Source: Nitrospira sp. (lineage in GTDB: Bacteria > Nitrospirota > Nitrospiria > Nitrospirales > Nitrospiraceae). Taken from it: DNA of 64,000 nucleotides. The position numbers and the translations under genes were made by a program. The notes under the pieces are model-generated. The model did not search any database and was not told the origin of the DNA. It was given only the letters and a program-made list of their open reading frames with translations. The DNA lies in contig CP060501.1 in assembly GCA_024760545.1 (NCBI GenBank), positions 1,711,501 to 1,775,500 on the forward strand. Reading direction: 5' to 3'. This document shows, in pieces, positions 1 through 64,000 of this stretch; positions within the stretch are counted from its first letter, which is position 1, and every line of letters begins with the position of its first letter.

Positions 1-583
1 CATGACGATAAGAAGCCGGCACCGATCGAGCGATGACGGACACGAGCGTCTCTGTAGTCTCGATGAAGCGGCGCTGTCTTTCTTGTACGATCGCTCGAGC
101 AATGCGCCGCGCATATCGCTCTTCTCCATACTGAAAAATGATGTCGGCGAGTTCGTGTTCCGGAGTGCCATTCACCAAGTCGGCGGCGGTTTGACCTGTC
201 GTTTGATCCATGCGCATATCGAGCGGGCCTTCTCGCTGAAAGCTGAACCCTCGCGAAGCATCGTTCAGCTGCGGAGACGAGACACCGAAATCGAAGAGCA
301 CACCGTCCACCGTAGAGACACCGGCTTCGACAAGATGCCGCTTCAAGTCTCGATAGTGTCCTTGGCGCAACACGATGCGTTCACCAAATCGAATCAACCG
401 CTGCCGACAGAAATCAATCGCCTGGGAATCTCTATCTAGTCCTATGACTCGTGTTCCGGCCGCACTTGATTCCAGAAGCAATTCTGCATGCCCACCATAT
501 CCCACCGTACAATCAAGAATCGTCATTGGCTGATGCGAAACGAGCCAATAAAGAACTTCCTGACTAAGTACTGGAACATGCAC
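1..583 (-). CDS. rsmH: 16S rRNA (cytosine-1402-N4)-methyltransferase RsmH, N-terminal part
   Basis: RsmH uses S-adenosylmethionine to methylate N4 of C1402 in 16S rRNA, in the cytoplasm; in most bacteria it opens the dcw division and cell-wall cluster. Reading the minus strand gives HVPVLSQEVLYWL at the start, then the SAM-binding segment ILDCTVGYGGHAE and later FDFGVSSPQL, all typical of RsmH. About 194 residues are present and the gene runs off the left edge. I chose the GTG at 583 because it puts HVPVL directly at the N terminus, as in the family; an in-frame GTG at 610 is possible but would overlap the operator boxes. No clear Shine-Dalgarno sequence precedes either codon. Confidence 0.93.
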   Translation of the reverse strand, partial: MHVPVLSQEVLYWLVSHQPMTILDCTVGYGGHAELLLESSAAGTRVIGLDRDSQAIDFCRQRLIRFGERIVLRQGHYRDLKRHLVEAGVSTVDGVLFDFGVSSPQLNDASRGFSFQREGPLDMRMDQTTGQTAADLVNGTPEHELADIIFQYGEERYARRIARAIVQERQRRFIETTETLVSVIARSVPASYRH

Positions 584-604
584 GAATTCATTAACAATAC
601 TTTC

Positions 605-629
605 ACCCACTCATTACCACTTTCGCCCA
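605..629 (-). promoter_or_regulatory. Three direct TGG-boxes with 10-bp period (probable MraZ operator)
   Basis: On the minus strand TGGGC (629-625), TGGTA (619-615) and TGGGT (609-605) follow each other with exactly 5-nt spacers. The MraZ regulator of the dcw cluster is known to bind TGGGN direct repeats with 5-nt spacers. The boxes lie just downstream of the rsmH promoter -10, where a bound protein would block initiation. The middle box deviates at the fourth base. Confidence 0.8.
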
Positions 630-639
630 CACCTAGCGA

Positions 640-667
640 AGTATACTCTCGCCTTTGTGGTTGTCAA
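640..667 (-). promoter_or_regulatory. sigma70-type promoter of rsmH
   Basis: A perfect -35 TTGACA (667-662) is separated by 16 nt from a -10 TATACT (645-640) on the minus strand, pointing at rsmH. The predicted transcript starts near 633, so the three TGG boxes fall at and just after the start site, about 50 nt ahead of the coding region. Confidence 0.85.
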
Positions 668-710
668 CAGTATTTTCAGTAACTTAGAGAGTTCTCACAT
701 GATTATATCG

Positions 711-739
711 TTGACAAACCCAAAGTGATTTAGTAGAGT
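711..739 (+). promoter_or_regulatory. Promoter of the IS1595-type transposase
   Basis: TTGACA (711-716), a 17-nt spacer and TAGAGT (734-739) precede the transposase start at 769. A purine-rich AAAGGGG (755-761) just upstream of the ATG can serve as ribosome binding site. The region between this promoter and the divergent rsmH promoter is only about 45 bp. Confidence 0.6.
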
Positions 740-768
740 ATCACTCATCACACGAAAGGGGTCAGAAA

Positions 769-1647
769 ATGAGTGAAAATCTATTGGTCGGCAAACATCT
801 CAGCGATGAAAAAGCGGCCTATGATTACCTGGCGAAACTGCGCTGGCCGGAAGGTCCAAAGTGTGTGCATTGTGGCGCTGAAAAAGTCTACAAATTGAAC
901 GTCGCAAATGTGAAGCGGACCGTCCTGAAGTGTGGCAAATGCCGCAAGCAATTCTCAGCGACAGTCGGAACAATCTTTGAGGATTCACATATCCCACTCA
1001 CCAAGTGGTTTATGGCGATGCAGTTGGTCTGCTCAAGCAAGAAAGGCATGAGCGCCCATCAACTCCACAGAATGCTTAAGGTGACGTACAAGAGCGCATG
1101 GTTCATGGAGCATCGTATCCGCTATATGATGACTCATTCGCCGTTCTCAGGAAAGCTGGGCGGCATTGTCGAAGCCGATGAAACGTACATTGGTGGCAAA
1201 GAGAAGCGTGCAACGGGCCGATCTAAGAAAACCGCTGTCTTTGCGCTTGTACAGCGACAAGGCCATGTTCGCTCATTCGTGGTACATCGTGTGACGAGCA
1301 AGAATCTGAGAGAGATTATCCGAGAGAATGTAACACCTGAAACACGGATGATGACCGATGAGTATCACGGCTATCGTGGGCTTAAGAAAGAATTTGCCAG
1401 CCATGAGACAGTTAACCACTCGCGTGGGCATTATGTGCGCGGAGAGGTTACGACAAATACTATTGAAGGCTATTTCAGCTTACTAAAGCGAGGATTGAAC
1501 GGGACTTATCATCACGTGTCGAAGCATCACCTGCATCGATACTTGGCCGAGTTTGATTTCCGCTACAACGCGAGAACTGAGGATGATGCGACCCGTGCGA
1601 TGATGGCCTTGAAAGGCGCTGAAGGTAAGCGCCTGATGTACAAATGA
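769..1647 (+). CDS. IS1595-family (ISXO2-like) transposase
   Basis: This 292-residue protein is a transposase of the IS1595 type. It has an N-terminal zinc ribbon (C32-x2-C35 and C55-x2-C58) followed by the ISXO2-like catalytic domain with the acidic triad D137 (EADETY), D197 (MTDEYHGY) and E233 (NTIEGYFSLLKRG). The length is normal for the family and the frame is intact. It sits immediately upstream of and divergent from rsmH. A convergent small ORF starts 4 bp after its stop. I found no clear left terminal inverted repeat, so the element limits are uncertain and it may no longer be mobile. It is more AT-rich than the neighbouring genes, consistent with transfer. Confidence 0.93.
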   Translation: MSENLLVGKHLSDEKAAYDYLAKLRWPEGPKCVHCGAEKVYKLNVANVKRTVLKCGKCRKQFSATVGTIFEDSHIPLTKWFMAMQLVCSSKKGMSAHQLHRMLKVTYKSAWFMEHRIRYMMTHSPFSGKLGGIVEADETYIGGKEKRATGRSKKTAVFALVQRQGHVRSFVVHRVTSKNLREIIRENVTPETRMMTDEYHGYRGLKKEFASHETVNHSRGHYVRGEVTTNTIEGYFSLLKRGLNGTYHHVSKHHLHRYLAEFDFRYNARTEDDATRAMMALKGAEGKRLMYK

Positions 1648-1651
1648 CTCG

Positions 1652-1810
1652 TTAAGAGGCCTTCCGTGAAGACTTCGATGAAGACTTGGGCTTCAAACCT
1701 TTCTTGGTGACTCGCTTCGCAGGCAGCGGTACGGAAACGGCGAGCTTAAGAGCCTGCTCAAAGGTCATGGGATGCAGAGAGAGCGGCTTTTCCTTCGGCA
1801 TAAGGCCCAT
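1652..1810 (-). CDS. Small basic protein (52 aa) next to the transposase
   Basis: An ORF of 52 codons on the minus strand, ATG at 1810 to TAA at 1652, converges on the transposase gene with 4 bp between the two stops. The product begins MGLMPKEKPLSLHPMTF, continues with a leucine-rich EQALKLAV helix and ends in a Lys/Ser/Arg-rich tail (about residues 31-52). I recall similar short SLHP(L/M)TFEEAL proteins beside IS1595-type transposases, but cannot confirm this here. It may be a passenger gene of the insertion sequence, and the basic tail could bind nucleic acid. The function is unknown. Confidence 0.5.
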   Translation of the reverse strand: MGLMPKEKPLSLHPMTFEQALKLAVSVPLPAKRVTKKGLKPKSSSKSSRKAS

Positions 1811-1870
1811 TCTACACCCCCTTGCCAAACTTTAAAAACCATGTAATACTTAAACCACTTTCTCCCACTG

Positions 1871-2104
1871 TGGGGTCAGTGGTGGTTAAACACCCCGCTC
1901 TAGCATTACCGCTTGATCACGAATGGTAAGCTAGGGATTGGTCGTCGGATCGGGCCGCGTTCAGGGCGCGGCCTTTTCCTCAGCTTCCCTTTACTATCCA
2001 TTTTCCCCACCCCCTTTCAGTTAAAGTGAACCCGCCTGCAGAGGTTCACTAAAACTTACTCAGAAATGGGAAACTCAGCTAAAACAGGGGCACCACTGAC
2101 CCCA
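1871..2104. repeat. 234-bp segment bounded by perfect 14-bp inverted repeats
   Basis: TGGGGTCAGTGGTG at 1871-1884 is repeated exactly in inverted orientation at 2091-2104. The segment between holds no long ORF. It contains a GC-rich terminator-like hairpin (1953-1977) and an 8-bp inverted repeat AGTGAACC/GGTTCACT (2025-2032 and 2043-2050). It could be a MITE-like derivative, or the right end of the adjacent IS1595-type element followed by a nested copy. The matching left end upstream of 769 was not found. Confidence 0.6.
1953..1977 (+). terminator. Rho-independent terminator-like hairpin
   Basis: GGCCGCG (1953-1959) pairs with CGCGGCC (1967-1973) across a 7-nt loop and is followed by TTTT (1974-1977). 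It lies inside the inverted-repeat-bounded segment and would stop transcripts coming from the transposase side. Confidence 0.55.
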
Positions 2105-2250
2105 TCCCGTGCATACCATCATGCCTTTGATTTCGTCAAGGAATCCGCTTTGATTTCAAGTGGATATGAAAAAGAGGACAGATAGCGTACGAGTGAAATA
2201 GCGATTCTGTCAAGGAATCGAACTGCGCAAGTCATTAATAAGCTCAGCAT

Positions 2251-2895
2251 CTAACATTTACAGGTCTCCAATCTTTCAAGCTGCAATTTAGTCAGTTCCT
2301 CAATCTCTCCCGCCAGCATAAGGGCTGCATCTACAATAAATGGCCGTGTCAGAAGCCGAAGAGGACTTACCTCTGCCTTCGGCTCATCGGCTGAGTAAAA
2401 ATGCGGCTTAGCAGTCTCAATCTTTTCACGGATGCGAGAGGCAAGACGTTCTCGAAGCTCATCTGATGTCATTAATGCCTCAACTCTGATCGTCTCGAAC
2501 TGCATCCAAGCTCTATAGTTTTCTTCGTTAATGCGATTTCTGTATTGTTCATCTGTAATCTGGCCTTGCAATTTCTCATTGCGCCTGGAATCTATGTGCT
2601 TATGATTAATCTCCACGATATATCTAATCCGCTCCACTAACCGGTTTGCTTTGAATTTCAATTCTGAATTCGTCAGTTCTAGCAAGGGAGTCTTAGCAGA
2701 TGGTATAGCCATGCCTGCAGCTATTTTCAGACGCTCCATCCGTTCATTTTGGCTGCTTACCCTATCATCGAGATACCATTTCATGCAGACCCCACCAACC
2801 AAAAAGCCAATAATAAGAAGGCTCAATCCGGCGAGAGGTGATTTTTTCATCGCCTCCCATCCTTCTCCAACAAACAGCCGCCACAATTCAGCCAT
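2251..2895 (-). CDS. Hypothetical membrane-anchored coiled-coil protein
   Basis: This 214-residue protein is of unknown function. It has a short cytoplasmic N terminus, one transmembrane helix (about residues 20-41, LAGLSLLIIGFLVGGVCM), then a charged, largely helical region (about 50-175) rich in Glu, Arg and Lys with likely coiled coil, and a C-terminal helix. The ATG at 2895 is preceded by AAAGGAG at a good distance. Base composition is AT-richer than the neighbours, as with the nearby transposase, so it may belong to an acquired segment. I recognise no family. Confidence 0.65.
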   Translation of the reverse strand: MAELWRLFVGEGWEAMKKSPLAGLSLLIIGFLVGGVCMKWYLDDRVSSQNERMERLKIAAGMAIPSAKTPLLELTNSELKFKANRLVERIRYIVEINHKHIDSRRNEKLQGQITDEQYRNRINEENYRAWMQFETIRVEALMTSDELRERLASRIREKIETAKPHFYSADEPKAEVSPLRLLTRPFIVDAALMLAGEIEELTKLQLERLETCKC

Positions 2896-3198
2896 GTCCC
2901 ACTCCTTTGAAAGAGGCCGCTAGGATAGCCTGGCCTATTCCAGCCTGTCACCCACCTAAGTGGGCGAAAGTGGGAACTGATATATCCTATGTACATGGGT
3001 TTGTCATGTATATAATCATCAGTTCTCATCTATCTGGGCTATCAGGAGATATTGAGAAGTCATGGGAGGGGCAACTTTCGATCATTTTGCCCTTCTCCAT
3101 ACGGTTGTGCATGGTCTTCGTGGGAACCGAAATCTTTTCGGCCCTCCAACTCTTGAGGTTTCGTTGACTTCCAAGGACTTGAGTTAGAAAATGCTTTC

Positions 3199-4299
3199 AT
3201 GCATACGCAACGTTCAACCATCCCACTTGCAGGCCTCTTCTTTTTCATTCTCTTGCTCTCTGGTCTCGAGCAGACCGGGGCGAAGGACTTCAATCCCGAC
3301 AATCCCCTCAACCAACCGGCTCCCGTCTATTGGTGCCCGGGCAAGACATCCGACCAACAAATTTCAACGAAGAAAAGCTCAGACTGTCAACCGCTGTACG
3401 ACCAGGAGACAGTAGAGGCTTTTCGAGAAAGCGCGCGAAAGCGCGGCTTCGATCTTCCGGAACGCGATCCCATAAAAATCGTTGAATTGCAGAATGCCGC
3501 ATCGAAATTTTCAGACCGCTATCGAACGTTCCTCTCCTGCTGCATGACGGGCAACGATGCGCCGGGACACATCATTGACTTGATCGATGAAGCGAACCAC
3601 ATCCTACAAGCCGTTCAGCAAAAGGGTATCTACAATTCGACAGGGTTTGGGAAGGGACAAGGGGCCACTGTCGCCGGCCCCGGAAATGGCACGGGTAATG
3701 GAGGGCTCGGCGGTGGTGCTGGCGTGGCTCCCAAGCTTGGAACGTTCGCTCGTCAATTCACGCTCGGTGAAATTGTCGGGACAGTTGCACGCGCGCGTGA
3801 GGACCTGTTTCGACTCAAGACGCGCTTGGACACATTGAACGAGGCACAAGAGAGTCTCAGCGGGGTCGACTATGAAAGCAGCGGCCGGGTCAAAGTGAAA
3901 ATCCAAGAGGAGGAAGAAGCGATCAGGAGAGAGTTTCAGGCCAAGAAGCCGCCGTCATCGGCTCCGACAGGAATGGAAATTCAAGACACGACCCTGCGCT
4001 CACGAATCGGAGGGGACATCGAGGACACCAAGTTGAATTCCCAGTTCGGAGCAGACATCAATTCTGCCGTTTCCCCGTACAGCAGAGTCAGTGAATCACT
4101 CCGACCGCGTCGAGGCAATGATATTCATGACAGCAACCTTCCGCACCGACCGGGAACGGATATACAGGATACGGTCGTCCCCAACAGCACCGGTTTCGAG
4201 GTCGACAAATCGCAAAACTACGAAGGAACCTCGACCGTTCCACGCCGAGGAGTCGGCGCCTCGATTGGAGATTCCGATCTGAACAGCAGACGGCGGTAA
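3199..4299 (+). CDS. Hypothetical secreted protein with C-terminal repeats
   Basis: This 366-residue protein is not recognised. It starts with a signal peptide (hydrophobic core LAGLFFFILLLSGL, likely cleavage near residue 28). A Cys-containing domain follows (WCPG, SDC, SCCM within residues 45-115), then a Gly-rich linker (about 158-180) and a helical segment (about 190-250). The C-terminal third carries degenerate repeats of the form DI-x-DT-x-L-x-SR-x-G (for example near residues 257-335). The repeats and linker suggest an extracytoplasmic structural or binding role. The start has only a weak ribosome binding site. It converges on the BNR-repeat gene with 8 bp between the stops. Confidence 0.7.
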   Translation: MHTQRSTIPLAGLFFFILLLSGLEQTGAKDFNPDNPLNQPAPVYWCPGKTSDQQISTKKSSDCQPLYDQETVEAFRESARKRGFDLPERDPIKIVELQNAASKFSDRYRTFLSCCMTGNDAPGHIIDLIDEANHILQAVQQKGIYNSTGFGKGQGATVAGPGNGTGNGGLGGGAGVAPKLGTFARQFTLGEIVGTVARAREDLFRLKTRLDTLNEAQESLSGVDYESSGRVKVKIQEEEEAIRREFQAKKPPSSAPTGMEIQDTTLRSRIGGDIEDTKLNSQFGADINSAVSPYSRVSESLRPRRGNDIHDSNLPHRPGTDIQDTVVPNSTGFEVDKSQNYEGTSTVPRRGVGASIGDSDLNSRRR

Positions 4300-4307
4300 T
4301 CCTTCCG

Positions 4308-5336
4308 TTACGGCCCCCCTCCCACCACCGGCATCGGCTCCCAGGTGTCACCCGCGTTCTTGCTGCGATAGAGCCCGCTGCCGTTGGTCCCGGCATAGAA
4401 CACTTTCGGATCCGTTGCACTTTGCGCGATTGTTCGAACGTTGGTGGTTGCGAATCCGCTATTAATCGCCTTCCACGTCAAGCCGCCATCCTCACTCTGA
4501 TGCACTCCGTCCCGTCCCGTAATGTAGATCACACCTCGACGCGCGCGATCGAGCACCATCCCAACAATCATCTGATCGGCAAGCGACTCCCCGATCCGCT
4601 TCCACGCCTTGGCCGCATCGGTTGTTTTGTACAGCCCTGCCAGCGTGGCGGCGTAAACCGTATCAGGCTCGGACGGATCGACCAGAATCGACGTGACGTT
4701 CAATGCCCTCGACGTTTTCAGCATGTCGGGCGGCACCAGTCCATTATTCACTTTCTCCCAATGACCGCCCTGGTCGATTGACTTGTACACACCGCCGCTG
4801 GTTCCCGCATACAAAATAGCGGGTCTGGTGGGATCCATGCCCAGCGTCACGACCATCAGCACTTCCTTCATGCCTTCCATTTTTTTCTTCCATTGTTCGC
4901 CCCCGTTCCTGGTTTCGAACACTCCCATCGTGGTGGCAAGAAAGATATGTTGCGCATCGGCGGGATCGAAAAGAAATTGATTCACCACAGACGTGATCGT
5001 CGCATCATCAAGTCCGGTGCGCATCGATGTCCAGCGCTGCCCGCCATCATGGCTCTTATAGACGGCATCACCCTTGGTGCCCGCATAGACCGTCGCGGGA
5101 TACGCCGGATCGATCGCCATGGCGATTACGCGGGAATAACTCATTCCCTGAGACAAATTCGCCCACGTCTGCCCGCCATCGCGGGACTTATAGATGTAGT
5201 CGTTCGTGGCGACGTAGATGATATCGGGATTCTGAGGATGGAGTTGGATGACGACGATCGCGTCACTGCGACCGCAACCGACAAGAGCGGCCGTGAGAAC
5301 GAAAGCCGCAACGAGGTTTCGCATGAGGGTGTGCAC
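4308..5336 (-). CDS. BNR/sortilin-like repeat lipoprotein (predicted beta-propeller)
   Basis: The product (342 aa) has a lipoprotein signal with lipobox LVGC (Cys21 from the GTG start) and would be anchored in the outer membrane or periplasm. The mature part contains at least six copies of the S-x-D-x-G-x-x-W Asp-box (SRDGGQTW, SHDGGQRW, TRNGGEQW, SIDQGGHW, SEDGGLTW, SKNAGDTW), each preceded by a YAGT- or YAAT-like strand. This pattern marks a BNR/VPS10-type beta-propeller. The gene lies 5 nt downstream of yajQ on the same strand. The GTG at 5336 was kept as start, but the ATG at 5324 gives a more typical lipoprotein signal. The ligand is unknown. Confidence 0.85.
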   Translation of the reverse strand: MHTLMRNLVAAFVLTAALVGCGRSDAIVVIQLHPQNPDIIYVATNDYIYKSRDGGQTWANLSQGMSYSRVIAMAIDPAYPATVYAGTKGDAVYKSHDGGQRWTSMRTGLDDATITSVVNQFLFDPADAQHIFLATTMGVFETRNGGEQWKKKMEGMKEVLMVVTLGMDPTRPAILYAGTSGGVYKSIDQGGHWEKVNNGLVPPDMLKTSRALNVTSILVDPSEPDTVYAATLAGLYKTTDAAKAWKRIGESLADQMIVGMVLDRARRGVIYITGRDGVHQSEDGGLTWKAINSGFATTNVRTIAQSATDPKVFYAGTNGSGLYRSKNAGDTWEPMPVVGGGP

Positions 5337-5341
5337 GTCGC

Positions 5342-5839
5342 CTAGCGATAGTTCGTAAACTGCAGATCGATCTCAAAATCCTTGCTCTTCAAAAAGGCGA
5401 TCGCCGACTGCAGATCGTCCTTGCTCTTACTCAGCACCCGCACTTGCTCGCCCTGGATCTGCGCTTGGACTTTCAACTTCGAATCCTTGACCGCCTTGGT
5501 GATTTCCTTCGCTTTGTCTGATGCCAATCCGCTCTGAATCTTGGCCGTTTGCCGCACCGTCCCACTCAACGCCGGCTCGATCGCACCTTGAGTGAAGGCC
5601 TTCAGCGACACCCCGCGTTTCACACACTTGGCCTTGACGATCTCCTGCACCGCTTTCAGCTTGTACTCGTCGTCCGAGACCACGACCAACTCCTTTTCCT
5701 TCTCTTTCAGCGTGATCTCGGTCTTCGAGTCCTTGAAATCGAACCGCTGCTTGATTTCCTTCGTCGCCTGATCCAGCGCGTTCTTCAGCTCCTGCATATT
5801 CACTTCCGACACGACATCAAATGAAAACTGATCAGCCAT
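5342..5839 (-). CDS. yajQ: YajQ family cyclic-di-GMP/nucleotide-binding protein
   Basis: The 165-residue product matches YajQ over its full length: it begins MADQFSFDVVSEVNMQELKNAL, contains the characteristic QRFDFKDSKTEI and CVKRGVS segments and ends in QFTNYR. YajQ proteins are cytoplasmic, with two RRM-like folds, and in some bacteria bind cyclic di-GMP and act with transcription factors. The ATG at 5839 follows an AAGGGG motif. It appears to be the third gene of a minus-strand run cstA - small ORF - yajQ - BNR lipoprotein. The several PilZ genes in the window make a c-di-GMP link plausible, but that is inference. Confidence 0.95.
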   Translation of the reverse strand: MADQFSFDVVSEVNMQELKNALDQATKEIKQRFDFKDSKTEITLKEKEKELVVVSDDEYKLKAVQEIVKAKCVKRGVSLKAFTQGAIEPALSGTVRQTAKIQSGLASDKAKEITKAVKDSKLKVQAQIQGEQVRVLSKSKDDLQSAIAFLKSKDFEIDLQFTNYR

Positions 5840-6050
5840 GTGTCAACCCCTTATCTTTCAGTTTGTGCCCGATCCTACGGATGTTCAAAAGGCCGCCGTT
5901 TTTACCCGCCCAACCCCAGCGCGCCAAGACGCGCCGTTCCACGAGCAAGACCGCAGCAAGCGAAAAGGCGAGGCATACGTCGTTTGGTATGTTGAGCCCT
6001 TGAGCCATGCGAGAACGCAGCTGGAGCCCTTTTTCAACATCCGTCAGCAA
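5832..6050 (-). CDS. Possible small protein bridging cstA and yajQ (72 aa)
   Basis: A TTG-initiated ORF overlaps the cstA stop (TTGCTGA) and ends 8 nt inside the yajQ start region, so it exactly fills the gap between the two genes with overlaps at both ends. The product is basic with one hydrophobic stretch (about residues 27-37, CLAFSLAAVLL). It does not resemble the YbdD-type partner often found next to CstA. The tidy overlaps argue for a real coupled gene; the TTG start and lack of a known family argue against. Confidence 0.35.
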   Translation of the reverse strand: MLTDVEKGLQLRSRMAQGLNIPNDVCLAFSLAAVLLVERRVLARWGWAGKNGGLLNIRRIGHKLKDKGLTHG

Positions 6051-8050
6051 CAGCCCGTCCCATGCGGCAACTTAAACCCTTTCTCAGCATCACAATGAAT
6101 TGCCGCCTGCATTCGTCCTGCCGATCCTCCACCCGCCGACACCACCACCTCGCTGCTCGTGAACGGCTTTTTCAGCACGACATAGCCGTACCACTGCCTC
6201 AGACTATCGCTCAAGACAATCACACCCAGCACCGCCACCAGCGCCACCAGCACGGCATCCAGATAGAGCGCGAAGGCCTGCCCGGCCGCCAACGTCGCCG
6301 CTTTCTTCAAGAACATCCAAAACATCTCATAGGAACCGGTCAAAGTGATCATGCCCACAAACAGCATCGGCAGCGCCGTGACCCAGAGATAGGGCGCCTT
6401 CCACATTTTGATCAGCACGGTCGTCCCGATGCAGAGGGCCAACATACCCAGCAGCTGGTTTGCCGCACCGAACATCGGCCAAATGGTTGAAATGCTGCCC
6501 GTCCCGATCAAATACGCCCACGCTCCCACGACTAAGCCGCTGCTCACCATCACACCAGGCACCCAGTTCATCCGGCGAAAGGGCGCATAGACCTTGCCTG
6601 CCATTTCCTGGATGAGATAACGAGCCACGCGTGTGCCCGTATCAATTGTTGTCAGAATGAAGAGCGCTTCGAACACCAACGCGAACTGATACCAATAGGC
6701 CATGAGACCTGACATGCCGGGCAGCGCCGAAAAAATAGACGCCATGCCGACCGCCAATGAAACCGCGCCGCCCGGACGTCCCGCCACATCGACTTCCACC
6801 AATTGTGACAGCTCGGCAATCCGCGCTGGAGCAAACCCCATGGCCGCCAGCGTATCGGCGCTTAACGTTGTGTTGATCGCCAAGTAATCGCCGGGAATCA
6901 GCACTGAAGCTGCGATCAATGCCATCACCCCCACAAAGCTTTCCAGCAGCATTGCCGCATACCCCACCACCGCTTGAGATTCCTGCTCGATCATCTTCGG
7001 CGTCGTGCCGGAGGAGACCAACGAGTGAAAGCCCGAGATGGCCCCGCACGCAATCGTGATGAAGAGAAAAGGGAAGAGGGTACCGGGAATAATCGGGCCA
7101 CCGCCGGCGGCAAAACTCGTGACACGCGGCATCTCGATCGTCGGCGCCATGAGGATAACGCCAACCCCCAGCAGAAACACGACGCCGAGTTTCATAAATG
7201 TCGAGAGATAGCCGCGCGGCACCAGCAACATCCAGCCCGGCAATACCGAGGCCAGAAATCCATACCCGGCGAGCAGCCAGATCAGCGCGGGCTTGTCGAA
7301 CTCGAAGAGCCAGGCGTAGGGCGACTGCGCAACGACGCGTCCGAACAGCACCGCTACGATCAAAAGTACGACACCGATGATCGACACTTCGGCCACGGCG
7401 CCGGCACGAAACTTCTGGAGATAGAAGCCCATGAGGAAGCCGATCGGAATCGTCATCGCAATCGTAAAGGTTCCCCAGGCATTATGGTACAGCGCATTCA
7501 CGACCGCGAAGCCCAACCCTGCCAGTGCCACCACCACAATAAAGAGCACCGCGATCGCCGTCGCCGTGCCGGTGAGCGAGCCGAGTTCATCGTGCGCGAT
7601 CTCGGGCAACGAGCGGCCGTTCCGTCGCATGGAGGCAACCAGAATGATAAAATCCTGCACTGCCCCCGCAAGCACGGCACCGATCACGAGCCACAGAAAA
7701 CCGGGCATGAATCCAAATTGTGCCGCCAACACCGGACCAAGGAGCGGCCCGGCTCCGGCGATGGCCGCAAAGTGATGGCCGAAGAGCACGACCTTATTCG
7801 TGGGATGAAAATTGACGCCGTCGTTTAACCGCACCGCCGGCGTGACGTGCTGATTGTTCAGTACGACAACTTGCGTGGCCAACCACCGTCCATAGAACCG
7901 ATAGGCCAGCACATACATGCAGGCAGCCGCCACGACCAGCCAGAGACCATTGACCTTTTCATGGGGATTGATGGCGCCCGTCACATGAGCAAGCGCCAAG
8001 GCGCCGAGGAGCGAGAGCAGCACCCAGAGCAGATTTACCGCCGCCTTCAT
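6044..8050 (-). CDS. cstA: Carbon starvation protein CstA family transporter
   Basis: CstA proteins are inner-membrane transporters linked to peptide or pyruvate uptake. This product (668 aa from the ATG at 8050) has many hydrophobic helices and family signatures NKVVLFGHHFAAIAGAGPLLGPVLAAQ (from about residue 85), FHSLVSSGTTPKMI and ANQLLG. I chose the ATG at 8050 (MKAAVNLLW) because the first membrane helix follows directly; the open frame extends to 8101 but lacks typical content there. A glutathione-S-transferase remnant begins divergently right upstream. The C terminus ends in a Gly-Cys-Cys sequence. Downstream genes follow closely on the same strand. Confidence 0.93.
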   Translation of the reverse strand: MKAAVNLLWVLLSLLGALALAHVTGAINPHEKVNGLWLVVAAACMYVLAYRFYGRWLATQVVVLNNQHVTPAVRLNDGVNFHPTNKVVLFGHHFAAIAGAGPLLGPVLAAQFGFMPGFLWLVIGAVLAGAVQDFIILVASMRRNGRSLPEIAHDELGSLTGTATAIAVLFIVVVALAGLGFAVVNALYHNAWGTFTIAMTIPIGFLMGFYLQKFRAGAVAEVSIIGVVLLIVAVLFGRVVAQSPYAWLFEFDKPALIWLLAGYGFLASVLPGWMLLVPRGYLSTFMKLGVVFLLGVGVILMAPTIEMPRVTSFAAGGGPIIPGTLFPFLFITIACGAISGFHSLVSSGTTPKMIEQESQAVVGYAAMLLESFVGVMALIAASVLIPGDYLAINTTLSADTLAAMGFAPARIAELSQLVEVDVAGRPGGAVSLAVGMASIFSALPGMSGLMAYWYQFALVFEALFILTTIDTGTRVARYLIQEMAGKVYAPFRRMNWVPGVMVSSGLVVGAWAYLIGTGSISTIWPMFGAANQLLGMLALCIGTTVLIKMWKAPYLWVTALPMLFVGMITLTGSYEMFWMFLKKAATLAAGQAFALYLDAVLVALVAVLGVIVLSDSLRQWYGYVVLKKPFTSSEVVVSAGGGSAGRMQAAIHCDAEKGFKLPHGTGCC

Positions 8051-8098
8051 GCGCGGCATCCTAACAATCCGCCAGGCGCTTGTAAATCGAACGAGGGC

Positions 8099-8275
8099 CA
8101 ATCATTCTTTGAGTTTGCAGAACTTTTGAGGCCGATCGACAGCATGCTGGCGGCCTCACCGTTTCTTCTGGCCGATCGCCCGTTGTTCGTGGATTACAAT
8201 CTATACGGCATACTGGGCAACTACCTATTCAACGGAAAGACGAGATTGCCCAATCTCAGACACCTGCGACGCTGA
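8099..8275 (+). pseudogene. Remnant of a glutathione S-transferase C-terminal domain
   Basis: Translating the plus strand from 8099 to the stop at 8275 gives a stretch containing SPFLLADRPLFVDYNLYG and then NYLFNGKTRLPNL, which closely resembles the end of the C-terminal helical domain of GST-like proteins (the F-L-x-G-x-x-P-x-x-A-D-x-x-L-Y-G region). The thioredoxin-like half and the usual C-terminal helix are missing and no start codon fits. It therefore looks like a decayed fragment wedged between cstA and the PilZ genes. Confidence 0.6.
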
Positions 8276-8456
8276 TATCAGACGATGAATTCCATATGAC
8301 TGAAGCGCCAACTTTCTCAACCTAGGTCATTTCCCGCTCCATAACCGCATCGCTGTCGTTAAGACCCAGCCACCGTCACGCGCGAGAGGCCCTCGCATAA
8401 ACTTTCACCTCGCCGCTCCTCAAATCGTCTCAATTTTTGCTATACTTCTCTTGATC

Positions 8457-8855
8457 ATGTCCTCAGATACCCCTAATCCTTCGCCTAATGGGCAAGACCG
8501 CCGAGAATATTACCGGATCAACGTCACGCTGCCCATTCGCCTTCAGCCTGAGACGGACGACACCGAAGGGGAGTTCACCGAGAAATCCGTCAATCTGAGC
8601 GGGGGCGGCATCGGGGTGGTGGTCGAGACACTCCACCAGGCCGGCGAGATTCTCACGTGCAGCCTGCTCCTTCCTGACCAGGTGCTCTTCAAGTCCCCCA
8701 TCGAAGTGTTGCGGCTGGTTCCCATCGCCTATCCAGGCAACACCTATCGTCTCCACGCCCGCTTCATTCGGATGACCACACAGAACCGGGAATTGCTGAT
8801 CAAATATGTCTTGCAGTTCCAACGTTATCACCTTGCCAGACACTATTCCGTCTGA
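8457..8855 (+). CDS. PilZ domain protein
   Basis: PilZ domains bind cyclic di-GMP. This 132-residue protein is essentially one PilZ domain: the arginine motif R-x3-R is present as REYYR (about residues 18-22) and the second motif as NLSGGG (about 48-53), so binding residues look intact. The open frame begins at a TTG (8451), but the ATG at 8457 is the better start. A -10-like TATACT (8441-8446) lies very close to the ATG. A second PilZ gene follows 57 bp downstream; the two may form one unit. No output domain is attached. Confidence 0.9.
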   Translation: MSSDTPNPSPNGQDRREYYRINVTLPIRLQPETDDTEGEFTEKSVNLSGGGIGVVVETLHQAGEILTCSLLLPDQVLFKSPIEVLRLVPIAYPGNTYRLHARFIRMTTQNRELLIKYVLQFQRYHLARHYSV

Positions 8856-8912
8856 CGCGATTCCGCCTAAACGTGCCCTGCCCACTCCTCTGACAGCAGC
8901 CAATCGAGTTTG

Positions 8913-9353
8913 ATGACTCCGCGTTGTCCCCACGAAAGAGGGATTCACTCGCCGGTAGAAGGCCGACTAAACTGGGCCACCGTGGAAGCCACACGCACCT
9001 ATCAACGTCACCACTACCGAGTGCCGCTTGCCGTGCAGTACCCGGTGATGTTTTCCGACGCAGAGATGATTGCTGAAGGGAAAGTCGTAAACCTCACGGT
9101 GTTCGGCTGCACAATTGAATGTACCGATACCGTACCGGAAAAGACGACGCTCCAAGTGCGGCTAATCCTGCCGGATCAAACACAGTCCCTACCGGTTGAC
9201 GAGGCCGAGGTTCGATGGGTCCAGGGTAATCGAATAGGTCTTCAGTTTCACAAAGTGGAGCGGGCGGCAGATTTTCGGTTGCACGGCTTTGTGTGGGACC
9301 GCATGCTCGAACGGCTCCGGACCATTGCTCAGGAAGGGTTTTCCACCTCCTGA
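8913..9353 (+). CDS. PilZ domain protein with relaxed second motif
   Basis: A 146-residue protein with a PilZ domain in the central part. The first motif is RHHYR (about residues 32-36); the second is NLTVFG, so the usual Ser is replaced by Thr, which may weaken cyclic di-GMP binding. The N-terminal 25 residues are a poorly conserved extension. The ATG at 8913 directly follows a TTG alternative. The 3' end overlaps the convergent flippase-like gene by 25 bp. It lies tandem with the PilZ gene ending at 8855. Confidence 0.85.
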   Translation: MTPRCPHERGIHSPVEGRLNWATVEATRTYQRHHYRVPLAVQYPVMFSDAEMIAEGKVVNLTVFGCTIECTDTVPEKTTLQVRLILPDQTQSLPVDEAEVRWVQGNRIGLQFHKVERAADFRLHGFVWDRMLERLRTIAQEGFSTS

Positions 9354-10336
9354 TCCTGAGGGATTCTGCCTTTTCCTACCATCGCCAAGCACAAGAGTCC
9401 GATGCCGATCCAGACGAGTTCGCGGAACCGTCGCAGCAATGCGAAGGTGATTCCCGTCACGTCACTGTAGCCGAACGCTTGGAGTAACAGAAGATTGCCG
9501 GCATCCTGGGCACCCAAACTGCCGGGGATAAAGAAGGACCCGCCCTTGATAAATACCGCGAGCGCCCCTATGGAGAGAGCGGACAACACACTCACCGAAC
9601 CGCCGAGTAAGTAGATGATCCCGAACACCTCCAACGATTCAGCCATCCAGCCCAAAAAGTATACCCCCATCGACGCATAAAAGGCCTTTTGATGATGGCT
9701 GTAGAAATTCCGAATCGTCTGGTCGATCGAGCGCAAGTGCTCTTCCTCTGCTTCCAGGCTCTTGATTCGCAATCCAAGTTTCTTAACGAGCGATAAGATC
9801 GACGCAAAGAGTCCCCGGTGTTGGATGAATACGAACCCTGCGATTGAACACACCAGCAGGCCGACACTCAACAGCGCCGCGGTGATCGTCTGCCCGGCTG
9901 AACTCCCGGCACCGAGAATCCAAAAGGCCAAGGCGATACCCGTGAGGATATAAAACACTTCGGCAATCGTCATCGTCGTCTTGGCAATCACAACTGAAGC
10001 GGCCCCTTCTGTCATGGGAACGTCATACTTTTTGAGCAGATAGGCCTTCAGCGGTTCGCCCCCCAGGTAGGCCGTCGGAGTGGTCATATTCACCACTTCG
10101 CCGGCGGTCCGAATCGTAAGCAGTCGCCAAAACGGAACTCCTTGTGCCGCTCGCCCCAACACCACTTTCCACCCATAGGCTTCGACGGAATACATCATGA
10201 AAGATGGGATCAGGATGGCGAGCAACGATGCCGGACCGAGTCGTGTCGCGGCCTCGTAGATATTGGCGGGGCCAATATGCCAGACAAGAAGGCTCAGAAC
10301 GATGAGGCCAAGGGCGAGTAGGATATAGCGCAACAC
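9329..10336 (-). CDS. Flippase-like integral membrane protein (TIGR00374 / LPG-synthase TM family)
   Basis: About 335 residues with eight or so membrane helices, belonging to the family of lysylphosphatidylglycerol-synthase transmembrane regions (UPF0104). Signatures include WKVVLG, TPTAYLGGEPLKAYLLK (about residues 75-91) and the late FIPGSLGAQDAGNLLLLQAFG. Proteins of this family are thought to move or modify membrane lipids or polyprenyl-linked substrates. The start is set at the GTG at 10336 because the preceding CDP-alcohol transferase ends at 10362; the longer frame would overlap it by 150 bp. It is the last gene of the phosphonate-type operon, so transport of the lipid made there is a reasonable guess. 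Confidence 0.85.
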   Translation of the reverse strand: MLRYILLALGLIVLSLLVWHIGPANIYEAATRLGPASLLAILIPSFMMYSVEAYGWKVVLGRAAQGVPFWRLLTIRTAGEVVNMTTPTAYLGGEPLKAYLLKKYDVPMTEGAASVVIAKTTMTIAEVFYILTGIALAFWILGAGSSAGQTITAALLSVGLLVCSIAGFVFIQHRGLFASILSLVKKLGLRIKSLEAEEEHLRSIDQTIRNFYSHHQKAFYASMGVYFLGWMAESLEVFGIIYLLGGSVSVLSALSIGALAVFIKGGSFFIPGSLGAQDAGNLLLLQAFGYSDVTGITFALLRRFRELVWIGIGLLCLAMVGKGRIPQDQEVENPS

Positions 10337-10361
10337 GTTAGTCGGATGGCGAACGCGGCAT

Positions 10362-11771
10362 TTATGGTCGAGGAGACGAGACGGCAGACGGGCGGATGAC
10401 CCAGACCATGGCGCCGGCAAATAGTAAGGAGCCGGCTGCCGCAAAGAGAAGAAACCAATATAGTTGATCGAACAACGCAAACCCCAGCAAGGCCGCCGAG
10501 AAATCGCGGCTGGCGACATTTTTCAGCATGACATCCGCCCAAGCCGCATGATCGGGAGTGCTCCATCCGCTGACTGCTTTGATCTTTTGCGCCTTCTCGA
10601 CAAGCAAGAATGAGATCCCGTTGCCCAAGACCGCCGCAACGCCGAGCATGAGTGGAATCCAGTCATCCTCTCGTCCGATCTGCGTCGTATACAGCCCTAC
10701 GGCGATACCCGCAAAAATCGCCATGTGAACGATGTTGTCCAGGACGATATCCAGCCAGGCGCCGAGGGGCGATTCGGTAAAGGTCAATCGCGCGACCTCA
10801 CCGTCGCAGCAATCGATGACGGCGGCCAATTGAAACAACACCGCCGCCACGATACCGGCGGTGTATGTTCCCAGCCCAAATCCCGCCGCGGCGACCAGAC
10901 CGATCAATCCGGCGAGAACGGTGATGGAATTAGGTGCGAGGCCGGCGGCGAGAAACAGGCGCGTGAACCAACGGGAGAGTTTCCGATTGAAGTACCGATC
11001 GACGAACCCTTCAAATTCCCCCTTGAGCGAATTGAACAGCTTCTTTTCAGCCCACTCCACATCAGACAAGGTTCGGACATTCTGATACCAGGTACCCCGC
11101 TTCTCTTCAGTCGCAACGACACGCACGCGACCGTCCGCTGCCGCCCGCTCGATCCACTGGCGGATTGGAGGGCTTCCTTTCTCATTAACCACATGATTCC
11201 CGGCATTCATGAGAGTCGCCGGTACGACAACCAGTTCAGCGACCCGCAGACTCGGATCGTCCAGACGAGTCGATGCAAAAGTCTTTGGGCGACCGGGCGG
11301 TACTTTCAACGGCACCCCCTGTCTAGGCTGGGCGACCACGATCGCCTGCCCTTCCCGCACGTCGCGGCGCAATTGCTCGATCAATCCGCGCGAAAACACG
11401 CTATTGACGCTCGCGACCAACGCAAAGCCATGCACCTCTGCCGCCAACGCTTCCCACGTCCGAGGGTCATCCAGCGGAAACTCTCGAATCGGCATCCACC
11501 GGACAGGAATCGTCACGCGCGGCCCTTTCCCCAATGCCTGTTTCAGCTGTTCCTCTTCGGAACCGGAGAGGACGATCAATTGGCGAATCCCCGCCCGTTG
11601 CAACGTGAGCACGGTGCGTTGAAAGAGCCCGATTCCCACGACGCTCGTCAGAGGTCCGACTTCACCGACCTCAGACCCGGCCGGTCCGCCGAAGACCCCA
11701 ACGGAAGGCAGGAGGATCGCGGTCGCCAACCCTTGGATCTCGGCTCTCCGCTGAAGAATACTCTTACTCAT
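10362..11771 (-). CDS. CDP-alcohol phosphatidyltransferase with N-terminal nucleotidyltransferase-like domain
   Basis: This 469-residue protein has two parts. Residues about 20-235 resemble a Rossmann-type nucleotidyltransferase (compare VVGIGLFQRTVLTLQRAGI), but the usual LAAGxGxR loop is absent, so this half may be inactive or divergent. Residues about 270-460 form a membrane CDP-alcohol phosphatidyltransferase with the catalytic motif D320-x2-DG-x2-AR, followed by G and D residues in GAWLDIVLDN. Such enzymes displace CMP from a CDP-activated head group or CDP-diacylglycerol. The layout recalls the fused inositol-phosphate cytidylyltransferase/synthase proteins of thermophiles. Its operon partners point to a phosphonate head group, as inference. 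Confidence 0.88.
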   Translation of the reverse strand: MSKSILQRRAEIQGLATAILLPSVGVFGGPAGSEVGEVGPLTSVVGIGLFQRTVLTLQRAGIRQLIVLSGSEEEQLKQALGKGPRVTIPVRWMPIREFPLDDPRTWEALAAEVHGFALVASVNSVFSRGLIEQLRRDVREGQAIVVAQPRQGVPLKVPPGRPKTFASTRLDDPSLRVAELVVVPATLMNAGNHVVNEKGSPPIRQWIERAAADGRVRVVATEEKRGTWYQNVRTLSDVEWAEKKLFNSLKGEFEGFVDRYFNRKLSRWFTRLFLAAGLAPNSITVLAGLIGLVAAAGFGLGTYTAGIVAAVLFQLAAVIDCCDGEVARLTFTESPLGAWLDIVLDNIVHMAIFAGIAVGLYTTQIGREDDWIPLMLGVAAVLGNGISFLLVEKAQKIKAVSGWSTPDHAAWADVMLKNVASRDFSAALLGFALFDQLYWFLLFAAAGSLLFAGAMVWVIRPSAVSSPRP

Positions 11772-11855
11772 GATTCCACATGCAATCGAACGCGCCAGTC
11801 ATCGGTCTACGATGCAGATCCCTTCTGCATCGAACATCTCATGGTGAAGACTTTC

Positions 11856-12575
11856 TCACAATTTTGGCAAAACTTCCAACTCAGCTTTTTTCACGTCTTC
11901 GATGAAATCGATCTCGGTCCAAGGCAAGCCTCCGATCTTTTCATGGCCGACCCTCACTTCCTGAAAGTACGGCAGCAGCGCGTCTTCGTATTCCATATCC
12001 CACGCACCTCGATCGATGTAGCTATGGAGCGAGGAAACGACCCGAGGCGTGTCGGCATGCCGAACCCGGAGAAATCCCACGCCTTCGCCCGCATAATCGT
12101 ATTGTTCGGGCATTTTCTTGGTCAGCGCAATCACCCGACCGCCCGCCACAACCACCATGCATTCCTCTCCCGTCTGCTTGACCGTCTCATCCATCAACAG
12201 CGCATTCTCGAAGGGCGACGATACCAGACGCCGGAGGATCTCTCGGTGAAAGAGCACATCGGCATCCATTACGATGGCATCGTCGTCGAACGCGGTTCGC
12301 GCAATCCACAGGGAGGAAATACTGCCCCGGTGAAACTGCTCATTGACCAGAAACGTGACGCCGACACCGCACGAATCGTGTTCGACCGCGGCACGAATCA
12401 TTTCCTGCTTGTATCCGACGACGATCTCCGCCCGCCGGACCCCGACGCCGGCCAGTGACTCCAGATAGCGATGCAAGAGCGACCGTCCACCGATCTCTAT
12501 CAGGCACTTGGGGCGATGTTGCGTGACCGGCCACAGCCGTTTTCCGACTCCCGCGGCCAGAATGATCGCCTTCAT
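11856..12575 (-). CDS. Nucleotidyltransferase, probably phosphonate cytidylyltransferase (PntC/LicC-like)
   Basis: The 239-residue product begins MKAIILAAGVGKRLWPVTQH and then RPKCLIEIGG, the nucleotide-binding loop and proline-lysine motif of sugar or choline-phosphate nucleotidyltransferases; an internal MDADVLF provides the metal-binding Asp pair. LicC- and PntC-type enzymes use CTP to activate phosphocholine or 2-aminoethylphosphonate. Its ATG overlaps the stop of the PhnW-like gene (ATGA), indicating translational coupling. This fits a role in making CMP-aminoethylphosphonate for the downstream CDP-alcohol transferase, but a generic NTP-transferase cannot be excluded. The open frame extends four codons further; the overlapping ATG at 12575 was preferred. 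Confidence 0.85.
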   Translation of the reverse strand: MKAIILAAGVGKRLWPVTQHRPKCLIEIGGRSLLHRYLESLAGVGVRRAEIVVGYKQEMIRAAVEHDSCGVGVTFLVNEQFHRGSISSLWIARTAFDDDAIVMDADVLFHREILRRLVSSPFENALLMDETVKQTGEECMVVVAGGRVIALTKKMPEQYDYAGEGVGFLRVRHADTPRVVSSLHSYIDRGAWDMEYEDALLPYFQEVRVGHEKIGGLPWTEIDFIEDVKKAELEVLPKL

Positions 12576-13654
12576 GCTGCCTTGCACGCCTGTTCGAAGG
12601 CATCGAGAAACCCGCCAAATTGCGCCTCGGTCAACGCTCCCATATTGGCGACACGGAAAATTTTATTTTCCAAGTTGCCTTGCCCGGCGTAGATCACATA
12701 GCCCTGCTGCTTGAGTCGATCGTGCAACGACTGGTACGAAACCCCTTCGGGCAGATGATACGCCGTAATGGTATTCGATTGTCGGTCCGCCTGGAGGAGG
12801 GCCTTCACGCCAAGCTTGGCCATTCGCTCGCGGATCATGGTCGCCATTTTCTTATACCGCTGGATGCGATTCGGGACACCTTCTTCGAGCAATTCATTCA
12901 GCGCTTCGTCGAACGCATAATACACTTGCACCGCCGGGGTAAACGGAATCGTGCCTTGGCCGTCGTTGTCGATATAATGCGTCAGATGGAGGTACCAAGA
13001 CCGTTTCGGATATGAGCGCATCTTTTCGACGAAGCCCTTCCGCACCAGCACAAACGATACGCCCGGGAATCCCTGAATGCATTTGCCGGCCGTCCCCACC
13101 ACCATGTAGATGTGCGACTTGGCGATGTCGAGCGTCTCGCCGGCCAGCGCACTCACCGCATCGAGCACAAACACGCGATTCTGATTATCGACAATTTCGG
13201 CGATCTCGTGGACGGGGTTGAGAAGCCCGGTCGTCGTCTCGTGATGCACCATCCCGACAACATGCACTTCCTGGTGCTGCCGTAAGGCAAGCAGCAGCCG
13301 TTCAGGATCCGGCCGAGCCGTCCAGTCGTACTTCAACTCGCTCACACCGAGGCGATGAAGCCCGATGATCTGAGATATCCGCTCGCCATAGACACCGTTG
13401 TTCAGGACAAGCATACGACGGCCGTGCGGGATCGACGACATTAGAGCCGCTTCGACGGCAGCCGTTCCCGACCCCGTCATGACGACAGCGACGTACTCGG
13501 ATTCAGCCCCAGGGACGAACGCCTTGAGCAGTTTGGCTTGGATACGGTGAAGCAGTTCTGAAAATTCGGCTTCGCGATGACAAATATCGGGCCTTAGCAG
13601 CGCCTGCCGTACACGCTCGGAAACGTTCACCGGCCCAGGATTCAAGAGAACCAT
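12572..13654 (-). CDS. phnW: PhnW-like 2-aminoethylphosphonate aminotransferase
   Basis: The 360-residue product belongs to the class V PLP-dependent aminotransferases. It starts LLNPGPVNVS, carries the cofactor-binding Asp in VLDAVSAL (D165) and the Schiff-base Lys in TAGKCIQGFPG (K191), a stretch very close to the ANKCIQGVPG of PhnW. PhnW interconverts phosphonoacetaldehyde and 2-aminoethylphosphonate with alanine/pyruvate. Next to a phosphonopyruvate decarboxylase it most likely works in the biosynthetic direction. It lies 78 nt downstream of the decarboxylase beta gene and is coupled to the cytidylyltransferase gene. A related alanine-glyoxylate-type aminotransferase is the alternative. 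Confidence 0.88.
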   Translation of the reverse strand: MVLLNPGPVNVSERVRQALLRPDICHREAEFSELLHRIQAKLLKAFVPGAESEYVAVVMTGSGTAAVEAALMSSIPHGRRMLVLNNGVYGERISQIIGLHRLGVSELKYDWTARPDPERLLLALRQHQEVHVVGMVHHETTTGLLNPVHEIAEIVDNQNRVFVLDAVSALAGETLDIAKSHIYMVVGTAGKCIQGFPGVSFVLVRKGFVEKMRSYPKRSWYLHLTHYIDNDGQGTIPFTPAVQVYYAFDEALNELLEEGVPNRIQRYKKMATMIRERMAKLGVKALLQADRQSNTITAYHLPEGVSYQSLHDRLKQQGYVIYAGQGNLENKIFRVANMGALTEAQFGGFLDAFEQACKAA

Positions 13655-13732
13655 TCTTCGACCCTTCCTCTTACAGAGACTGCGTCTTGCGCGAGTCGTG
13701 CACGTGCAGCGAGTACAAGCTCGTCGCGTCTA

Positions 13733-14314
13733 CTACCCCTCGATCGCCTTCATAAACCGGCGAGTAATGTCCGACGGATCATGCACGACACGGCCTGCAT
13801 CTTCCGCAAATTCATTGACCTTGATGAGCAGCATGCTGGGCCCATCCTTCTTCAGCATGTCCTTGAATTCGTAGATCAGATCATCACGGTCGAGGACCCG
13901 CTCGACATTGACATAACCTGCCGCCTTCGCCACTTTTTCCAGCGGCACCACATTGGAGATGGTGGGCTGATTGCCGGTCGTACCGTACACTTCATTGTCA
14001 AAGACCACGTGAATGAAATTCTTCGGTTTCAACGCGCCGACGGTCGCGAGTGTGCCCATGCCCATTAAGACATTTCCGTCGCCGTCAAAGGTGACGACTT
14101 GTTTATTCGGCTTTGCGAGTGCCACCCCAAGTGCGATAGCCGGAGCATTGCCCATAGAACCGATCATGTAGAAATGAGTGGGCCGATCCGCAATCTTGTG
14201 AGCCTCCCGAGAGGGAAACCCGTTGCAGATAATGACCGGCTGATCCGTCAGCAACTCCAGCAAGGCGGCCATGGCTTGCGCGCGACTGACCAAGGTGCCT
14301 TGCTCGGGCCTCAT
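13733..14314 (-). CDS. Phosphonopyruvate decarboxylase, C-terminal (TPP-binding) subunit
   Basis: About 193 residues corresponding to the C-terminal half of the thiamine-diphosphate enzyme that decarboxylates phosphonopyruvate to phosphonoacetaldehyde. The TPP/metal motif is present as DGDGN with LMGMGTLATVG following, then the VFDNEVYGTTGNQPT segment, matching single-chain Ppd enzymes. The ATG at 14314 overlaps the stop of the alpha gene (ATGA), so the two halves should be made in equal amounts. Ppd is usually one chain of about 370-400 residues; here it is two genes, as in sulfopyruvate decarboxylase ComDE. The sequence is closer to Ppd, but sulfopyruvate remains a possible substrate. Confidence 0.88.
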   Translation of the reverse strand: MRPEQGTLVSRAQAMAALLELLTDQPVIICNGFPSREAHKIADRPTHFYMIGSMGNAPAIALGVALAKPNKQVVTFDGDGNVLMGMGTLATVGALKPKNFIHVVFDNEVYGTTGNQPTISNVVPLEKVAKAAGYVNVERVLDRDDLIYEFKDMLKKDGPSMLLIKVNEFAEDAGRVVHDPSDITRRFMKAIEG

Positions 14315-14808
14315 GGGTGCAACCCCTTCACCACACCCTTCGTAATAAAAAGCGCGACCGGAATCCGCTGTGTCATAAACGTCGCCGCAACCCATCTGAA
14401 ATCTTCGATCGCTGTGTGTTCCGTCAAGGTACGGTGTGGAATCTTGACCGTATCGAGCAATTGCGGCATCACTTCGCCCATCACCAGATGCTCCGGAGCG
14501 TCCTTCCCCCCTTGGCCCCGCCATGACACAATCAGCACACAGGGTTGTTGATAAATCAGATTAAGGGAAATGAGCGCGTTCAGGGAGGTGCCGAGCCCTG
14601 AGTTCTGCATTAACACAGCCGGGGTTCTCCCCGCCATATATGCGCCCGCAGCCATGCCGACCGCTTCATCCTCCCGGACCGCAGGGACATAGAGCCGGCG
14701 GGTCATCAACTCCGCGATAATTCCTCCCAGAATCGAATCCGGCACACCGGTGAAAAAATTTACTCCCATGTCCTGCAGAGCCTGTACGAACACGTCACTC
14801 TCGATCAC
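14311..14808 (-). CDS. Phosphonopyruvate decarboxylase, N-terminal subunit
   Basis: About 165 residues matching the N-terminal pyrimidine-binding half of Ppd: it contains GVNFFTGVPDSIL near residue 15, the REDEAVGMAAG segment with the catalytic Glu that activates thiamine, and MQNSGLGTSLNAL. It would form the active site with the beta subunit encoded downstream. The start is taken as the GTG at 14808, preceded by GGGGGAG at a good distance; the open frame continues upstream to 14859. It is the first gene of the six-gene minus-strand operon. No PEP mutase gene, which would supply phosphonopyruvate, is visible in the window. Confidence 0.88.
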   Translation of the reverse strand: MIESDVFVQALQDMGVNFFTGVPDSILGGIIAELMTRRLYVPAVREDEAVGMAAGAYMAGRTPAVLMQNSGLGTSLNALISLNLIYQQPCVLIVSWRGQGGKDAPEHLVMGEVMPQLLDTVKIPHRTLTEHTAIEDFRWVAATFMTQRIPVALFITKGVVKGLHP

Positions 14809-14966
14809 TGAGCGCTCCCCCCAGAAGTAACCGGCACACGCCTGCGAAAGCCGGCGCATTATAAAATACGCCTCGGCGCCTTCTCAAGGACGATCGGCGG
14901 TTGTGTTCGCTCCAGCAGCATGCTAGCGTGAGTGCACCCGATGTGCTCTCCGATTCACCAGCGCAC

Positions 14967-15497
14967 ATGAACTGTCCCCTCCGCCTAGCAACCCGCACGT
15001 GGCCGTTGGGTGTGATGCTCACGGCCATGATCGGTGTCGGCACGACATGGGCTGTTCCCATGACCAACGACCCGAAAGGATTTCAGGATATTCCTTGGGG
15101 AGCGTCTTTGTCCTCCCGCCAGGACCTGGAAACAATCCGGACAAGCCCGCATATCGTCGAGTATTTTCCCAAGGCAGCGCCGGCAGCCTTTGCCGGAACC
15201 GAGGTGACCAGTATCCTCTATATTACGGTGGATGACCAATTCGCGCGTGTCACGATTCGGTATCAAGGGAACCACGTCCATAGGCAGGTGCTGAGCTTCT
15301 TGGAAACCCGTTTCGGGCAACTGGAGCGCGTTCCTGGGCAAATGGCACGTGGACTCACCCAACAATACAACTGGCGTGGCTCGGACACCGAAATCAATTT
15401 GACGTATCAAGCCGGTACGGAACGTGGCTACATCTTTATCGATAGTCGCACGCTCGCGCCGCGGTTCAACGACGACATTACCGATTCCGCAGAGTAG
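14967..15497 (+). CDS. Hypothetical secreted protein (paralogue A)
   Basis: A protein of about 176 residues with an N-terminal signal peptide (core LGVMLTAMIGVGTTWA). The mature domain contains NDPKGFQDIPWG, VTIRYQGN and LERVPGQ. The same arrangement (NDPNGFEGISWG, VTVRYSGK, LDRTPGQ) is found in the next gene, so the two are tandem duplicates. Predicted beta-rich and periplasmic; the function is unknown. The start at 14967 was chosen for the signal peptide; the frame is open from 14901. It is divergent from the phosphonate-type operon. Confidence 0.75.
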   Translation: MNCPLRLATRTWPLGVMLTAMIGVGTTWAVPMTNDPKGFQDIPWGASLSSRQDLETIRTSPHIVEYFPKAAPAAFAGTEVTSILYITVDDQFARVTIRYQGNHVHRQVLSFLETRFGQLERVPGQMARGLTQQYNWRGSDTEINLTYQAGTERGYIFIDSRTLAPRFNDDITDSAE

Positions 15498-15501
15498 GTC
15501 A

Positions 15502-16029
15502 ATGGACAGGCATCTTTCCGAGCGGGTCATGCCGATCACAGCAATGCTGTTCTGTCTATTGGGATTGGTGCCTACAGCATTGGGTGTGCCCATCGTGAAC
15601 GATCCCAATGGATTCGAAGGCATCTCCTGGGGGACAATCTTGTCCGAGACGGAGCGCTTCGTGAAGGTCGAGGATTCAGGTCGCGTACAGATTTACGAAC
15701 GGAGAGAGCAACCTCCCGCGCTTGGCACGACACCGGTCGATTCCATACGGTTTACCACGTTTGAGAAGAAGTTCGGTCGAGTCACGGTTCGTTACAGCGG
15801 TAAAGACACCCATGATGGAATCCTGACCTATCTTCAAGCGACGTATGGGCCGCTCGATCGAACGCCGGGACAGATCGCCGTCGGGCCGGTCAAGGTCTAT
15901 GCGTGGCAAGGTCTTCTCACTGAAGTGACGTTGCGATTCGAAAGCGGGATCGATCGCGGGATCATCTTCTTTGAAAGTCGGACGCTTCCTGAAAAACTGG
16001 CCGACGGCACTTCCACCACTGCCTTTTGA
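15502..16029 (+). CDS. Hypothetical secreted protein (paralogue B)
   Basis: A 175-residue protein with a signal peptide (core ITAMLFCLLGLVPTALG) and a mature domain homologous to the preceding gene over its full length. It starts 4 nt after the stop of paralogue A, so the pair is almost certainly co-transcribed. Conserved features are the N-terminal NDP(K/N)GF motif, the central strand pair around VT(I/V)RY and the PGQ turn. No known family is recognised. Confidence 0.75.
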   Translation: MDRHLSERVMPITAMLFCLLGLVPTALGVPIVNDPNGFEGISWGTILSETERFVKVEDSGRVQIYERREQPPALGTTPVDSIRFTTFEKKFGRVTVRYSGKDTHDGILTYLQATYGPLDRTPGQIAVGPVKVYAWQGLLTEVTLRFESGIDRGIIFFESRTLPEKLADGTSTTAF

Positions 16030-16138
16030 CGATCATCTGCTGTTCCAAGCTCGTCCCAGAATCCCCATTCATATGCGCTGGCGTCTCGACATCCGTCCCG
16101 ATTATTGAATTGATTAGGAAAATATCCTGAACGCGGCT

Positions 16139-16546
16139 ATGATGACGAGGCCTAAGATGAATAGTCGAAAATCCTACGTGCCACTGGACAGCCGTTACGC
16201 CGAACGCGTCGCTGTCACGTGTCGAGTGCGTTACGTCGGTGAGGTTCCAACACAGCCGCACCAAGGCGAAGGGCTCACCAAAAACATATCAGTTTCCGGA
16301 TGCCATGTTATCAGTGACCGCCCCGTCACGCGCGGGACATTACTGACCCTTATCATTGCCCTGCCCGATGGGTTACCGCAATTCTCGATCAAATCGGCGC
16401 ATGTTGTATGGGTCTCAGGTTGCCAGTTTTCCGTCCGATTTATGGACCTGAGTCACGACCACCGAAAACGGCTGCAAGCGTTCATCTGGAAGAGCATCTC
16501 CCACACCACCGTGAGTGATCAACGTACACGATTCCGACTTATGTAG
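16139..16546 (+). CDS. PilZ domain protein
   Basis: A 135-residue single PilZ domain. The arginine motif is RYAER (about residues 21-25) and the second motif NISVSG (about 50-55), so both cyclic di-GMP binding elements are present. There is a short basic N-terminal extension and no output domain. The start is the ATG at 16139; a second ATG follows immediately. It lies 109 bp downstream of the secreted paralogues and 251 bp upstream of another PilZ gene. Confidence 0.88.
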   Translation: MMTRPKMNSRKSYVPLDSRYAERVAVTCRVRYVGEVPTQPHQGEGLTKNISVSGCHVISDRPVTRGTLLTLIIALPDGLPQFSIKSAHVVWVSGCQFSVRFMDLSHDHRKRLQAFIWKSISHTTVSDQRTRFRLM

Positions 16547-16797
16547 TCCCTCCTCCACTGCACCCTGTCGGTTTCCCCTACTCTATAACCCGTTCAAACG
16601 GCACACCGGTTCCAAGCAACTCGTAAACTGTTTCATCGTCACGCTTGTCTTTCGAATTGATACCGACTTGTTGATTGACCGTTCATATCTCACCCCACTT
16701 CTGGATGGACGGTTACCCCTCCCCTAGGGGGAAGGCAAGGTCGGCGCTCAGCGGTAGCTTTCATCCATAACGAAGTCCCAACAGGAGGAGAGTGACT

Positions 16798-17181
16798 ATG
16801 AGACAGATGAAACACATAAGCGGCTCTCAAGCCCATCAGTCCTATAGCTCGATCGAACGCCGCAGAATGACAAGGACCAGCGTGTCCTTCGGCCTGATGT
16901 ATTCTGGAATTAAGGGAGAGGACGTCCTGATCGGTGACGGTACGGTAGTAGATCTGTCTGATGGTGGGTTGGGCATTCGTGGAGATGTCCGTGTTCAAGT
17001 TGGTATGGATCTGACATTGTTCTTGTATCTCGCTGACAGTGAAGATCTCTTGTTCGTCGTGGAAGCGACGGTAGCCTGGACAAAGGGACACCTGTTTGGT
17101 GTCATCCTGAACGAACTCAGCCTTCGCGACGGCAGCCGCCTGCAGTCGTTCCTCCGCTCCCAAGGCGTTGGTCAGGCCTAG
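16798..17181 (+). CDS. PilZ domain protein
   Basis: A 127-residue PilZ protein with RRMTR as first motif (about residues 20-24) and DLSDGG as second (about 56-61). The remaining sequence forms the usual six-stranded barrel, ending in a short helix (GSRLQSFLRSQG). A strong AGGAGG (16783-16788) lies 9 nt from the ATG at 16798, which decides the start over the upstream GTG. It is the fourth PilZ gene within 9 kb. The downstream TetR gene has its own operator and is probably separate. Confidence 0.88.
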   Translation: MRQMKHISGSQAHQSYSSIERRRMTRTSVSFGLMYSGIKGEDVLIGDGTVVDLSDGGLGIRGDVRVQVGMDLTLFLYLADSEDLLFVVEATVAWTKGHLFGVILNELSLRDGSRLQSFLRSQGVGQA

Positions 17182-17355
17182 TTGGTTCGCTGCCGGCGAT
17201 CGTGACTGGGAAATGGAAGCTATGTTTTGACAATGAGATCCCTATAACCTAGGACGAGACAACCACCTGACTATATGTAGTCGCCGAGCCTTCTATCTCT
17301 TCCATGCCGATACGTCATCTGACCTTGTTTTTGATATGACCACATGCTAGCTTCT

Positions 17356-17377
17356 GGTGAGTAACCACTTACTCACC
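17356..17377. promoter_or_regulatory. Perfect palindromic operator at the tetR start
   Basis: GGTGAGTAA (17356-17364) and TTACTCACC (17369-17377) form a perfect 9-bp inverted repeat with a 4-nt spacer, ending at the base before the ATG of the TetR gene. The size and position fit a TetR-family operator, so the repressor probably controls its own operon. Confidence 0.75.
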
Positions 17378-18022
17378 ATGAGCAAAACAAAAAAACCATC
17401 TTCGCAACTACATTCACCTTCGCGAACATCAGGTCATGAGCGACAAGCCAGCCTGATCAGTGCCGCGGCCGCCCTCTTTGCAGCCAATGGGTTTACCGGA
17501 ACAACCACGAAGGAAATCGCCAAGGCAGCCGGTGTCAGCGAGGCCCTGCTTTTCAAACACTTCCCGACGAAGCACGCGCTGTACACCGCGATTCTAGCGG
17601 AAAAAGCCCAATATTCCGGGCTACGAGAGGCAGTCGAAGAAGCCGCCAAAAGGCAAGATGATGCACGGCTCTTCACGTTGCTGGCCAGCTATCGAATCAG
17701 AAAGGGTGCGGATCCGACATTGCTTCGCCTGCTCCTGTTCAGTGCCTTGGAAGGACATGAACTGTCCGATATGTTTTTTCAGAAGCAGTATCGCGTCTTT
17801 CACGATCTCCTCGCCGGCTATATTCGCCGACGCGTTGACGACGGCGCGTTCCGTCCGGTCGATCCACTGCTTACGGCCAGAGCGTTTTTCGGGATCATCG
17901 TCCACCATCGACTGCTGCACGATATCTTTGGTTTGCCGATGCACCTGACCCACGAAGAAACGGTGGCGGAATATGTGTCGCTGTTCCTTGGCGGGCTTGT
18001 TCGACAATCGCCGAACGCGTAA
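17378..18022 (+). CDS. TetR/AcrR family transcriptional regulator
   Basis: A 214-residue repressor-type protein. Residues about 20-70 form the TetR helix-turn-helix (GFTGTTTKEIAKAAGVSEALLFKHFPTK includes the recognition helix); the rest is a helical ligand-binding domain ending in LSLFLGGL-like helices. The ATG at 17378 was chosen because the upstream GTG at 17357 lies inside the palindromic operator. The gene is followed after 15 nt by the membrane fusion protein and then by the RND pump, so it is the likely local repressor of this efflux operon. The inducer is unknown. Confidence 0.93.
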   Translation: MSKTKKPSSQLHSPSRTSGHERQASLISAAAALFAANGFTGTTTKEIAKAAGVSEALLFKHFPTKHALYTAILAEKAQYSGLREAVEEAAKRQDDARLFTLLASYRIRKGADPTLLRLLLFSALEGHELSDMFFQKQYRVFHDLLAGYIRRRVDDGAFRPVDPLLTARAFFGIIVHHRLLHDIFGLPMHLTHEETVAEYVSLFLGGLVRQSPNA

Positions 18023-18037
18023 GCGACCAGCACTGAT

Positions 18038-19240
18038 ATGAGCCAACTATCCCGATATCCATTTGTGATCCTTGGGGTCATCATCTTTTTCGCCGTCACG
18101 GCTCTTGTCGTCTTCCGTCTGAGCACAGGCGCTAAAACCGACACCAACAAGACACGGCTTATCACGGTAGGAGTGATATCCCCGCTGAGGCAGGATCTCG
18201 ATATTCGCCTGGCCTATACGGCGGACATCTCGCCCTATCAAGTCGTCAATGTCTTTTCGCGGGTCGATGGCTACATCGCGAAACTGCATGTCGATAAGGG
18301 TGATTTTGTGAGGGCCAATCAGTTGCTCGTCGAAATCGACCATACGGACTATCAACATGCTGTCGATCAGGCAAAAGCCAATCTTTCAGCGGCCAAGGCG
18401 AAAGTATCACAACAAGACGCCGCGGTGCGCAACGCCAAACTGACCCTCGATCGCATGCAAGCCCTCATCAAAGATCAATTTGTTTCGCAGCAGGATCTGG
18501 ACAACGCGCAGGTCAACTCTGATGCCGCCATCGCCGCACAAGAATCCTTGCACGCGCAGGTCAAACAGATGGAGGTCGCACTGGCTCAAGCGGAGACTAA
18601 TCTGACCTACTCCTATATCCGCGCCCCGTTTGCCGGCTATATCGCGGAACGAAATCTGGATACCGGTGCCTATGTCACCGGCGCGACCGCAAGTACATCG
18701 ACCATGTCGCGGGGCATTATGAGCCTGCACGACATCAATACCGTCCGGGTTCTGATCGAAGTCGTCGAAAAAGAGATTCCGCTGGTGAAGATCGGACAAA
18801 AGGCTGAGCTTCGTGCTGAAGCATACCCGGACCACGTGTTCCAGGGAACCGTCACGCGTATCGTTCAAGCCTTGAATCGTGCAACGCGAACGATGACTGT
18901 GGAAGTCGATTTACCCAACAAGGATCTCCGGCTAAAAGGCGGCATGTTCGCCCGAGTTGAAGTGATGGTGGGGATCCATCATCAGGCGTTGCAGATTCCC
19001 ATCGACGCCGTCAGTCGGCTGGAGGATACGCAGTACGTCTATGTCGTTCGGGAGGGGAAAGCCCAACGGGTAGATATTGCAATCGGTGCCCGTAACGGGA
19101 ACCGCGTAGAAATCACCAAAGGTCTGATCGGTAGTGAAGAGGTCATCGTCTCCGGCAAAGATATAATACACGACGGCACACCCGTGCGCACTCAACCCCT
19201 TCCTCAGCCATCGGACTTGAATACTGAAGGGAAGAGCTGA
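18038..19240 (+). CDS. RND efflux membrane fusion protein (HlyD/AcrA type)
   Basis: A 400-residue periplasmic adaptor that links an inner-membrane pump to an outer-membrane channel. It has an N-terminal membrane helix (about residues 8-28), the split lipoyl domain (SRVDGYIAKLHVDKGDFV and later IRAPFAGYIAERN), a coiled-coil hairpin (about 100-185) and a beta-barrel with the FQGTVTRI segment. Length and order are normal for the family. It sits 15 nt after tetR and 83 nt before the pump gene. No outer-membrane channel gene is adjacent. Confidence 0.93.
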   Translation: MSQLSRYPFVILGVIIFFAVTALVVFRLSTGAKTDTNKTRLITVGVISPLRQDLDIRLAYTADISPYQVVNVFSRVDGYIAKLHVDKGDFVRANQLLVEIDHTDYQHAVDQAKANLSAAKAKVSQQDAAVRNAKLTLDRMQALIKDQFVSQQDLDNAQVNSDAAIAAQESLHAQVKQMEVALAQAETNLTYSYIRAPFAGYIAERNLDTGAYVTGATASTSTMSRGIMSLHDINTVRVLIEVVEKEIPLVKIGQKAELRAEAYPDHVFQGTVTRIVQALNRATRTMTVEVDLPNKDLRLKGGMFARVEVMVGIHHQALQIPIDAVSRLEDTQYVYVVREGKAQRVDIAIGARNGNRVEITKGLIGSEEVIVSGKDIIHDGTPVRTQPLPQPSDLNTEGKS

Positions 19241-19323
19241 ACGGGGTCCATCACACGCTTTGCCCTATTTCTTAAGATGACCTCCTGATCAGCACTCAGC
19301 GATCATTACTCCGTTTCTCCGAT

Positions 19324-22300
19324 ATGTGGCTGACCTTACTCGCATTACGCAATCGCATCGGCATCCTGATGCTATCGCTCGCGATGGTGGTATTGGGCTT
19401 GACGTCCCTCCAGCGATTGCCCGTTGATCTTTTCCCGCAAATCCAGGTCCCGGTCGCCTTCGTAGGGGTCATTTACAAAGGGGCGCCTCCTCTCGATATT
19501 GAACAGAGCGTCGTGTACCCGATCGAAAAAGCGGTCAGCTCAGCCTCCAATGTCGAACACGTCGAGTCATTCAGTAAGCAGGGTATCGGCGCGGTGCAAA
19601 TCTGGTTCAATTGGGGAGCAGACATCAACGTCGGACAAATGGAGGTGATGCAGCGCATCACACAGATTCTGAACAGCCTCCCACCCGGCATTTTGCAGCC
19701 CTTTATCGTCAAGTTCGACGTCTCCAATATTCCCGTCTCGATCGTGTCGGTATCGAGCGACGAGTTGGACGAACGCGCACTGTACGATTTGGCATACAAC
19801 ACCATCGCTCCACAAATCGAACAGATCGCCAATGTTGCGGCGGCGACCGTCGAGGGGGGGAAGATCCGCCAAATCAACATCAACCTTGATCCGGCGCTGC
19901 TCAGCGCGCGCGGGCTTTCGATTCTCGACGTCGTGAATTCCGTCAAAGCCGCCAATCTGATTTTGCCTTCAGGCGATATCAAAGCAGGCAACCTGGACTA
20001 CAACGTCTTCACCAACAATCAGTTTCGGACGGTCGAGCCGATCCAAGACGTCATCGTGAAAGTCAATCCGCTGGGCAACCCGGTTCGCGTACGCGATGTG
20101 GGGACCGTGACGGACTCGTCCGACATTCAAACGAACATCGTGCATGCCGATGGAGCCAAATCGGTATTTCTTCGAGTGAACAAGCAACCGATCGCCAATA
20201 CGGTCGGAGTCGTGGACGCCCTGCGCGCCGCGCTCCCCAAGATGTTCGGCATTCCCGAAGGAGTGAAGCTCGGCATCTCGTTCGATCAATCCCTCTACAT
20301 TCGGCAATCCATCGACAATCTCGTTGAACAGGCCCTCCACGGCTCGTTGTTGGCAGCGGCTGTGATTCTCATCTTCCTGCGCAACCTCACCAGTACCCTG
20401 ATCGTTTCGGTTGCCATTCCCTTGTCCATGCTCGTGACGTTTATCGTGCTCTATTTCACCGGACAGACGCTCAATGTTTTCACGCTCGGGGGACTCGCAC
20501 TGGGCATCGGCCGCCTCGTTGATGATTCCATCGTGGAACTGGAAAATATCCAACGCCATCTCAATGCCAATCCCAATCGGTGGACCGGTATTCTGGACGC
20601 CGCACGGGAGGTGGCGATGCCGATCTTTGCCTCCACCGTCACGACGGTGGTGGTCTTCCTCCCGATGTTTTTCGTCGTCGGCGTCGCGCGTCTGCTGCTG
20701 ATTCCATTAACCGTCACGATCGCCATTGCGCTCTTCACGTCTTTTTTGGTGTCCCGCACGGTCACGCCGGCGCTCTGCTACAAATTTCTCAAGCCCGAGC
20801 AAGAGGCCTGGCGGTCGATGCCGACTTGGTTTGTCAACCTGATGGAGTGGAGCCGAAAGCGGTATGAATCCCTCGATAGGAGTTACGAAGACTCGTTACG
20901 GTGGGTACTGGACCATCGCCGAATCTTCATCATCGCGGTCCTGCTGATCTTCGTCGGATCGCTGACTTTGGTTCCCATGATCGGAACGGAATTCCTGCCG
21001 GTGTCCGATGAGAGCCAATTTCGCATCGTCCTACGCGCTCCCGTCGGCCAACGAGTTGAAAAGACGGAGCAGCAGGTCTCGGAAGTCGAACGCGTCCTTC
21101 GCGCGAACATTCCCGCTACCGAACTGGAGACGATTGTCTCCAGCACGGGGATTTTGTCACAAGGCCGCTCGTCCCTTTTCAATCCCAATACAGGCCCCCA
21201 CACCTCTTCGATTCAAGTCTACCTCGCCGACCCGGCGAAGCGGACCAGAAATCAGGTCGAGATCATGAACGATGTGCGTCCCAAGATCGTCAAACTCTTC
21301 CCCGGCGTGTCGATGTATTTCGATCCCGGAGGTCTCGTCAAACGCGTCACCAGCTTCGGCTCGCAAAAGGCCGTGGACGTGGAAATTTATGGATATGACT
21401 TCGACAAAGCGAGGGACGTCATCGCCCGCGTCAAGGAGATCATGGAGCGGATTCCCGGCCTGGCTGATATCGAACCGAGCCGGGAAGAAAACTACCCGGA
21501 GGTCAACGTCACCGTCGATCGAGAGAAAGCGGCCTTACTCGGCATCAGTGAAGCCAATGTCGCCAACGCCGTGCTCTTTTCATTGAACGGAAACGGACAG
21601 ACCGACCCGATCATTTACACGGACCCGCAAAACGGCAACGAGTATTTCATCAGCGCGTGGCTTGCCGAGGAACACAGGAAGAATCTCACCGATCTGGAGA
21701 ATATTTTACTCACGACCAAAGTCGGTGAGCCGGTCTTGCTGAAGAACGTAGCGTCGCTCAAGCTGAATGCGGGACCGGTGAAAGTCGATCGGAAGTATTT
21801 CCAGCGCGTGGTCCATATCACGGCGAATCCAATCAATCGACCGCTCGGCGAGATCGCCGATGACCTCGAGTCGTCGTTCGCTGAGCTTCAGCTGCCGGCC
21901 GGGTTCAGCATCAAGCTGGCGGGGCAAATTCAGCAGCAGCGCGAAACCTTCCAAGGGTTGCAGTTTGCGATCGTCCTGGCGCTCGTGTTGGTCTACATGG
22001 TGATGGCCGCACAATTTAAGTCGCTCATCGATCCATTCATCATCATGTTTTCGGTGCCGATGGGCTTTCCCGGTGTCATCTTGATCCTCTTCCTGACGAA
22101 TACGACGTTGTCCACCACATCGATGATGGGCATCATCATGATGTTCGGAATCGTCGTCTCGAACGGCGTCCTGCTGGTCGATTACACCAACGTGCTCCGC
22201 CGTAGAGGCGAACCACTTCACCGTGCGGTCGTGACCGCAGCGCGAACCAGACTGCGCCCGATTCTCATGACTTCACTGGCCACGGTCTTCGGCCTCCTTC

Positions 22301-22509
22301 CCATGGCGATCGGCCTCGGAACCGGCGGCGAAACCAACGCGCCCTTGGCACGGGCGGTCGTCGGAGGCTTGAGCGTCTCCACGCTCCTCACGCTGTTTCT
22401 CGTCCCAACGCTGTACGCGATTTTAGAAGAACGGTTCCCAAGAAGACTTGATTTGCAGACGGGAGATCACTTGCAAGCTTCGGCCGGCGAGGTTCCTGTC
22501 ACGGAGTGA
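19324..22509 (+). CDS. RND family efflux permease (HAE/AcrB type)
   Basis: A 1061-residue proton-driven inner-membrane pump. It has the RND layout: first helix, large periplasmic loop, helices 2-6 with the proton-relay Asp pair in GIGRLVDDSIVELENI, a second periplasmic loop and helices 7-12. N-terminal features such as VDLFPQIQVPVAFVGVIYKG are typical. Length is normal. The product works with the fusion protein encoded just upstream and presumably with a TolC-like channel encoded elsewhere. The double Asp points to drug or organic substrates more than metals, but the substrate cannot be read from sequence. Confidence 0.93.
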   Translation: MWLTLLALRNRIGILMLSLAMVVLGLTSLQRLPVDLFPQIQVPVAFVGVIYKGAPPLDIEQSVVYPIEKAVSSASNVEHVESFSKQGIGAVQIWFNWGADINVGQMEVMQRITQILNSLPPGILQPFIVKFDVSNIPVSIVSVSSDELDERALYDLAYNTIAPQIEQIANVAAATVEGGKIRQININLDPALLSARGLSILDVVNSVKAANLILPSGDIKAGNLDYNVFTNNQFRTVEPIQDVIVKVNPLGNPVRVRDVGTVTDSSDIQTNIVHADGAKSVFLRVNKQPIANTVGVVDALRAALPKMFGIPEGVKLGISFDQSLYIRQSIDNLVEQALHGSLLAAAVILIFLRNLTSTLIVSVAIPLSMLVTFIVLYFTGQTLNVFTLGGLALGIGRLVDDSIVELENIQRHLNANPNRWTGILDAAREVAMPIFASTVTTVVVFLPMFFVVGVARLLLIPLTVTIAIALFTSFLVSRTVTPALCYKFLKPEQEAWRSMPTWFVNLMEWSRKRYESLDRSYEDSLRWVLDHRRIFIIAVLLIFVGSLTLVPMIGTEFLPVSDESQFRIVLRAPVGQRVEKTEQQVSEVERVLRANIPATELETIVSSTGILSQGRSSLFNPNTGPHTSSIQVYLADPAKRTRNQVEIMNDVRPKIVKLFPGVSMYFDPGGLVKRVTSFGSQKAVDVEIYGYDFDKARDVIARVKEIMERIPGLADIEPSREENYPEVNVTVDREKAALLGISEANVANAVLFSLNGNGQTDPIIYTDPQNGNEYFISAWLAEEHRKNLTDLENILLTTKVGEPVLLKNVASLKLNAGPVKVDRKYFQRVVHITANPINRPLGEIADDLESSFAELQLPAGFSIKLAGQIQQQRETFQGLQFAIVLALVLVYMVMAAQFKSLIDPFIIMFSVPMGFPGVILILFLTNTTLSTTSMMGIIMMFGIVVSNGVLLVDYTNVLRRRGEPLHRAVVTAARTRLRPILMTSLATVFGLLPMAIGLGTGGETNAPLARAVVGGLSVSTLLTLFLVPTLYAILEERFPRRLDLQTGDHLQASAGEVPVTE

Positions 22510-22515
22510 CGCTCG

Positions 22516-22854
22516 TCAACTCTCAACAGCGTTTGGGAACAAAGATTTCAGCTGCATGGCCAGCCCGATATCCCCTGTGATCTGCAAACGCCCGGACATC
22601 GCCATCGCCATGCCGCTCATCTGTCCATTGAGGATCTTGATGCAATCTTCTCCGGCCATCGACAGGGTCACATGCGGATCGGCGTGGGTGCCGTCCTTCA
22701 CGACACAGGTGCCGTTGTGCACCAGCAGTTGATACTGGCCGCCTTGAGTCCCTTGCAGATCGAACTGGTACACCGCTTCGACATCTTCCGCTGCATCCTT
22801 ATCCAATTTTGACGGAAGAGCATCGAGCACTTCTCTGATGGTCTTGGCTTTCAT
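22516..22854 (-). CDS. SCP2 sterol-binding domain protein
   Basis: A 112-residue protein consisting of one SCP2 domain: an N-terminal helix (REVLDALPSKLD), the strand YQFDLQGTQGGQYQLLV, then ADPHVTLSMAGEDCIKILNGQMSGMAMAMSG-type elements in which G-Q-M-S-G-M-A-M is characteristic. SCP2 domains bind lipids or hydrophobic molecules. The start is the ATG at 22854 (MKAKTIREV); the frame upstream runs into a strong hairpin. It converges with the RND pump, 6 bp separating the stops. Confidence 0.88.
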   Translation of the reverse strand: MKAKTIREVLDALPSKLDKDAAEDVEAVYQFDLQGTQGGQYQLLVHNGTCVVKDGTHADPHVTLSMAGEDCIKILNGQMSGMAMAMSGRLQITGDIGLAMQLKSLFPNAVES

Positions 22855-22888
22855 GAATAGACGTAGTCCCTCAATAATAATGAAAGCT

Positions 22889-22916
22889 TTCGGGGGCGCA
22901 CTATCGCGCCCCCGAA
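22889..22916 (-). terminator. Strong 11-bp hairpin between speD-like and SCP2 genes
   Basis: TTCGGGGGCGC (22889-22899) pairs perfectly with GCGCCCCCGAA (22906-22916) across a 6-nt loop. On the minus strand it follows the SpeD-like stop at 22942 and precedes an AT-rich tail with AAGCTTTCATTATT. It probably ends the SpeD-like transcript or separates it from the SCP2 gene. Confidence 0.65.
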
Positions 22917-22941
22917 GCAATCTTCATGTGGTTGAAACCCT

Positions 22942-23382
22942 CTAGTACCGGAGAGTCGCTGTCGCGACACTGCGCCGGGCGCCGAAGAACTCCCTCGAAA
23001 AGGACTCGACGACCGCGGGATCATAGCCCTTGCAGCTGAAAATGTCGAGGTAGGCGTGATTGGTTTCGTTGGCGAAATGACCACTGATCAATGAGGTCGA
23101 GATCAACTGCACCATGGAGTACCCAGCCACAGGGCCTTCGCCGAAATCGACGACCTGACATTCACCGAAGCGCTTCATATCGATGAGCTCACACAACTCA
23201 ACGACGTAGCGCTTGATATAGGCTGCGTCACGGATAAGATCGGGATTGCAATCGTGGAGGTCAACTGCCGTGCAGAGTCCCCATGCCTTGCCGCTTCCCA
23301 CCATGTCTTGGACAGGTCGAGCAGCAGCCGCAGGGGCGTTGGTCGGTAAGATCGTGGACTCGGAACTAGCCGAGGTACTCAT
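22942..23382 (-). CDS. Atypical S-adenosylmethionine decarboxylase (SpeD) homologue
   Basis: A 146-residue member of the prokaryotic pyruvoyl-dependent AdoMet decarboxylase family, which self-cleaves to form a pyruvoyl cofactor and feeds polyamine synthesis. By alignment to the Thermotoga enzyme the pyruvoyl Ser (S97), catalytic His (H102) and Cys (C117) are conserved with the same spacing, but the Glu before the Ser is Thr (T96) and the usual HTWPE segment reads HFANE. Residues 1-30 are a Ser/Ala-rich extension. Such changes occur in SpeD homologues reported to decarboxylate ornithine or arginine instead, so the substrate is open. The ATG at 23382 follows a purine-rich stretch. Confidence 0.82.
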   Translation of the reverse strand: MSTSASSESTILPTNAPAAAARPVQDMVGSGKAWGLCTAVDLHDCNPDLIRDAAYIKRYVVELCELIDMKRFGECQVVDFGEGPVAGYSMVQLISTSLISGHFANETNHAYLDIFSCKGYDPAVVESFSREFFGARRSVATATLRY

Positions 23383-23553
23383 AGAGGGTTGTTCCCTTTC
23401 TGTAAGAGGGTTGAGCAGACAGGAACTGTCATGCGTGAACTATACCATGATTTTTTCGCCGCGCACGTGAACGTCAAGAAAATTTCGGCTCTATTGGCGA
23501 GACCCTCGTCAATCGGTTGACAAGGTCTCAACGCTCAGGAAACAATACACCCC

Positions 23554-23733
23554 ATGGAATCCTCCTTAGACATGTCCCGGATAGAATTACCCGATCGCCT
23601 TTGCACCTGGTGCAAGGTTCTCATGAAGAAGCGAGTGGTCGGCGGCAAGCAGTTCATCCATTACACCTGTCCAAAGTGCATCTTTCAGCACACGACCAGA
23701 CTGGGACCGAAGCCTCAGACGTCGCACCGATAA
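23554..23733 (+). CDS. Small zinc-ribbon protein (59 aa)
   Basis: A short ORF with ATG at 23554 (a second in-frame ATG at 23572) ending at 23733. The product has two CxxC pairs, CTWC and CPKC, separated by 25 residues rich in Lys, Arg and hydrophobic strands (KKRVVGGKQFIHYT), the pattern of a zinc ribbon, and a basic tail. The function is unknown; nucleic-acid binding is a reasonable guess. It lies divergent from the SpeD-like gene and convergent with the flavoprotein gene. Confidence 0.65.
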   Translation: MESSLDMSRIELPDRLCTWCKVLMKKRVVGGKQFIHYTCPKCIFQHTTRLGPKPQTSHR

Positions 23734-23768
23734 CCATCGCTCCCGTCAGGCAGTCCATTCTTGCTTCA

Positions 23769-24479
23769 TTAATAATACTGCTCGCGATAGATAGGACAGA
23801 GCCCCTTGGCCTGGATACTTGTCGTTACGTCTTTGATCATGCGTCCGTTGCCGCATAGATAGACGGCTAAATCGTTAATCGATGTGACTCGTTCCTCGAT
23901 GAGCCCATTCACCCGCCCTTTGGCTCCTGTCCAGCCCGGTCCAGGGCGAGACAGGGTCGTCACAAATGAGAACTGCGGATGACGGTCTGCCAATGCTCGA
24001 AACTCGACCTGGTAATACAGATCACGCTCGTACCGTAGACCCCAAACAAGCGTCACCGGCTGAATACTGTTCCGTTCAAGATACGTCAGTAGCATGGATC
24101 GAAAAGGCGCAATTCCTGTTCCGGTTGCGACAAACAGGATCCGCTTGTTTAGGTCATCCCGCAGAAAAAAAGACCCAGCCGGCCCCTTAAAGGTCACCGG
24201 ATCGCCTTCCCGAAGACCATGGAGGTAAGTCGACCCAGGGCCTCCCGGTATCAAATTGAAGAGCAGCAGCAACCGGTCAGAAATGAAAGGAGGTGAGGCA
24301 ATCGAATAGGGACGCGTGACCGGATACGGAAAGCCGTCCTTCGGCACGTCAAATGAGATAAATTGACCTGCCTTGAAGGCGATTTCCTTCGGCTCGCGAA
24401 GCGTCAGCTCCAGTTCTCGGACGTCGTGCGTCAAGTCCCTGATCCGACTCACCGTAGCCTGAAACGATGCTATTGCCAT
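23769..24479 (-). CDS. Ferredoxin-NADP-reductase-like FAD oxidoreductase
   Basis: A 236-residue flavoprotein of the FNR superfamily. The FAD-binding domain carries RPYSIAS (residues 56-62) and the following LFNLIPGGPGSTYLHGL; the pyridine-nucleotide domain has ATGTGIAPFRSML (about 117-129) and a C-terminal CGNGRMIKDV. It ends in aromatic residues (REQYY), as some plant-type reductases do. It would move electrons between NAD(P)H and a small carrier in the cytoplasm. No iron-sulfur domain is fused, and no redox partner is adjacent. Confidence 0.9.
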   Translation of the reverse strand: MAIASFQATVSRIRDLTHDVRELELTLREPKEIAFKAGQFISFDVPKDGFPYPVTRPYSIASPPFISDRLLLLFNLIPGGPGSTYLHGLREGDPVTFKGPAGSFFLRDDLNKRILFVATGTGIAPFRSMLLTYLERNSIQPVTLVWGLRYERDLYYQVEFRALADRHPQFSFVTTLSRPGPGWTGAKGRVNGLIEERVTSINDLAVYLCGNGRMIKDVTTSIQAKGLCPIYREQYY

Positions 24480-24829
24480 CCTGCAGCTCTCTTCCGACCT
24501 TCATTGCACTCTTTACCCTAACACATGCGATTATTCGCCGTTGTCGAACACCCACCTCAGGCTTCTCACCTGAACTGGCTTTTCCCGCAGATTATGAGCG
24601 ACGAGGCACGTGCACGACCCAGGTCGCCGGAAAAAGGTGAGCAAGGAGCTGTGGCGTCTTCCGAGAATGAAGAATTCTTTCAATCAAGCACGATTTCCAG
24701 TGATATGGCCTGGAGGAGTTGGAAGCGGACCGCGACCTACACGACCTGATGACCTAACCCCCGTCGCTACAATGCTTCAGATGAGGAACCACGGCCGAAT
24801 GGGGCCCGCTGGCTTAATGCCGGTGCTGC
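24480..24829. other. Intergenic region without a recognisable gene
   Basis: About 350 bp between the flavoprotein start and the end of the next PilZ gene. Short open frames on both strands show no signal peptide, motif or convincing ribosome binding site. An imperfect GGCTTA/TAGCC stem lies near 24810-24834. I see nothing else I can name. Confidence 0.5.
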
Positions 24830-25153
24830 TTAGCCACGTGAGAGACTACGCTGGACTTGGTCATCGAGAATGTGGGTCAATCGGTCTCGATTCTCGGGGC
24901 TGATCGAAATAATCTTGGCACCTAATTTAGGAGGCCGCACGTGGATAACTTCCAACTCACAGGTTAAGGTCTTTCCACGCTCCAGCTCGATCACGAGTCG
25001 GAGCTCCTCCCCACTCTTGACGTACAGACGGCTCTCAAGGCGCACTCCGGACTCGCTGACATCAAGAACCTTGCAGGGTGCCGAGAGTGCCCCTCGCTGC
25101 AACCGACCGATACGGCCGACATCAACACGAGAATGCTTTCGTTTGAATCCCAT
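24830..25153 (-). CDS. PilZ domain protein
   Basis: A 107-residue single PilZ domain with RKHSR (about residues 5-9) as arginine motif and DVSESG (about 32-37) as second motif; both are complete, so cyclic di-GMP binding is likely. The ATG at 25153 (MGFKRKHSR) follows GGAAGGA; an in-frame TTG lies two codons upstream. The gene is alone between two gaps and is the fifth PilZ gene in this window. Confidence 0.9.
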   Translation of the reverse strand: MGFKRKHSRVDVGRIGRLQRGALSAPCKVLDVSESGVRLESRLYVKSGEELRLVIELERGKTLTCELEVIHVRPPKLGAKIISISPENRDRLTHILDDQVQRSLSRG

Positions 25154-25197
25154 CGGCAATCCTTCCTGTTGACGGCATCATAGCAGGAGGATGGACG

Positions 25198-25272
25198 ATG
25201 CCAAAGACAATTGGCGAAACCGCTAGAGTTCTCTCACCGACGTTCGTACCGGCTCCATACGCTGACGTTTGA
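25198..25272 (+). CDS. Possible micro-ORF (24 aa) with strong ribosome binding site
   Basis: AGGAGG at 25185-25190 lies 7 nt before ATG 25198, and the ORF runs to TGA at 25272. The predicted peptide starts MPKTIGETARVL and shows no known motif. It lies in the gap between the PilZ and DUF2914 genes, on the opposite strand to both. Only the ribosome binding site supports it. Confidence 0.25.
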   Translation: MPKTIGETARVLSPTFVPAPYADV

Positions 25273-25308
25273 CGCCAAGATCGCCGCTGATATCTCTTGA
25301 CCAAGAGG

Positions 25309-26418
25309 TCAATAGGATACGGTCGCCAGTGTCAGGGGTGTTTCAACTTGAGTTTCGACTTTTACCGATATGCGTCCCACTATACGGCCATTTTCGGTCT
25401 CTACATCCACCCGCCAGTCCCCTGGATCGAGACGCTGCTTGAAGCTATAGGCCCGATACCCTCCTTCGCGTCCGCCTGAGATCTTGATGGGAATTCTGTC
25501 AGCGTGCATGAAGGGCGTCTTATCATTCGGACGGAAATACCAGTGGTGATAGATCGTCGTGTTGAGATCGACGGGAGCAAACACCGCCGTGAAACAATAG
25601 ATCGGTTCCTCGGAAGGGAAGGTCGTATCTGAACGTTTCCAGACCTGATACCACTGTTTATCGAACGATAGCTCGAACTGATCGCCGGTTCGCTTGACCT
25701 CATGATAAATCCCGCCGAACTTGAGCGACAGCGGCACCGGCGGGATCCAATTCAGAAAATAGAAACCTACGAGGAGAGCGATACATCCGGCGGCAGGGAC
25801 GGAAACCCCGATCGCTTCCTGTTTCGACCGCTCAGGATTATTGCGATAAATCAGCTGAACTACACGGAACGTAACGGCCAGGCTCATGACGGCTCCGACC
25901 AAAAAGACCACCACATTCATGTACCCCGTCATCACAGGAAGAAAGAACGTGAAAAAGGCAAAACACACCACCGCGTACAGGCTGACAAGCAACCGGAGAT
26001 TCGACAATCGATCACGCAAAAACTCGTTGGCCACCAAGAGCATGATGAGGAGAACATAGAAGACCGCTGTCCCGGTCAATGTGGCGCTCCGTGAATAGAA
26101 AATCGCATAGGCGCTGAAGAGACCGCCCAGCAAGAACTGACTCGCCATCGGGTAATATGGACGACTCTTCAACACCCATCGCGCAAAAGAGGAACACCCT
26201 GTGAGCTGCTCACGATCGGGTAGAGCCTCAATGCCCAATCGTCCGGTCAATACAACCAGGGCACCGAGCAATGCGAGATACAACATCAGGACCAGGTTAT
26301 CCTGGAGCCGGTCGATCCGCGTGAGGGTCACGGTGTCATAGGTGACGCCCGAGAGAAAGAACACCGCCGGCATGAAGGGTTTCGCGAGCAGAGATTGGAT
26401 TCTCACAAGAGGGCTCAT
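25309..26418 (-). CDS. DUF2914 domain membrane protein
   Basis: A 369-residue protein with about seven to eight hydrophobic helices in residues 10-240 and a soluble C-terminal DUF2914 domain (about 260-360), recognisable by HHWYF and the later DPGDWRVDVET and GRIVGRISV. DUF2914 domains are probably periplasmic beta domains of unknown function. The ATG at 26418 was chosen over the TTG at 26433. A small hairpin (TTGACC/GGTCAA, 25298-25313) overlaps its end. Confidence 0.85.
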   Translation of the reverse strand: MSPLVRIQSLLAKPFMPAVFFLSGVTYDTVTLTRIDRLQDNLVLMLYLALLGALVVLTGRLGIEALPDREQLTGCSSFARWVLKSRPYYPMASQFLLGGLFSAYAIFYSRSATLTGTAVFYVLLIMLLVANEFLRDRLSNLRLLVSLYAVVCFAFFTFFLPVMTGYMNVVVFLVGAVMSLAVTFRVVQLIYRNNPERSKQEAIGVSVPAAGCIALLVGFYFLNWIPPVPLSLKFGGIYHEVKRTGDQFELSFDKQWYQVWKRSDTTFPSEEPIYCFTAVFAPVDLNTTIYHHWYFRPNDKTPFMHADRIPIKISGGREGGYRAYSFKQRLDPGDWRVDVETENGRIVGRISVKVETQVETPLTLATVSY

Positions 26419-26508
26419 GGCCCCACTGTGCAAAATCTGTGTGAATTGATCAACGAAAATGCTGTTACGGAACCGCGGCGCATTTAGCTAGCCGGTGTCA
26501 TCAACTGA

Positions 26509-27570
26509 TCAGATGAACGCCGGGAGCGGCGCATAGCCGACAGGATGGCCGATCACCCGTTCCAGCCATGCAGCCATGGCATCTGCCGGGAGCGGCGTTT
26601 GATTGAGGCGGGCTTCGATCTTGAACTGCCCTTTGAGTCCGACGATTCCGATGATCGCGGAGGCATCCTCACCGTCAGGCACCAACGCCTGTGTTTGAAA
26701 CTCGCAAAGCGTGGCGTACAGGACGCCGTCGGGTTGAATCGTGTCCAGCACCTCGGGCAGATCATCCAGTGGACAGTGGACCGAACAGCGATAGGCAAGC
26801 CTCGCGCCCGGCTCGATACACTGGAACTCCGTCAAGGCTGCTTCAGAAAACCCCGTCAGATAGGCCCGAACTCCGGCCGGTTCCGGGTTGAACGTCTCCG
26901 CAAGCTTGCTGGCCGGCACGAGGAATTCAAACGCATCGGACGTGTTGTACTCGAACTGGCAGGGACCGAACGCATCGGGCCATGAGCAGAAAAAGGGAAT
27001 GGAAGCGTCGGAAGACCGGAGGACGACCGCATTCTTCTCCACATGCGTTTCAATCGGCAGATCCAAGACGGCAATCGCTTCCAGAAACGCCGCGCGCCGC
27101 TCATCCAACCAGCGCATCCGGTCGGCGTCGCCGCGCGTTTCCCCGGGGGTGATCACCGCCTGGGTTTGGAGCCGAATGCGGATGAACGAGTGAGCATGCC
27201 GAAACCCGATCCAGAACATGCCGCGTTGATCGTGATACCGCAACACCTCTCGAATTCGCCAGGGATGGCTGATCGAGCAGTACGTGCCGATGTCTTGATG
27301 ACGTTGGTAGACCGTGTGATAGGCCCCGGATAGGAGAAAGAAATCGCCGCGCCACTTTTCCCGCACATGAATCTGCGTGACGTCTTCGGTCGCCCAGGGA
27401 TCCAGGTGATCGAAGTCGTCGGGAGAAGTAACCGTCCATTCCTCAATGTAGCAGATCACATCGTTGGCCGGGGCGATCGGCTTCAATCCCAGCGTGGCAA
27501 GCCGATCCCCCACCGCAAGAGCCTGGCCGAATGTCAATGGCGCCGTCGTTTCCCAACGCTGCTCACGCAC
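26509..27570 (-). CDS. Hypothetical protein (353 aa)
   Basis: A soluble protein without signal peptide or membrane helices, rich in aromatic residues (for example WKRGDFF-like and RYHDQRGMFWIGFRHAHSFIRIRLQ segments). Two similar halves may be present: aromatic, strand-rich regions near residues 75-140 and 200-340. No family is recognised. The codon use and the full-length open frame against a shifting background support a real gene. It lies isolated between the DUF2914 gene and the YajG-like lipoprotein, all on the minus strand. Confidence 0.7.
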   Translation of the reverse strand: MREQRWETTAPLTFGQALAVGDRLATLGLKPIAPANDVICYIEEWTVTSPDDFDHLDPWATEDVTQIHVREKWRGDFFLLSGAYHTVYQRHQDIGTYCSISHPWRIREVLRYHDQRGMFWIGFRHAHSFIRIRLQTQAVITPGETRGDADRMRWLDERRAAFLEAIAVLDLPIETHVEKNAVVLRSSDASIPFFCSWPDAFGPCQFEYNTSDAFEFLVPASKLAETFNPEPAGVRAYLTGFSEAALTEFQCIEPGARLAYRCSVHCPLDDLPEVLDTIQPDGVLYATLCEFQTQALVPDGEDASAIIGIVGLKGQFKIEARLNQTPLPADAMAAWLERVIGHPVGYAPLPAFI

Positions 27571-27667
27571 GGTGAAAGTTCCTCGAAATCAACGCGAGAT
27601 CGTGGTCGACGCTCAGGGAGACAACACCACCGTCCTCAGGTTCCCTGTGCCTCACACGTTCAGCGTG

Positions 27668-28309
27668 TTACCGTACCGGACGTAGCGCCTTCTGTTCAAT
27701 CGTCGTGTCGCCGATCAATCGGTCGATTCCGTCTTTCAAGGTCGACGCCAATTGCTCCTGCACATCCTCTTCATTGAACCAAAAGACGGTTCGATTCCGC
27801 CCGCCTTCAATAGTACGAGTCGTGGTGCTTCGATCAGCCAGGTTTCTGGCCTGGATCGTAAACCGGCTGCTGGTATCGATGACGGTTGAAAAAATCCGAC
27901 TCTTTGCATGGGTAGAAAACTCCTGCACCTGCCCGCTGATTACGATATCCGCATCAGGGACCGTGCTGGCAGGGGCCGCGCGGACGTCCCATGGACGTTC
28001 CCGCCACCCACGGACTTTCAACTGGTCGGCCAACCGCTGGGCGATCACGTCACCGAGCCGCTCACCCGCCACATTAAAATACGTGGCTCCTCCCCAGATG
28101 TGCGTGCGCATGCCTACACGACTCTTGTCGGCCCGCCGATCCTCGAACGGTTCAATCACGATTTTTACGGGTTCGGTGTCGGCGGTCTGAGCCTGAGGCT
28201 GTTTTGTCTGAAGGTTGACCTGCCGAACATCGCCTTTCCCCGCACAACCGCCCAGCATCACGGCACATATGAATCCACACAGTGACAACCGCATACGCCA
28301 GTCCTTCAC
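27668..28309 (-). CDS. Putative outer-membrane lipoprotein (YajG-like)
   Basis: A 213-residue protein with a lipoprotein signal peptide and lipobox LGGC (about Cys21). The mature domain (IVIEPFEDRRADKSRVG, then DVIAQRLADQLKVRGW and ADIVISGQVQEF) resembles the YajG/LPS-assembly-like lipoproteins that contain a Rossmann-like fold with a conserved drug-efflux-type loop. The GTG at 28309 was chosen because AGGGAGG precedes it by 5 nt. Function is unknown; an envelope role is likely from the lipobox alone. Confidence 0.7.
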   Translation of the reverse strand: MKDWRMRLSLCGFICAVMLGGCAGKGDVRQVNLQTKQPQAQTADTEPVKIVIEPFEDRRADKSRVGMRTHIWGGATYFNVAGERLGDVIAQRLADQLKVRGWRERPWDVRAAPASTVPDADIVISGQVQEFSTHAKSRIFSTVIDTSSRFTIQARNLADRSTTTRTIEGGRNRTVFWFNEEDVQEQLASTLKDGIDRLIGDTTIEQKALRPVR

Positions 28310-28391
28310 AGCATCCTCCCTCTCAAGGTTCAAAAGCAGTGGGGGTCCAGTCTACCCAAGTTAGGTTTCAGAGACAATTGCTAGAAAAAGG

Positions 28392-29015
28392 TCACGGGGT
28401 GACGATGGGGAGCAACGACCGAAAGGTCTCACACGCCACCTGGGCCAATTGGCCGGCCTGGATGCGCTGGTCCCCAAGCGCCACACAACGGACGACTTTC
28501 AGGAACGATCGTTCCGCCAGCACGGCGGCGATTTGGGCCTTACGGTCGTGGGTGATCGGCAGCGTATAGCCTTCGCCTCGTTTCCACTCCCATAAAGACG
28601 GTGCCAGTGAGAGCTCCAAATCTCTTCCCGCAAGCTGGTGAAATCGGCCGAGCAGCTGCCGCTTGTAGTGTTGAATCCCTGCTCCTTCCAGCAACAGTGC
28701 ACAGGCCACGTGATGTCCCCACCAGACCAGTGTGCGAAACGTGAATTTGTTGACGCCGGCGAAGTATTTGGGGCAATCGAGGTATTGATACGGAAAATCC
28801 TCCAGGTGCTCGCCTTTCACCAGCTGATGGATCTTCGGATCGAAGTCGGGAGGCGTGATGAGCGACAGACCGGCAAGCTCCTGCTGTAACGCCCCGTGTG
28901 TCGCTTCGAGCAAAATTCGGATCTTTGTCGTGACGGCGGCCTTCTTCCGAAAGAAGTGAGCATCGGCGAGAAGCTCGGTTTCTTCAGCGCTGAACGTAAT
29001 AGAAGAAGCCATCAT
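28392..29015 (-). CDS. Hypothetical protein (207 aa)
   Basis: A soluble protein of unknown function, mostly helical by composition. It starts with a helix-rich segment (ETELLADAHFFRKKAAVTTKIR) followed by a central aromatic region (CPKYFAGVNKFTFRTLVWWGHH) and a C-terminal domain with IAAVLAERSFLKVV. There is no signal peptide. It is the first of three minus-strand genes (with two Cys-rich proteins upstream) and may share their transcript. Confidence 0.65.
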   Translation of the reverse strand: MMASSITFSAEETELLADAHFFRKKAAVTTKIRILLEATHGALQQELAGLSLITPPDFDPKIHQLVKGEHLEDFPYQYLDCPKYFAGVNKFTFRTLVWWGHHVACALLLEGAGIQHYKRQLLGRFHQLAGRDLELSLAPSLWEWKRGEGYTLPITHDRKAQIAAVLAERSFLKVVRCVALGDQRIQAGQLAQVACETFRSLLPIVTP

Positions 29016-29060
29016 GATCGCGGTGTGCAGGCGTGATGCTCTTGTCCGCTTGGAGTTCGA

Positions 29061-29354
29061 CTACTTCTGACGTGTTTCAAACACCGCGACTGTCGCTTCG
29101 TATTGCCGCCGACAGTCGGCGCAACGCAAGAGCACGAGATCATGAAACACATCCATTTCACGAAGCGTCAGAGAGGCATGATGAGTCGAGGCGCAAGCCT
29201 TCAGGAGGGCCTCACCATCTTGTTCGTCGTGACGTGCGCCCTCCTGAACGGTTCGTTGCGCCAAAGGTTCTTTCGATACGACGGTGGCGACCGTCAGATG
29301 ATGAGTCGACTTACATGAACTGCAGGAGAGGACGACCACGCGTTCGTCTGTCAT
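29061..29354 (-). CDS. Small Cys-rich (zinc-finger-like) protein
   Basis: A protein of about 97 residues with two CxxC pairs: CSSC near residue 11 and CADC near residue 83, both followed by short strands. They could form one zinc site, as in zinc ribbons with a long insert. The start at ATG 29354 is the best guess; the open frame reaches 29432 and would add 26 residues including two further Cys. It ends 45 nt upstream of the next minus-strand gene. Function is unknown. Confidence 0.6.
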   Translation of the reverse strand: MTDERVVVLSCSSCKSTHHLTVATVVSKEPLAQRTVQEGARHDEQDGEALLKACASTHHASLTLREMDVFHDLVLLRCADCRRQYEATVAVFETRQK

Positions 29355-29589
29355 CCGCCGTACCGACACGCAAAGGGGATGAACAGACCAACACTGTTGT
29401 AGAAACGCACCGCTTCGGATGACCTGCGCCATAGTCGTTTCCAGGAACAGTCACGCGGCTCGAGAGGCGTTCTCAAGGTTCAACTGATTCGATCTGAGAT
29501 CGAAAGAGCAGGAACATCACTCGCAAATGATAAGGCTGCAAACCAGAATCTGTACGATGAGCGCACCGTGGAAGATGGCCAACCGGAAT

Positions 29590-29880
29590 TCATGACATGG
29601 CGGCCACAGGAGACACTCCCTTCTTCGGAGAAGGGGAGACCGTTCCTTCCTGAATCGAACGGCAGGTTTTGCACACGCGAGGCCGGGCCTTCAGAAAAGA
29701 CACTTTCCCGTGGGCGAGACAACTATAATGAACGAACTCGTCACAGATCGTGCAACGGGACCAGCCTCCCCGCAAAAGGGTCTTATCCCGATAGAGGTCT
29801 TCTTGGCAAACTCTGCACAGGCGCGGTTGTGCGGGAAGAAGCATCGGCTCCCATTCGCCACCGCCTTTTCGAATACTCAT
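29590..29880 (-). CDS. Small protein with double zinc-finger pattern
   Basis: A 96-residue protein with the order C-x2-C (CRVC, about residue 22), C-x2-C (CTIC, about 43), H-x2-C (HYSC, about 51) and C-x2-C (CKTC, about 69). The eight ligands in cross-brace spacing recall RING, PHD or FYVE-like fingers, which are unusual in bacteria; a tandem zinc ribbon is the simpler alternative. The tail is Ser/Pro/Lys-rich. The second Cys-rich gene lies 235 bp downstream. Function is unknown. Confidence 0.65.
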   Translation of the reverse strand: MSIRKGGGEWEPMLLPAQPRLCRVCQEDLYRDKTLLRGGWSRCTICDEFVHYSCLAHGKVSFLKARPRVCKTCRSIQEGTVSPSPKKGVSPVAAMS

Positions 29881-29991
29881 AGCAATTCAGTATAACGGGG
29901 TGACCAACGGAAAAACAAGCGAAGGGGAACAGATGCGTGGACTGAATGGGTTTACTAAATTGACGTCTGATGGCGAGATAGAACCTAAATC

Positions 29992-30082
29992 CTAACGACG
30001 GAGGTCCTTGCGGATCTCATGCAACTCCTTCTCCCCTTGCTGTTCGGCGGCTTTAGCCCACCAACTTCCCAATTCTCGTCAT
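29992..30082 (-). pseudogene. Remnant of a Sel1-repeat protein C terminus
   Basis: On the minus strand, the frame ending at TAG 29992 encodes SWWAKAAEQQGEKELHE and a basic tail, which matches the end of Sel1/TPR-like repeats (the WW-x-KAAEQG motif). An in-frame TGA about 10 codons upstream of the WW breaks it, and neighbouring frames give no continuation. The rest of the 29881-30232 interval holds nothing else that I recognise. Confidence 0.4.
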
Positions 30083-30232
30083 GCAGTAAGCCACTTCTTC
30101 ACAGACGTGATGGGTTCACCGAATACGCCCACTAGAAATCTCCTCAGCTTGTTCAATATTGCTCAGCTTCCAAGACTCTGGAACGCCTATCGTAGGAGGT
30201 ACTGCAATATTCATCTGAACGAGGAGGTTGCC

Positions 30233-30595
30233 ATGGTATCTATTCCAAAAGTTGTTGGTGTCCTGTCATGTAGTTTCTTACTGTGCCTGAGCTTGTCCAC
30301 TGTCGCATCGTCTGCAGACAAGCTCAACATAGGCGAATCGGAGGGAAAGCTATTGACGGTGGATGATAAAGACAGGTTTGTGCCGGGTAAGGAGGTCAAG
30401 GGCGAAATAGTGAAGATCGATGGTGAGAACTATGTCGTCAGAGAGGCCTCTGGGGCTGAGGTACGCATGCATGTTAATTCCAGCACCGAAAAGAGATCAA
30501 GCATCATTCCTAAAGTGGGAGAACATGTTCTTGCGAAAGTAGATGCTAAGGGTCACGCAGTTTCGTTTCTTACAGACGCACCTATCTCCCGCTGA
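30233..30595 (+). CDS. Hypothetical secreted protein (120 aa)
   Basis: A signal peptide (VVGVLSCSFLLCLSLSTVASS, cleavage near residue 27) is followed by a small basic, strand-rich domain with VKGEIVKIDGENYVVREASG and VGEHVLAKVD, suggestive of an OB- or SH3-like barrel as in DUF5666-type proteins. GAGGAGG (30221-30227) is well placed for the ATG at 30233; the longer frame from 30008 is not credible. It is probably a periplasmic protein. Function is unknown. Confidence 0.75.
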   Translation: MVSIPKVVGVLSCSFLLCLSLSTVASSADKLNIGESEGKLLTVDDKDRFVPGKEVKGEIVKIDGENYVVREASGAEVRMHVNSSTEKRSSIIPKVGEHVLAKVDAKGHAVSFLTDAPISR

Positions 30596-30833
30596 CGCTT
30601 TTCCGTAGTCGGCAAGCACGCCTCAATCGGAGAATAGCTGGTCATTTCTCGTCGAGTTGGCAGGGTGGTTCTGCTTCGGACCATCTGCCGACTCCAACGA
30701 GGCGCTGTTCTGATTCACACGACTCAGCATGACAGAGCCTTAGGATCATTGTGTGATGGTCCGAAAGACGGTAGAAGCACATCTGTTCTGGGGAAAATGT
30801 AACCTGTCCCGCTAGCTGTGGGCCTGCTGGCGT

Positions 30834-31388
30834 CTAGGAAACGTCTCGTATGACCTGGCATGGATTACCGGCGGCGAACACGCCCTCGGGAATGTCTCGC
30901 GTCGCGACGCTGCCGGCTCCGATCACCGAGCGCGCGCCGATATGGACGCCGGCCAGGATGATTGCACCACCACCGACCCAGACATCTGCCCCAATGTGCA
31001 CCGGTTTTCCAAACTCCCGTTCTCTACGCAGACCGGCCTCGAAAGGATGCAGTGGCGTGAGGATCTGCACTCCCGGGCCGAACAGCGTGTGGTCTCCTAT
31101 TCGGACTTCGCAGACATCAAGCACGATGCAATTGAAATTGAAGAACACGCGCGAGCCGAGATGAATGTTCGATCCATAGTCGCAATAAAACGGCGGCTGC
31201 ATCCAAACGGTGTCACCGCCTGTGCCGAAGAGATCCTGCAAAATTCGGCGGCGCTGAGCTTGTTCGCATTCTCGTGTGTCATTCAACTCACGGCATAAAT
31301 CACGCGCCCGTTCACGCGCAGCCACTAACTCGGCATCGAGCGGGTTGTAGAGATCGCCGGCCAGCATCTTCTGGCGCTCAATGCTCAT
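30834..31388 (-). CDS. maa: Maltose/galactoside O-acetyltransferase family (hexapeptide repeat)
   Basis: A 184-residue trimeric hexapeptide acetyltransferase of the Maa/LacA/NodL type, transferring acetyl from acetyl-CoA to a sugar hydroxyl. The N-terminal helical part (KMLAGDLYNPLDAELVAAR) is typical, as are PFYCDYGSNIHLG, the loop His in TPLHPFEA, and IGADVWVGGGAIILAGVHIG with the left-handed helix repeats. ATG 31388 is preceded by GGATGGAG; an upstream ATG at 31406 is less well placed. It stands alone and its true acceptor is unknown. Confidence 0.93.
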   Translation of the reverse strand: MSIERQKMLAGDLYNPLDAELVAARERARDLCRELNDTRECEQAQRRRILQDLFGTGGDTVWMQPPFYCDYGSNIHLGSRVFFNFNCIVLDVCEVRIGDHTLFGPGVQILTPLHPFEAGLRREREFGKPVHIGADVWVGGGAIILAGVHIGARSVIGAGSVATRDIPEGVFAAGNPCQVIRDVS

Positions 31389-31602
31389 TTCTCCATCCTG
31401 TTTCATTTAAGGCTGATCTGTGTCGTTCTTTTCGCTTTTCGACCGGAGCACGATGAAATGCAGCACATTTTCCGCCGACCCTGTGGTTCCGTCAAGGCTC
31501 ACTCATGATGAATAGCCAATAGCCCCCCGTTTGACTCATCCCCAAATCGTTTGTTACTCTCCGCGCGGGTTGGAGCCGGTCCCTCAACACAGGCGAGCGT
31601 TC

Positions 31603-32493
31603 ATGAATATTGCGGAGTATCTCGAACAGAAACGAATCGAGGTCGATCGCTTCTTGGATCAAGTGGCCCCACCGGCCGCCGTGCCGCCTACGACACTGCA
31701 TGACAGCCTTCGGTACAGTCTCATGGCGGGTGGGAAACGGGTTCGGCCGATCTTAACAATCGCGGCGGCGGAAGCCCTGGGCCAAACCCCGCCCGGCCTC
31801 ATGGCGGTTGCCTGCTCGCTGGAACTCATCCACACCTATTCGCTGATCCACGACGATCTGCCATCGATGGACAATGACGATTATCGGCGTGGCAAACCGA
31901 CGAACCATAAAGTGTATGGCGAAGCAATGGCCATCCTCGCCGGCGACGCGCTGTTGACGATGGCCTTCGATCTGATCAGCAGGCCGGATCTTATGAAAGG
32001 CTGCGATCCGGTACGGCAGGTTCGAATCATTCAAGAATTGGCCTTTGGATCCGGCAATCTGGGCATGGTGGGCGGCCAGGTCTTCGATATCCAAGCGGAA
32101 AATCAGGACATCGACCTCCCTACCCTTCAGAACATTCACAAGCACAAGACCGGCATGCTCATTCGCGCCGCGGTCCGTATGGGCGCCATTGCCGCCGGAG
32201 CGAACGACCGGCAACTTGACGACATGACCGGCTATGCCGAAGACATTGGGCTGGCCTTTCAGATCGCCGACGACGTGTTGAATGTGACGGGCACGCGCGA
32301 GGAACTTGGCAAGAATCCCAACACCGACGCCGAGCGCGGGAAGAAGACCTATCCGACGTTTTACGGAGTGGATGGGGCCAAGAAACTGGCTGACGACTGC
32401 GTAAGCCACGCCATCAACCGGCTCTCATCATTTGGTCCTTCCGCCGACCCGTTGCGAGAGATCGCTCGCTATATCACAAACCGCAAGAACTGA
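31603..32493 (+). CDS. ispA: Polyprenyl (farnesyl/geranylgeranyl) diphosphate synthase
   Basis: A 296-residue prenyltransferase that condenses isopentenyl diphosphate with allylic diphosphates. The first Asp-rich motif is HDDLPSMDNDD (the DDxxxxD form) and the second QIADDVLN; GGKRVRP near residue 42 binds substrate and the IHKHKTG motif is present. Length and order are normal for bacterial FPP/GGPP synthases. Upstream frames start earlier, but the ATG at 31603 matches family N termini. The downstream HpnA and CruF genes suggest it feeds hopanoid and carotenoid synthesis. Confidence 0.93.
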   Translation: MNIAEYLEQKRIEVDRFLDQVAPPAAVPPTTLHDSLRYSLMAGGKRVRPILTIAAAEALGQTPPGLMAVACSLELIHTYSLIHDDLPSMDNDDYRRGKPTNHKVYGEAMAILAGDALLTMAFDLISRPDLMKGCDPVRQVRIIQELAFGSGNLGMVGGQVFDIQAENQDIDLPTLQNIHKHKTGMLIRAAVRMGAIAAGANDRQLDDMTGYAEDIGLAFQIADDVLNVTGTREELGKNPNTDAERGKKTYPTFYGVDGAKKLADDCVSHAINRLSSFGPSADPLREIARYITNRKN

Positions 32494-32646
32494 TGTCGTT
32501 CGTGAAACGTATCACGTGACACGTACACGCGTACAATCGAGCGTTCATCTTCATTTGAGTCGCTCTATGTTCGCCTCGCGCAGAAAGCGAGGCCTCACTG
32601 AAGGCTGGCGAAGCGGGCTTTACGCTTTACGCTGCACGTCTTTCTC

Positions 32647-33630
32647 ATGAAAGCGCTTGTGACCGGAGCGACCGGGTTTGTCGGCGCCGCTGTCGTTCGT
32701 GCCTTGCTCAAGACCGGCGTCGACGTCCGTGTGATTGCCCGCCCTGGAAGCGATTCGACCAATCTCCGCTCTCTGAACGTCGAGAACGTCCTTGGCGATC
32801 TCCGCGATAAAGAATCCCTTCAGCAAGCCCTCGCCGGCTGCCGACACCTTTACCATGTCGCCGCTCACTATGCCCTGTGGGCGAAAGACCCTTCGATCTT
32901 CTATGACATCAATGTGGCCGGCACCAGAAATTTGCTGGAAGCCGCGCGTGATGTCGGTGTAGAACGCACGGTCTACTGCAGCACCATCGGCGCGATCGGC
33001 TTGCCGCCGGGCGGAGGACTCGGTACAGAGAAGACCCCGGTCTCCCTCGAACAGATGGCAGGCCACTATAAGCGCTCGAAATATCTGGCCGAGCAGGAGG
33101 TGCACAAGCTGGCCAAAGCAGGGTTGCCCGTCGTCATCGTCAATCCCAGCGCGCCCGTCGGTGAAGGCGACGTGAAACCAACGCCGACCGGCCAGGTGAT
33201 TCTCGACTTCATGAAGGGCCGGATGCCGGCTTACATTGAAACCGGCATGAACATCATCGACGTCGACGATGTAGCCACCGGTCACCTCCTCGCAATGGAG
33301 AAGGGCCGGCAGGGGGAACGGTATATCCTCGGTAGTACGAACCTGTTGCTTCGCGAAGTGTTCGAGATTCTCAGCAAGCTGACCGGCCGCAAGGCCCCGG
33401 CCCTCAAGTTGCCGCGAGGCGCCGTGCTACCGCTCGCTTATCTCAATCACTGGTTCGCCAACCTGACTGGGTATCCACCGCGCATTCCGCTGGAGGGCGT
33501 GAAAATGGCCAAGTACAAAATGCACTACGATTGTTCCAAGGCGATTCGAGAACTGGGCCTGCCCCAACATCCGCCCGAGGTTGCACTGGGGAAAGCTGTG
33601 CGCTGGTTTCGCGATCACAAGTACGTATGA
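32647..33630 (+). CDS. hpnA: Hopanoid-associated sugar epimerase HpnA
   Basis: A 327-residue extended short-chain dehydrogenase with the NAD(P) loop TGATGFVGAAV at the N terminus, the catalytic Ser in CSTIGAIG and Y-x3-K in HYKRSKYLAEQ. The segment VNPSAPVGEGDVKPTPTG and IDVDDVATGHLLA are characteristic of HpnA, found in hopanoid clusters, where it is thought to act on sugar head groups. It follows the polyprenyl diphosphate synthase by 153 bp and precedes the carotenoid gene. No squalene-hopene cyclase is in the window. Confidence 0.92.
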   Translation: MKALVTGATGFVGAAVVRALLKTGVDVRVIARPGSDSTNLRSLNVENVLGDLRDKESLQQALAGCRHLYHVAAHYALWAKDPSIFYDINVAGTRNLLEAARDVGVERTVYCSTIGAIGLPPGGGLGTEKTPVSLEQMAGHYKRSKYLAEQEVHKLAKAGLPVVIVNPSAPVGEGDVKPTPTGQVILDFMKGRMPAYIETGMNIIDVDDVATGHLLAMEKGRQGERYILGSTNLLLREVFEILSKLTGRKAPALKLPRGAVLPLAYLNHWFANLTGYPPRIPLEGVKMAKYKMHYDCSKAIRELGLPQHPPEVALGKAVRWFRDHKYV

Positions 33631-33690
33631 CGTCTCGCCGGCCGCAATCCCCACAAACATATGATGCATGACGAATGATACATAATTGGT

Positions 33691-34482
33691 ATGGACGTTT
33701 TTCTGCTGTTCTTCAAAACAATCCTCCTGCGCCCTTACGTCTTCGTCTTTCTAGCCGCCTTCCTCTTCTCCGCCATCCAATTGATCGGTTGGCCACGCAC
33801 CTGGCGTTTCTGGCTGATCAGCTGGGCCACGGCATTCGTCTGTGAGTTTTCATCGACGCGAACCGGCATCCCCTTCGGCTGGTATTTCTATAACGGCTCG
33901 ACGGTCGGTCAGGAGCTCTACTTTTCCAACGTGCCGTTCATGGATTCCATTTCCTTCAGCTTTCTGCTCTTCGCGTCCTATTGTGTGGCGCTTGGGCTCC
34001 TGCTGCCTCGTGATTCCGCGCCGAGAATCAAATCTGTTGTGCTGAAACCCCTGCGTTTCGAGGTGGATGCCCGCACGAGCTGGACCGTTTATGCGCTGAC
34101 TGCGTTTTTATTCGCCTTTATCGACATGGTGATTGATCCCGTCGCCCTGCGTGGCGACCGTTGGTTCTTGGGCAAGATCTACTATTATCCTGACCCAGGA
34201 TGGCATTTTGGTGTCCCATTCGCGAACTATGTCGGCTGGGCTGTGGTCGGGCTGATTTCGCTGGCGATATATTTCCCCCTGGACCGGCGGCTCCCTTCCC
34301 TCTCATTACCTCAGTCGATGACGCAGCGGCTATTGCTCGGGATCGGACTGTACTATGGAGTCTTAGCCTTTAATCTCGGCATGACGTTCCGGATCGGCGA
34401 ATCTTTTATTGGAATGAGCGGTCTGTTGATGCATCTACCTGTCTTGATCATTCTGATCATTCGTCTCGCGCGTACCGATTAA
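33691..34482 (+). CDS. cruF: CruF-like carotenoid biosynthesis protein (DUF422)
   Basis: A 263-residue membrane protein with about seven helices, of the CruF / bisanhydrobacterioruberin hydratase family, which hydrates the end of acyclic carotenoids. Family features seen are EFSSTRTGIPFGWY, the GVPFANYVGW motif and the intramembrane acidic/aromatic residues around IDMVIDPVA. The ATG at 33691 starts 60 nt after hpnA. Together with the prenyl synthase it suggests carotenoid formation, although no phytoene synthase or desaturase is seen here. Confidence 0.88.
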   Translation: MDVFLLFFKTILLRPYVFVFLAAFLFSAIQLIGWPRTWRFWLISWATAFVCEFSSTRTGIPFGWYFYNGSTVGQELYFSNVPFMDSISFSFLLFASYCVALGLLLPRDSAPRIKSVVLKPLRFEVDARTSWTVYALTAFLFAFIDMVIDPVALRGDRWFLGKIYYYPDPGWHFGVPFANYVGWAVVGLISLAIYFPLDRRLPSLSLPQSMTQRLLLGIGLYYGVLAFNLGMTFRIGESFIGMSGLLMHLPVLIILIIRLARTD

Positions 34483-34553
34483 CGCCTTCCGCTCGATGAA
34501 TCGGTGGTATTCGCTTTGTGGAGTTTGTATAGTGATCAAAAGGATCTTTTCCT

Positions 34554-35117
34554 ATGCTCAAGATCCTCTTGTCCCTACTGATTTTAGTTGGTCTCGTGGT
34601 GCTCAGCGGAGCGCTATGGCTGGCGTATGATATCTACACGAGCGGTTTCAGCGCCATGGCTGAACCGCATCCGATAGAGGTCGCCGTGGTTCGGCAATTC
34701 CGCCGTTTTACCATTCCAAATGCGATCCGCGACAGGCCGAATCCCGTTCCTATAAGTCCGGTGGTATTGAGTGAAGGGCTCGATCATTTTGCCGACCATT
34801 GCGCCGGCTGCCATGCCAATGACGGCAGCGGGGAGACTCAGATCGGTAAGAACGTACATCCAAGGGTACCGGACTTGCGTCGCCAAGAGATTCAATCGAT
34901 GTCCGACGGAGAACTGTTCTTCACAATCCACAACGGCATCCGCTTCACTGCCATGCCGGCCTGGGGAGAAGGCGACATCGATCAAGACAGAGGGAGTTGG
35001 AAGCTCGTGCATTTCATACGGCATCTGCCGCAGCTGAGCCACAAGGAACTGGATCGCATGCAATCATTGAACCCCAAAGCGCCCCACCAAGGCGAAAGCG
35101 GCGAACACCATCACTAG
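34554..35117 (+). CDS. Membrane-anchored monohaem cytochrome c
   Basis: A 187-residue protein with an N-terminal anchor helix (about residues 3-25) and a periplasmic class I cytochrome c domain. The haem site is C83-A-G-C86-H87 (CAGCHANDG) and the likely axial Met lies in FTAMPAWGE. It is an electron carrier; partners are not obvious in the neighbourhood. It lies 71 nt after the cruF gene and 9 nt before the next gene, with which it may be co-transcribed. Confidence 0.92.
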   Translation: MLKILLSLLILVGLVVLSGALWLAYDIYTSGFSAMAEPHPIEVAVVRQFRRFTIPNAIRDRPNPVPISPVVLSEGLDHFADHCAGCHANDGSGETQIGKNVHPRVPDLRRQEIQSMSDGELFFTIHNGIRFTAMPAWGEGDIDQDRGSWKLVHFIRHLPQLSHKELDRMQSLNPKAPHQGESGEHHH

Positions 35118-35126
35118 ACGTCGATT

Positions 35127-35471
35127 ATGTTAAAGAATTATGATGACCTGGTAAGAGGCTGCATGATCCTGATGGCAACGTGCGTGTTGCCTGCCGTCGT
35201 CATGGCTGCCGGGATAGATATTCATGTATTAGGCATCGTCACGGCTATCGATGCGAAACACATCGAAGTCAAGACGGCCAAGGGGCCGATCGTTTCAGTC
35301 CTGCTCAATAAGCAAGTGAGGTTCAAAAACAAAAGTAACCCGAAATCGACCGACTCACCCACAGTAGGCGACCGTGTGATCATTGAGGCGTCAAAAGACG
35401 ACAAGACCAAGAAGGTCACCGCAACAGTTGTTCATTATTCACCAGGAAGGACCGCGTCGCCAGCAAGGTAG
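35127..35471 (+). CDS. Hypothetical secreted protein, DUF5666-like
   Basis: A 114-residue protein with an N-terminal hydrophobic segment that looks like a signal peptide (ILMATCVLPAVVMAAG) and a small strand-rich domain (HVLGIVTAIDAKHIEVKTAKGP, VGDRVIIEASK), like DUF5666/OB-fold secreted proteins. An ATG at 35163 could be the true start. It follows the cytochrome c gene by 9 nt. Function is unknown. Confidence 0.7.
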   Translation: MLKNYDDLVRGCMILMATCVLPAVVMAAGIDIHVLGIVTAIDAKHIEVKTAKGPIVSVLLNKQVRFKNKSNPKSTDSPTVGDRVIIEASKDDKTKKVTATVVHYSPGRTASPAR

Positions 35472-35474
35472 CCG

Positions 35475-35942
35475 ATGCCTACCCTCCGTTTTGCAAGAGC
35501 TGTCCACGAATCACCGTTCCACGGCGGCGTGCGTACTGCCCTCATGCGTGTGCTGATCACCGGCATCGCGGTATTTCTTGCTATTTCGACGATCCCTGGG
35601 TTGGAAGCCGAAAGCCTCACCGCCGGCATCGCGGCAGTGTTGGTCCTCACGTTCCTGAACGTGATCCTTCGTCCGATCCTCTTTCTGCTTACCCTGCCCT
35701 TGATCGTCTTTACCCTCGGGCTGTTTCTCGTAGTGCTGAACGCGCTCCTGCTCCAACTGACCTCGTACTTCGTGAAAGGCTTCACCGTCTCGGGATTCTG
35801 GCCTGCGGTCGGTGGTGCACTGGTGATCAGCCTGGTCACCACCATCCTCAACAGCTGGACGGTCGATCGCCATCATCCATTTGAACCCCAAGAAATTGAA
35901 CCGGAACCTCATCGCCCTCCCAAGATCATCAATCCGGATTGA
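35475..35942 (+). CDS. Phage-holin-like four-helix membrane protein
   Basis: A 155-residue protein with four hydrophobic segments (for example VLITGIAVFLAIST, GIAAVLVLTFLNVILRPILFLLTLPLIVFTLGLFLVV) matching the small membrane proteins of the holin superfamily IV (YvlD type). The LNVILRPIL segment is characteristic. It is probably a cytoplasmic-membrane protein of unknown function, often stress-linked in other bacteria. It starts 3 nt after the preceding gene. An ATG at 35544 would omit a charged N-terminal stretch. Confidence 0.82.
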   Translation: MPTLRFARAVHESPFHGGVRTALMRVLITGIAVFLAISTIPGLEAESLTAGIAAVLVLTFLNVILRPILFLLTLPLIVFTLGLFLVVLNALLLQLTSYFVKGFTVSGFWPAVGGALVISLVTTILNSWTVDRHHPFEPQEIEPEPHRPPKIINPD

Positions 35943-36066
35943 GCCGCTAAACGATTTTCCAGGCGCGATCGGACGATTTCTTTTCAGTTATCAATGGAAC
36001 AGCACCCCTCATTTGTGTTCCAATTATCGGCGTATCGTATGGGCGGGGTGACAAGGAGACGAGGCT

Positions 36067-36555
36067 GTGGTCCGCCAATTCAGTTATTTTCTCCTCGCCG
36101 CGGCGCTGGGCGGTATCTTTGTCCCGATCGTGCGGGCTGATGAACGTCCTGCACCAAAGAGTTTGTGGCAAACCGTCCTGACTCCTCCCGTCAACGATCA
36201 ACCACCGCCGCGGAGGCCCTGGGTTCTCCGCGATCGGGAAATTGCACTCGACCTCCCACTCCTTCAAGTCGTGAGGGATGCAGGAGCCAGACCTCATCCC
36301 AGGATCACCGTTGAACTCTTTGACAAAGCCAATCCCGAATTGGACATCACCTCCACGGTATCCCGGATCAACGACACCGCTGTCATCCGGGGTACCCTCA
36401 AGCCCCCCTCACAAGGAGACTTCACATTTGTGGTCTCGGGCAACCTTCTTATAGGAACTGTCATGATGGGAGACCGGCTCTATAAAACAGAGCACATCGT
36501 CAATGGTCGCTTGCGGCTGCTCGAAATCGATCCCGACAAAATGCCACCGGAGTGA
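36067..36555 (+). CDS. Hypothetical secreted protein (162 aa)
   Basis: A GTG-started protein with a signal peptide (core FLLAAALGGIFVPIVRA) and a basic, Pro-rich stretch (about residues 40-55), followed by a strand-rich domain with LFDKANPELDITSTVSRI. Not recognised. It stands between the holin-like protein and the GAF histidine kinase, with about 120 bp on either side. Confidence 0.65.
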   Translation: MVRQFSYFLLAAALGGIFVPIVRADERPAPKSLWQTVLTPPVNDQPPPRRPWVLRDREIALDLPLLQVVRDAGARPHPRITVELFDKANPELDITSTVSRINDTAVIRGTLKPPSQGDFTFVVSGNLLIGTVMMGDRLYKTEHIVNGRLRLLEIDPDKMPPE

Positions 36556-36686
36556 GCTCAGGGCATCAGCAACAATGGAATCGTAGGGGCAATGACGTTG
36601 TCTCAGGCTTAGAAGTCACGGCGAGGGAATGACTCTGTCCACTGAATTCTGCCTGTTGTACCGGTTGCGAGACAGAGTAGCTATTC

Positions 36687-38552
36687 ATGAACGTTCCGGC
36701 TACAATGCGTTCGCTCACATTTGAACGTATGACCACGTCGCCTCCTCAAGCAAAGCCGACACCGGAGACTCATCTTCAACGGACGTTGAATTCCGCGCTG
36801 AACGACATCGGAACCGATTCGGCGTTGGCGGCAATCTTCCACCAAGAAAATGGGCCGCTTGTCGAGCATGCTTCGCGCGGGTTCACGCCCAGAGATGTCC
36901 AGGCGATCCTCCGTACGCTCTCGACTCAACGGACCGCCGCCTTGACACCGACCACTCAGGATTCGGACGGGGGACGCACGGTTCGCCTGCGGCTGATCAC
37001 CCCCGGTGCAAAGTCTCTGCTCGTCGTCCCGCTCCGTCATCTCAACCGCGCTTATGGATGTTTGGTCATCGGACGGAAAGAAGGCGCCGCTTTCTCGAAG
37101 AAGGATCGATTGCAGCTGGACCAGATGTGCGAGAGCATGACCAAAGCGCTGGACCGCGAAGGTCTCTTCAACACCAACGTGGTATTGAGCCGTCCCTACG
37201 TCGCCCAAGAACCGCCACCCCCGCAGCAAACCGGCGCGGAACTGTTTCCGCCGATGATCAAGCACTTTTCCCCGGAACTTCAAGAAAAGATCGAAACGGT
37301 CCTGGCTGAAGCTCATCAATATGTGGCCTATGACCGTGCCTGGGCTTGCTACTACGATCCATTGGCGGGAAACGTCGAGGTATTGGGCATCGTCGGAGAC
37401 GGGAAGGGGGATCAGAAAGACGCCAAGAAAGAGTTGAAACCGGGCCAGCGCCTCACCTTGGATAGTTCGGCGGCAGGATGGGCCGTCCGCCATCGGAAAC
37501 CGCGGGTGGATCACGACCTGGCCTCCACTCAGGGCCGCTTTCTCGATCACAAACATCTCTTCAAGGACCGGTTTCAGTCGTCGCTCGTCATTCCCTTTTT
37601 CGTCAAGGGTCAGGTCGGCGGAACCTTTACGCTGGGAGCGAAGGACCCGCAACGGTATCAAACCACCGATGCTCGTACGCTGGAGCCCATCATTCTCAAA
37701 CTTGCAGAACTATTACAGACACCGGCACCGCAGGCTGCCGGTCCTCCCCCGACGGACGAAGTCGGAACGCCGGGGCTCCAACCCGTCTCGGCTGTTCCAT
37801 CCGAACCCATCATTCGAAAGCAGGAACGCCAGGCAGCGATCGGCGAGTTCAGCGCATTCTTGGCGACGGAGATCCGAGAACCGCTGGCCTCCATCCGCTC
37901 GCAACTCGAAGAAGTCACCGGTGAGGGGATTCTCGACTTCGACCCACAGACACGCGTCGAGAATGCGATGCGCGACTTGATTCGGATTGAAGCGATCCTG
38001 AACGAGATCCTCGACTTCGCAAAACCCCTTGAGCTGAATCGCCATCTGTGCCGCATTCCAGAGGTGCTTGAGAGCGCCTTGGTGGTGGTAGGAACCGATC
38101 TGGAAGCAACCCGTATTCAAGTCACCAAGGATTACGCCAATATCATCGCGCCGGTGCGCGGTGACGAGGCCAAGCTCCAACAGACGTTCCTCAGCATCTT
38201 TCGGAATGCGTGCGAGGCCATGTCTCCGGGCGGCCATCTCCATATCCAGGTGACGCAACATCGCGCCGGAAGAGGGCTGGAAGTGCAGATTCTCATTAAG
38301 AATGACGGAGTGCCCATTCCGGCTGAAATCGTCGATAAGGTATTCGAACCGTTTTTCACCACCAAGAGCTCAGGCATTGGACTGGGTCTTCCCAGCGTCA
38401 AGAAAATCATCGAAGAGCACGGCGGAGCGATCGCGATCGGCAGCGCCGTCGGTGAAGGCACGACGGTCACTATTCGTCTTCCCGGGGTCAGCCGGGGACC
38501 GGCGTTTCGGCACCGTGGGCGTGGCCGGCGTCACCCTCGACGACCGAATTGA
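36687..38552 (+). CDS. GAF-domain histidine kinase lacking the phospho-accepting His
   Basis: A 621-residue cytoplasmic sensor protein with two GAF-like regions (about residues 35-165 and 205-350), a HisKA-type helical hairpin (about 380-450) and an HATPase domain (about 490-605). The H-box reads FLATEIREPLASI, so the His expected in A-H-E-I-R-x-P-L is Thr394. The ATP-binding motifs look intact: FRNACEAM (N box) and GIGLGLP (G box). It may be a degenerate kinase acting by phosphatase, dimer or sensor function, or be phosphorylated elsewhere. No response regulator is adjacent. Confidence 0.88.
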   Translation: MNVPATMRSLTFERMTTSPPQAKPTPETHLQRTLNSALNDIGTDSALAAIFHQENGPLVEHASRGFTPRDVQAILRTLSTQRTAALTPTTQDSDGGRTVRLRLITPGAKSLLVVPLRHLNRAYGCLVIGRKEGAAFSKKDRLQLDQMCESMTKALDREGLFNTNVVLSRPYVAQEPPPPQQTGAELFPPMIKHFSPELQEKIETVLAEAHQYVAYDRAWACYYDPLAGNVEVLGIVGDGKGDQKDAKKELKPGQRLTLDSSAAGWAVRHRKPRVDHDLASTQGRFLDHKHLFKDRFQSSLVIPFFVKGQVGGTFTLGAKDPQRYQTTDARTLEPIILKLAELLQTPAPQAAGPPPTDEVGTPGLQPVSAVPSEPIIRKQERQAAIGEFSAFLATEIREPLASIRSQLEEVTGEGILDFDPQTRVENAMRDLIRIEAILNEILDFAKPLELNRHLCRIPEVLESALVVVGTDLEATRIQVTKDYANIIAPVRGDEAKLQQTFLSIFRNACEAMSPGGHLHIQVTQHRAGRGLEVQILIKNDGVPIPAEIVDKVFEPFFTTKSSGIGLGLPSVKKIIEEHGGAIAIGSAVGEGTTVTIRLPGVSRGPAFRHRGRGRRHPRRPN

Positions 38553-38738
38553 CCTATCCGTCCTCGTCTCGTCCTCCCCATTGCGACACAAATACTCAAC
38601 AGGCTAAGGTAATCATGTTGTGGCGTTTGACAGAACGGCTATCCATCGCTATGATTCAGCCCGCATGACTGATCTTCCAATTGAACGTGCAAGATTTATG
38701 ATCCACAATCATCGTCATAGCTCAAAGGGAGAACGGGT

Positions 38739-39107
38739 ATGAAACTTCTTACCGGTGCGGTTGCGACAATCTCCTCAATCCTACTGGCGTGCTCGATGGC
38801 GTCCGCCAACCCGGCGCTGCTACCCAAACATGAAGGCTATCCCATGAAGAACTCAGGGAGTCCCGTGACCGGCCAGCCGACGGCCAATGATCCCGGTCAA
38901 AAGGACGGCCACGGAACGTCTTCCTTGCTGAAGGCGGCGGAGTTCGACGACAAACACAGCAAGCAGGAACTCATGAAAACCGACAACGCGCGGATTACCG
39001 AAGGGCAGGGCGCGGGGAGGCTTCCGAACGTTCAGGGGCCTCAGATCACGATTGCGCCACCGGTAACATCCGCCACGAAGATCACCGACGATCGTAAGAT
39101 CGACTAA
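38739..39107 (+). CDS. Hypothetical secreted protein (122 aa)
   Basis: A signal peptide (TISSILLACSMASA, cleavage near residue 23) precedes a hydrophilic, low-complexity mature part rich in Gly, Pro, Asn and Lys without predicted secondary structure blocks. Not recognised. The ATG at 38739 follows a GGGAGAA ribosome-binding-like sequence, and a terminator-like hairpin lies 16 bp after the stop. Confidence 0.65.
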   Translation: MKLLTGAVATISSILLACSMASANPALLPKHEGYPMKNSGSPVTGQPTANDPGQKDGHGTSSLLKAAEFDDKHSKQELMKTDNARITEGQGAGRLPNVQGPQITIAPPVTSATKITDDRKID

Positions 39108-39122
39108 GTTCTCCTCCAATGA

Positions 39123-39160
39123 ACGGGGGAAGCCCGGCAAAGCAGGACTTCCTCCGTTTC
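39123..39160 (+). terminator. Terminator-like hairpin after the 38739 gene
   Basis: ACGGGGGAAG (39123-39132) pairs with CTTCCTCCGT (39148-39157), with one G-T wobble, across a 15-nt loop, and is followed by a T-rich run (TTTC, then CTCGTTTCTTTT near 39168-39180). Confidence 0.5.
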
Positions 39161-39305
39161 AACACTCTCGTTTCTTTTCAAGTCTCACACCGTTCATCAG
39201 CCTGTGTTTCGCCCAGCAGTCCCTTCACCCTCCGACAATCTCAGACGGAGGATCTGTGAGAATCAGGATTTAATCTGACGGACACGGCTTGCCAAAGTTG
39301 GCTTC

Positions 39306-40346
39306 ATGACGCACTGGTCGATTGATCGATGTCGCTCCTATTTGGAAATGACGGCCCAACGCGTTCCGGATGTCGCTGCGTGCATTGCTTGGAGACGCGG
39401 TCCTGAGAGCTGGTCCGGCGCGGTGGGGTGCGGACACACAGAGCTTCCTACCAATTCGCGTTTTTCCATTTGGAGCATTACAAAAACTCTGACGGCAGCC
39501 CTCATCCTCCAGCTGGCGGCTCGCGGCCGAATCGAGCTTGATTCTCCTTTAGCCGCCTGGCTGCCGGCAGTTCCTCACGCAGACCTGATTTCGATTCGCC
39601 AGTGTCTTCAGCATACGAGTGGATGGTCAGACTATGGGGCCCTTCCGGAATATCAGACGGCCGTCCGGCAGAGAGAGACGCCGTGGAGCTTTTCAGAGTT
39701 CATGGACCGCGTCCATGCAGAGAACCTGTTGTTTGCGCCAGGCTCCGGCTGGTCATACTCCAATATCGGCTATATGATTTTGAAGAAGTTAGCCGAGACC
39801 GTATGTGAGAAACATTTTGCCGAAATCCTCAAAGACGAGGTATGTGACCCTCTCGGTCTTGCTGATACATCTGTGATCCAAACGCGCGAAGATATGCTCG
39901 GTCTTACCGTAGGTTATTCTCTCGACTTGAGCTCTGACGGACAGCCGGTCGATGTTCGATCTTGCTATGATCCCGGCTGGGCACCACCAGGATTCGCGGC
40001 TTCAACCGTTTCCGAGGTCGTCCGATTTTACGATGGTTTGTTTGCAGGACAACTTCTGCCGGCTCATCTGCTCGGTGAGATGTGCCGAGTGAAACCAATC
40101 GGACACGCCCATCCGTCATTTGTCACCCCAAGCTATGGGCTCGGACTCATGGCCGATCCAGACAATCGAGTTGGCCTGATCTATGGACACAACGGCGCGG
40201 GCCCGGGATACGCGGCATCGGCTTTCCATATCCAACCCCGAGGAGCGAGACCCGTCACAGTCGCCGTCCTGACGAATACCGAAAACTGGCAGGAAGTGGA
40301 AGCACTGACCTTGAAGGTGGGTGAAGAATTAGCCGCGTTCGGCTAA
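39306..40346 (+). CDS. Serine hydrolase (class C beta-lactamase/esterase family)
   Basis: A 346-residue protein of the AmpC/PBP4*-like hydrolase fold. The nucleophile motif S-x-x-K is SITK (in FSIWSITKTLTA), the second motif YSN (in GWSYSNIGY) and the third HNG near YGHNGAGPGY. There is no evident signal peptide, so it is probably a cytoplasmic or unusually exported esterase or peptidase. Its C terminus overlaps the convergent 3-methyladenine glycosylase gene by 18 bp. Confidence 0.9.
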   Translation: MTHWSIDRCRSYLEMTAQRVPDVAACIAWRRGPESWSGAVGCGHTELPTNSRFSIWSITKTLTAALILQLAARGRIELDSPLAAWLPAVPHADLISIRQCLQHTSGWSDYGALPEYQTAVRQRETPWSFSEFMDRVHAENLLFAPGSGWSYSNIGYMILKKLAETVCEKHFAEILKDEVCDPLGLADTSVIQTREDMLGLTVGYSLDLSSDGQPVDVRSCYDPGWAPPGFAASTVSEVVRFYDGLFAGQLLPAHLLGEMCRVKPIGHAHPSFVTPSYGLGLMADPDNRVGLIYGHNGAGPGYAASAFHIQPRGARPVTVAVLTNTENWQEVEALTLKVGEELAAFG

Positions 40347-40868
40347 TCTGAATCGCCACGGTTTTTTCGCCCAATCGCCGGCATACTCGACACCGATCCG
40401 AGGGAAGGCTTCCACCTGCTCGCGAGCAACCCGTGCGCCTCGATCTTCGAACCAGAGTGATCGCCCGTTCGTCATGTCGTGCCGATTCAATGAACGATCG
40501 ATATCCAGCTCCCGGCAGAGCTTTCCAGGACCATCAATCAACTCACCGTCGACCTCAATCGCTCGAATCAACACGGCTGCGGGAAACTCGACCCGCTCCG
40601 TCACGACATTCAGCATGTGATACATGCCATAGATGAAGTAGACATATGACATTCCCGGTGGGCCGAACAGCACCTCCGTCCTTGCGGTCCTGCCTTTGGA
40701 GGCATGGCAGGCCCTGTCCTGACAACCGACATAGGCCTCCACTTCGATGATTTTGCCGGCAACCCGTCCCGCTCCATTCTCACGTATGAGATACTTGCCG
40801 ACCAGCGACCGCGCGATGGTCAGCGTGGGACGATCGAAGTAGCTCCTCGAAAGGATGGTGTCGGCCAT
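40329..40868 (-). CDS. DNA-3-methyladenine glycosylase (AAG/MPG family)
   Basis: A 179-residue monofunctional alkyl-purine DNA glycosylase that starts base-excision repair. Family motifs include ARSLVGKYLI, the catalytic-region EVEAYVGCQDRACHASKG (with the essential Glu), GMSYVYFIYGMYHMLNVV and VLIRAIE. Length is slightly short compared with about 190-200 residues but complete. The 3' end overlaps the serine hydrolase gene. It starts 17 bp after the deoxyhypusine-synthase-like gene on the same strand and could be coupled to it. Confidence 0.93.
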   Translation of the reverse strand: MADTILSRSYFDRPTLTIARSLVGKYLIRENGAGRVAGKIIEVEAYVGCQDRACHASKGRTARTEVLFGPPGMSYVYFIYGMYHMLNVVTERVEFPAAVLIRAIEVDGELIDGPGKLCRELDIDRSLNRHDMTNGRSLWFEDRGARVAREQVEAFPRIGVEYAGDWAKKPWRFRLAERG

Positions 40869-40885
40869 CTCGGTTCTTCAATTCG

Positions 40886-41863
40886 CTACCACCCGAGGAC
40901 GTACGCGAAGATCAGCGGCGCGACGATCGTGGCATCGGATTCGATGATGAACTTCGGTGTGTCCACACCCAGTTTCCCCCAGGTGATCTTTTCGTTCGGA
41001 ACGGCGCCGGAATACGATCCGTAGCTCGTGGTGGAGTCGCTGATCTGACAAAAATATCCCCAGAGTGGTACTTGTTCCTTCCGAAGATCTTGACTCAGCA
41101 TGGGAACGACACAGATCGGGAAATCACCGGCGATTCCTCCTCCGACTTGGAAGAATCCGAGCGAATGTTCACCCGTTGCCTTCACATACCATTCGGCCAA
41201 GTGCATCATGTATTCGATGCCGGATCGCACCGTGTTCACGTTCTTGATTGATCCCGTCATGCAATGCGCCGCATACATATTCCCCAACGTGGAATCTTCC
41301 CAACCGGGAACAAACATCGGAAGATCCCGCTCCGCAGCCGCGCACATCCAACTGTCGCTAGGGTCGATTTGGTAGTATTCCTTGAGCTTCCCGTCGCGCA
41401 AGAGTCGGTACAGGAATTCATGAGGGAATGATCGAACGCCGTTCCGATCCGCCGCCGTCCATTCAGTCGCCACTGCGGCCTCAATGCGGCGCATCGCTTC
41501 TGCTTCCGGGATGCACGTGTCGGTCACCCGATTCAGGTGCCGATTCAACAATGCTTGCTCGTCCTGCGCCGTCAGTTCCCGATAGCGGGGAATACGTTCG
41601 TAATGTTTCTGTGCGACGAGGTTGAAGAGATCTTCCTCAAGATTGGCGCCTGTGCAGCAAATCGCGTGCACCTTGTCACGGCGTATCATCTCGGCCAGGG
41701 ACAAACCCAGCTCGGCCGTGCTCATCGCGCCGGCCAGAGTCACCAGCATGGCCCCGCCTCGGTCCAAGTGAGCCCGATATGCGTGCGCCGCGTCTTTCAT
41801 CGCCGCCGCGTTAAAATGTCGATAATGATGGTCAATGAATTGCGAAATAGATGTCGGTTTCAT
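40886..41863 (-). CDS. Deoxyhypusine-synthase-like protein lacking the catalytic Lys
   Basis: A 325-residue protein of the DHS/homospermidine-synthase family, which uses NAD and spermidine to transfer an aminobutyl group. NAD-binding and active-site regions are evident (LAGAMSTAELGLSLAEMIR, CTGANLEEDLFN, VGGGIAGDFPIC, WGKLGVDTPK). In DHS the transfer Lys lies in GGG-x-x-K; here that position is Gly246. The reaction is therefore unlikely to be classical DHS; this may be a distinct bacterial subfamily. Bacteria lack eIF5A, so the substrate is unknown. The TonB-receptor gene ends about 110 bp from its start. Confidence 0.85.
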   Translation of the reverse strand: MKPTSISQFIDHHYRHFNAAAMKDAAHAYRAHLDRGGAMLVTLAGAMSTAELGLSLAEMIRRDKVHAICCTGANLEEDLFNLVAQKHYERIPRYRELTAQDEQALLNRHLNRVTDTCIPEAEAMRRIEAAVATEWTAADRNGVRSFPHEFLYRLLRDGKLKEYYQIDPSDSWMCAAAERDLPMFVPGWEDSTLGNMYAAHCMTGSIKNVNTVRSGIEYMMHLAEWYVKATGEHSLGFFQVGGGIAGDFPICVVPMLSQDLRKEQVPLWGYFCQISDSTTSYGSYSGAVPNEKITWGKLGVDTPKFIIESDATIVAPLIFAYVLGW

Positions 41864-41976
41864 ACAAGGCTCCCTACTTTTGAGACCACAGAGATCACGG
41901 ATTTATCACAATCCTCCCGGTGCTTCAAATCCCTTTCCCGTTGCAATTGGACAACAATATCCCCTGATCGAATTCC

Positions 41977-44022
41977 CTAAAAATAATAGGCAAGGCCTCC
42001 CAAGAACGTCCGGGGATTCCCCGGCACGAAATGAATGTCCTTGACTGCCGCCGATTCATTCCTCAGTCTTGATTCAAATGCGAAGATAGCCTGTTCCCAC
42101 TCCGTATTCAGCAGATTTTGGACGTACAGAAACACTTCCATCCGGCCATGAGGGAGTCGCATCGGAATGAGGTACCGCTCGGACAGATCAAACGTAATCC
42201 ACGACGGTGCCTTGATGCTGCGATCCTCAATGAGAGGCCGAACTCCCATATACGTCGCCTGGAGTTGCGAAGTCAATCCTTCCGGCCATTTCAAGATAGC
42301 GGCTCCATAGGCGATGTACTCCGGTGCCAAAGGAATGGCGTCGCCGTTTCGAAACTCGGCGTGCGTCCACGTAAAGCTGCCATTGACATAGAGCGGCCCC
42401 CACACCTGGCCGCGCGCAGCGACTTCCACACCTTGGCGTCTGGTTGCGCCTCGGATCTCCGTTGTTCCTTCATCGCCGACGAACACCAGTTCCGATTTGA
42501 TATCCATTCGCCAGAGCGTCGCGAGTAATTCGAGCTTATCCGGTCCCCAGGGTCGGGATCGTACCCCGATTTCATAGTTGATGGAACGGGAGATGGGAGA
42601 AGACCCCGGTCTTACGGAAGAACGCGCGTCGTTGCTGTGAAAGCCTTCGCCGTAGTTGATGAAGAATTCCGTCCCCGCCCATGGACCAAGAATCATGTTC
42701 ATTTTCGGCAAGACGATGCCGGAGCTTTTCTGTCCGGCCGATTGCTCCGCGCATACGGGACAGCGGTTACTCACGTCGAAGGTGAACACCTCGCCTCGCA
42801 CGCCGCCCGTAAACCTGACCCATGGCAAGGGCTGCACTTCAGCTTTGAAAAACGGCGCATAGGACGCCGAGAACACGTCGCTGTCGATTGTGGTGCCGGT
42901 TACGGTCTTCCGAAACTGCGTACCCAGTCTCGCATGAACGTCGTCTACTCTGGTCTGGAAGCCGACGGTCCCAATGCTTGGCATCCCGAAAATCTCCCCC
43001 CGCTGTTTGTAGCCGATGTCGCCGCCATAGACGGCGCGGCGATCGAATTGCGCGATGCCGTCCCCATGGACGGGATCGTTGAGAAAAAACGTGAAATTCG
43101 TGAACAGATCCAGCCGGTAATATTGGCCATATCCCTTCATATAGAACTGACCGCCCGAAGTCGTATCGTAGTGATAATCCAATTGGCCGGTCGTCCGCAG
43201 TGTGTTCCCTCCCTCATACGGATCGATTGCCCCGAAGCGGTTCAGCCCACCGTTGGTCACGGCTCGCAATGGAATCTCGCCGGAACCGTCCCATTTTGAA
43301 TAGAGAAAGGTGCCTTTTATGCTGAGCTCGTCCCGCCCGGTCAGATAGGTCGTGACTTTGCCCATCACATTGGTTCGAATATATTGATTGTCGTTGATAT
43401 ACGGGCCATTGGTGTAATACGTTTCGGCGGCGAACAGGCTGCGCACCCGCTCTTTGGTCGGAGAAAGCATCAGCATGTATCGCTGCGTGGTGAACTCTCC
43501 ACCGGCGCCTTGAATCATTCCTTCCTTGACCACCTGGCGCGTCCGGAAATCGATCGCGCCCGCTGTCGCGAAATCTCCGTATTCAGGCAGATAGGCGCCC
43601 TTATTGACTGCGACTCCTTCGATCGTTTCGGGAATGATGAAGTTCAAATCGGCATAACCCTGTCCGTGGGCATGGCTGCGCAGATTGATCGGCATGCCGT
43701 CGAGGGAGATTGCGACGTCCGTTCCATGATCCGCATCAAAGCCGCGCAGGAAATATTGATCGGCTTTTCCCGCTCCGCCTGAGTGCTCAACGGCCAGCAT
43801 GCCGGGGATCAAGCGCAGGATCTGGGCCGGTCTCCCCTGGGGCTGAAGCACAATTTCCTTGTCAGGAATAAACTGCTGCGACGAAGCCGCAACGGGACGT
43901 TCGGCTTGCACCGCAATTTCCGGCATTTTCAACTCGGCCTCATCCGGGTCGTGAGCCCGCGCGAGTTCACCGCCGGTAAAGCCAACGACCATAGCCGCTA
44001 AGAAGAGTACAAGGCTCCGCAT
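41977..44022 (-). CDS. TonB-dependent outer-membrane receptor (probable nickel uptake)
   Basis: A 681-residue outer-membrane beta-barrel with signal peptide, an N-terminal plug domain (GRPAQILRLIPGMLAVEHSGG, QYFLRGFDADHGTDVAISLDGMPIN) and a C-terminal barrel ending in GGLAYYF. The plug has His residues at HSGG, HGQGYAD and HAHG that could face a metal. The ATG at 44022 was chosen because AGGAGG lies 8 nt upstream (44031-44036). It is the third gene of the nikR - DUF3842 - receptor run, so a Ni2+ chelate is the likely substrate, by association. Confidence 0.9.
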   Translation of the reverse strand: MRSLVLFLAAMVVGFTGGELARAHDPDEAELKMPEIAVQAERPVAASSQQFIPDKEIVLQPQGRPAQILRLIPGMLAVEHSGGAGKADQYFLRGFDADHGTDVAISLDGMPINLRSHAHGQGYADLNFIIPETIEGVAVNKGAYLPEYGDFATAGAIDFRTRQVVKEGMIQGAGGEFTTQRYMLMLSPTKERVRSLFAAETYYTNGPYINDNQYIRTNVMGKVTTYLTGRDELSIKGTFLYSKWDGSGEIPLRAVTNGGLNRFGAIDPYEGGNTLRTTGQLDYHYDTTSGGQFYMKGYGQYYRLDLFTNFTFFLNDPVHGDGIAQFDRRAVYGGDIGYKQRGEIFGMPSIGTVGFQTRVDDVHARLGTQFRKTVTGTTIDSDVFSASYAPFFKAEVQPLPWVRFTGGVRGEVFTFDVSNRCPVCAEQSAGQKSSGIVLPKMNMILGPWAGTEFFINYGEGFHSNDARSSVRPGSSPISRSINYEIGVRSRPWGPDKLELLATLWRMDIKSELVFVGDEGTTEIRGATRRQGVEVAARGQVWGPLYVNGSFTWTHAEFRNGDAIPLAPEYIAYGAAILKWPEGLTSQLQATYMGVRPLIEDRSIKAPSWITFDLSERYLIPMRLPHGRMEVFLYVQNLLNTEWEQAIFAFESRLRNESAAVKDIHFVPGNPRTFLGGLAYYF

Positions 44023-44148
44023 GCGCTCATCCTCCTGATCAAGCGTGTGGACGAATGAGACGTCCACGACGGTCGTTCGGCAGCCGACTCATCGGCCGGC
44101 ACAGACCCTCGTGGTCCGGCAACAACTTTGAAGGGGGAAAGGCCTCGA

Positions 44149-44574
44149 CTAGGATGGCCGAGACACACCAACCAAGGAGCAAACCCTCGAGAGAGACCGC
44201 GATATCAGCACATCAAGCGTATGATCCTCCGACCCTACAATCTCCATGTGTGCGCGATTCACCGGCAACAAGACCTTCTTGGCCTTGGAACTGAGGATGG
44301 CCTGCGCGATGTCAGGGGTCACTTCACCGAGCATCGCCCCAGGTAGAACACAATTCAACGTTGCGACGATCACATCCACAGTCGGCACAGTCTGCGCGAT
44401 GGCTTGTGATCCAACTCCCACACAGGATGCGCCGGCCTCTTTCATCGCTTGGGCTGCCACGGCATTGGTTCCCAGTGCCACGATGTTGTGGCTTCTTCCC
44501 AAGGAACCGTGCAAGCCGGCCACCAACAACCGCCCAAGCCCTCCGCCACGCCCATCGATGACACATACGCGCAT
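44149..44574 (-). CDS. DUF3842 family protein
   Basis: A 141-residue protein with an N-terminal Rossmann-like strand-loop (MRVCVIDGRGGGLGRLLVA) and later VIVATLNCVLPGAMLGEVTP; it matches the DUF3842 family, which recurs next to NikR genes. It is probably soluble and nucleotide-like in fold. It begins 3 nt after the nikR stop and lies 126 nt upstream of the TonB receptor start, so all three are likely one transcript. Function is unknown, possibly in nickel handling. Confidence 0.88.
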   Translation of the reverse strand: MRVCVIDGRGGGLGRLLVAGLHGSLGRSHNIVALGTNAVAAQAMKEAGASCVGVGSQAIAQTVPTVDVIVATLNCVLPGAMLGEVTPDIAQAILSSKAKKVLLPVNRAHMEIVGSEDHTLDVLISRSLSRVCSLVGVSRPS

Positions 44575-44577
44575 GGC

Positions 44578-44994
44578 CTAAACCAACCCTCTACCTGTTG
44601 TGGTCATGGTCAACTTGCCGTGTTTGACGCCTTTGACGCTCACCAGCGCATCGGCGATCTTTCTTATTTCAGAACCTTTCCCCTTGACCACCAGCACTTC
44701 CAGGCAATGGTCATGGTCGAGATGCACATGCATGCCGGACAATATTCGTCCATGATGGTCATGCTGAATATCGGTCAATTTGCTCGTCAAGTCCCGCACA
44801 TGATGGTCATACACAAAGGTAATGGTGCCGACCGTTTCCCTATTCTCATCCCATTCCTGGCCGACCAAGTTGTCACGGATCAAATCCCGCAACGCTTCCG
44901 ATCGGTTGGTGTACTTCCGACGTTGGATGTGGCGATCGAAGGTCTCCAACAAATGATGATCGAGCGATACGCCGAAACGAACCAGTTTTTTCAT
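44578..44994 (-). CDS. nikR: Nickel-responsive regulator NikR
   Basis: A 138-residue ribbon-helix-helix regulator with N-terminal [23 protein letters not shown]-binding strand and helices, and a C-terminal ACT-like nickel domain. The four ligands known in E. coli (H76, H87, H89, C95) correspond to H78, H89, H91 and C97 here. It represses nickel uptake genes when nickel is sufficient. The ATG at 44994 starts MKKLVRFG; the upstream frame to 45021 is not needed. It heads the nikR - DUF3842 - TonB receptor unit. I did not find an obvious NikR operator palindrome in the 154 bp upstream. Confidence 0.95.
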
Positions 44995-45148
44995 CGCCTT
45001 CCCTCTTCGTTGCGGTGGCACGAATTCAAATTTAATAGCACTGCGACGGCGCAGAAATCAACCAATGATTCTCGATGCTAACCATCTTACGAGTGTTCGA
45101 TCCTGGTCGGATCTGTGAGAGCAGTCGAGACGTGCATTCGACAAACGA

Positions 45149-46111
45149 CTAGTGCAAGATCTCGTTTTGGGGAGAGGAAACAACCAGCAGTAGACAACCC
45201 TCATCGGTCGAGGTGTCATAATGTTCCGTACCGGCTTCGGCACGCTGATAGTCGCCGGCCGTCATCTCACGACCGGCGATGGAGCACCCGCCTTCCAACA
45301 CATAAAGTTCCTCCGCCTCAGTGTGACGATGCGGCGCATAGCTGGTGCCCGGAGCGAACCGTAAGAGAGCGGTGGTTCTTCGGGAAACCATATCGAAGGA
45401 GAGCACCTTGGCCGTCACTCCTGGTGCGATCTCTCGCCAAACTCCCTCCGCCGCCTTGATGAAGGTGAGTCCCTTCCCAGACTGCTGAAAACCGATCTTG
45501 GTTCTCGATAATCTGGAGGGCCCGGAACGAATCAGCATAGTCCGCAGAAGATTCGAAAAAGCCTTCCAGCAAAGCCGCAGCGACGTGTACGAAGTCACGA
45601 GAAGGTGGTGCCATGCATGCGCAAATTGGCGAGACGGTGAACCCTCAATGTCCTCAGAGACACCTGCCCGACCTTCACCTACCCGTCCTCCGCCTGTCGA
45701 AACAGACGTTTCCACCAAGCCAGGCGTTGAAATCCTGACGTCAAGGCGGACGTCCGATTGTCCTTCAATGCGGGACATGAGCCGTTCTCGCAAAGAATCC
45801 CGAGGCTTTAAGGGAACGGACCCCAACGCCAACGTATCGGCGGTCAACTCAAACTGCTCAACTTCCCGAGCGGCTTCCGTCGTAATCTGATTGACGAGGC
45901 GTTCGCGTAGGGTAACCGGAGGCGTGACAGGAGGTACGACTGAGACCAAGGCATCCGTTGCCGCTCGATAGGCCGCGACGGCTTGGCTCAGGAGAGGTGA
46001 TTCTCCTGGTAGCCTTTCCGTAAAAGCCAGACGATCCACAGGATCCAAGATCCCAAGCGCATCGAGCATGGCCTGCTCTTCCAATTCTTCCGGCAACCTA
46101 GCCTCGGTCAC
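45149..46111 (-). CDS. Anti-sigma factor with C-terminal cupin domain (ChrR/RskA-like)
   Basis: A 320-residue partner of the ECF sigma factor. The N-terminal part (MTEARLPEELEEQAMLDALGILDPVDRLAF) resembles the RskA anti-sigma domain; a duplicated short motif, TLRERLVNQI and SLRERLMSRI, follows in residues about 68-115. The C-terminal part (about 225-318) is a cupin with HRHTEAEELYVLEGG and GTEHYDTST, as in ChrR, whose cupin binds zinc and senses singlet oxygen. The classical zinc anti-sigma motif H-x3-C-x2-C is absent. Its ATG overlaps the sigma gene stop (ATGA). Confidence 0.85.
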   Translation of the reverse strand: MTEARLPEELEEQAMLDALGILDPVDRLAFTERLPGESPLLSQAVAAYRAATDALVSVVPPVTPPVTLRERLVNQITTEAAREVEQFELTADTLALGSVPLKPRDSLRERLMSRIEGQSDVRLDVRISTPGLVETSVSTGGGRVGEGRAGVSEDIEGSPSRQFAHAWHHLLVTSYTSLRLCWKAFSNLLRTMLIRSGPSRLSRTKIGFQQSGKGLTFIKAAEGVWREIAPGVTAKVLSFDMVSRRTTALLRFAPGTSYAPHRHTEAEELYVLEGGCSIAGREMTAGDYQRAEAGTEHYDTSTDEGCLLLVVSSPQNEILH

Positions 46112-46710
46112 GATACTAACCCCGTCTCATAGGGTGCGAGCGCTTCGCGCAATTTGATCATACCCAATCGAATTCTCGTCTTCACTGTCCCCAGAGGAAG
46201 CTGTAGCTTTTCCGCAATCTCACTCTGCGTTAAGCCATAGAAATACGCGAGTGCAATGGCTTGCCGCTGCTCTTCGTTCAGGAGAGCCAATGCCTGTTGA
46301 ACATACCGCCGCCGTTCTTGTCCTTCCACGCCCTGCTCCGGCGTTTCGTCGTCGCTGGCAAAGAACTCGACCTTGTCCAATGACTCGACACGCCCATGCT
46401 CGACCGCCCCGGCGCGGAAACGATCGATCGCCCTCGTTCTGGCCACCATCATCAACCAAGCGCCCGGCGCCCCTCGTGTTCGGTCATAGGTATGAGCCTG
46501 ACGCCATACCTGGGTGTAGACGTCCAAGGTGACTTCTTCTGCTGCTTCGCGATTGTTGAGAATTTTGACGACCAGCCCAAAAACCTGAGGGCTCGTACGA
46601 TCGTAAAACGTGGCAAGCGCCGACTGATCACCCTGTGCTGTCAGAGCAATCAGTTGTGCCAACTCTTGGTCTTGAATCTGCTTGGCCGTCTCCGAGGACA
46701 TGAGCAACAT
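46108..46710 (-). CDS. ECF-type RNA polymerase sigma factor
   Basis: A 200-residue extracytoplasmic-function sigma factor with region 2 (LATFYDRTSPQVFGLVVKI, AAEEVTLDVYTQVWRQA, GAWLMMVARTRAIDRFR) and region 4 (LNEEQRQAIALAYFYGLTQSEIAEKLQLPLGTVKTRIR). GGGGGAG lies 5 nt before the ATG at 46710, which supports that start over the longer frame. The coupled downstream anti-sigma gene and the divergent haemoglobin-DUF4331-HupE genes suggest it controls this locus. A promoter lies about 90 nt upstream. Confidence 0.93.
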   Translation of the reverse strand: MLLMSSETAKQIQDQELAQLIALTAQGDQSALATFYDRTSPQVFGLVVKILNNREAAEEVTLDVYTQVWRQAHTYDRTRGAPGAWLMMVARTRAIDRFRAGAVEHGRVESLDKVEFFASDDETPEQGVEGQERRRYVQQALALLNEEQRQAIALAYFYGLTQSEIAEKLQLPLGTVKTRIRLGMIKLREALAPYETGLVS

Positions 46711-46795
46711 ACAGTCTCCCCCATTCATCTCTACGAGGACATGAGGAAGATTGGATTGCTGATTGCGAGGCGTTGTGCACCCTGACGGAGGCCGA

Positions 46796-46824
46796 ACTAT
46801 AGCACCGCGGGAACACCTCAGCAA
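46796..46824 (-). promoter_or_regulatory. sigma70-like promoter of the ECF sigma gene
   Basis: TTGCTG (46824-46819), 17 nt, TATAGT (46801-46796) on the minus strand, pointing at the sigma factor gene; the leader to the ATG at 46710 would be about 80 nt. Confidence 0.6.
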
Positions 46825-46852
46825 GCCGACGATCCTCACGAAAGATCCAAAC

Positions 46853-46871
46853 CACTACACGTCTCGTAGTG
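46853..46871. promoter_or_regulatory. Inverted repeat in the divergent ECF / haemoglobin intergenic region
   Basis: CACTAC (46853-46858) and GTAGTG (46866-46871) form a 6-bp inverted repeat with a 7-nt spacer, just upstream of the sigma gene promoter and about 80 bp before the haemoglobin start. It may be a regulator site shared by the divergent genes. Confidence 0.4.
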
Positions 46872-46950
46872 CTGAACAGACCGCCGGCAGGTGCCCGATT
46901 CGATGTACAGATTGCTCACAACCATTTTGACAGGTGAGGAGAACCGACCT

Positions 46951-47424
46951 ATGGCCATTAAGACCCCATCCTCTCTCATAGTCAGTGTGCTTTTGCTGAC
47001 CCTCGTGGGTTGTCAGAGCATGGAACAGACTTCCAAATCCATAACGACAGACAAACCGCTTTATGAACGATTGGGCGGTAAGCCCGCCATCACGGCGGTC
47101 GTGGAAGATTTCGTTGCGCGAGTTGCCGCTGATACCCGCATCAACGGAAAGTTCGCAAATACCGACATTCCTCGTTTGAAAATGCTGCTCGTCGAACAGA
47201 TCTGTCAGGCTTCCGGGGGACCCTGCACCTATTCAGGCCGCAGTATGAAAGCCACTCATACCGGGATGGGCGTCAGCAACGCCGACTTCGACGCACTGGT
47301 GGGAGATCTGCTCGCAACCCTGAACAAATTCAAAGTCCCGGAGCGAGAGAGGAACGAGCTGCTCGGTGTCCTGGGACCCATGAAAAAAGACATCGTCGAG
47401 AAGCCGCAGATGTCCATGCACTGA
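46951..47424 (+). CDS. Truncated haemoglobin lipoprotein (group I type)
   Basis: A 157-residue protein with a lipoprotein signal (lipobox LVGC, Cys21) and a 2-on-2 globin domain: LYERLGGKPAITAVVEDF, the CD-turn, GGPCTYSGRSMKATHTG with the proximal His103, and a C-terminal helix. Truncated haemoglobins bind oxygen or NO; membrane-tethered, periplasm-facing forms are less common. The ATG at 46951 is preceded by GAGGAG. It leads a plus-strand run with the small lipoprotein, DUF4331, TPR and HupE genes. Confidence 0.9.
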   Translation: MAIKTPSSLIVSVLLLTLVGCQSMEQTSKSITTDKPLYERLGGKPAITAVVEDFVARVAADTRINGKFANTDIPRLKMLLVEQICQASGGPCTYSGRSMKATHTGMGVSNADFDALVGDLLATLNKFKVPERERNELLGVLGPMKKDIVEKPQMSMH

Positions 47425-47465
47425 GTGTCGGAGAAGATGGTCATGACGTTGAGAGGAGAGAAGCT

Positions 47466-47687
47466 ATGAAATCACGAATCTATTCGTCTCTGGGTTTCGT
47501 GTTCACTGTCGGGCTGATGTCCGGCTGCAGCGGGAGCGATACCATGCCCATCGTACCTCCAGCCGGACCAGCTGCGGCCGCGGAGGAGCAGCGCGTTTCG
47601 CAATCGGATGCACTGACGCCACAAGAGGCGGCGTTGGTCGGCCAAGCCAATTCAGAACCGGTTCCTGCACCACTACCAGACTTGTAG
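47466..47687 (+). CDS. Small lipoprotein (73 aa)
   Basis: A signal peptide ends in the lipobox LMSGC (about Cys22), after which the mature chain is short, acidic and Pro/Ala-rich (residues 23-73) with no predicted fold. It lies 41 bp after the haemoglobin gene and 42 bp before the DUF4331 gene, with a purine-rich ribosome binding site, so it likely belongs to the same transcript. Function is unknown. Confidence 0.7.
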   Translation: MKSRIYSSLGFVFTVGLMSGCSGSDTMPIVPPAGPAAAAEEQRVSQSDALTPQEAALVGQANSEPVPAPLPDL

Positions 47688-47729
47688 TCACACTCACCCA
47701 TCCGCGTATTTGCTCAGAAGGAGGAAATC

Positions 47730-49220
47730 ATGCTCGCTCGAATTCGATCACTCACCCTGACAATGCTGGCACTGTGTATGACGACGCCGGTCTTTGCAGC
47801 AAGTCATCGCGAAGCTCCGCTGATCTCGAATGACCCAACGGCGGATATCACCGATTTCTATTTCTTTCGTAGCTGGCAGGACCCCGACAAAGCGATCCTG
47901 ATCATGAATGTGATTCCTAGTCAGGAGCCGGGATCGGGTCCCAATTATTTCAACTTCGCGGACGACGTGCTGTACGAAATCCATGTCGACAACAATAAGA
48001 ACAACATCGCCGCGAACATCGTCTATCAAGTTCGATTCAAAACGGAAATCCGCCAACCGGGAAACGTCTTCCCATTGTCCTATGTGGCGTTGCCGCCGAT
48101 CACGGCCCTCACCGGAGGTGGCTCAGAAGGACTACTCCTCCGCCAAAGCTATTCGGTCACTGAACAACGCTACGGCCAACCGCCGCGCGATCTCGGCACT
48201 GGTCCGATGTTCGCCGTGCCGTCCAACGTCGGACCACGCACGATGCCGAAATACGAAGAGCTGGCAGCCAAGGGCATTTATCCCTTGAAGAACGGCGGGA
48301 GAGTGTTCGCGGGACAGCGGGATGAGACCTTCTACATTGACTTGGGAGGGACGTTCGACACGTTGAATCTCCATATCTCGCCGATTCTTTCCGATGTTCA
48401 CGATGCCAACGACGCCATCCTCGTTGGAGCACCTGGCTCCGGTACGGCCGATACGTTCAGCGGTTTCAATGTCAACACAATCGCATTGGAAATCCCTATT
48501 GGAGAGCTGGTGGGTCCGAACGATAACAAACTGATCGGGGCCTATGCCTCAACCAGCCGTCCCAAGGTGACTGTGCTCAGGAAAGACGGCGACCGTCAGA
48601 ACAGTGCTCGCTTCGTCCAAGTGGCGCGTATGGGCAATCCCCTCGTCAACGAGTTGATCATCGCGACGAACATGAAAGATAAGTGGAACGCCACAGATGC
48701 AGAAGACGAGAATGACTTCGTTTCGTTTTACTGCAACTCAGCGCTGGCCACGGCGCTCAATGCCGTGTTCGGTACCGGCTTCCCGACGATGAATCGTGAA
48801 GATCTCGTGAACGCCTTACTTCGGTATGCGCCGGGGCCAGCGGTATGCGGCTCCGGGAAGACCAATGAAGCGCTCGCCGATTTCGTTCGAGTCGACTTGA
48901 ACGTTCCGCCGACTCCGGCCACGGGTCAGAAACGCCTCGGCCCTCTCGCACATGACCAGAGCGGCAATGCGACACCGGACAGAGCCGGCTGGCCGAACGG
49001 CCGAAGGCCGAATGATGACGTCACGGATGTGGCGTTGCGGGTGGTGGCCGGAATCCTCACGAACCCCGCTGTTCCAAACCTCGGGGACGGTGTGAATTTC
49101 AACGTCGGTGCAGTCGGAAGCAACAAGACTGCGAACGGTATCGCCACGGCGTTTCCCTTCCTTCCCACGCCCTTCGACGGGCGGGATCGCCGACATATCG
49201 ACCCAGGAGAGCCTCAGTAG
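47730..49220 (+). CDS. DUF4331 domain secreted protein
   Basis: A 496-residue protein with a signal peptide (LTMLALCMTTPVFA) and a mature domain starting SHREAPLISNDPTADITDFYFF, the hallmark of DUF4331. Further features are HVDNNKNN-type metal-binding-like stretches, and the ending DRRHIDPGEPQ. AGAAGGAGG precedes the ATG at 47730. DUF4331 proteins recur next to TPR and HupE-like genes and ECF systems; their function is unknown, though the acidic, calcium-binding-like loops are suggestive. Probably periplasmic or surface exposed. Confidence 0.93.
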   Translation: MLARIRSLTLTMLALCMTTPVFAASHREAPLISNDPTADITDFYFFRSWQDPDKAILIMNVIPSQEPGSGPNYFNFADDVLYEIHVDNNKNNIAANIVYQVRFKTEIRQPGNVFPLSYVALPPITALTGGGSEGLLLRQSYSVTEQRYGQPPRDLGTGPMFAVPSNVGPRTMPKYEELAAKGIYPLKNGGRVFAGQRDETFYIDLGGTFDTLNLHISPILSDVHDANDAILVGAPGSGTADTFSGFNVNTIALEIPIGELVGPNDNKLIGAYASTSRPKVTVLRKDGDRQNSARFVQVARMGNPLVNELIIATNMKDKWNATDAEDENDFVSFYCNSALATALNAVFGTGFPTMNREDLVNALLRYAPGPAVCGSGKTNEALADFVRVDLNVPPTPATGQKRLGPLAHDQSGNATPDRAGWPNGRRPNDDVTDVALRVVAGILTNPAVPNLGDGVNFNVGAVGSNKTANGIATAFPFLPTPFDGRDRRHIDPGEPQ

Positions 49221-49229
49221 CCATCGCCG

Positions 49230-49258
49230 AGCGGGTGCCGCACTGCGCGGCACCCGCT
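49230..49258 (+). other. 12-bp perfect hairpin between DUF4331 and TPR genes
   Basis: AGCGGGTGCCGC (49230-49241) and GCGGCACCCGCT (49247-49258) form a perfect stem with a 5-nt loop directly after the DUF4331 stop. No T-run follows, so it is more likely an mRNA-stability element or attenuator than a full terminator, shifting expression towards DUF4331. Confidence 0.55.
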
Positions 49259-49284
49259 CCACAGAAGACCGTGAGCAGATCATC

Positions 49285-50511
49285 ATGCGCATCCCCATCA
49301 CCTACGAGCGTAACCCAATGACTCGACCCTGGTCTCGCATGACGCTTGTCGCTCTTGGATGGTTCATATTTAGCTATGTCAGCAGCGCGTTTTCAGAACC
49401 CTATCGCCCGACGGATGACGCACAGGTCCTCGAGCGGCTCAGTTTTAAAGCGTCAGATCCTGTCGCGCGAGATCTCGAAACCTTGCGCACCGACCTGCGA
49501 CGCAATCCTCAGCACCTTGAATCCGCTGTGAAACTGGCGACTCGTTACATCGAACAAGGCCGATCGGAAGGCGACCCTCGCTTCCTTGGGCAAGCGCAGG
49601 CAGTCCTCACCCCCTGGTGGAATGAGCCGACGCCTCCCCCTGCCACGCTGCTCTTACGCGCGACAATCAGACAGAACACCCATGACTTCGACCGCGCTCT
49701 GGCCGATCTTGACCAGGTATTGACCGTACAACCGGCCAATGCCCAGGCGTGGCTTACCAGAGCATCGATCCTCCAGGTACAGGCACGCTACGACGAGGCA
49801 CGGCAGGCCTGTCAACGGCTCGCACGTTTGACTGTCTCCCATGTGCTGCTCGGATGCCTGGGGGATATCGCCGGACTGACGGGTCAATCAGCGAAGAGCT
49901 TGGAATTTCTCCGGGCAGTGATGTGGGATTCAAGCCTCCTCGGTCGCGAGCGAATCTGGATTGCGACGATCCTGGCGGAAATAGCCTCCCGTACCGGAGC
50001 GGCACGAGAGGCAGAGCACTATTTCGCCGAAGCCTTCAAGGTGGGGATGAAAGACCAGTACTTGCTGAATGCTTACGCAGATTTCCTGCTGGATCAAGGC
50101 CGCCCTCAAAATGTGATTCCTCTTGTCCAACATGAGACGAGAGCTGATGGGTTACTCCTGCGCCTCGCGCTTGCGGAACAGGTGCTTGGGCTTCCCACAT
50201 TGCGAGGCCATGTCTTCGAGCTGGCAGCCCGCTTCGCCGCCGCTCGGGAACGCGGAACGACCGCACATGTCCGGGAAGAAGCGCGTTTTACATTGGCCTT
50301 GCTGCACGATGCCAAGCGAGCGCTGCCGTTGGCCCAAGCCAATTGGACTGTGCAGCGTGAACCGGCGGACGCCAGGATTCTCCTGGAAAGCGCGCTCGCC
50401 GACAGGAACCGAACCGCGGCCCAGCGTGTGCTTGATTGGCTGATCACCAACCACGTGGAAGACCATCGACTGCGACAACTCGCGAAGCAGTTTGAGAAAG
50501 CGACATTTTGA
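49285..50511 (+). CDS. TPR-repeat membrane/periplasmic protein
   Basis: A 408-residue protein with an N-terminal hydrophobic segment (about residues 19-35, signal or anchor) followed by TPR-like helical repeats (for example FDRALADLDQVLTVQPANAQAW, REAEHYFAEAF). The start at 49285 (or ATG 49318) was chosen to keep the signal at the N terminus. Its stop overlaps the ATG of the HupE-like gene by one base (TGATG), indicating coupling. It probably organises partners encoded by this gene cluster. Specific partners are unknown. Confidence 0.88.
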   Translation: MRIPITYERNPMTRPWSRMTLVALGWFIFSYVSSAFSEPYRPTDDAQVLERLSFKASDPVARDLETLRTDLRRNPQHLESAVKLATRYIEQGRSEGDPRFLGQAQAVLTPWWNEPTPPPATLLLRATIRQNTHDFDRALADLDQVLTVQPANAQAWLTRASILQVQARYDEARQACQRLARLTVSHVLLGCLGDIAGLTGQSAKSLEFLRAVMWDSSLLGRERIWIATILAEIASRTGAAREAEHYFAEAFKVGMKDQYLLNAYADFLLDQGRPQNVIPLVQHETRADGLLLRLALAEQVLGLPTLRGHVFELAARFAAARERGTTAHVREEARFTLALLHDAKRALPLAQANWTVQREPADARILLESALADRNRTAAQRVLDWLITNHVEDHRLRQLAKQFEKATF

Positions 50512-51632
50512 TGCGGATCATCCTCGTTCTTGCGTGGCTGCTTCTGAGCCTTCCGGCTTGGGCGCATAAGCCCAGCGACAGTTATCTCTCACTATCTGTC
50601 CAGACTGATCATGTCGAAGGGCAGTGGGACATCGCCCTGCGCGACCTATCCGATGCGATCGGATTGGACGGCGACGGAAACGGTCAACTTACCTGGGGAG
50701 AGGTTCGGAACAAGCATGGCGAGATCGGCGCCTACGCGCTTTCTCATCTTGTCCTATCGGCCGACCAACAGTCTTGCAAGACTGAGTTGTTGGAGCAGCT
50801 CATCGATCATCATACCGACGGGGCCTATTCAGTCCTGCGTTTCCGTTCCGCTTGCGGCGAACCCATCGAACGGCTTCACGTCGAGTATCGGCTTCTGTTC
50901 GATATCGACGCGCAGCATAAAGGACTCTTGCGTCTGACACAGGGCGGACACACCAGCACCGCCATTTTCAGCCGCGACTCACCGATGCGGGAACTCTCCG
51001 TCGCTGAGCAGTCACGTTGGACCGAGGGCATTCAGTTCATTCGCGAGGGCATCTGGCACATCTGGCTGGGGTTCGATCATGTCTTGTTCTTGCTTGCCCT
51101 CTTGCTTCCCGCGGTGTTGATTCGAGTCGAAGATCGCTGGCAAGCGGCGGCTGACTTTTCATCGGTCTTGTGGAATGTCGTCGGCATCGTCACCGCTTTT
51201 ACTGTTGCCCATTCCCTCACGCTGAGCCTGGCTGCGCTGGATGTCGTCCACTTATCATCCCGATTGGTGGAATCGACCATCGCCGTCTCGGTTGTGCTCG
51301 CAGGACTCGGCAATCTCCACCCGCTGATGACACATCGCCGTTGGATCATTGCATTTGTATTCGGCCTTATTCATGGATTCGGATTCGCCGCGGTCCTCAC
51401 GGATCTCGGACTGCCCCACCATTCATTATTGCTGAGTCTGGTCAGCTTCAATGTGGGGGTGGAGCTCGGTCAGCTCGTCATCGTCGCTGCGTTCTTACCG
51501 CTGGCCTATCCGCTCCGCCGCTCCTGGTCATATCCGAGATTGGTGCTCACCGGCGGATCGTGGGCGGTGATTGCCATCGCGCTCGTCTGGTTCACCGAAC
51601 GAGTTTTCGATCTCCAGCTGTTTCCCCTTTAG
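50511..51632 (+). CDS. HupE/UreJ-2-like membrane protein with EF-hand loop
   Basis: A 373-residue protein with a signal peptide, a periplasmic domain (about residues 20-175) and six or so C-terminal membrane helices containing the HupE/UreJ-type motifs HIWLGFDHVLFLLALLL, AFTVAHSLTLSLAAL and GLIHGFGFAAVL. A canonical EF-hand loop D53-x-D55-x-N57-G-x-L-x3-E64 sits in the periplasmic part, so Ca2+ binding is expected. HupE/UreJ proteins are linked to nickel transport, but this longer subfamily is uncharacterised. The ATG overlaps the TPR stop. Confidence 0.9.
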   Translation: MRIILVLAWLLLSLPAWAHKPSDSYLSLSVQTDHVEGQWDIALRDLSDAIGLDGDGNGQLTWGEVRNKHGEIGAYALSHLVLSADQQSCKTELLEQLIDHHTDGAYSVLRFRSACGEPIERLHVEYRLLFDIDAQHKGLLRLTQGGHTSTAIFSRDSPMRELSVAEQSRWTEGIQFIREGIWHIWLGFDHVLFLLALLLPAVLIRVEDRWQAAADFSSVLWNVVGIVTAFTVAHSLTLSLAALDVVHLSSRLVESTIAVSVVLAGLGNLHPLMTHRRWIIAFVFGLIHGFGFAAVLTDLGLPHHSLLLSLVSFNVGVELGQLVIVAAFLPLAYPLRRSWSYPRLVLTGGSWAVIAIALVWFTERVFDLQLFPL

Positions 51633-51762
51633 CCGGTTACTAAGACCCGCGGTCGTTATTCACTTCCCCACCTCAGTAGTACTGGCAACTCGATTCTTAA
51701 TAAATGATGGAGCACCGACTCGCCAATAGACCCGCGCTTTAGGAAAGCTTCCTCATCGCTCT

Positions 51763-51870
51763 CTTCAAGCCTACTCAACCTCATTCAGGCCAAGCCTATC
51801 CAATAGTTAGACGAGATCTCAATTTTGGCTGGGATAGGTCTGAGCGGAGTGGAGTGAGGTGGGCTTGAGC
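51763..51870. repeat. Long imperfect inverted repeat between convergent genes
   Basis: Left arm about 51763-51801 (ending AAGCCTATCC) and right arm about 51832-51870 (starting GGATAGGTC) are imperfect complements of each other over some 38 nt, with a 30-nt AT-rich loop. It lies in the 318-bp gap (51633-51950) between the convergent HupE-like and symporter genes, where a bidirectional terminator or a small mobile remnant is plausible. The rest of the gap shows no gene. Confidence 0.5.
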
Positions 51871-51950
51871 ACAAGATGAGCACAATCGGCTGGGGTGAAC
51901 CCCTTGGATGAGACAGTTTGGAATTACGCGTTGGCCGGGGAGTGTTTGGC

Positions 51951-53018
51951 TCATCCGTCTTCTTGAGCCCTCCTCTTCCTGTCGAGTGCTATGTGAATAC
52001 TCCCGGCTACCACATGCTGCACCAAGTTATAAAAGATGATGGGAACCATGACGCGGGGGTAGGCGGCCAGCACGAGCGAGGCCAATACGAGGCCTGTTCC
52101 GTTGTTATTCATTCCCAGTCCATACATCAACGCAACGGTTTCTGACTCCTCCAATCCAAACCGACCGCTGAGCCAATACCCGACGGCAAATGCCGTCAGA
52201 CACAGACCTGTGGTAATGGCAAAGGTGACAGCGAGAAAATCCCAATCGTGTTCTGAAACTGCCTGAGGAAGGGAGACCGAGGCGTTTGAATAGTTCAATA
52301 GTAGCAACACCGCTGAATTCACGAGTTTGATGTACGGCATGATCGCCGCTAATGAGACTTCCGACGCGGTCATCCGGATACTGAGACCCAGGAGCGATGG
52401 AAGCACCACCCAGAGGCCCAGAAACCCTCCTGAGCCATAGGTAGAGACATTGTGTATGACAGTTTCATATTCCTCGGAGGCCATCTCGCCAAATACATAG
52501 AACGCCCACGGCGTGATAATAGGACTGAGCAGCGTTGAAAATAGGATCAACCCGAGACTTAGAGCCAGATTCCCATTCGAATTCTGCGTCCATGTCGACG
52601 AAGCGCCCGCAATGGGCATAGCTGCGACTAGCGCCAGGCCTACCAGAATGTGTTGCGCCTCCTCCGGGTTGTGCCACAACTGCAAAACCAGGGTAATGCC
52701 AAAGATATAGGCGATCGGAATAAGGACGTTGGCGACCAACCCGGTCATCAAGAGCCATTTGTGATCAAAGAGTGCTTTCAGGTGAGCTGCTTTCAGCCCG
52801 AGCCCGGCATTGAACATGAGGATTGCAAGGAGAACCAAGAGAACCGAGATGGGGGTCCCCGTTCCGGAGAATGAAAGGGTGCCAAAAGAGATCTGTCTGA
52901 TCGCAAGCCCGGGCCTGGGATAGACCGCAGCCAGCGCATAGACACCGAGGAGGAACCAGAGGAGGTGATGATGTACGAGCTGAGACAGGCCAAGAAATGT
53001 AAATTTCCGCGCTTCCAT
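51951..53018 (-). CDS. Bile acid:sodium symporter (BASS) family transporter
   Basis: A 355-residue membrane protein with about ten helices. Family signs include VAAMPIAGASSTWTQNSNGNLALSLGLILFSTLLSP in the first half and GLGMNNNGTGLVLASL in the second (the crossed unwound helices that bind sodium). The ATG at 53018 follows GAGGAG; a TTG at 53048 is less likely. Substrate is unknown; many members carry organic acids or bile-acid-like compounds with Na+. It stands alone. Confidence 0.9.
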   Translation of the reverse strand: MEARKFTFLGLSQLVHHHLLWFLLGVYALAAVYPRPGLAIRQISFGTLSFSGTGTPISVLLVLLAILMFNAGLGLKAAHLKALFDHKWLLMTGLVANVLIPIAYIFGITLVLQLWHNPEEAQHILVGLALVAAMPIAGASSTWTQNSNGNLALSLGLILFSTLLSPIITPWAFYVFGEMASEEYETVIHNVSTYGSGGFLGLWVVLPSLLGLSIRMTASEVSLAAIMPYIKLVNSAVLLLLNYSNASVSLPQAVSEHDWDFLAVTFAITTGLCLTAFAVGYWLSGRFGLEESETVALMYGLGMNNNGTGLVLASLVLAAYPRVMVPIIFYNLVQHVVAGSIHIALDRKRRAQEDG

Positions 53019-53335
53019 CTCCTCATGCCCCTGACATCGAAGTTTCAATGAGGATGCCGATCATGGCAAGAGATATCGAAAAGAAGTTTTTTAGACTCAA
53101 TTTTCAATCTGCAAGGGTGAATCCAAAAACCTCTGCTATGCCTGTCATCGTGAAAGCACTAAATATTGAGGCTGTGATGGTTTATAGGAGTGGCTCAAGA
53201 ACAACTGATTTGAGACTATGCCAGATAATCCAAAGGAAGATCGAGCTGAAATAGCTACATAGCAAGTGCAGACTTTTCTCCAGGGTCAAGGGCCGGCGGC
53301 TGTTGGCTCGAGCGCGGTGGGAGGCGTCTTGCCGC
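53019..53335. other. AT-rich gap without a supported gene
   Basis: About 317 bp between the symporter and the methyltransferase. A 68-codon plus-strand frame (53048-53254) has no ribosome binding site, hydrophobic segment or known motif and I do not count it. The stretch is clearly AT-richer than its surroundings and may carry promoter and decayed sequence. Confidence 0.4.
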
Positions 53336-53956
53336 TCATCGAGCCGGCGACCACCGGAAACGGAAATACATGAACCGCTGTTCGGATTCCCACGGCGTAA
53401 GATGTGTCTCTCGCCGAACCTCCTGCAGAGTGAACTCTGACCCCAACTCCATGATGAGGGTTTGCTCATCGTAGCGCATGACAGCGAGGTCACTGCATTG
53501 TGGTGGCCCATCCACCGCAAAGGTGGCAACAATAACCGTGCCGCCCGGCTGCAAGGTGCGCCGCAATGCCGCAACGTATCCGCGCCGATCTTCCGGAGCC
53601 ATCAGAAAATGGAATACTGCCCGGTCGTGCCAGAGGCCAAAGCGATGCGGAGGCGCGAACGTGGTCACGTCAGTTTCAAACCACTCCACATCAGCGGCTC
53701 GGGCCCCGAGGCGAGCGCGGGTCTGAGTCAGCACGACTCCGGACACATCGAGCACAGCGAGCTGGGTGTACCCGGCATCAAGTAGGCAGTCAATGAGTAT
53801 GGATGCCCCACCGCCAACATCGATAACTCCGGCATCCTTGCGCAACCCTGACGCGGTGATGAGCGCCAGTGAAAGCTCAGGGCGGCGCTGATACCAGCTT
53901 ACATCCTGCGCCCCCTTAGTCTGATAAACGTGGTTCCAGTGTTGTTGACGGTTCAT
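53336..53956 (-). CDS. Class I SAM-dependent methyltransferase
   Basis: A 206-residue Rossmann methyltransferase. The SAM loop is VIDVGGGASILIDCLLDAGY (motif I, E/D-x-G-x-G), followed by LAVLDVSG (acidic motif II) and LRRTLQPGGTVIVATF (motif IV-V region). It is of the thiopurine/Tellurite-resistance-like (TehB) size class. The target is unknown. It is followed after 140 bp by the DUF3175 gene on the same strand. Confidence 0.9.
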   Translation of the reverse strand: MNRQQHWNHVYQTKGAQDVSWYQRRPELSLALITASGLRKDAGVIDVGGGASILIDCLLDAGYTQLAVLDVSGVVLTQTRARLGARAADVEWFETDVTTFAPPHRFGLWHDRAVFHFLMAPEDRRGYVAALRRTLQPGGTVIVATFAVDGPPQCSDLAVMRYDEQTLIMELGSEFTLQEVRRETHLTPWESEQRFMYFRFRWSPAR

Positions 53957-54096
53957 GTGCGTGCCAAAAGCGTTACTGTTTGAATCCTAAGAGACTGATC
54001 GATAGTCACAGAGAAATCAAGATGAAGGGTTGGGATTACCTGGAGGGATTATGGATGCTGCCTCAAGTGGCTCTGTAAGCTTCCTATTCGTAACGA

Positions 54097-54414
54097 TCAT
54101 TGCTTCACATCGGGCTTTCCGAATAGTTTGCGCAGCTCATCTTTAGCCTCTTGGAGCTGCGCTGTTTGCTTGACGCTCAGGTTTGTCCCGGCTCGGTTGA
54201 TGTAGAAATTGAGCATGGACATCGCTGATTGGAACGGCGTGCCTTTCCGGCGCGTGCTGCGCAGGGAGGAGCGTTTGAGTGAAGCGGCAATTTCTCGAGG
54301 ATTCGACTTGGTGAAGACGCCTAGCTCCAAGTCCAAAGCATCGCTGCGCTTCATGACATCAGCCGACCACTTGCGGGGATTTTTCGGACGCAGCTTCTTG
54401 GTTTTCTGAGCCAT
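54097..54414 (-). CDS. DUF3175 domain protein
   Basis: A 105-residue basic protein matching DUF3175: it begins MAQKTKKLRPKNPRKWSADV and contains SNPREIAASLKRS and SAMSMLNFYINRAG. GGAG lies 6 nt before the ATG at 54414. The Lys/Arg-rich N terminus suggests nucleic-acid association. Members are common in environmental Proteobacteria and often plasmid- or stress-linked; function is unknown. Confidence 0.88.
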   Translation of the reverse strand: MAQKTKKLRPKNPRKWSADVMKRSDALDLELGVFTKSNPREIAASLKRSSLRSTRRKGTPFQSAMSMLNFYINRAGTNLSVKQTAQLQEAKDELRKLFGKPDVKQ

Positions 54415-54572
54415 CAGAATCTCCGTCCGACTCGCGACGGTGCAGCAGAACTTGCGAACAGCACATCGGCTAACTGCCACGATATCCCCTGAGAGCCCGC
54501 AAGGGTACGGACGAATTCCCTAGCTGAGTTCCCGTTGTACCGATTTCTTGATGACAGAGACAAGCAGGACGA

Positions 54573-55985
54573 TTACTCGCCCTGTATGGGAATGTACATG
54601 ACGTTCCCTTGTCGATTCACGAGCAGGAGGGCGAGATCGGTAGGTTTCAGTGGATCGGCAAGACGCTGAAAGATCGCGAAGTTGTTGACAGGTTGCCGGT
54701 TGAGCTCCAACACGACATCGCCGGGTTGCAGTCCCGAGGTTTCGGCCAAGCTGCCCTCCTCGATGTCCGTCACAACCACCCCGCTATTCACCGGTAAATC
54801 CATCTGTCGTGCCAGAGGAGGAGTCACGTCATCGAAGACCACTCCGGAGAGCGGATGGACCGTCGACACGGCGGCTGAGGCAGCCTGGCTTTTCTTTGCG
54901 CGTTCACGCGGCGCTTCCTGAATGACCAAATCGGCCTGATATTGCTTCCCGTCACGAATGAGATCCAAGCGATGCTTGCTGCCGATGGGTGATTGAGCCA
55001 CCAGGTTCCGCAGCTGGCCGCTATCCATAATGTCTCGCCCATCGAAGCGCACCACCACATCGCCTCGTTTCAGACCGGCTCGCTCGGCAGAGCCCTTGGA
55101 GTGCACATCGGTCACAATCGCGCCCTTGACATCCGGAAGGCGAAACAGTTTCCCAAGCGACGGGCTGACGTCTTGCGTCGAAGCTCCCAGAAATCCACGC
55201 ACCACACGGCCCGTCTTGATGAGGCTCTGCATGGCGGCACGAGCCATGTTACTGGGTATCGCGAACCCGACCCCCACGCTTCCACCGGTCGGACTCGCGA
55301 TCGCCGTATTGATGCCGATCAGTTCGCCGTGGATGTTGACCAAGGCTCCGCCGGAATTCCCAGGGTTGATCGGCGCATCTGTTTGGATGAAATCTTCGAA
55401 GTCCGCCACTCCCACATCCGCGCGGCCGACCGCGCTCACGATGCCGAAGGTGACGGTACGGCTCAACCCCAGCGGGTTCCCGATGGCGAGCACGAAGTCG
55501 CCGACAGCGAGATGACTCGAGTCTCCCCACACCGCCGATGGAAGATTCGAGGCTTGAATCTTGACGACCGCGACGTCGGTCTTTGGATCGGTCGCGACGA
55601 CTTTTCCTTTATATTGACGCCGATCCGCCAGAATTACTTCCACATCGACGGCATCGGCCACCACATGGTTGTTCGTCACGATGTACCCATCCGGCGAGAC
55701 GATCACCCCGGAGCCTTGCCCATACTGACGGCGTGTCGGAGGCTCTTTGAACAGCCCGAACGGCAACGCTTCGTCACTGAAGGCTTGGTCGCGCACCATG
55801 ACGGTCGACGCGATGCTCACCACCGCCGGAATAACCTTACTGGCCGTGCCTTTGACTTGGCTCTGTAAGTCATGTCCGTTCGCCGCAGGAATCTGTTGGG
55901 TGGCGGCAAGGCCCAAACCCGGAACCACCAGACTGACCAGAAATCCCCAGACGGCAAGCGGCATCACAAACCCACTGTTTCTCAC
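54573..55985 (-). CDS. DegQ/HtrA-type serine endoprotease (Do family)
   Basis: A 470-residue periplasmic protease-chaperone. It has a signal peptide (FVMPLAVWGFLVSLVVPGLGLAA), the trypsin-like domain with the catalytic triad His (TNNHVVADA), Asp (DPKTDVAVV) and Ser (NPGNSGGALV), then two PDZ domains (GFLGASTQDVSP and GVVFDDVTPPLARQ regions). The GTG at 55985 was chosen because AGAGAGG precedes it and the signal peptide then starts at once; the open frame extends to 56129. It degrades or refolds misfolded envelope proteins. Confidence 0.93.
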   Translation of the reverse strand: MRNSGFVMPLAVWGFLVSLVVPGLGLAATQQIPAANGHDLQSQVKGTASKVIPAVVSIASTVMVRDQAFSDEALPFGLFKEPPTRRQYGQGSGVIVSPDGYIVTNNHVVADAVDVEVILADRRQYKGKVVATDPKTDVAVVKIQASNLPSAVWGDSSHLAVGDFVLAIGNPLGLSRTVTFGIVSAVGRADVGVADFEDFIQTDAPINPGNSGGALVNIHGELIGINTAIASPTGGSVGVGFAIPSNMARAAMQSLIKTGRVVRGFLGASTQDVSPSLGKLFRLPDVKGAIVTDVHSKGSAERAGLKRGDVVVRFDGRDIMDSGQLRNLVAQSPIGSKHRLDLIRDGKQYQADLVIQEAPRERAKKSQAASAAVSTVHPLSGVVFDDVTPPLARQMDLPVNSGVVVTDIEEGSLAETSGLQPGDVVLELNRQPVNNFAIFQRLADPLKPTDLALLLVNRQGNVMYIPIQGE

Positions 55986-56296
55986 CAAAGTGCCTCTCTT
56001 GTTCGGGCGTGTGTTCTGAGCTTTTGGAGATGCCCTGCGCCAGCCTATCATGCAGACCATGCCCGCGCATTCATATTCGATATGACATCTTGCAGATGAA
56101 TGCCTTCTCGCCGACGCATGGTATGCCACCCCACTGACAAGATAGTACCCAGCGTCAGGCAGCCTGTAAATACTGCGCGAGTCTTTGCGCTAACAGCAGC
56201 CGTTTCGACATTGCCAGGTGTCACTTGGGCGGTTGTGTTACGATGATTACAGTCTCTGGTTCTCTTTAGAATTGGCTGTTACCCAAGAGGCACACA

Positions 56297-57037
56297 ATGA
56301 CACGTCTCGCCGCGAACTTCATGACCCTCACTCTGCTGATAGCAGCGTCAGGAATTCTTGTCTCACCTGGGCATACCGAAGAAGGCAAATTCGGAACCCC
56401 GAAGGGGGATGAAGGCACCAGGATTTTCAAAGCCATGGAGCACCCTCATTATACGGGGGAGTTTCGCATCAAAGGCGATCGGGCGACCCTCATCGGAAGC
56501 ATGAACGATACTGCGCCGTGGGACCATCTCGATTATGCAGGCAAGCATCTGAATCCTGTGAAAGGGACGATCGAGATCGAGGTAAACGAACACACCAACA
56601 CAGGTCGGGTGGTGGCCGAATTCGTCGAAGGCAGTGATCGATATCGCATCGTCTTTGATCGATTTGCCGCGAGAGCACCATTTCAGGATGGAGGCATTGC
56701 TACCCGAATCTACGAACATGGGGATTCGAACCATGGCGATCCGTTATACCCGAAAACCTGGTTGTACTTGGGAGGATGGGGCACGGGGACGATGTATAAG
56801 AACGATCAAGTGCTCTACCAGGACTATGACGCGCACTTCATGGTGATGGAACGCTCTCGCGATCCCAAGACCCATGAAGTCCGATACCCGATCAAGCGGG
56901 CCTTACCCGGCGGCGAAACCGATCCTGCTGGGATGGAGATCGACCTCTGGGTGCGGTCTAAAGAGCAAAACACGAATAATTTTCCTCCCTTCGAGACCTT
57001 TGTCCATCTCTGCTGGGAAGAAGTGACTTGGCGATAA
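56297..57037 (+). CDS. Hypothetical secreted protein (246 aa)
   Basis: A signal peptide (core FMTLTLLIAASGILVSPG) precedes a mature domain rich in aromatic and acidic residues (AMEHPHYTGEFRIKGDRATLIGSMNDTAPWDHLDYAGKHL, later LGGWGTGTMYKNDQVLYQDYDAHFMVM). Not recognised. It starts near an ACACA-GAGGCAC context at 56297 and ends 3 bp before the next gene, so the two are probably one operon. Confidence 0.7.
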   Translation: MTRLAANFMTLTLLIAASGILVSPGHTEEGKFGTPKGDEGTRIFKAMEHPHYTGEFRIKGDRATLIGSMNDTAPWDHLDYAGKHLNPVKGTIEIEVNEHTNTGRVVAEFVEGSDRYRIVFDRFAARAPFQDGGIATRIYEHGDSNHGDPLYPKTWLYLGGWGTGTMYKNDQVLYQDYDAHFMVMERSRDPKTHEVRYPIKRALPGGETDPAGMEIDLWVRSKEQNTNNFPPFETFVHLCWEEVTWR

Positions 57038-57040
57038 GCC

Positions 57041-57706
57041 GTGAGCATATCTCTCCAACGCCTTCTCTTGCTTTCCATCCTGATGATAGCCGTCCCGGCG
57101 ATTGGGTCGCCGCCTGATGACCCAACGCGTCTGTGGACATTTGACAACGATCCACCGCAAGCACTTCCCACTGAGTTTCAGGTAGGTACCTTGTTTGATG
57201 GAAGACCCGCCGGTGAGTGGAAGGTCCTTGAAACTGATCGCGCTCCAAGTCCCTCTCACGTCCTGGCTCAACTTATGGGAAAGGGCGCAGAGCACGCGTA
57301 TAAAACGGTGCTCCTCAATGGGATCGCGGCATCCGACATCGACCTGGCAGTCTCGTTCTTGCCGATTTCCGGCAAAGCCGATATGGGAGGCGGACTGATC
57401 TGGCGGGCCACCGATGATCGCAACTACTACCTGACGAGAGCGAATCCACTAGAGCAAAATATTCGCGTCTATCGGGTCGTCAAGGGTGTCAGGCATGTGC
57501 TCAGGAACTTCGATCAGATCATTGACATCCGACAGTGGCATTCGCTTCGCGTCGTCACGAAAGGATGCCAGGTCCAAGTGTTCTTCGATGAGAAGCCGGT
57601 CTTTGATCTGTGTGATCAGACGTTCACCTCCGGCCATATCGGACTCTGGACGAAATCCGATGCCATCACCTATTTCGACGATCTTAAACTCCAGATTGTG
57701 CGCTGA
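57041..57706 (+). CDS. Secreted protein with LamG/3-keto-disaccharide-hydrolase-like domain
   Basis: A 221-residue protein, GTG-started, with a signal peptide (LLLLSILMIAVPAIGS) and a jelly-roll domain (RLWTFDNDPPQALPTEFQVG, GLIWRATDDRNYYLTRANP, GHIGLWTKSDAITYFDDLKLQ) of the concanavalin-like lectin/glucanase type used by 3-keto-disaccharide hydrolases and DUF1080 proteins. It lies 3 bp after the preceding secreted protein. The catalytic activity is uncertain; sugar binding is likely. Confidence 0.8.
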   Translation: MSISLQRLLLLSILMIAVPAIGSPPDDPTRLWTFDNDPPQALPTEFQVGTLFDGRPAGEWKVLETDRAPSPSHVLAQLMGKGAEHAYKTVLLNGIAASDIDLAVSFLPISGKADMGGGLIWRATDDRNYYLTRANPLEQNIRVYRVVKGVRHVLRNFDQIIDIRQWHSLRVVTKGCQVQVFFDEKPVFDLCDQTFTSGHIGLWTKSDAITYFDDLKLQIVR

Positions 57707-57743
57707 GCATGCCCATGTGGGTAACGGCCAGGAGAGATCGCTT

Positions 57744-58079
57744 TTAGACAGTCGTACGAGGGGCATACATGATGACGGCCATGCCCACAAAACACACGAT
57801 GCCTCCAATAATGTCGAATCGGTCCGGACGAGCGCCGTCGACGGCCCAACCCCAGAGTAAGGACAACAAGATAAACATTCCACCGTATGCCGCGTAGACT
57901 CGTCCGAAGTGTGCCGGCTGTAAGGTTGGAATCACGCCATATAGAATCAGAATGGCAGCGCCCGCCGCGCCGTAGATCCAATGCTTGCCCTCTCTCATCG
58001 CGAGCCAGACCAAGTATCCGCCGCCGATCTCACACAAGCCAGCGAGCACAAACAGTCCTAACGAACTAAAAACGGACAT
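57744..58079 (-). CDS. ynfA: YnfA (UPF0060) family membrane protein
   Basis: A 111-residue SMR-like membrane protein with four helices ([82 protein letters not shown]). The [11 protein letters not shown] and [12 protein letters not shown] motifs are characteristic of YnfA, whose transport role is unclear. Start ATG at 58079. Confidence 0.92.
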
Positions 58080-58135
58080 TCTTGCATCCTTTCCGAGTGG
58101 CCTGACACTCACGATGGCTTTTATTGCAGGACCAT

Positions 58136-59332
58136 TCAGGCACGTGACGACCGGCCCTCCTTAAAGGCCACCAGCGCGATTGCACAAACACCAAACGTCG
58201 CCCCCACATAGAATGTGAACGGCGCGCCGAATTGTTCCCACATGATGCCCGCGAGCGCGCTTGCGGCGAGCAGAGCCACCCCGCAGGCCAGATTGAAGAA
58301 GCCGTATGCGGTCCCGCGTAGATCCGCGGGTGAGGCACCGGCAATCATAGCGGCGAGCAACCCTTGCGTCATCCCCATATGTACACCCCACAAGACAACG
58401 CCCACCAGCACCACACCCCAGTGATTGTTGACGGCTAATACCACATCGGCGGCTATCAGAACGATCAGGCCTAATACCAGCAGCTTCGTATGGCTCATCG
58501 TATCGGAGAGCTTGCCAAACGGATACGCCGATAATGCATAGATCAGATTCATTGCGACCATGATCAAAGGAACGAGAGCGATGGGCATTCCCCCTTGCTG
58601 GGCGCGGAGGACAAGAAAGGCCTCACTGAAGCGAGCCAGCGTGAACACTGATCCGATTCCCACCACCCACCAATAGGCGGAGTCGAGCCGCCGGAGATTA
58701 TCCCTTCGAATCGGGTTGGTCCTTGTCTCGGTTTGACGGCATGCAGGCTCCTGAACCCCGAAAGCCAGGAGTACCACGGCCATCACGCCTGGGATAACGG
58801 CCACCCAGAAGACTGCCCGAAAGTCATTGGCCCAAAGAAGCATCAATCCGACGGCCACCAATGGGCCAACGAACGCGCCGACAGTATCCAGCGACTGCCG
58901 CAAACCGAACGCTGCGCCTCGGAGGTGCGGCGGTGCGATGTCCGCCACCAATGCATCGCGCGGTGCGCCCCGCACTCCCTTTCCGACTCGATCCAGCAAT
59001 CGTGCGGTTAATACCATGCCCACCCCCGGAGCGAGCGCAAAGAGGGGTTTCGTGATTGCGGACAAGGCATAGCCAAACACGGCCAGTGCCTTACGTTTTC
59101 CAAGATAGTCGCTCAGCGTACCGGAAAATACTTTGACGACCAGAGCAAGAGATTCGGCTAATCCTTCGACAAGACCGACAGCAATGGTGCTTGCGCCAAG
59201 GGTTGTGACCATGAACAACGGCAACAGGCTATGAATCATTTCCGATGAGATGTCCATCAGCATGCTGACGAAGCCCAGCGCCCAGACACCGGATGGGATG
59301 TGACTTTGTGGACGGTTCATCTGTGACTGCAT
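58136..59332 (-). CDS. Major facilitator superfamily transporter
   Basis: A 398-residue, 12-helix transporter. The MFS A-like motif is [18 protein letters not shown] in loop 2-3, and motif [21 protein letters not shown] in the first helix; [18 protein letters not shown] is also typical. Substrate is unknown; position beside the metal efflux genes suggests resistance or efflux, but nothing in the sequence decides this. Start ATG at 59332 (or 59320). Confidence 0.9.
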
Positions 59333-59396
59333 CCAAGTTGAAGACCCGAACGGAGAAGCCGAACAAACATCATGCCCGTAACCATTCCGGAACCTT

Positions 59397-62300
59397 TCAT
59401 GAAGTAAGACAATCCTTAGGCTCTGGAGCGAGTGTGGAAGACTGCGTCTCCCGTCGTTGAACGATCCTTTCTTCCATCCACCGATAGAGCACCGGCAACA
59501 CCACCAGAGTCAACGCTGTCGACGAAATCAATCCACCAATCACGACCGTCGCGAGCGGCTGTTGGATTTCGGAGCCTGGTCCCGTCACGAGGAGTAATGG
59601 GGTAAGCCCAAGCGCCGCCACGAACGCGGTCATCAATACCGGGCGAAGCCGTAAGACCATACCGGTCAAGACCGCCTCGTCAAGCGACATCCCCTGCTGT
59701 CGTAATTGGTTAATGTAGGCAATCTTTACCATCCCATTGAGCACTGCGACTCCGAACAGGGCGATGAAACCGACGGACGCCGGAACGGAGAGATAGAGTC
59801 CTCCAATCAGCAACGCCGCGAGGCCGCCGACCATGGCAAATGGAATGGCCAGAAGAATCAGAGCGGCCTGCCGGAGGTTTCCGAACGTAAAGAACAAAAG
59901 GATGAAAATGAGTCCGATGACCAACGGGACAACGATGGTGAGGCGAGCCATGGCACTCTGCTGATTTTGAAACTGCCCGCCCCAGGTTACATAGTAACCA
60001 GACGGGAGCTGTACCAGTTCGGAGACTGCCGATTGCGCCTCCTGGACCGCGCCGACCAGGTCCCTCCCGACGACGTTCGCCTCAATGACAATCCTGCGGC
60101 TGGCATGTTCCCGGCTGATTTGCGCCGGTCCCTCGACAATTCGAATGTCGGCAAGTTCTCTCAGCGGGATGCGGGAGCCGTCCGGCGCCGTCACCCATAG
60201 CGCCGCGATTGATTCGACATCACCCCGACGATCATCCGGAAATCGCACCATGATGGGAAACCTCCACTGCCCTTCGAAGACTTCCCCGGCGCCGATCCCG
60301 GCACCGATGGCCTCGATGACTTCCGTGATATCGGCCACATTGATGCCGTGACGCGCAACCATGGATCGGTTGATGTCGAGTGTTAAATAGTACAAACCCG
60401 CGACTTGCTCCACTCGAAGGTCGGACATGCCGGGGACCTGCCGCATCACTCGGGCGATCTCTTCTCCTTTGGTCCATAGAATGTCGAGGTCGTCGCCGAA
60501 CAGTTTGACCGCGACCTGTGACCGGACTCCCGACACCAATTCATCCACACGCATCGAGATCGGCTGAGATAACCCGAATGCAATGCCGGGCATCTGACTC
60601 AGCCGGCTGCGGATTTGGGCTTCGATGGCACGCTTGCTACGGACTTTCCACTCGGATTCAGGCTTGAGCAAGACATACATGTCGCTGAGTTCCATCCCCA
60701 TGGGATCCGTCCCCAATTCGTTCGCGCCGGTACGCGACACCACGGAACGCACGTCCGGGATCTCCAGCAACAGACGTTCGACCTGTCCCGCTATCTTGAG
60801 TGATTCGTTGAGGCTGATGCTTGGCAGCCGTACCAGATTCACCACAATCGACCCTTCGTCCATAACGGGCACGAACTCTCGCCCGATATAAGGGATCAGC
60901 GCGAAGCCTCCTACCAAGACTCCAACCGCGGTCACGACCACAAGCCGCGTTCGGCGAATAGCACTCTCCAAGAACTGCCGATAACGCCTGCGCACCATCG
61001 TTAACCCGCGTCCTCCGTCTGCCGCCTTGCTCGGCCGCATGAGCAGAACGGCCAGTACGGGAACCACGGTCATGGAGAGAATGAGGGAACTCAGTAAGAC
61101 GATCACCACGGTCAAAGCCAATGGCACGAACATCTTGCCTTCCAGACCTTGCAGAGTCAGGAGCGGGGCAAAGGTCAGCGCGATGATCAACTCCCCGAAT
61201 AGACTCGGTCGCCGCACTTCCAGCACGGCGCGCAAAACCACGGGCAGCCGTTCTGACACGGTCGTCAGAGGGGCTCGGCCTTCTGATTGCTCACTCAAGT
61301 GACGCTCCACGTTTTCTACTTGCACGATCGCGGCATCGACGATCATCCCGAGCGAAATCGCTAGCCCGCCTAACGACATCAAATTGGCCGAAAGACCCGT
61401 GCGTTGCATAATCAGGAAGGTGGCCAACGCAGCCAGCGGCAACATGAAGGAGACCACGACCGCGCCGCGCACATTCCGTAGGAACACATAGAGCACCAAG
61501 ACCACAACCGCGGCCCCCTCTAACAAGGCGCGCTCGACCGTATCGAGCGCCCGAGTCACGAGCTCGATGCGATCATAGAACGGGATCACCGTCACACCGG
61601 CCGGCAATACACGATTGATCAGCACAACCTTGTCCTTGACCGCGGATACCACCTCTCGGCTGTTTCCTCCGCGCAGCATCACGGCGATTCCTTCGAGCAC
61701 CTCCCCCTCTCCATCTCGCGTGACGCCGCCTAACCGGACGGCATGCCCTTGGCGAACTTGCGCCACGTCTCGGAGGTACACCGGCGTCCCCTTATGCGCC
61801 GCGACGACGATGCGCTCCAGATCCTCTGAGGATCGAGCCAGTCCTTGTCCGGTGACGACCAGTTTGTCGCCGCCCTTCTCGATATAACTCCCGCCGGCAT
61901 TCTGGTTATTCTCCGTGACGGCCATTTGAACTTGACGCAGGGTGAGCCCCAGACTCGTAAGTTTGTTCGGTTCCACCAAGACCTCGTACTGCTTCACCAA
62001 CCCACCCAAGGTGTCGACATCCGCCAGCCCCGGCACCGACCGCAACATGGGCCGGACCACCCAGTCTTGAAGCGTGCGCAAATCCCGGAGATCGCGCGAT
62101 GGCCCTTCCACGAGATACATGAATACTTCGCTGAGGCCCGTACTCACCGGGCCGAGCATCGGGTCAGCTCCTCGCGGGAGCTTGGATCGCGCCTGGAGCA
62201 GCCGCTCCAGAATGAGCTGCCGGGCGAAATAGATGTCGACCGCATCATCGAATACGACCGTAATCACCGAGAGCCCGAAGCGCGAGACCGACCGCAACTC

Positions 62301-62540
62301 TGTCTTGCCTGGGAGGTTGGTCAATTCGATTTCGAGCGGAAAGGTCACGAGTCGCTCGATCTCCGGGGGGGCAAGCGCAGGGATACGGGTGATGACTTGG
62401 ACTTGGACAGGCGTGACGTCCGGAAACGCATCGATGGGCAAACGGCTGAACGAGGCAACGCCAGCCAGGATCAACGCCGCAACCGCAAGAAGCACGATCA
62501 GTCGCTGTTCCAGCGAGATTCGGATCAGCCGTTCCATCAT
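59397..62540 (-). CDS. Heavy-metal RND efflux pump, CusA-like
   Basis: A 1047-residue HME-RND pump. It starts MMERLIRISLEQRLIVLLAV and has the HME signature FSRLPIDAFPDVTPVQVQVITRIPALAPPEIERLVTFPLE-like segments. In helix 4 the motif reads GLAISLGMIVDAAIVQVENVERHL: the first Asp of CzcA (D402) is Ser396 while D402 and E409 match CzcA D408 and E415, closer to CusA. This points to monovalent metals or an atypical specificity rather than Zn/Co. It overlaps the CusB-like gene (CTATGA). Downstream lies the MFS gene. Confidence 0.92.
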   Translation of the reverse strand: MMERLIRISLEQRLIVLLAVAALILAGVASFSRLPIDAFPDVTPVQVQVITRIPALAPPEIERLVTFPLEIELTNLPGKTELRSVSRFGLSVITVVFDDAVDIYFARQLILERLLQARSKLPRGADPMLGPVSTGLSEVFMYLVEGPSRDLRDLRTLQDWVVRPMLRSVPGLADVDTLGGLVKQYEVLVEPNKLTSLGLTLRQVQMAVTENNQNAGGSYIEKGGDKLVVTGQGLARSSEDLERIVVAAHKGTPVYLRDVAQVRQGHAVRLGGVTRDGEGEVLEGIAVMLRGGNSREVVSAVKDKVVLINRVLPAGVTVIPFYDRIELVTRALDTVERALLEGAAVVVLVLYVFLRNVRGAVVVSFMLPLAALATFLIMQRTGLSANLMSLGGLAISLGMIVDAAIVQVENVERHLSEQSEGRAPLTTVSERLPVVLRAVLEVRRPSLFGELIIALTFAPLLTLQGLEGKMFVPLALTVVIVLLSSLILSMTVVPVLAVLLMRPSKAADGGRGLTMVRRRYRQFLESAIRRTRLVVVTAVGVLVGGFALIPYIGREFVPVMDEGSIVVNLVRLPSISLNESLKIAGQVERLLLEIPDVRSVVSRTGANELGTDPMGMELSDMYVLLKPESEWKVRSKRAIEAQIRSRLSQMPGIAFGLSQPISMRVDELVSGVRSQVAVKLFGDDLDILWTKGEEIARVMRQVPGMSDLRVEQVAGLYYLTLDINRSMVARHGINVADITEVIEAIGAGIGAGEVFEGQWRFPIMVRFPDDRRGDVESIAALWVTAPDGSRIPLRELADIRIVEGPAQISREHASRRIVIEANVVGRDLVGAVQEAQSAVSELVQLPSGYYVTWGGQFQNQQSAMARLTIVVPLVIGLIFILLFFTFGNLRQAALILLAIPFAMVGGLAALLIGGLYLSVPASVGFIALFGVAVLNGMVKIAYINQLRQQGMSLDEAVLTGMVLRLRPVLMTAFVAALGLTPLLLVTGPGSEIQQPLATVVIGGLISSTALTLVVLPVLYRWMEERIVQRRETQSSTLAPEPKDCLTS

Positions 62541-63757
62541 AGCGGGCCTCCCACCTGGATTTGCTCGCGGAGGGCCTCGGACTTCAGGGCATAGCTTCCC
62601 TGAGTCACCACCTCGTCACCTTCCGTCACACCGCTCTTGACTTCGATATGATGTTGCGAAGACTCTCCGACCTTTACTTCGCGCAATTCGAACCGGCGGG
62701 GGCCTTGCACGACAAACACCACCGTCCGGCTGCCGACCTGCTGGACGGCCGCATGGGGCAGGGCCAAGACCGATTGGTCCGGCGTGAGCAACGTCACGTC
62801 GGCGAACATTTCCGGACGCAGGCGTCGGTCCGGGTTGGGAATATCCGAACGCGCCATGACCGTGCGAGTCGCCGGATCGACCATGGCGCCCACATAACTA
62901 ATGGCGCCGTGAAAGACGGCATCGGGATAGGCCGCCACACGCACCTCCACGCCAAGTCCGGTCTGCAATCGCCCGGCCTGTTGTTCCGGAAAATCCGCGC
63001 GGACCCATACGGTCGAGAGGTCCGCAACGGCGAACAGCATCTTATTGGGATCGACAACTTCTCCGACCGTCGCATTCCGTTCGACCACTTCACCGGAGAA
63101 CGGCGCTCGCAGAAATACTTGCGCGACCTCGGCATGCGGCAATTTCTCAGTCCCCAGCCGCTCAATCTCCCGCTCCGTCATGCCAAGAAGATGCAGTTTC
63201 TCTTCGGCTTCGTAGAGATCGGCTTTGGCGTTTTCGGAGTCGGCCTCGCGCCGTTGATACTCACCGGCCCCGATGGCACCTCGATCTAAGAGAGCACGAG
63301 CGCGCTCGAGCGCCTTTTCCGTCACCCGCACCGCCGTTCTGGTCTTACGATATTCCAATTGCGCCTCTCCGAACGCGGGGCTATCGAGCAGGAGCAGACG
63401 GTCGCCGGATTTCACTCGATCGCCCAGGTTGGCATACACGGCCACGATCCGCCCTGGGACACGGGCACTGAGATGGGCAAGCCGATTTTCGTTGGGGAGA
63501 ATCTTTCCCGCTTGTGCCTTCAAGGACGTCCGGATGGAATGGACTCCCACTCGCTCCGTCTGAAGCTCTGTCAGCGTCGAACTCCCTTCCTGCAATTCGA
63601 TCACACCGGACTGAGCCGATGGCTTGGCCGGTGAAGCAGCCGGCTTCACGGCTTCCTCTTGTTTGGACTGACAAGCCGCTAGCGCGATCGCCATCATCAC
63701 GATCGCGACCAGGTGTCGCAGAGCCTCGGATGAGAAGAGCCCCTGACTATGCGTCAT
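62537..63757 (-). CDS. Metal efflux membrane fusion protein, CusB/CzcB-like
   Basis: A 406-residue periplasmic adaptor with signal/anchor (LVAIVMMAIALAACQSK, with a possible lipobox LAAC), lipoyl halves (LSARVPGRIVAVYANLGDRVKSG and VFLRAPFSGEVVERNATVGE), a helical hairpin and a beta-barrel (VEVRVAAYPDAVFHGAISYVG). The C-terminal part matches CusB/CzcB. Starts and stops overlap by 4 nt with its neighbours (ATGA), so the three efflux genes are tightly coupled. Confidence 0.92.
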   Translation of the reverse strand: MTHSQGLFSSEALRHLVAIVMMAIALAACQSKQEEAVKPAASPAKPSAQSGVIELQEGSSTLTELQTERVGVHSIRTSLKAQAGKILPNENRLAHLSARVPGRIVAVYANLGDRVKSGDRLLLLDSPAFGEAQLEYRKTRTAVRVTEKALERARALLDRGAIGAGEYQRREADSENAKADLYEAEEKLHLLGMTEREIERLGTEKLPHAEVAQVFLRAPFSGEVVERNATVGEVVDPNKMLFAVADLSTVWVRADFPEQQAGRLQTGLGVEVRVAAYPDAVFHGAISYVGAMVDPATRTVMARSDIPNPDRRLRPEMFADVTLLTPDQSVLALPHAAVQQVGSRTVVFVVQGPRRFELREVKVGESSQHHIEVKSGVTEGDEVVTQGSYALKSEALREQIQVGGPL

Positions 63758-64000
63758 GGCAATCCTCCTACCGCCTGTTCCAGCTTTGCCAATGCGAGAG
63801 AGTAAGAGGCTCTGGCCTGGGCAAACTCAAGGAGCGTCTGGCGGTGGACGCGCTGTGCATCGATCACTTCGAGCAGGCTCGCTACGCCGTTCCGAAAACT
63901 GAATTGCGCGATGTCGAGGGCCTCTTTCGCTTGATAGAGAAGCCCCTTTTCAAAGACCTGGATTTGCCGCTGAGCAGTCTGCATCTCCTGGAAAGATTGG
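63754..64000 (-). CDS. Outer-membrane efflux channel, TolC/CusC-like, C-terminal part
   Basis: The last 82 or so codons of an outer-membrane channel gene continuing past the right edge. The visible part matches the TolC-family C terminus (EKGLLYQAKEALDIAQFSFRNGVASLLEVIDAQR with the helical turn, then LLEFAQARASYSLALAKLEQAVGG). It is the first gene of the tripartite efflux operon, coupled to the adaptor gene by an ATGA overlap. No start is visible in the window. Confidence 0.88.
   Translation of the reverse strand, partial: QSFQEMQTAQRQIQVFEKGLLYQAKEALDIAQFSFRNGVASLLEVIDAQRVHRQTLLEFAQARASYSLALAKLEQAVGGLP

Follow-up and report, generated by a model that had tools for sequence, protein, structure and literature searches.

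In this Nitrospira genome, the dcw cluster has very probably kept its operator for the cell-division regulator MraZ in front of rsmH, and MraZ, made from a relocated and now distant mraZ, would act on it in trans, likely limiting transcription. From the sequence, we infer that positions 605–667 of the window (the whole 64-kb stretch of DNA analysed) form the promoter-operator of the cluster, of the MraZ type and presumably bound by MraZ (Table 1).

Table 1. Features at the rsmH end of the window and the basis of their assignment
Feature	Position	Strand	Basis
rsmH (mraW), 5' part	1..610	-	PF01795, TIGR00006; gene runs past window edge
Predicted three-box MraZ-type operator, TGGGC-5-TGGTA-5-TGGGT	605..629	-	Sequence; array conserved across order
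Sigma-70 type promoter of rsmH/dcw, TTGACA-16-TATACT	640..667	-	Sequence; conserved in genus leaders
Target-site duplication AGTTCTCA, left copy, 8 bp	690..697		Single copy at G227 empty site
IS1595-type insertion element	698..3020	+	Terminal inverted repeats ATGATTATATCGTTGACAAACCCA, 24 nt, 88%; PF12762, PF12760
Transposase gene of the IS1595-type element	769-1647		PF12762, PF12760
Target-site duplication AGTTCTCA, right copy, 8 bp	3021..3028		Single copy at G227 empty site

The promoter and the three boxes

On the minus strand, the −35 (667–662) and −10 (645–640) hexamers are separated by 16 nt, and the pattern TTGACA-N15-18-TATACT matches the 64-kb window once, at the rsmH promoter, against an expectation of 0. 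The operator begins 10 nt after the −10 hexamer and comprises TGGGC (629–625), TGGTA (619–615) and TGGGT (609–605), pentamers whose 5-nt spacers make TGG recur exactly every 10 bp; the middle one of the three reads TGGTA, not TGGG. The operator has a predicted span of about +4 to +28 and would overlap the predicted transcription start. Box 3 also overlaps the putative GTG start of rsmH (610–608), the first gene behind the operator, as the sequence-only reading had it. The genes behind rsmH, named by reading the translations of the ORFs in the neighbouring genome region, follow in the order ftsL-like gene, ftsI, murE, murF, mraY, murD, ftsW and murG.

By itself the array is not significant, because TGG-N7-TGG-N7-TGG, found once in the 64-kb window, is expected there 0.64 times; for the same reason, the argument of the sequence-only reading was suggestive rather than proof. 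The narrower pattern TGGGNNAAAGTGG has four sites in the 4.81-Mb genome.

In its build, the site has the direct repeats with a TGG/AAAGTG core and the 10-bp period of MraZ operators, and its boxes lie downstream of the −10 of a dcw cluster promoter. The feature that it lacks is adjacency to mraZ (autoregulation), the gene being 2.7 Mb away and without an array. Such adjacency is typical of MraZ operators, but it does not define a DNA site as one.

Comparison with characterized systems bears out both the likeness and the difference. In E. coli (Pmra) and Burkholderia cenocepacia (PmraBc), short TGG/GTG repeats of 10-bp period similarly lie just downstream of the −10 (PMC7761207). The B. cenocepacia MraZ repeats are 7 nt long with 3-nt spacers, and they are located downstream of the −10 and overlap the start (PMC7761207); the geometry described here is the same. 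In both species, however, the gene that directly follows the operator is mraZ, a place held here by rsmH. The Mollicutes MraZ operator is made of AAAGTG[T/G] repeats (Fisunov 2016, cited in PMC8475190), and the box sequence GAAAGTGG holds the same AAAGTG core; the Mollicutes operator is linked to mraZ, unlike the present one.

Conservation of the array in Nitrospirales

Of 64 rsmH leaders drawn from four Nitrospirales families, 59 have the array, where dinucleotide shuffles predict 0.125. It is through this leader comparison that a chance origin of the array is rejected, and not through the count in the window, which gives no significance. The boxes have thus been retained in relatives rather than lost, and the sequence-only reading was right in placing a consensus promoter and an operator of the MraZ type before rsmH. 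Throughout the leaders of the order, the array starts 8–13 nt after the −10 hexamer. Promoter (in the form TTGACAA...GAGTATACT) and array are common to all 30 genus leaders, which were the first fetched and represent the source genome and 29 relatives. Searching 59 genomes with the array pattern returned mostly one match each, nearly always in the rsmH leader, and the rsmH-leader array is the only or best match in most of the genomes searched. In the leader alignment, the columns of the boxes and of the promoter rise clearly above the flank 60–90 nt upstream, which holds 0.16 bits per column; the TGG columns are fixed in this alignment by the anchoring.

Two genomes of one genus, g9 (G058 and G048; loci L067 and L078), carry a degraded rsmH-leader array although mraZ is present, and represent a natural loss of the operator with mraZ kept, which speaks against the proposed regulation.

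The distant mraZ and its origin

The mraZ gene of the source genome is single-copy and intact, and is located at C1:4415661–4416098 (~4.416 Mb; 5659–6099 of locus L003), 2.7 Mb from the rsmH operator. Thus, of the fates that had been suggested for mraZ, a place elsewhere in the genome proved right and its loss proved wrong. The gene was also found intact in almost all relatives. Its upstream neighbours are a small HTH_17 gene and a comF-like gene, the latter named by reading. In 80 Nitrospirales records, the 700 bp before mraZ contain no three-box array; there is none before mraZ in the genus, nor in families f3 and f4, and autoregulatory boxes at mraZ are therefore rejected for these groups.

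In family f2 (L098, L100, L104, L105 and L106), TGGCA direct repeats are present just upstream of the −35 of an HTH-mraZ operon. Among the families looked at, such repeats precede mraZ in f2 only, and they could be where MraZ or the HTH protein binds.

The separation of the two genes follows the boundary of the order. In the list of matches for 158 Nitrospirota genomes, mraZ adjoins rsmH in 89 of 89 outside Nitrospirales and in 0 of 35 within it. Both genes reside on one contig in 15 of these 35 (137 kb to 2.7 Mb apart, among the matches listed) and on different assembly contigs in the other 20, which fits separation and is weaker proof of it. In linked relatives of the same class, it is mraZ that has this promoter and these boxes in front of it. 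Linked mraZ and rsmH with the operator before mraZ is the ancestral arrangement, and the simplest and most likely history is that mraZ moved out of the cluster in the ancestor of Nitrospirales and the promoter-operator remained. Because the split is seen in every tested species of the order, it is old and maintained, and not due to the insertion element that neighbours the promoter. In the library searched, no report on an unlinked mraZ in Nitrospira was found. In the Neisseriaceae that lost mraZ (PMC9395523), the dcw cluster starts without this gene, as here; there, however, mraZ is lost altogether, whereas Nitrospirales keep a highly conserved mraZ elsewhere and keep the operator as well.

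The protein itself retains two PF02381 stretches (97 bits), and D11 and R15, which belong to the DxxxR motif, do not vary among the 60 MraZ sequences compared. Within the genus, median identity is 90% for MraZ versus 70% for RsmH. Nitrospirales MraZ shares 26–31% identity with the linked MraZ of the phylum, from which its branch is separated by 2.41 changes per site, and the protein of the source genome scores 95.8 bits with TIGR00242, just short of the NCBIfam equivalog cut-off of 98.35. Being strongly diverged and below this cut-off, MraZ could have changed its DNA preference. The divergence may reflect fast change after relocation or replacement by a foreign copy. In a genome scan for an outside donor, the 80 loci listed were all Nitrospirota records.

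Proposed mode of regulation

We propose that MraZ would be made at the distant HTH-mraZ locus and would bind in trans to the three TGG boxes, which recur every 10 bp a short way downstream of the −10. Positioned over the predicted start, bound MraZ would most likely limit transcription of rsmH and of the division and wall genes through steric repression. Lacking an operator in front of it, mraZ would escape the negative feedback that MraZ usually exerts on its own gene.

The boxes could also be bound and conserved for an MraZ that serves as activator, or in a dual role, rather than as repressor. In Neisseria elongata, deletion of mraZ lowers dcw transcripts and its ectopic overexpression raises them (PMC9395523), so that the sign of regulation could be activation. 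We consider this unlikely for Nitrospirales: the position of the array, downstream of the −10 and across the predicted start, is typical of repression, and MraZ acts as a repressor in E. coli and M. genitalium (PMC8475190).

Still less probable, and in our view improbable by a wide margin, is that the array is a relic, or a ribosome-binding or start-codon sequence, instead of an operator. Such a reading would suit the source genome, where boxes 1 and 2 fall in a short leader and box 3 overlaps the putative GTG start. In families f3 and f4, however, the array ends up 40–100 nt ahead of the conserved start of RsmH, with its 10-bp period kept. Boxes that persist where the gene start has shifted this far downstream are not kept for coding or for translation start, and relics would have decayed like the flanks.

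Returning to trans repression by MraZ, we would note that the M. genitalium work took MraZ repression to depend on gene, operator and cluster being linked, and that an mraZ mutant of that species was complemented in cis only (PMC8475190). We are evenly divided on the broader claim that MraZ is a trans-acting dcw regulator order-wide, diverged or replaced, HTH-partnered and free of autoregulation; if true, it would contradict this need for linkage. Since M. genitalium MraZ is reported to act only in cis, Nitrospirales offer a useful test, and a natural one, of why mraZ nearly always comes first in dcw. Should MraZ be functional while unlinked across the order, neither linkage nor autoregulation would be required for MraZ control, and its sharp divergence asks what changed when feedback was lost.

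The neighbouring insertion element

An insertion element is located ~30 bp upstream of the promoter, adjoining the regulatory unit and not part of it. It carries the DDE_Tnp_IS1595 transposase, terminal inverted repeats and 8-bp target duplication of the IS1595 type. Its proximity had led to the suggestion that it separated or removed mraZ, by splitting an mraZ-rsmH operon and leaving the operator behind in this strain only, an account with practically no chance of being right, given that G227, of the same species, has an empty site with one AGTTCTCA, flanks each about 99.86% identical and the same leader, that none of the 35 Nitrospirales compared (among the matches listed) has mraZ linked to rsmH, and that the gene past the element (3199–4299) codes for the same secreted protein as the neighbour in relatives without the element. 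The comparison with element-free relatives that had been put forward as a check was thus made, and it spoke against the element: the empty site and the order-wide split rule it out as the cause of the separation. The element, which no other genome of the genus was found to carry, was inserted recently and has no connection with mraZ.

Two more TGGGNNAAAGTGG sites occur inside the element, at 1855–1867 (minus strand) and 2961–2973 (plus strand), and form 15-nt inverted arms (14/15); together with the operator they account for three of the four genomic TGGGNNAAAGTGG sites. They may be chance, element ends or captured boxes. As to their source, a copy of the cargo was absent from 175 family genomes and from plasmids.

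In another genus of the family (G177, locus L132), a 69%-identical IS1595 transposase occupies the same intergenic gap by the rsmH promoter and may have inserted there independently. Finally, the element of the source genome contains a 234-bp stretch (1871–2104) with perfect 14-bp inverted ends TGGGGTCAGTGGTG, which resembles a small non-autonomous element lying within the larger one.
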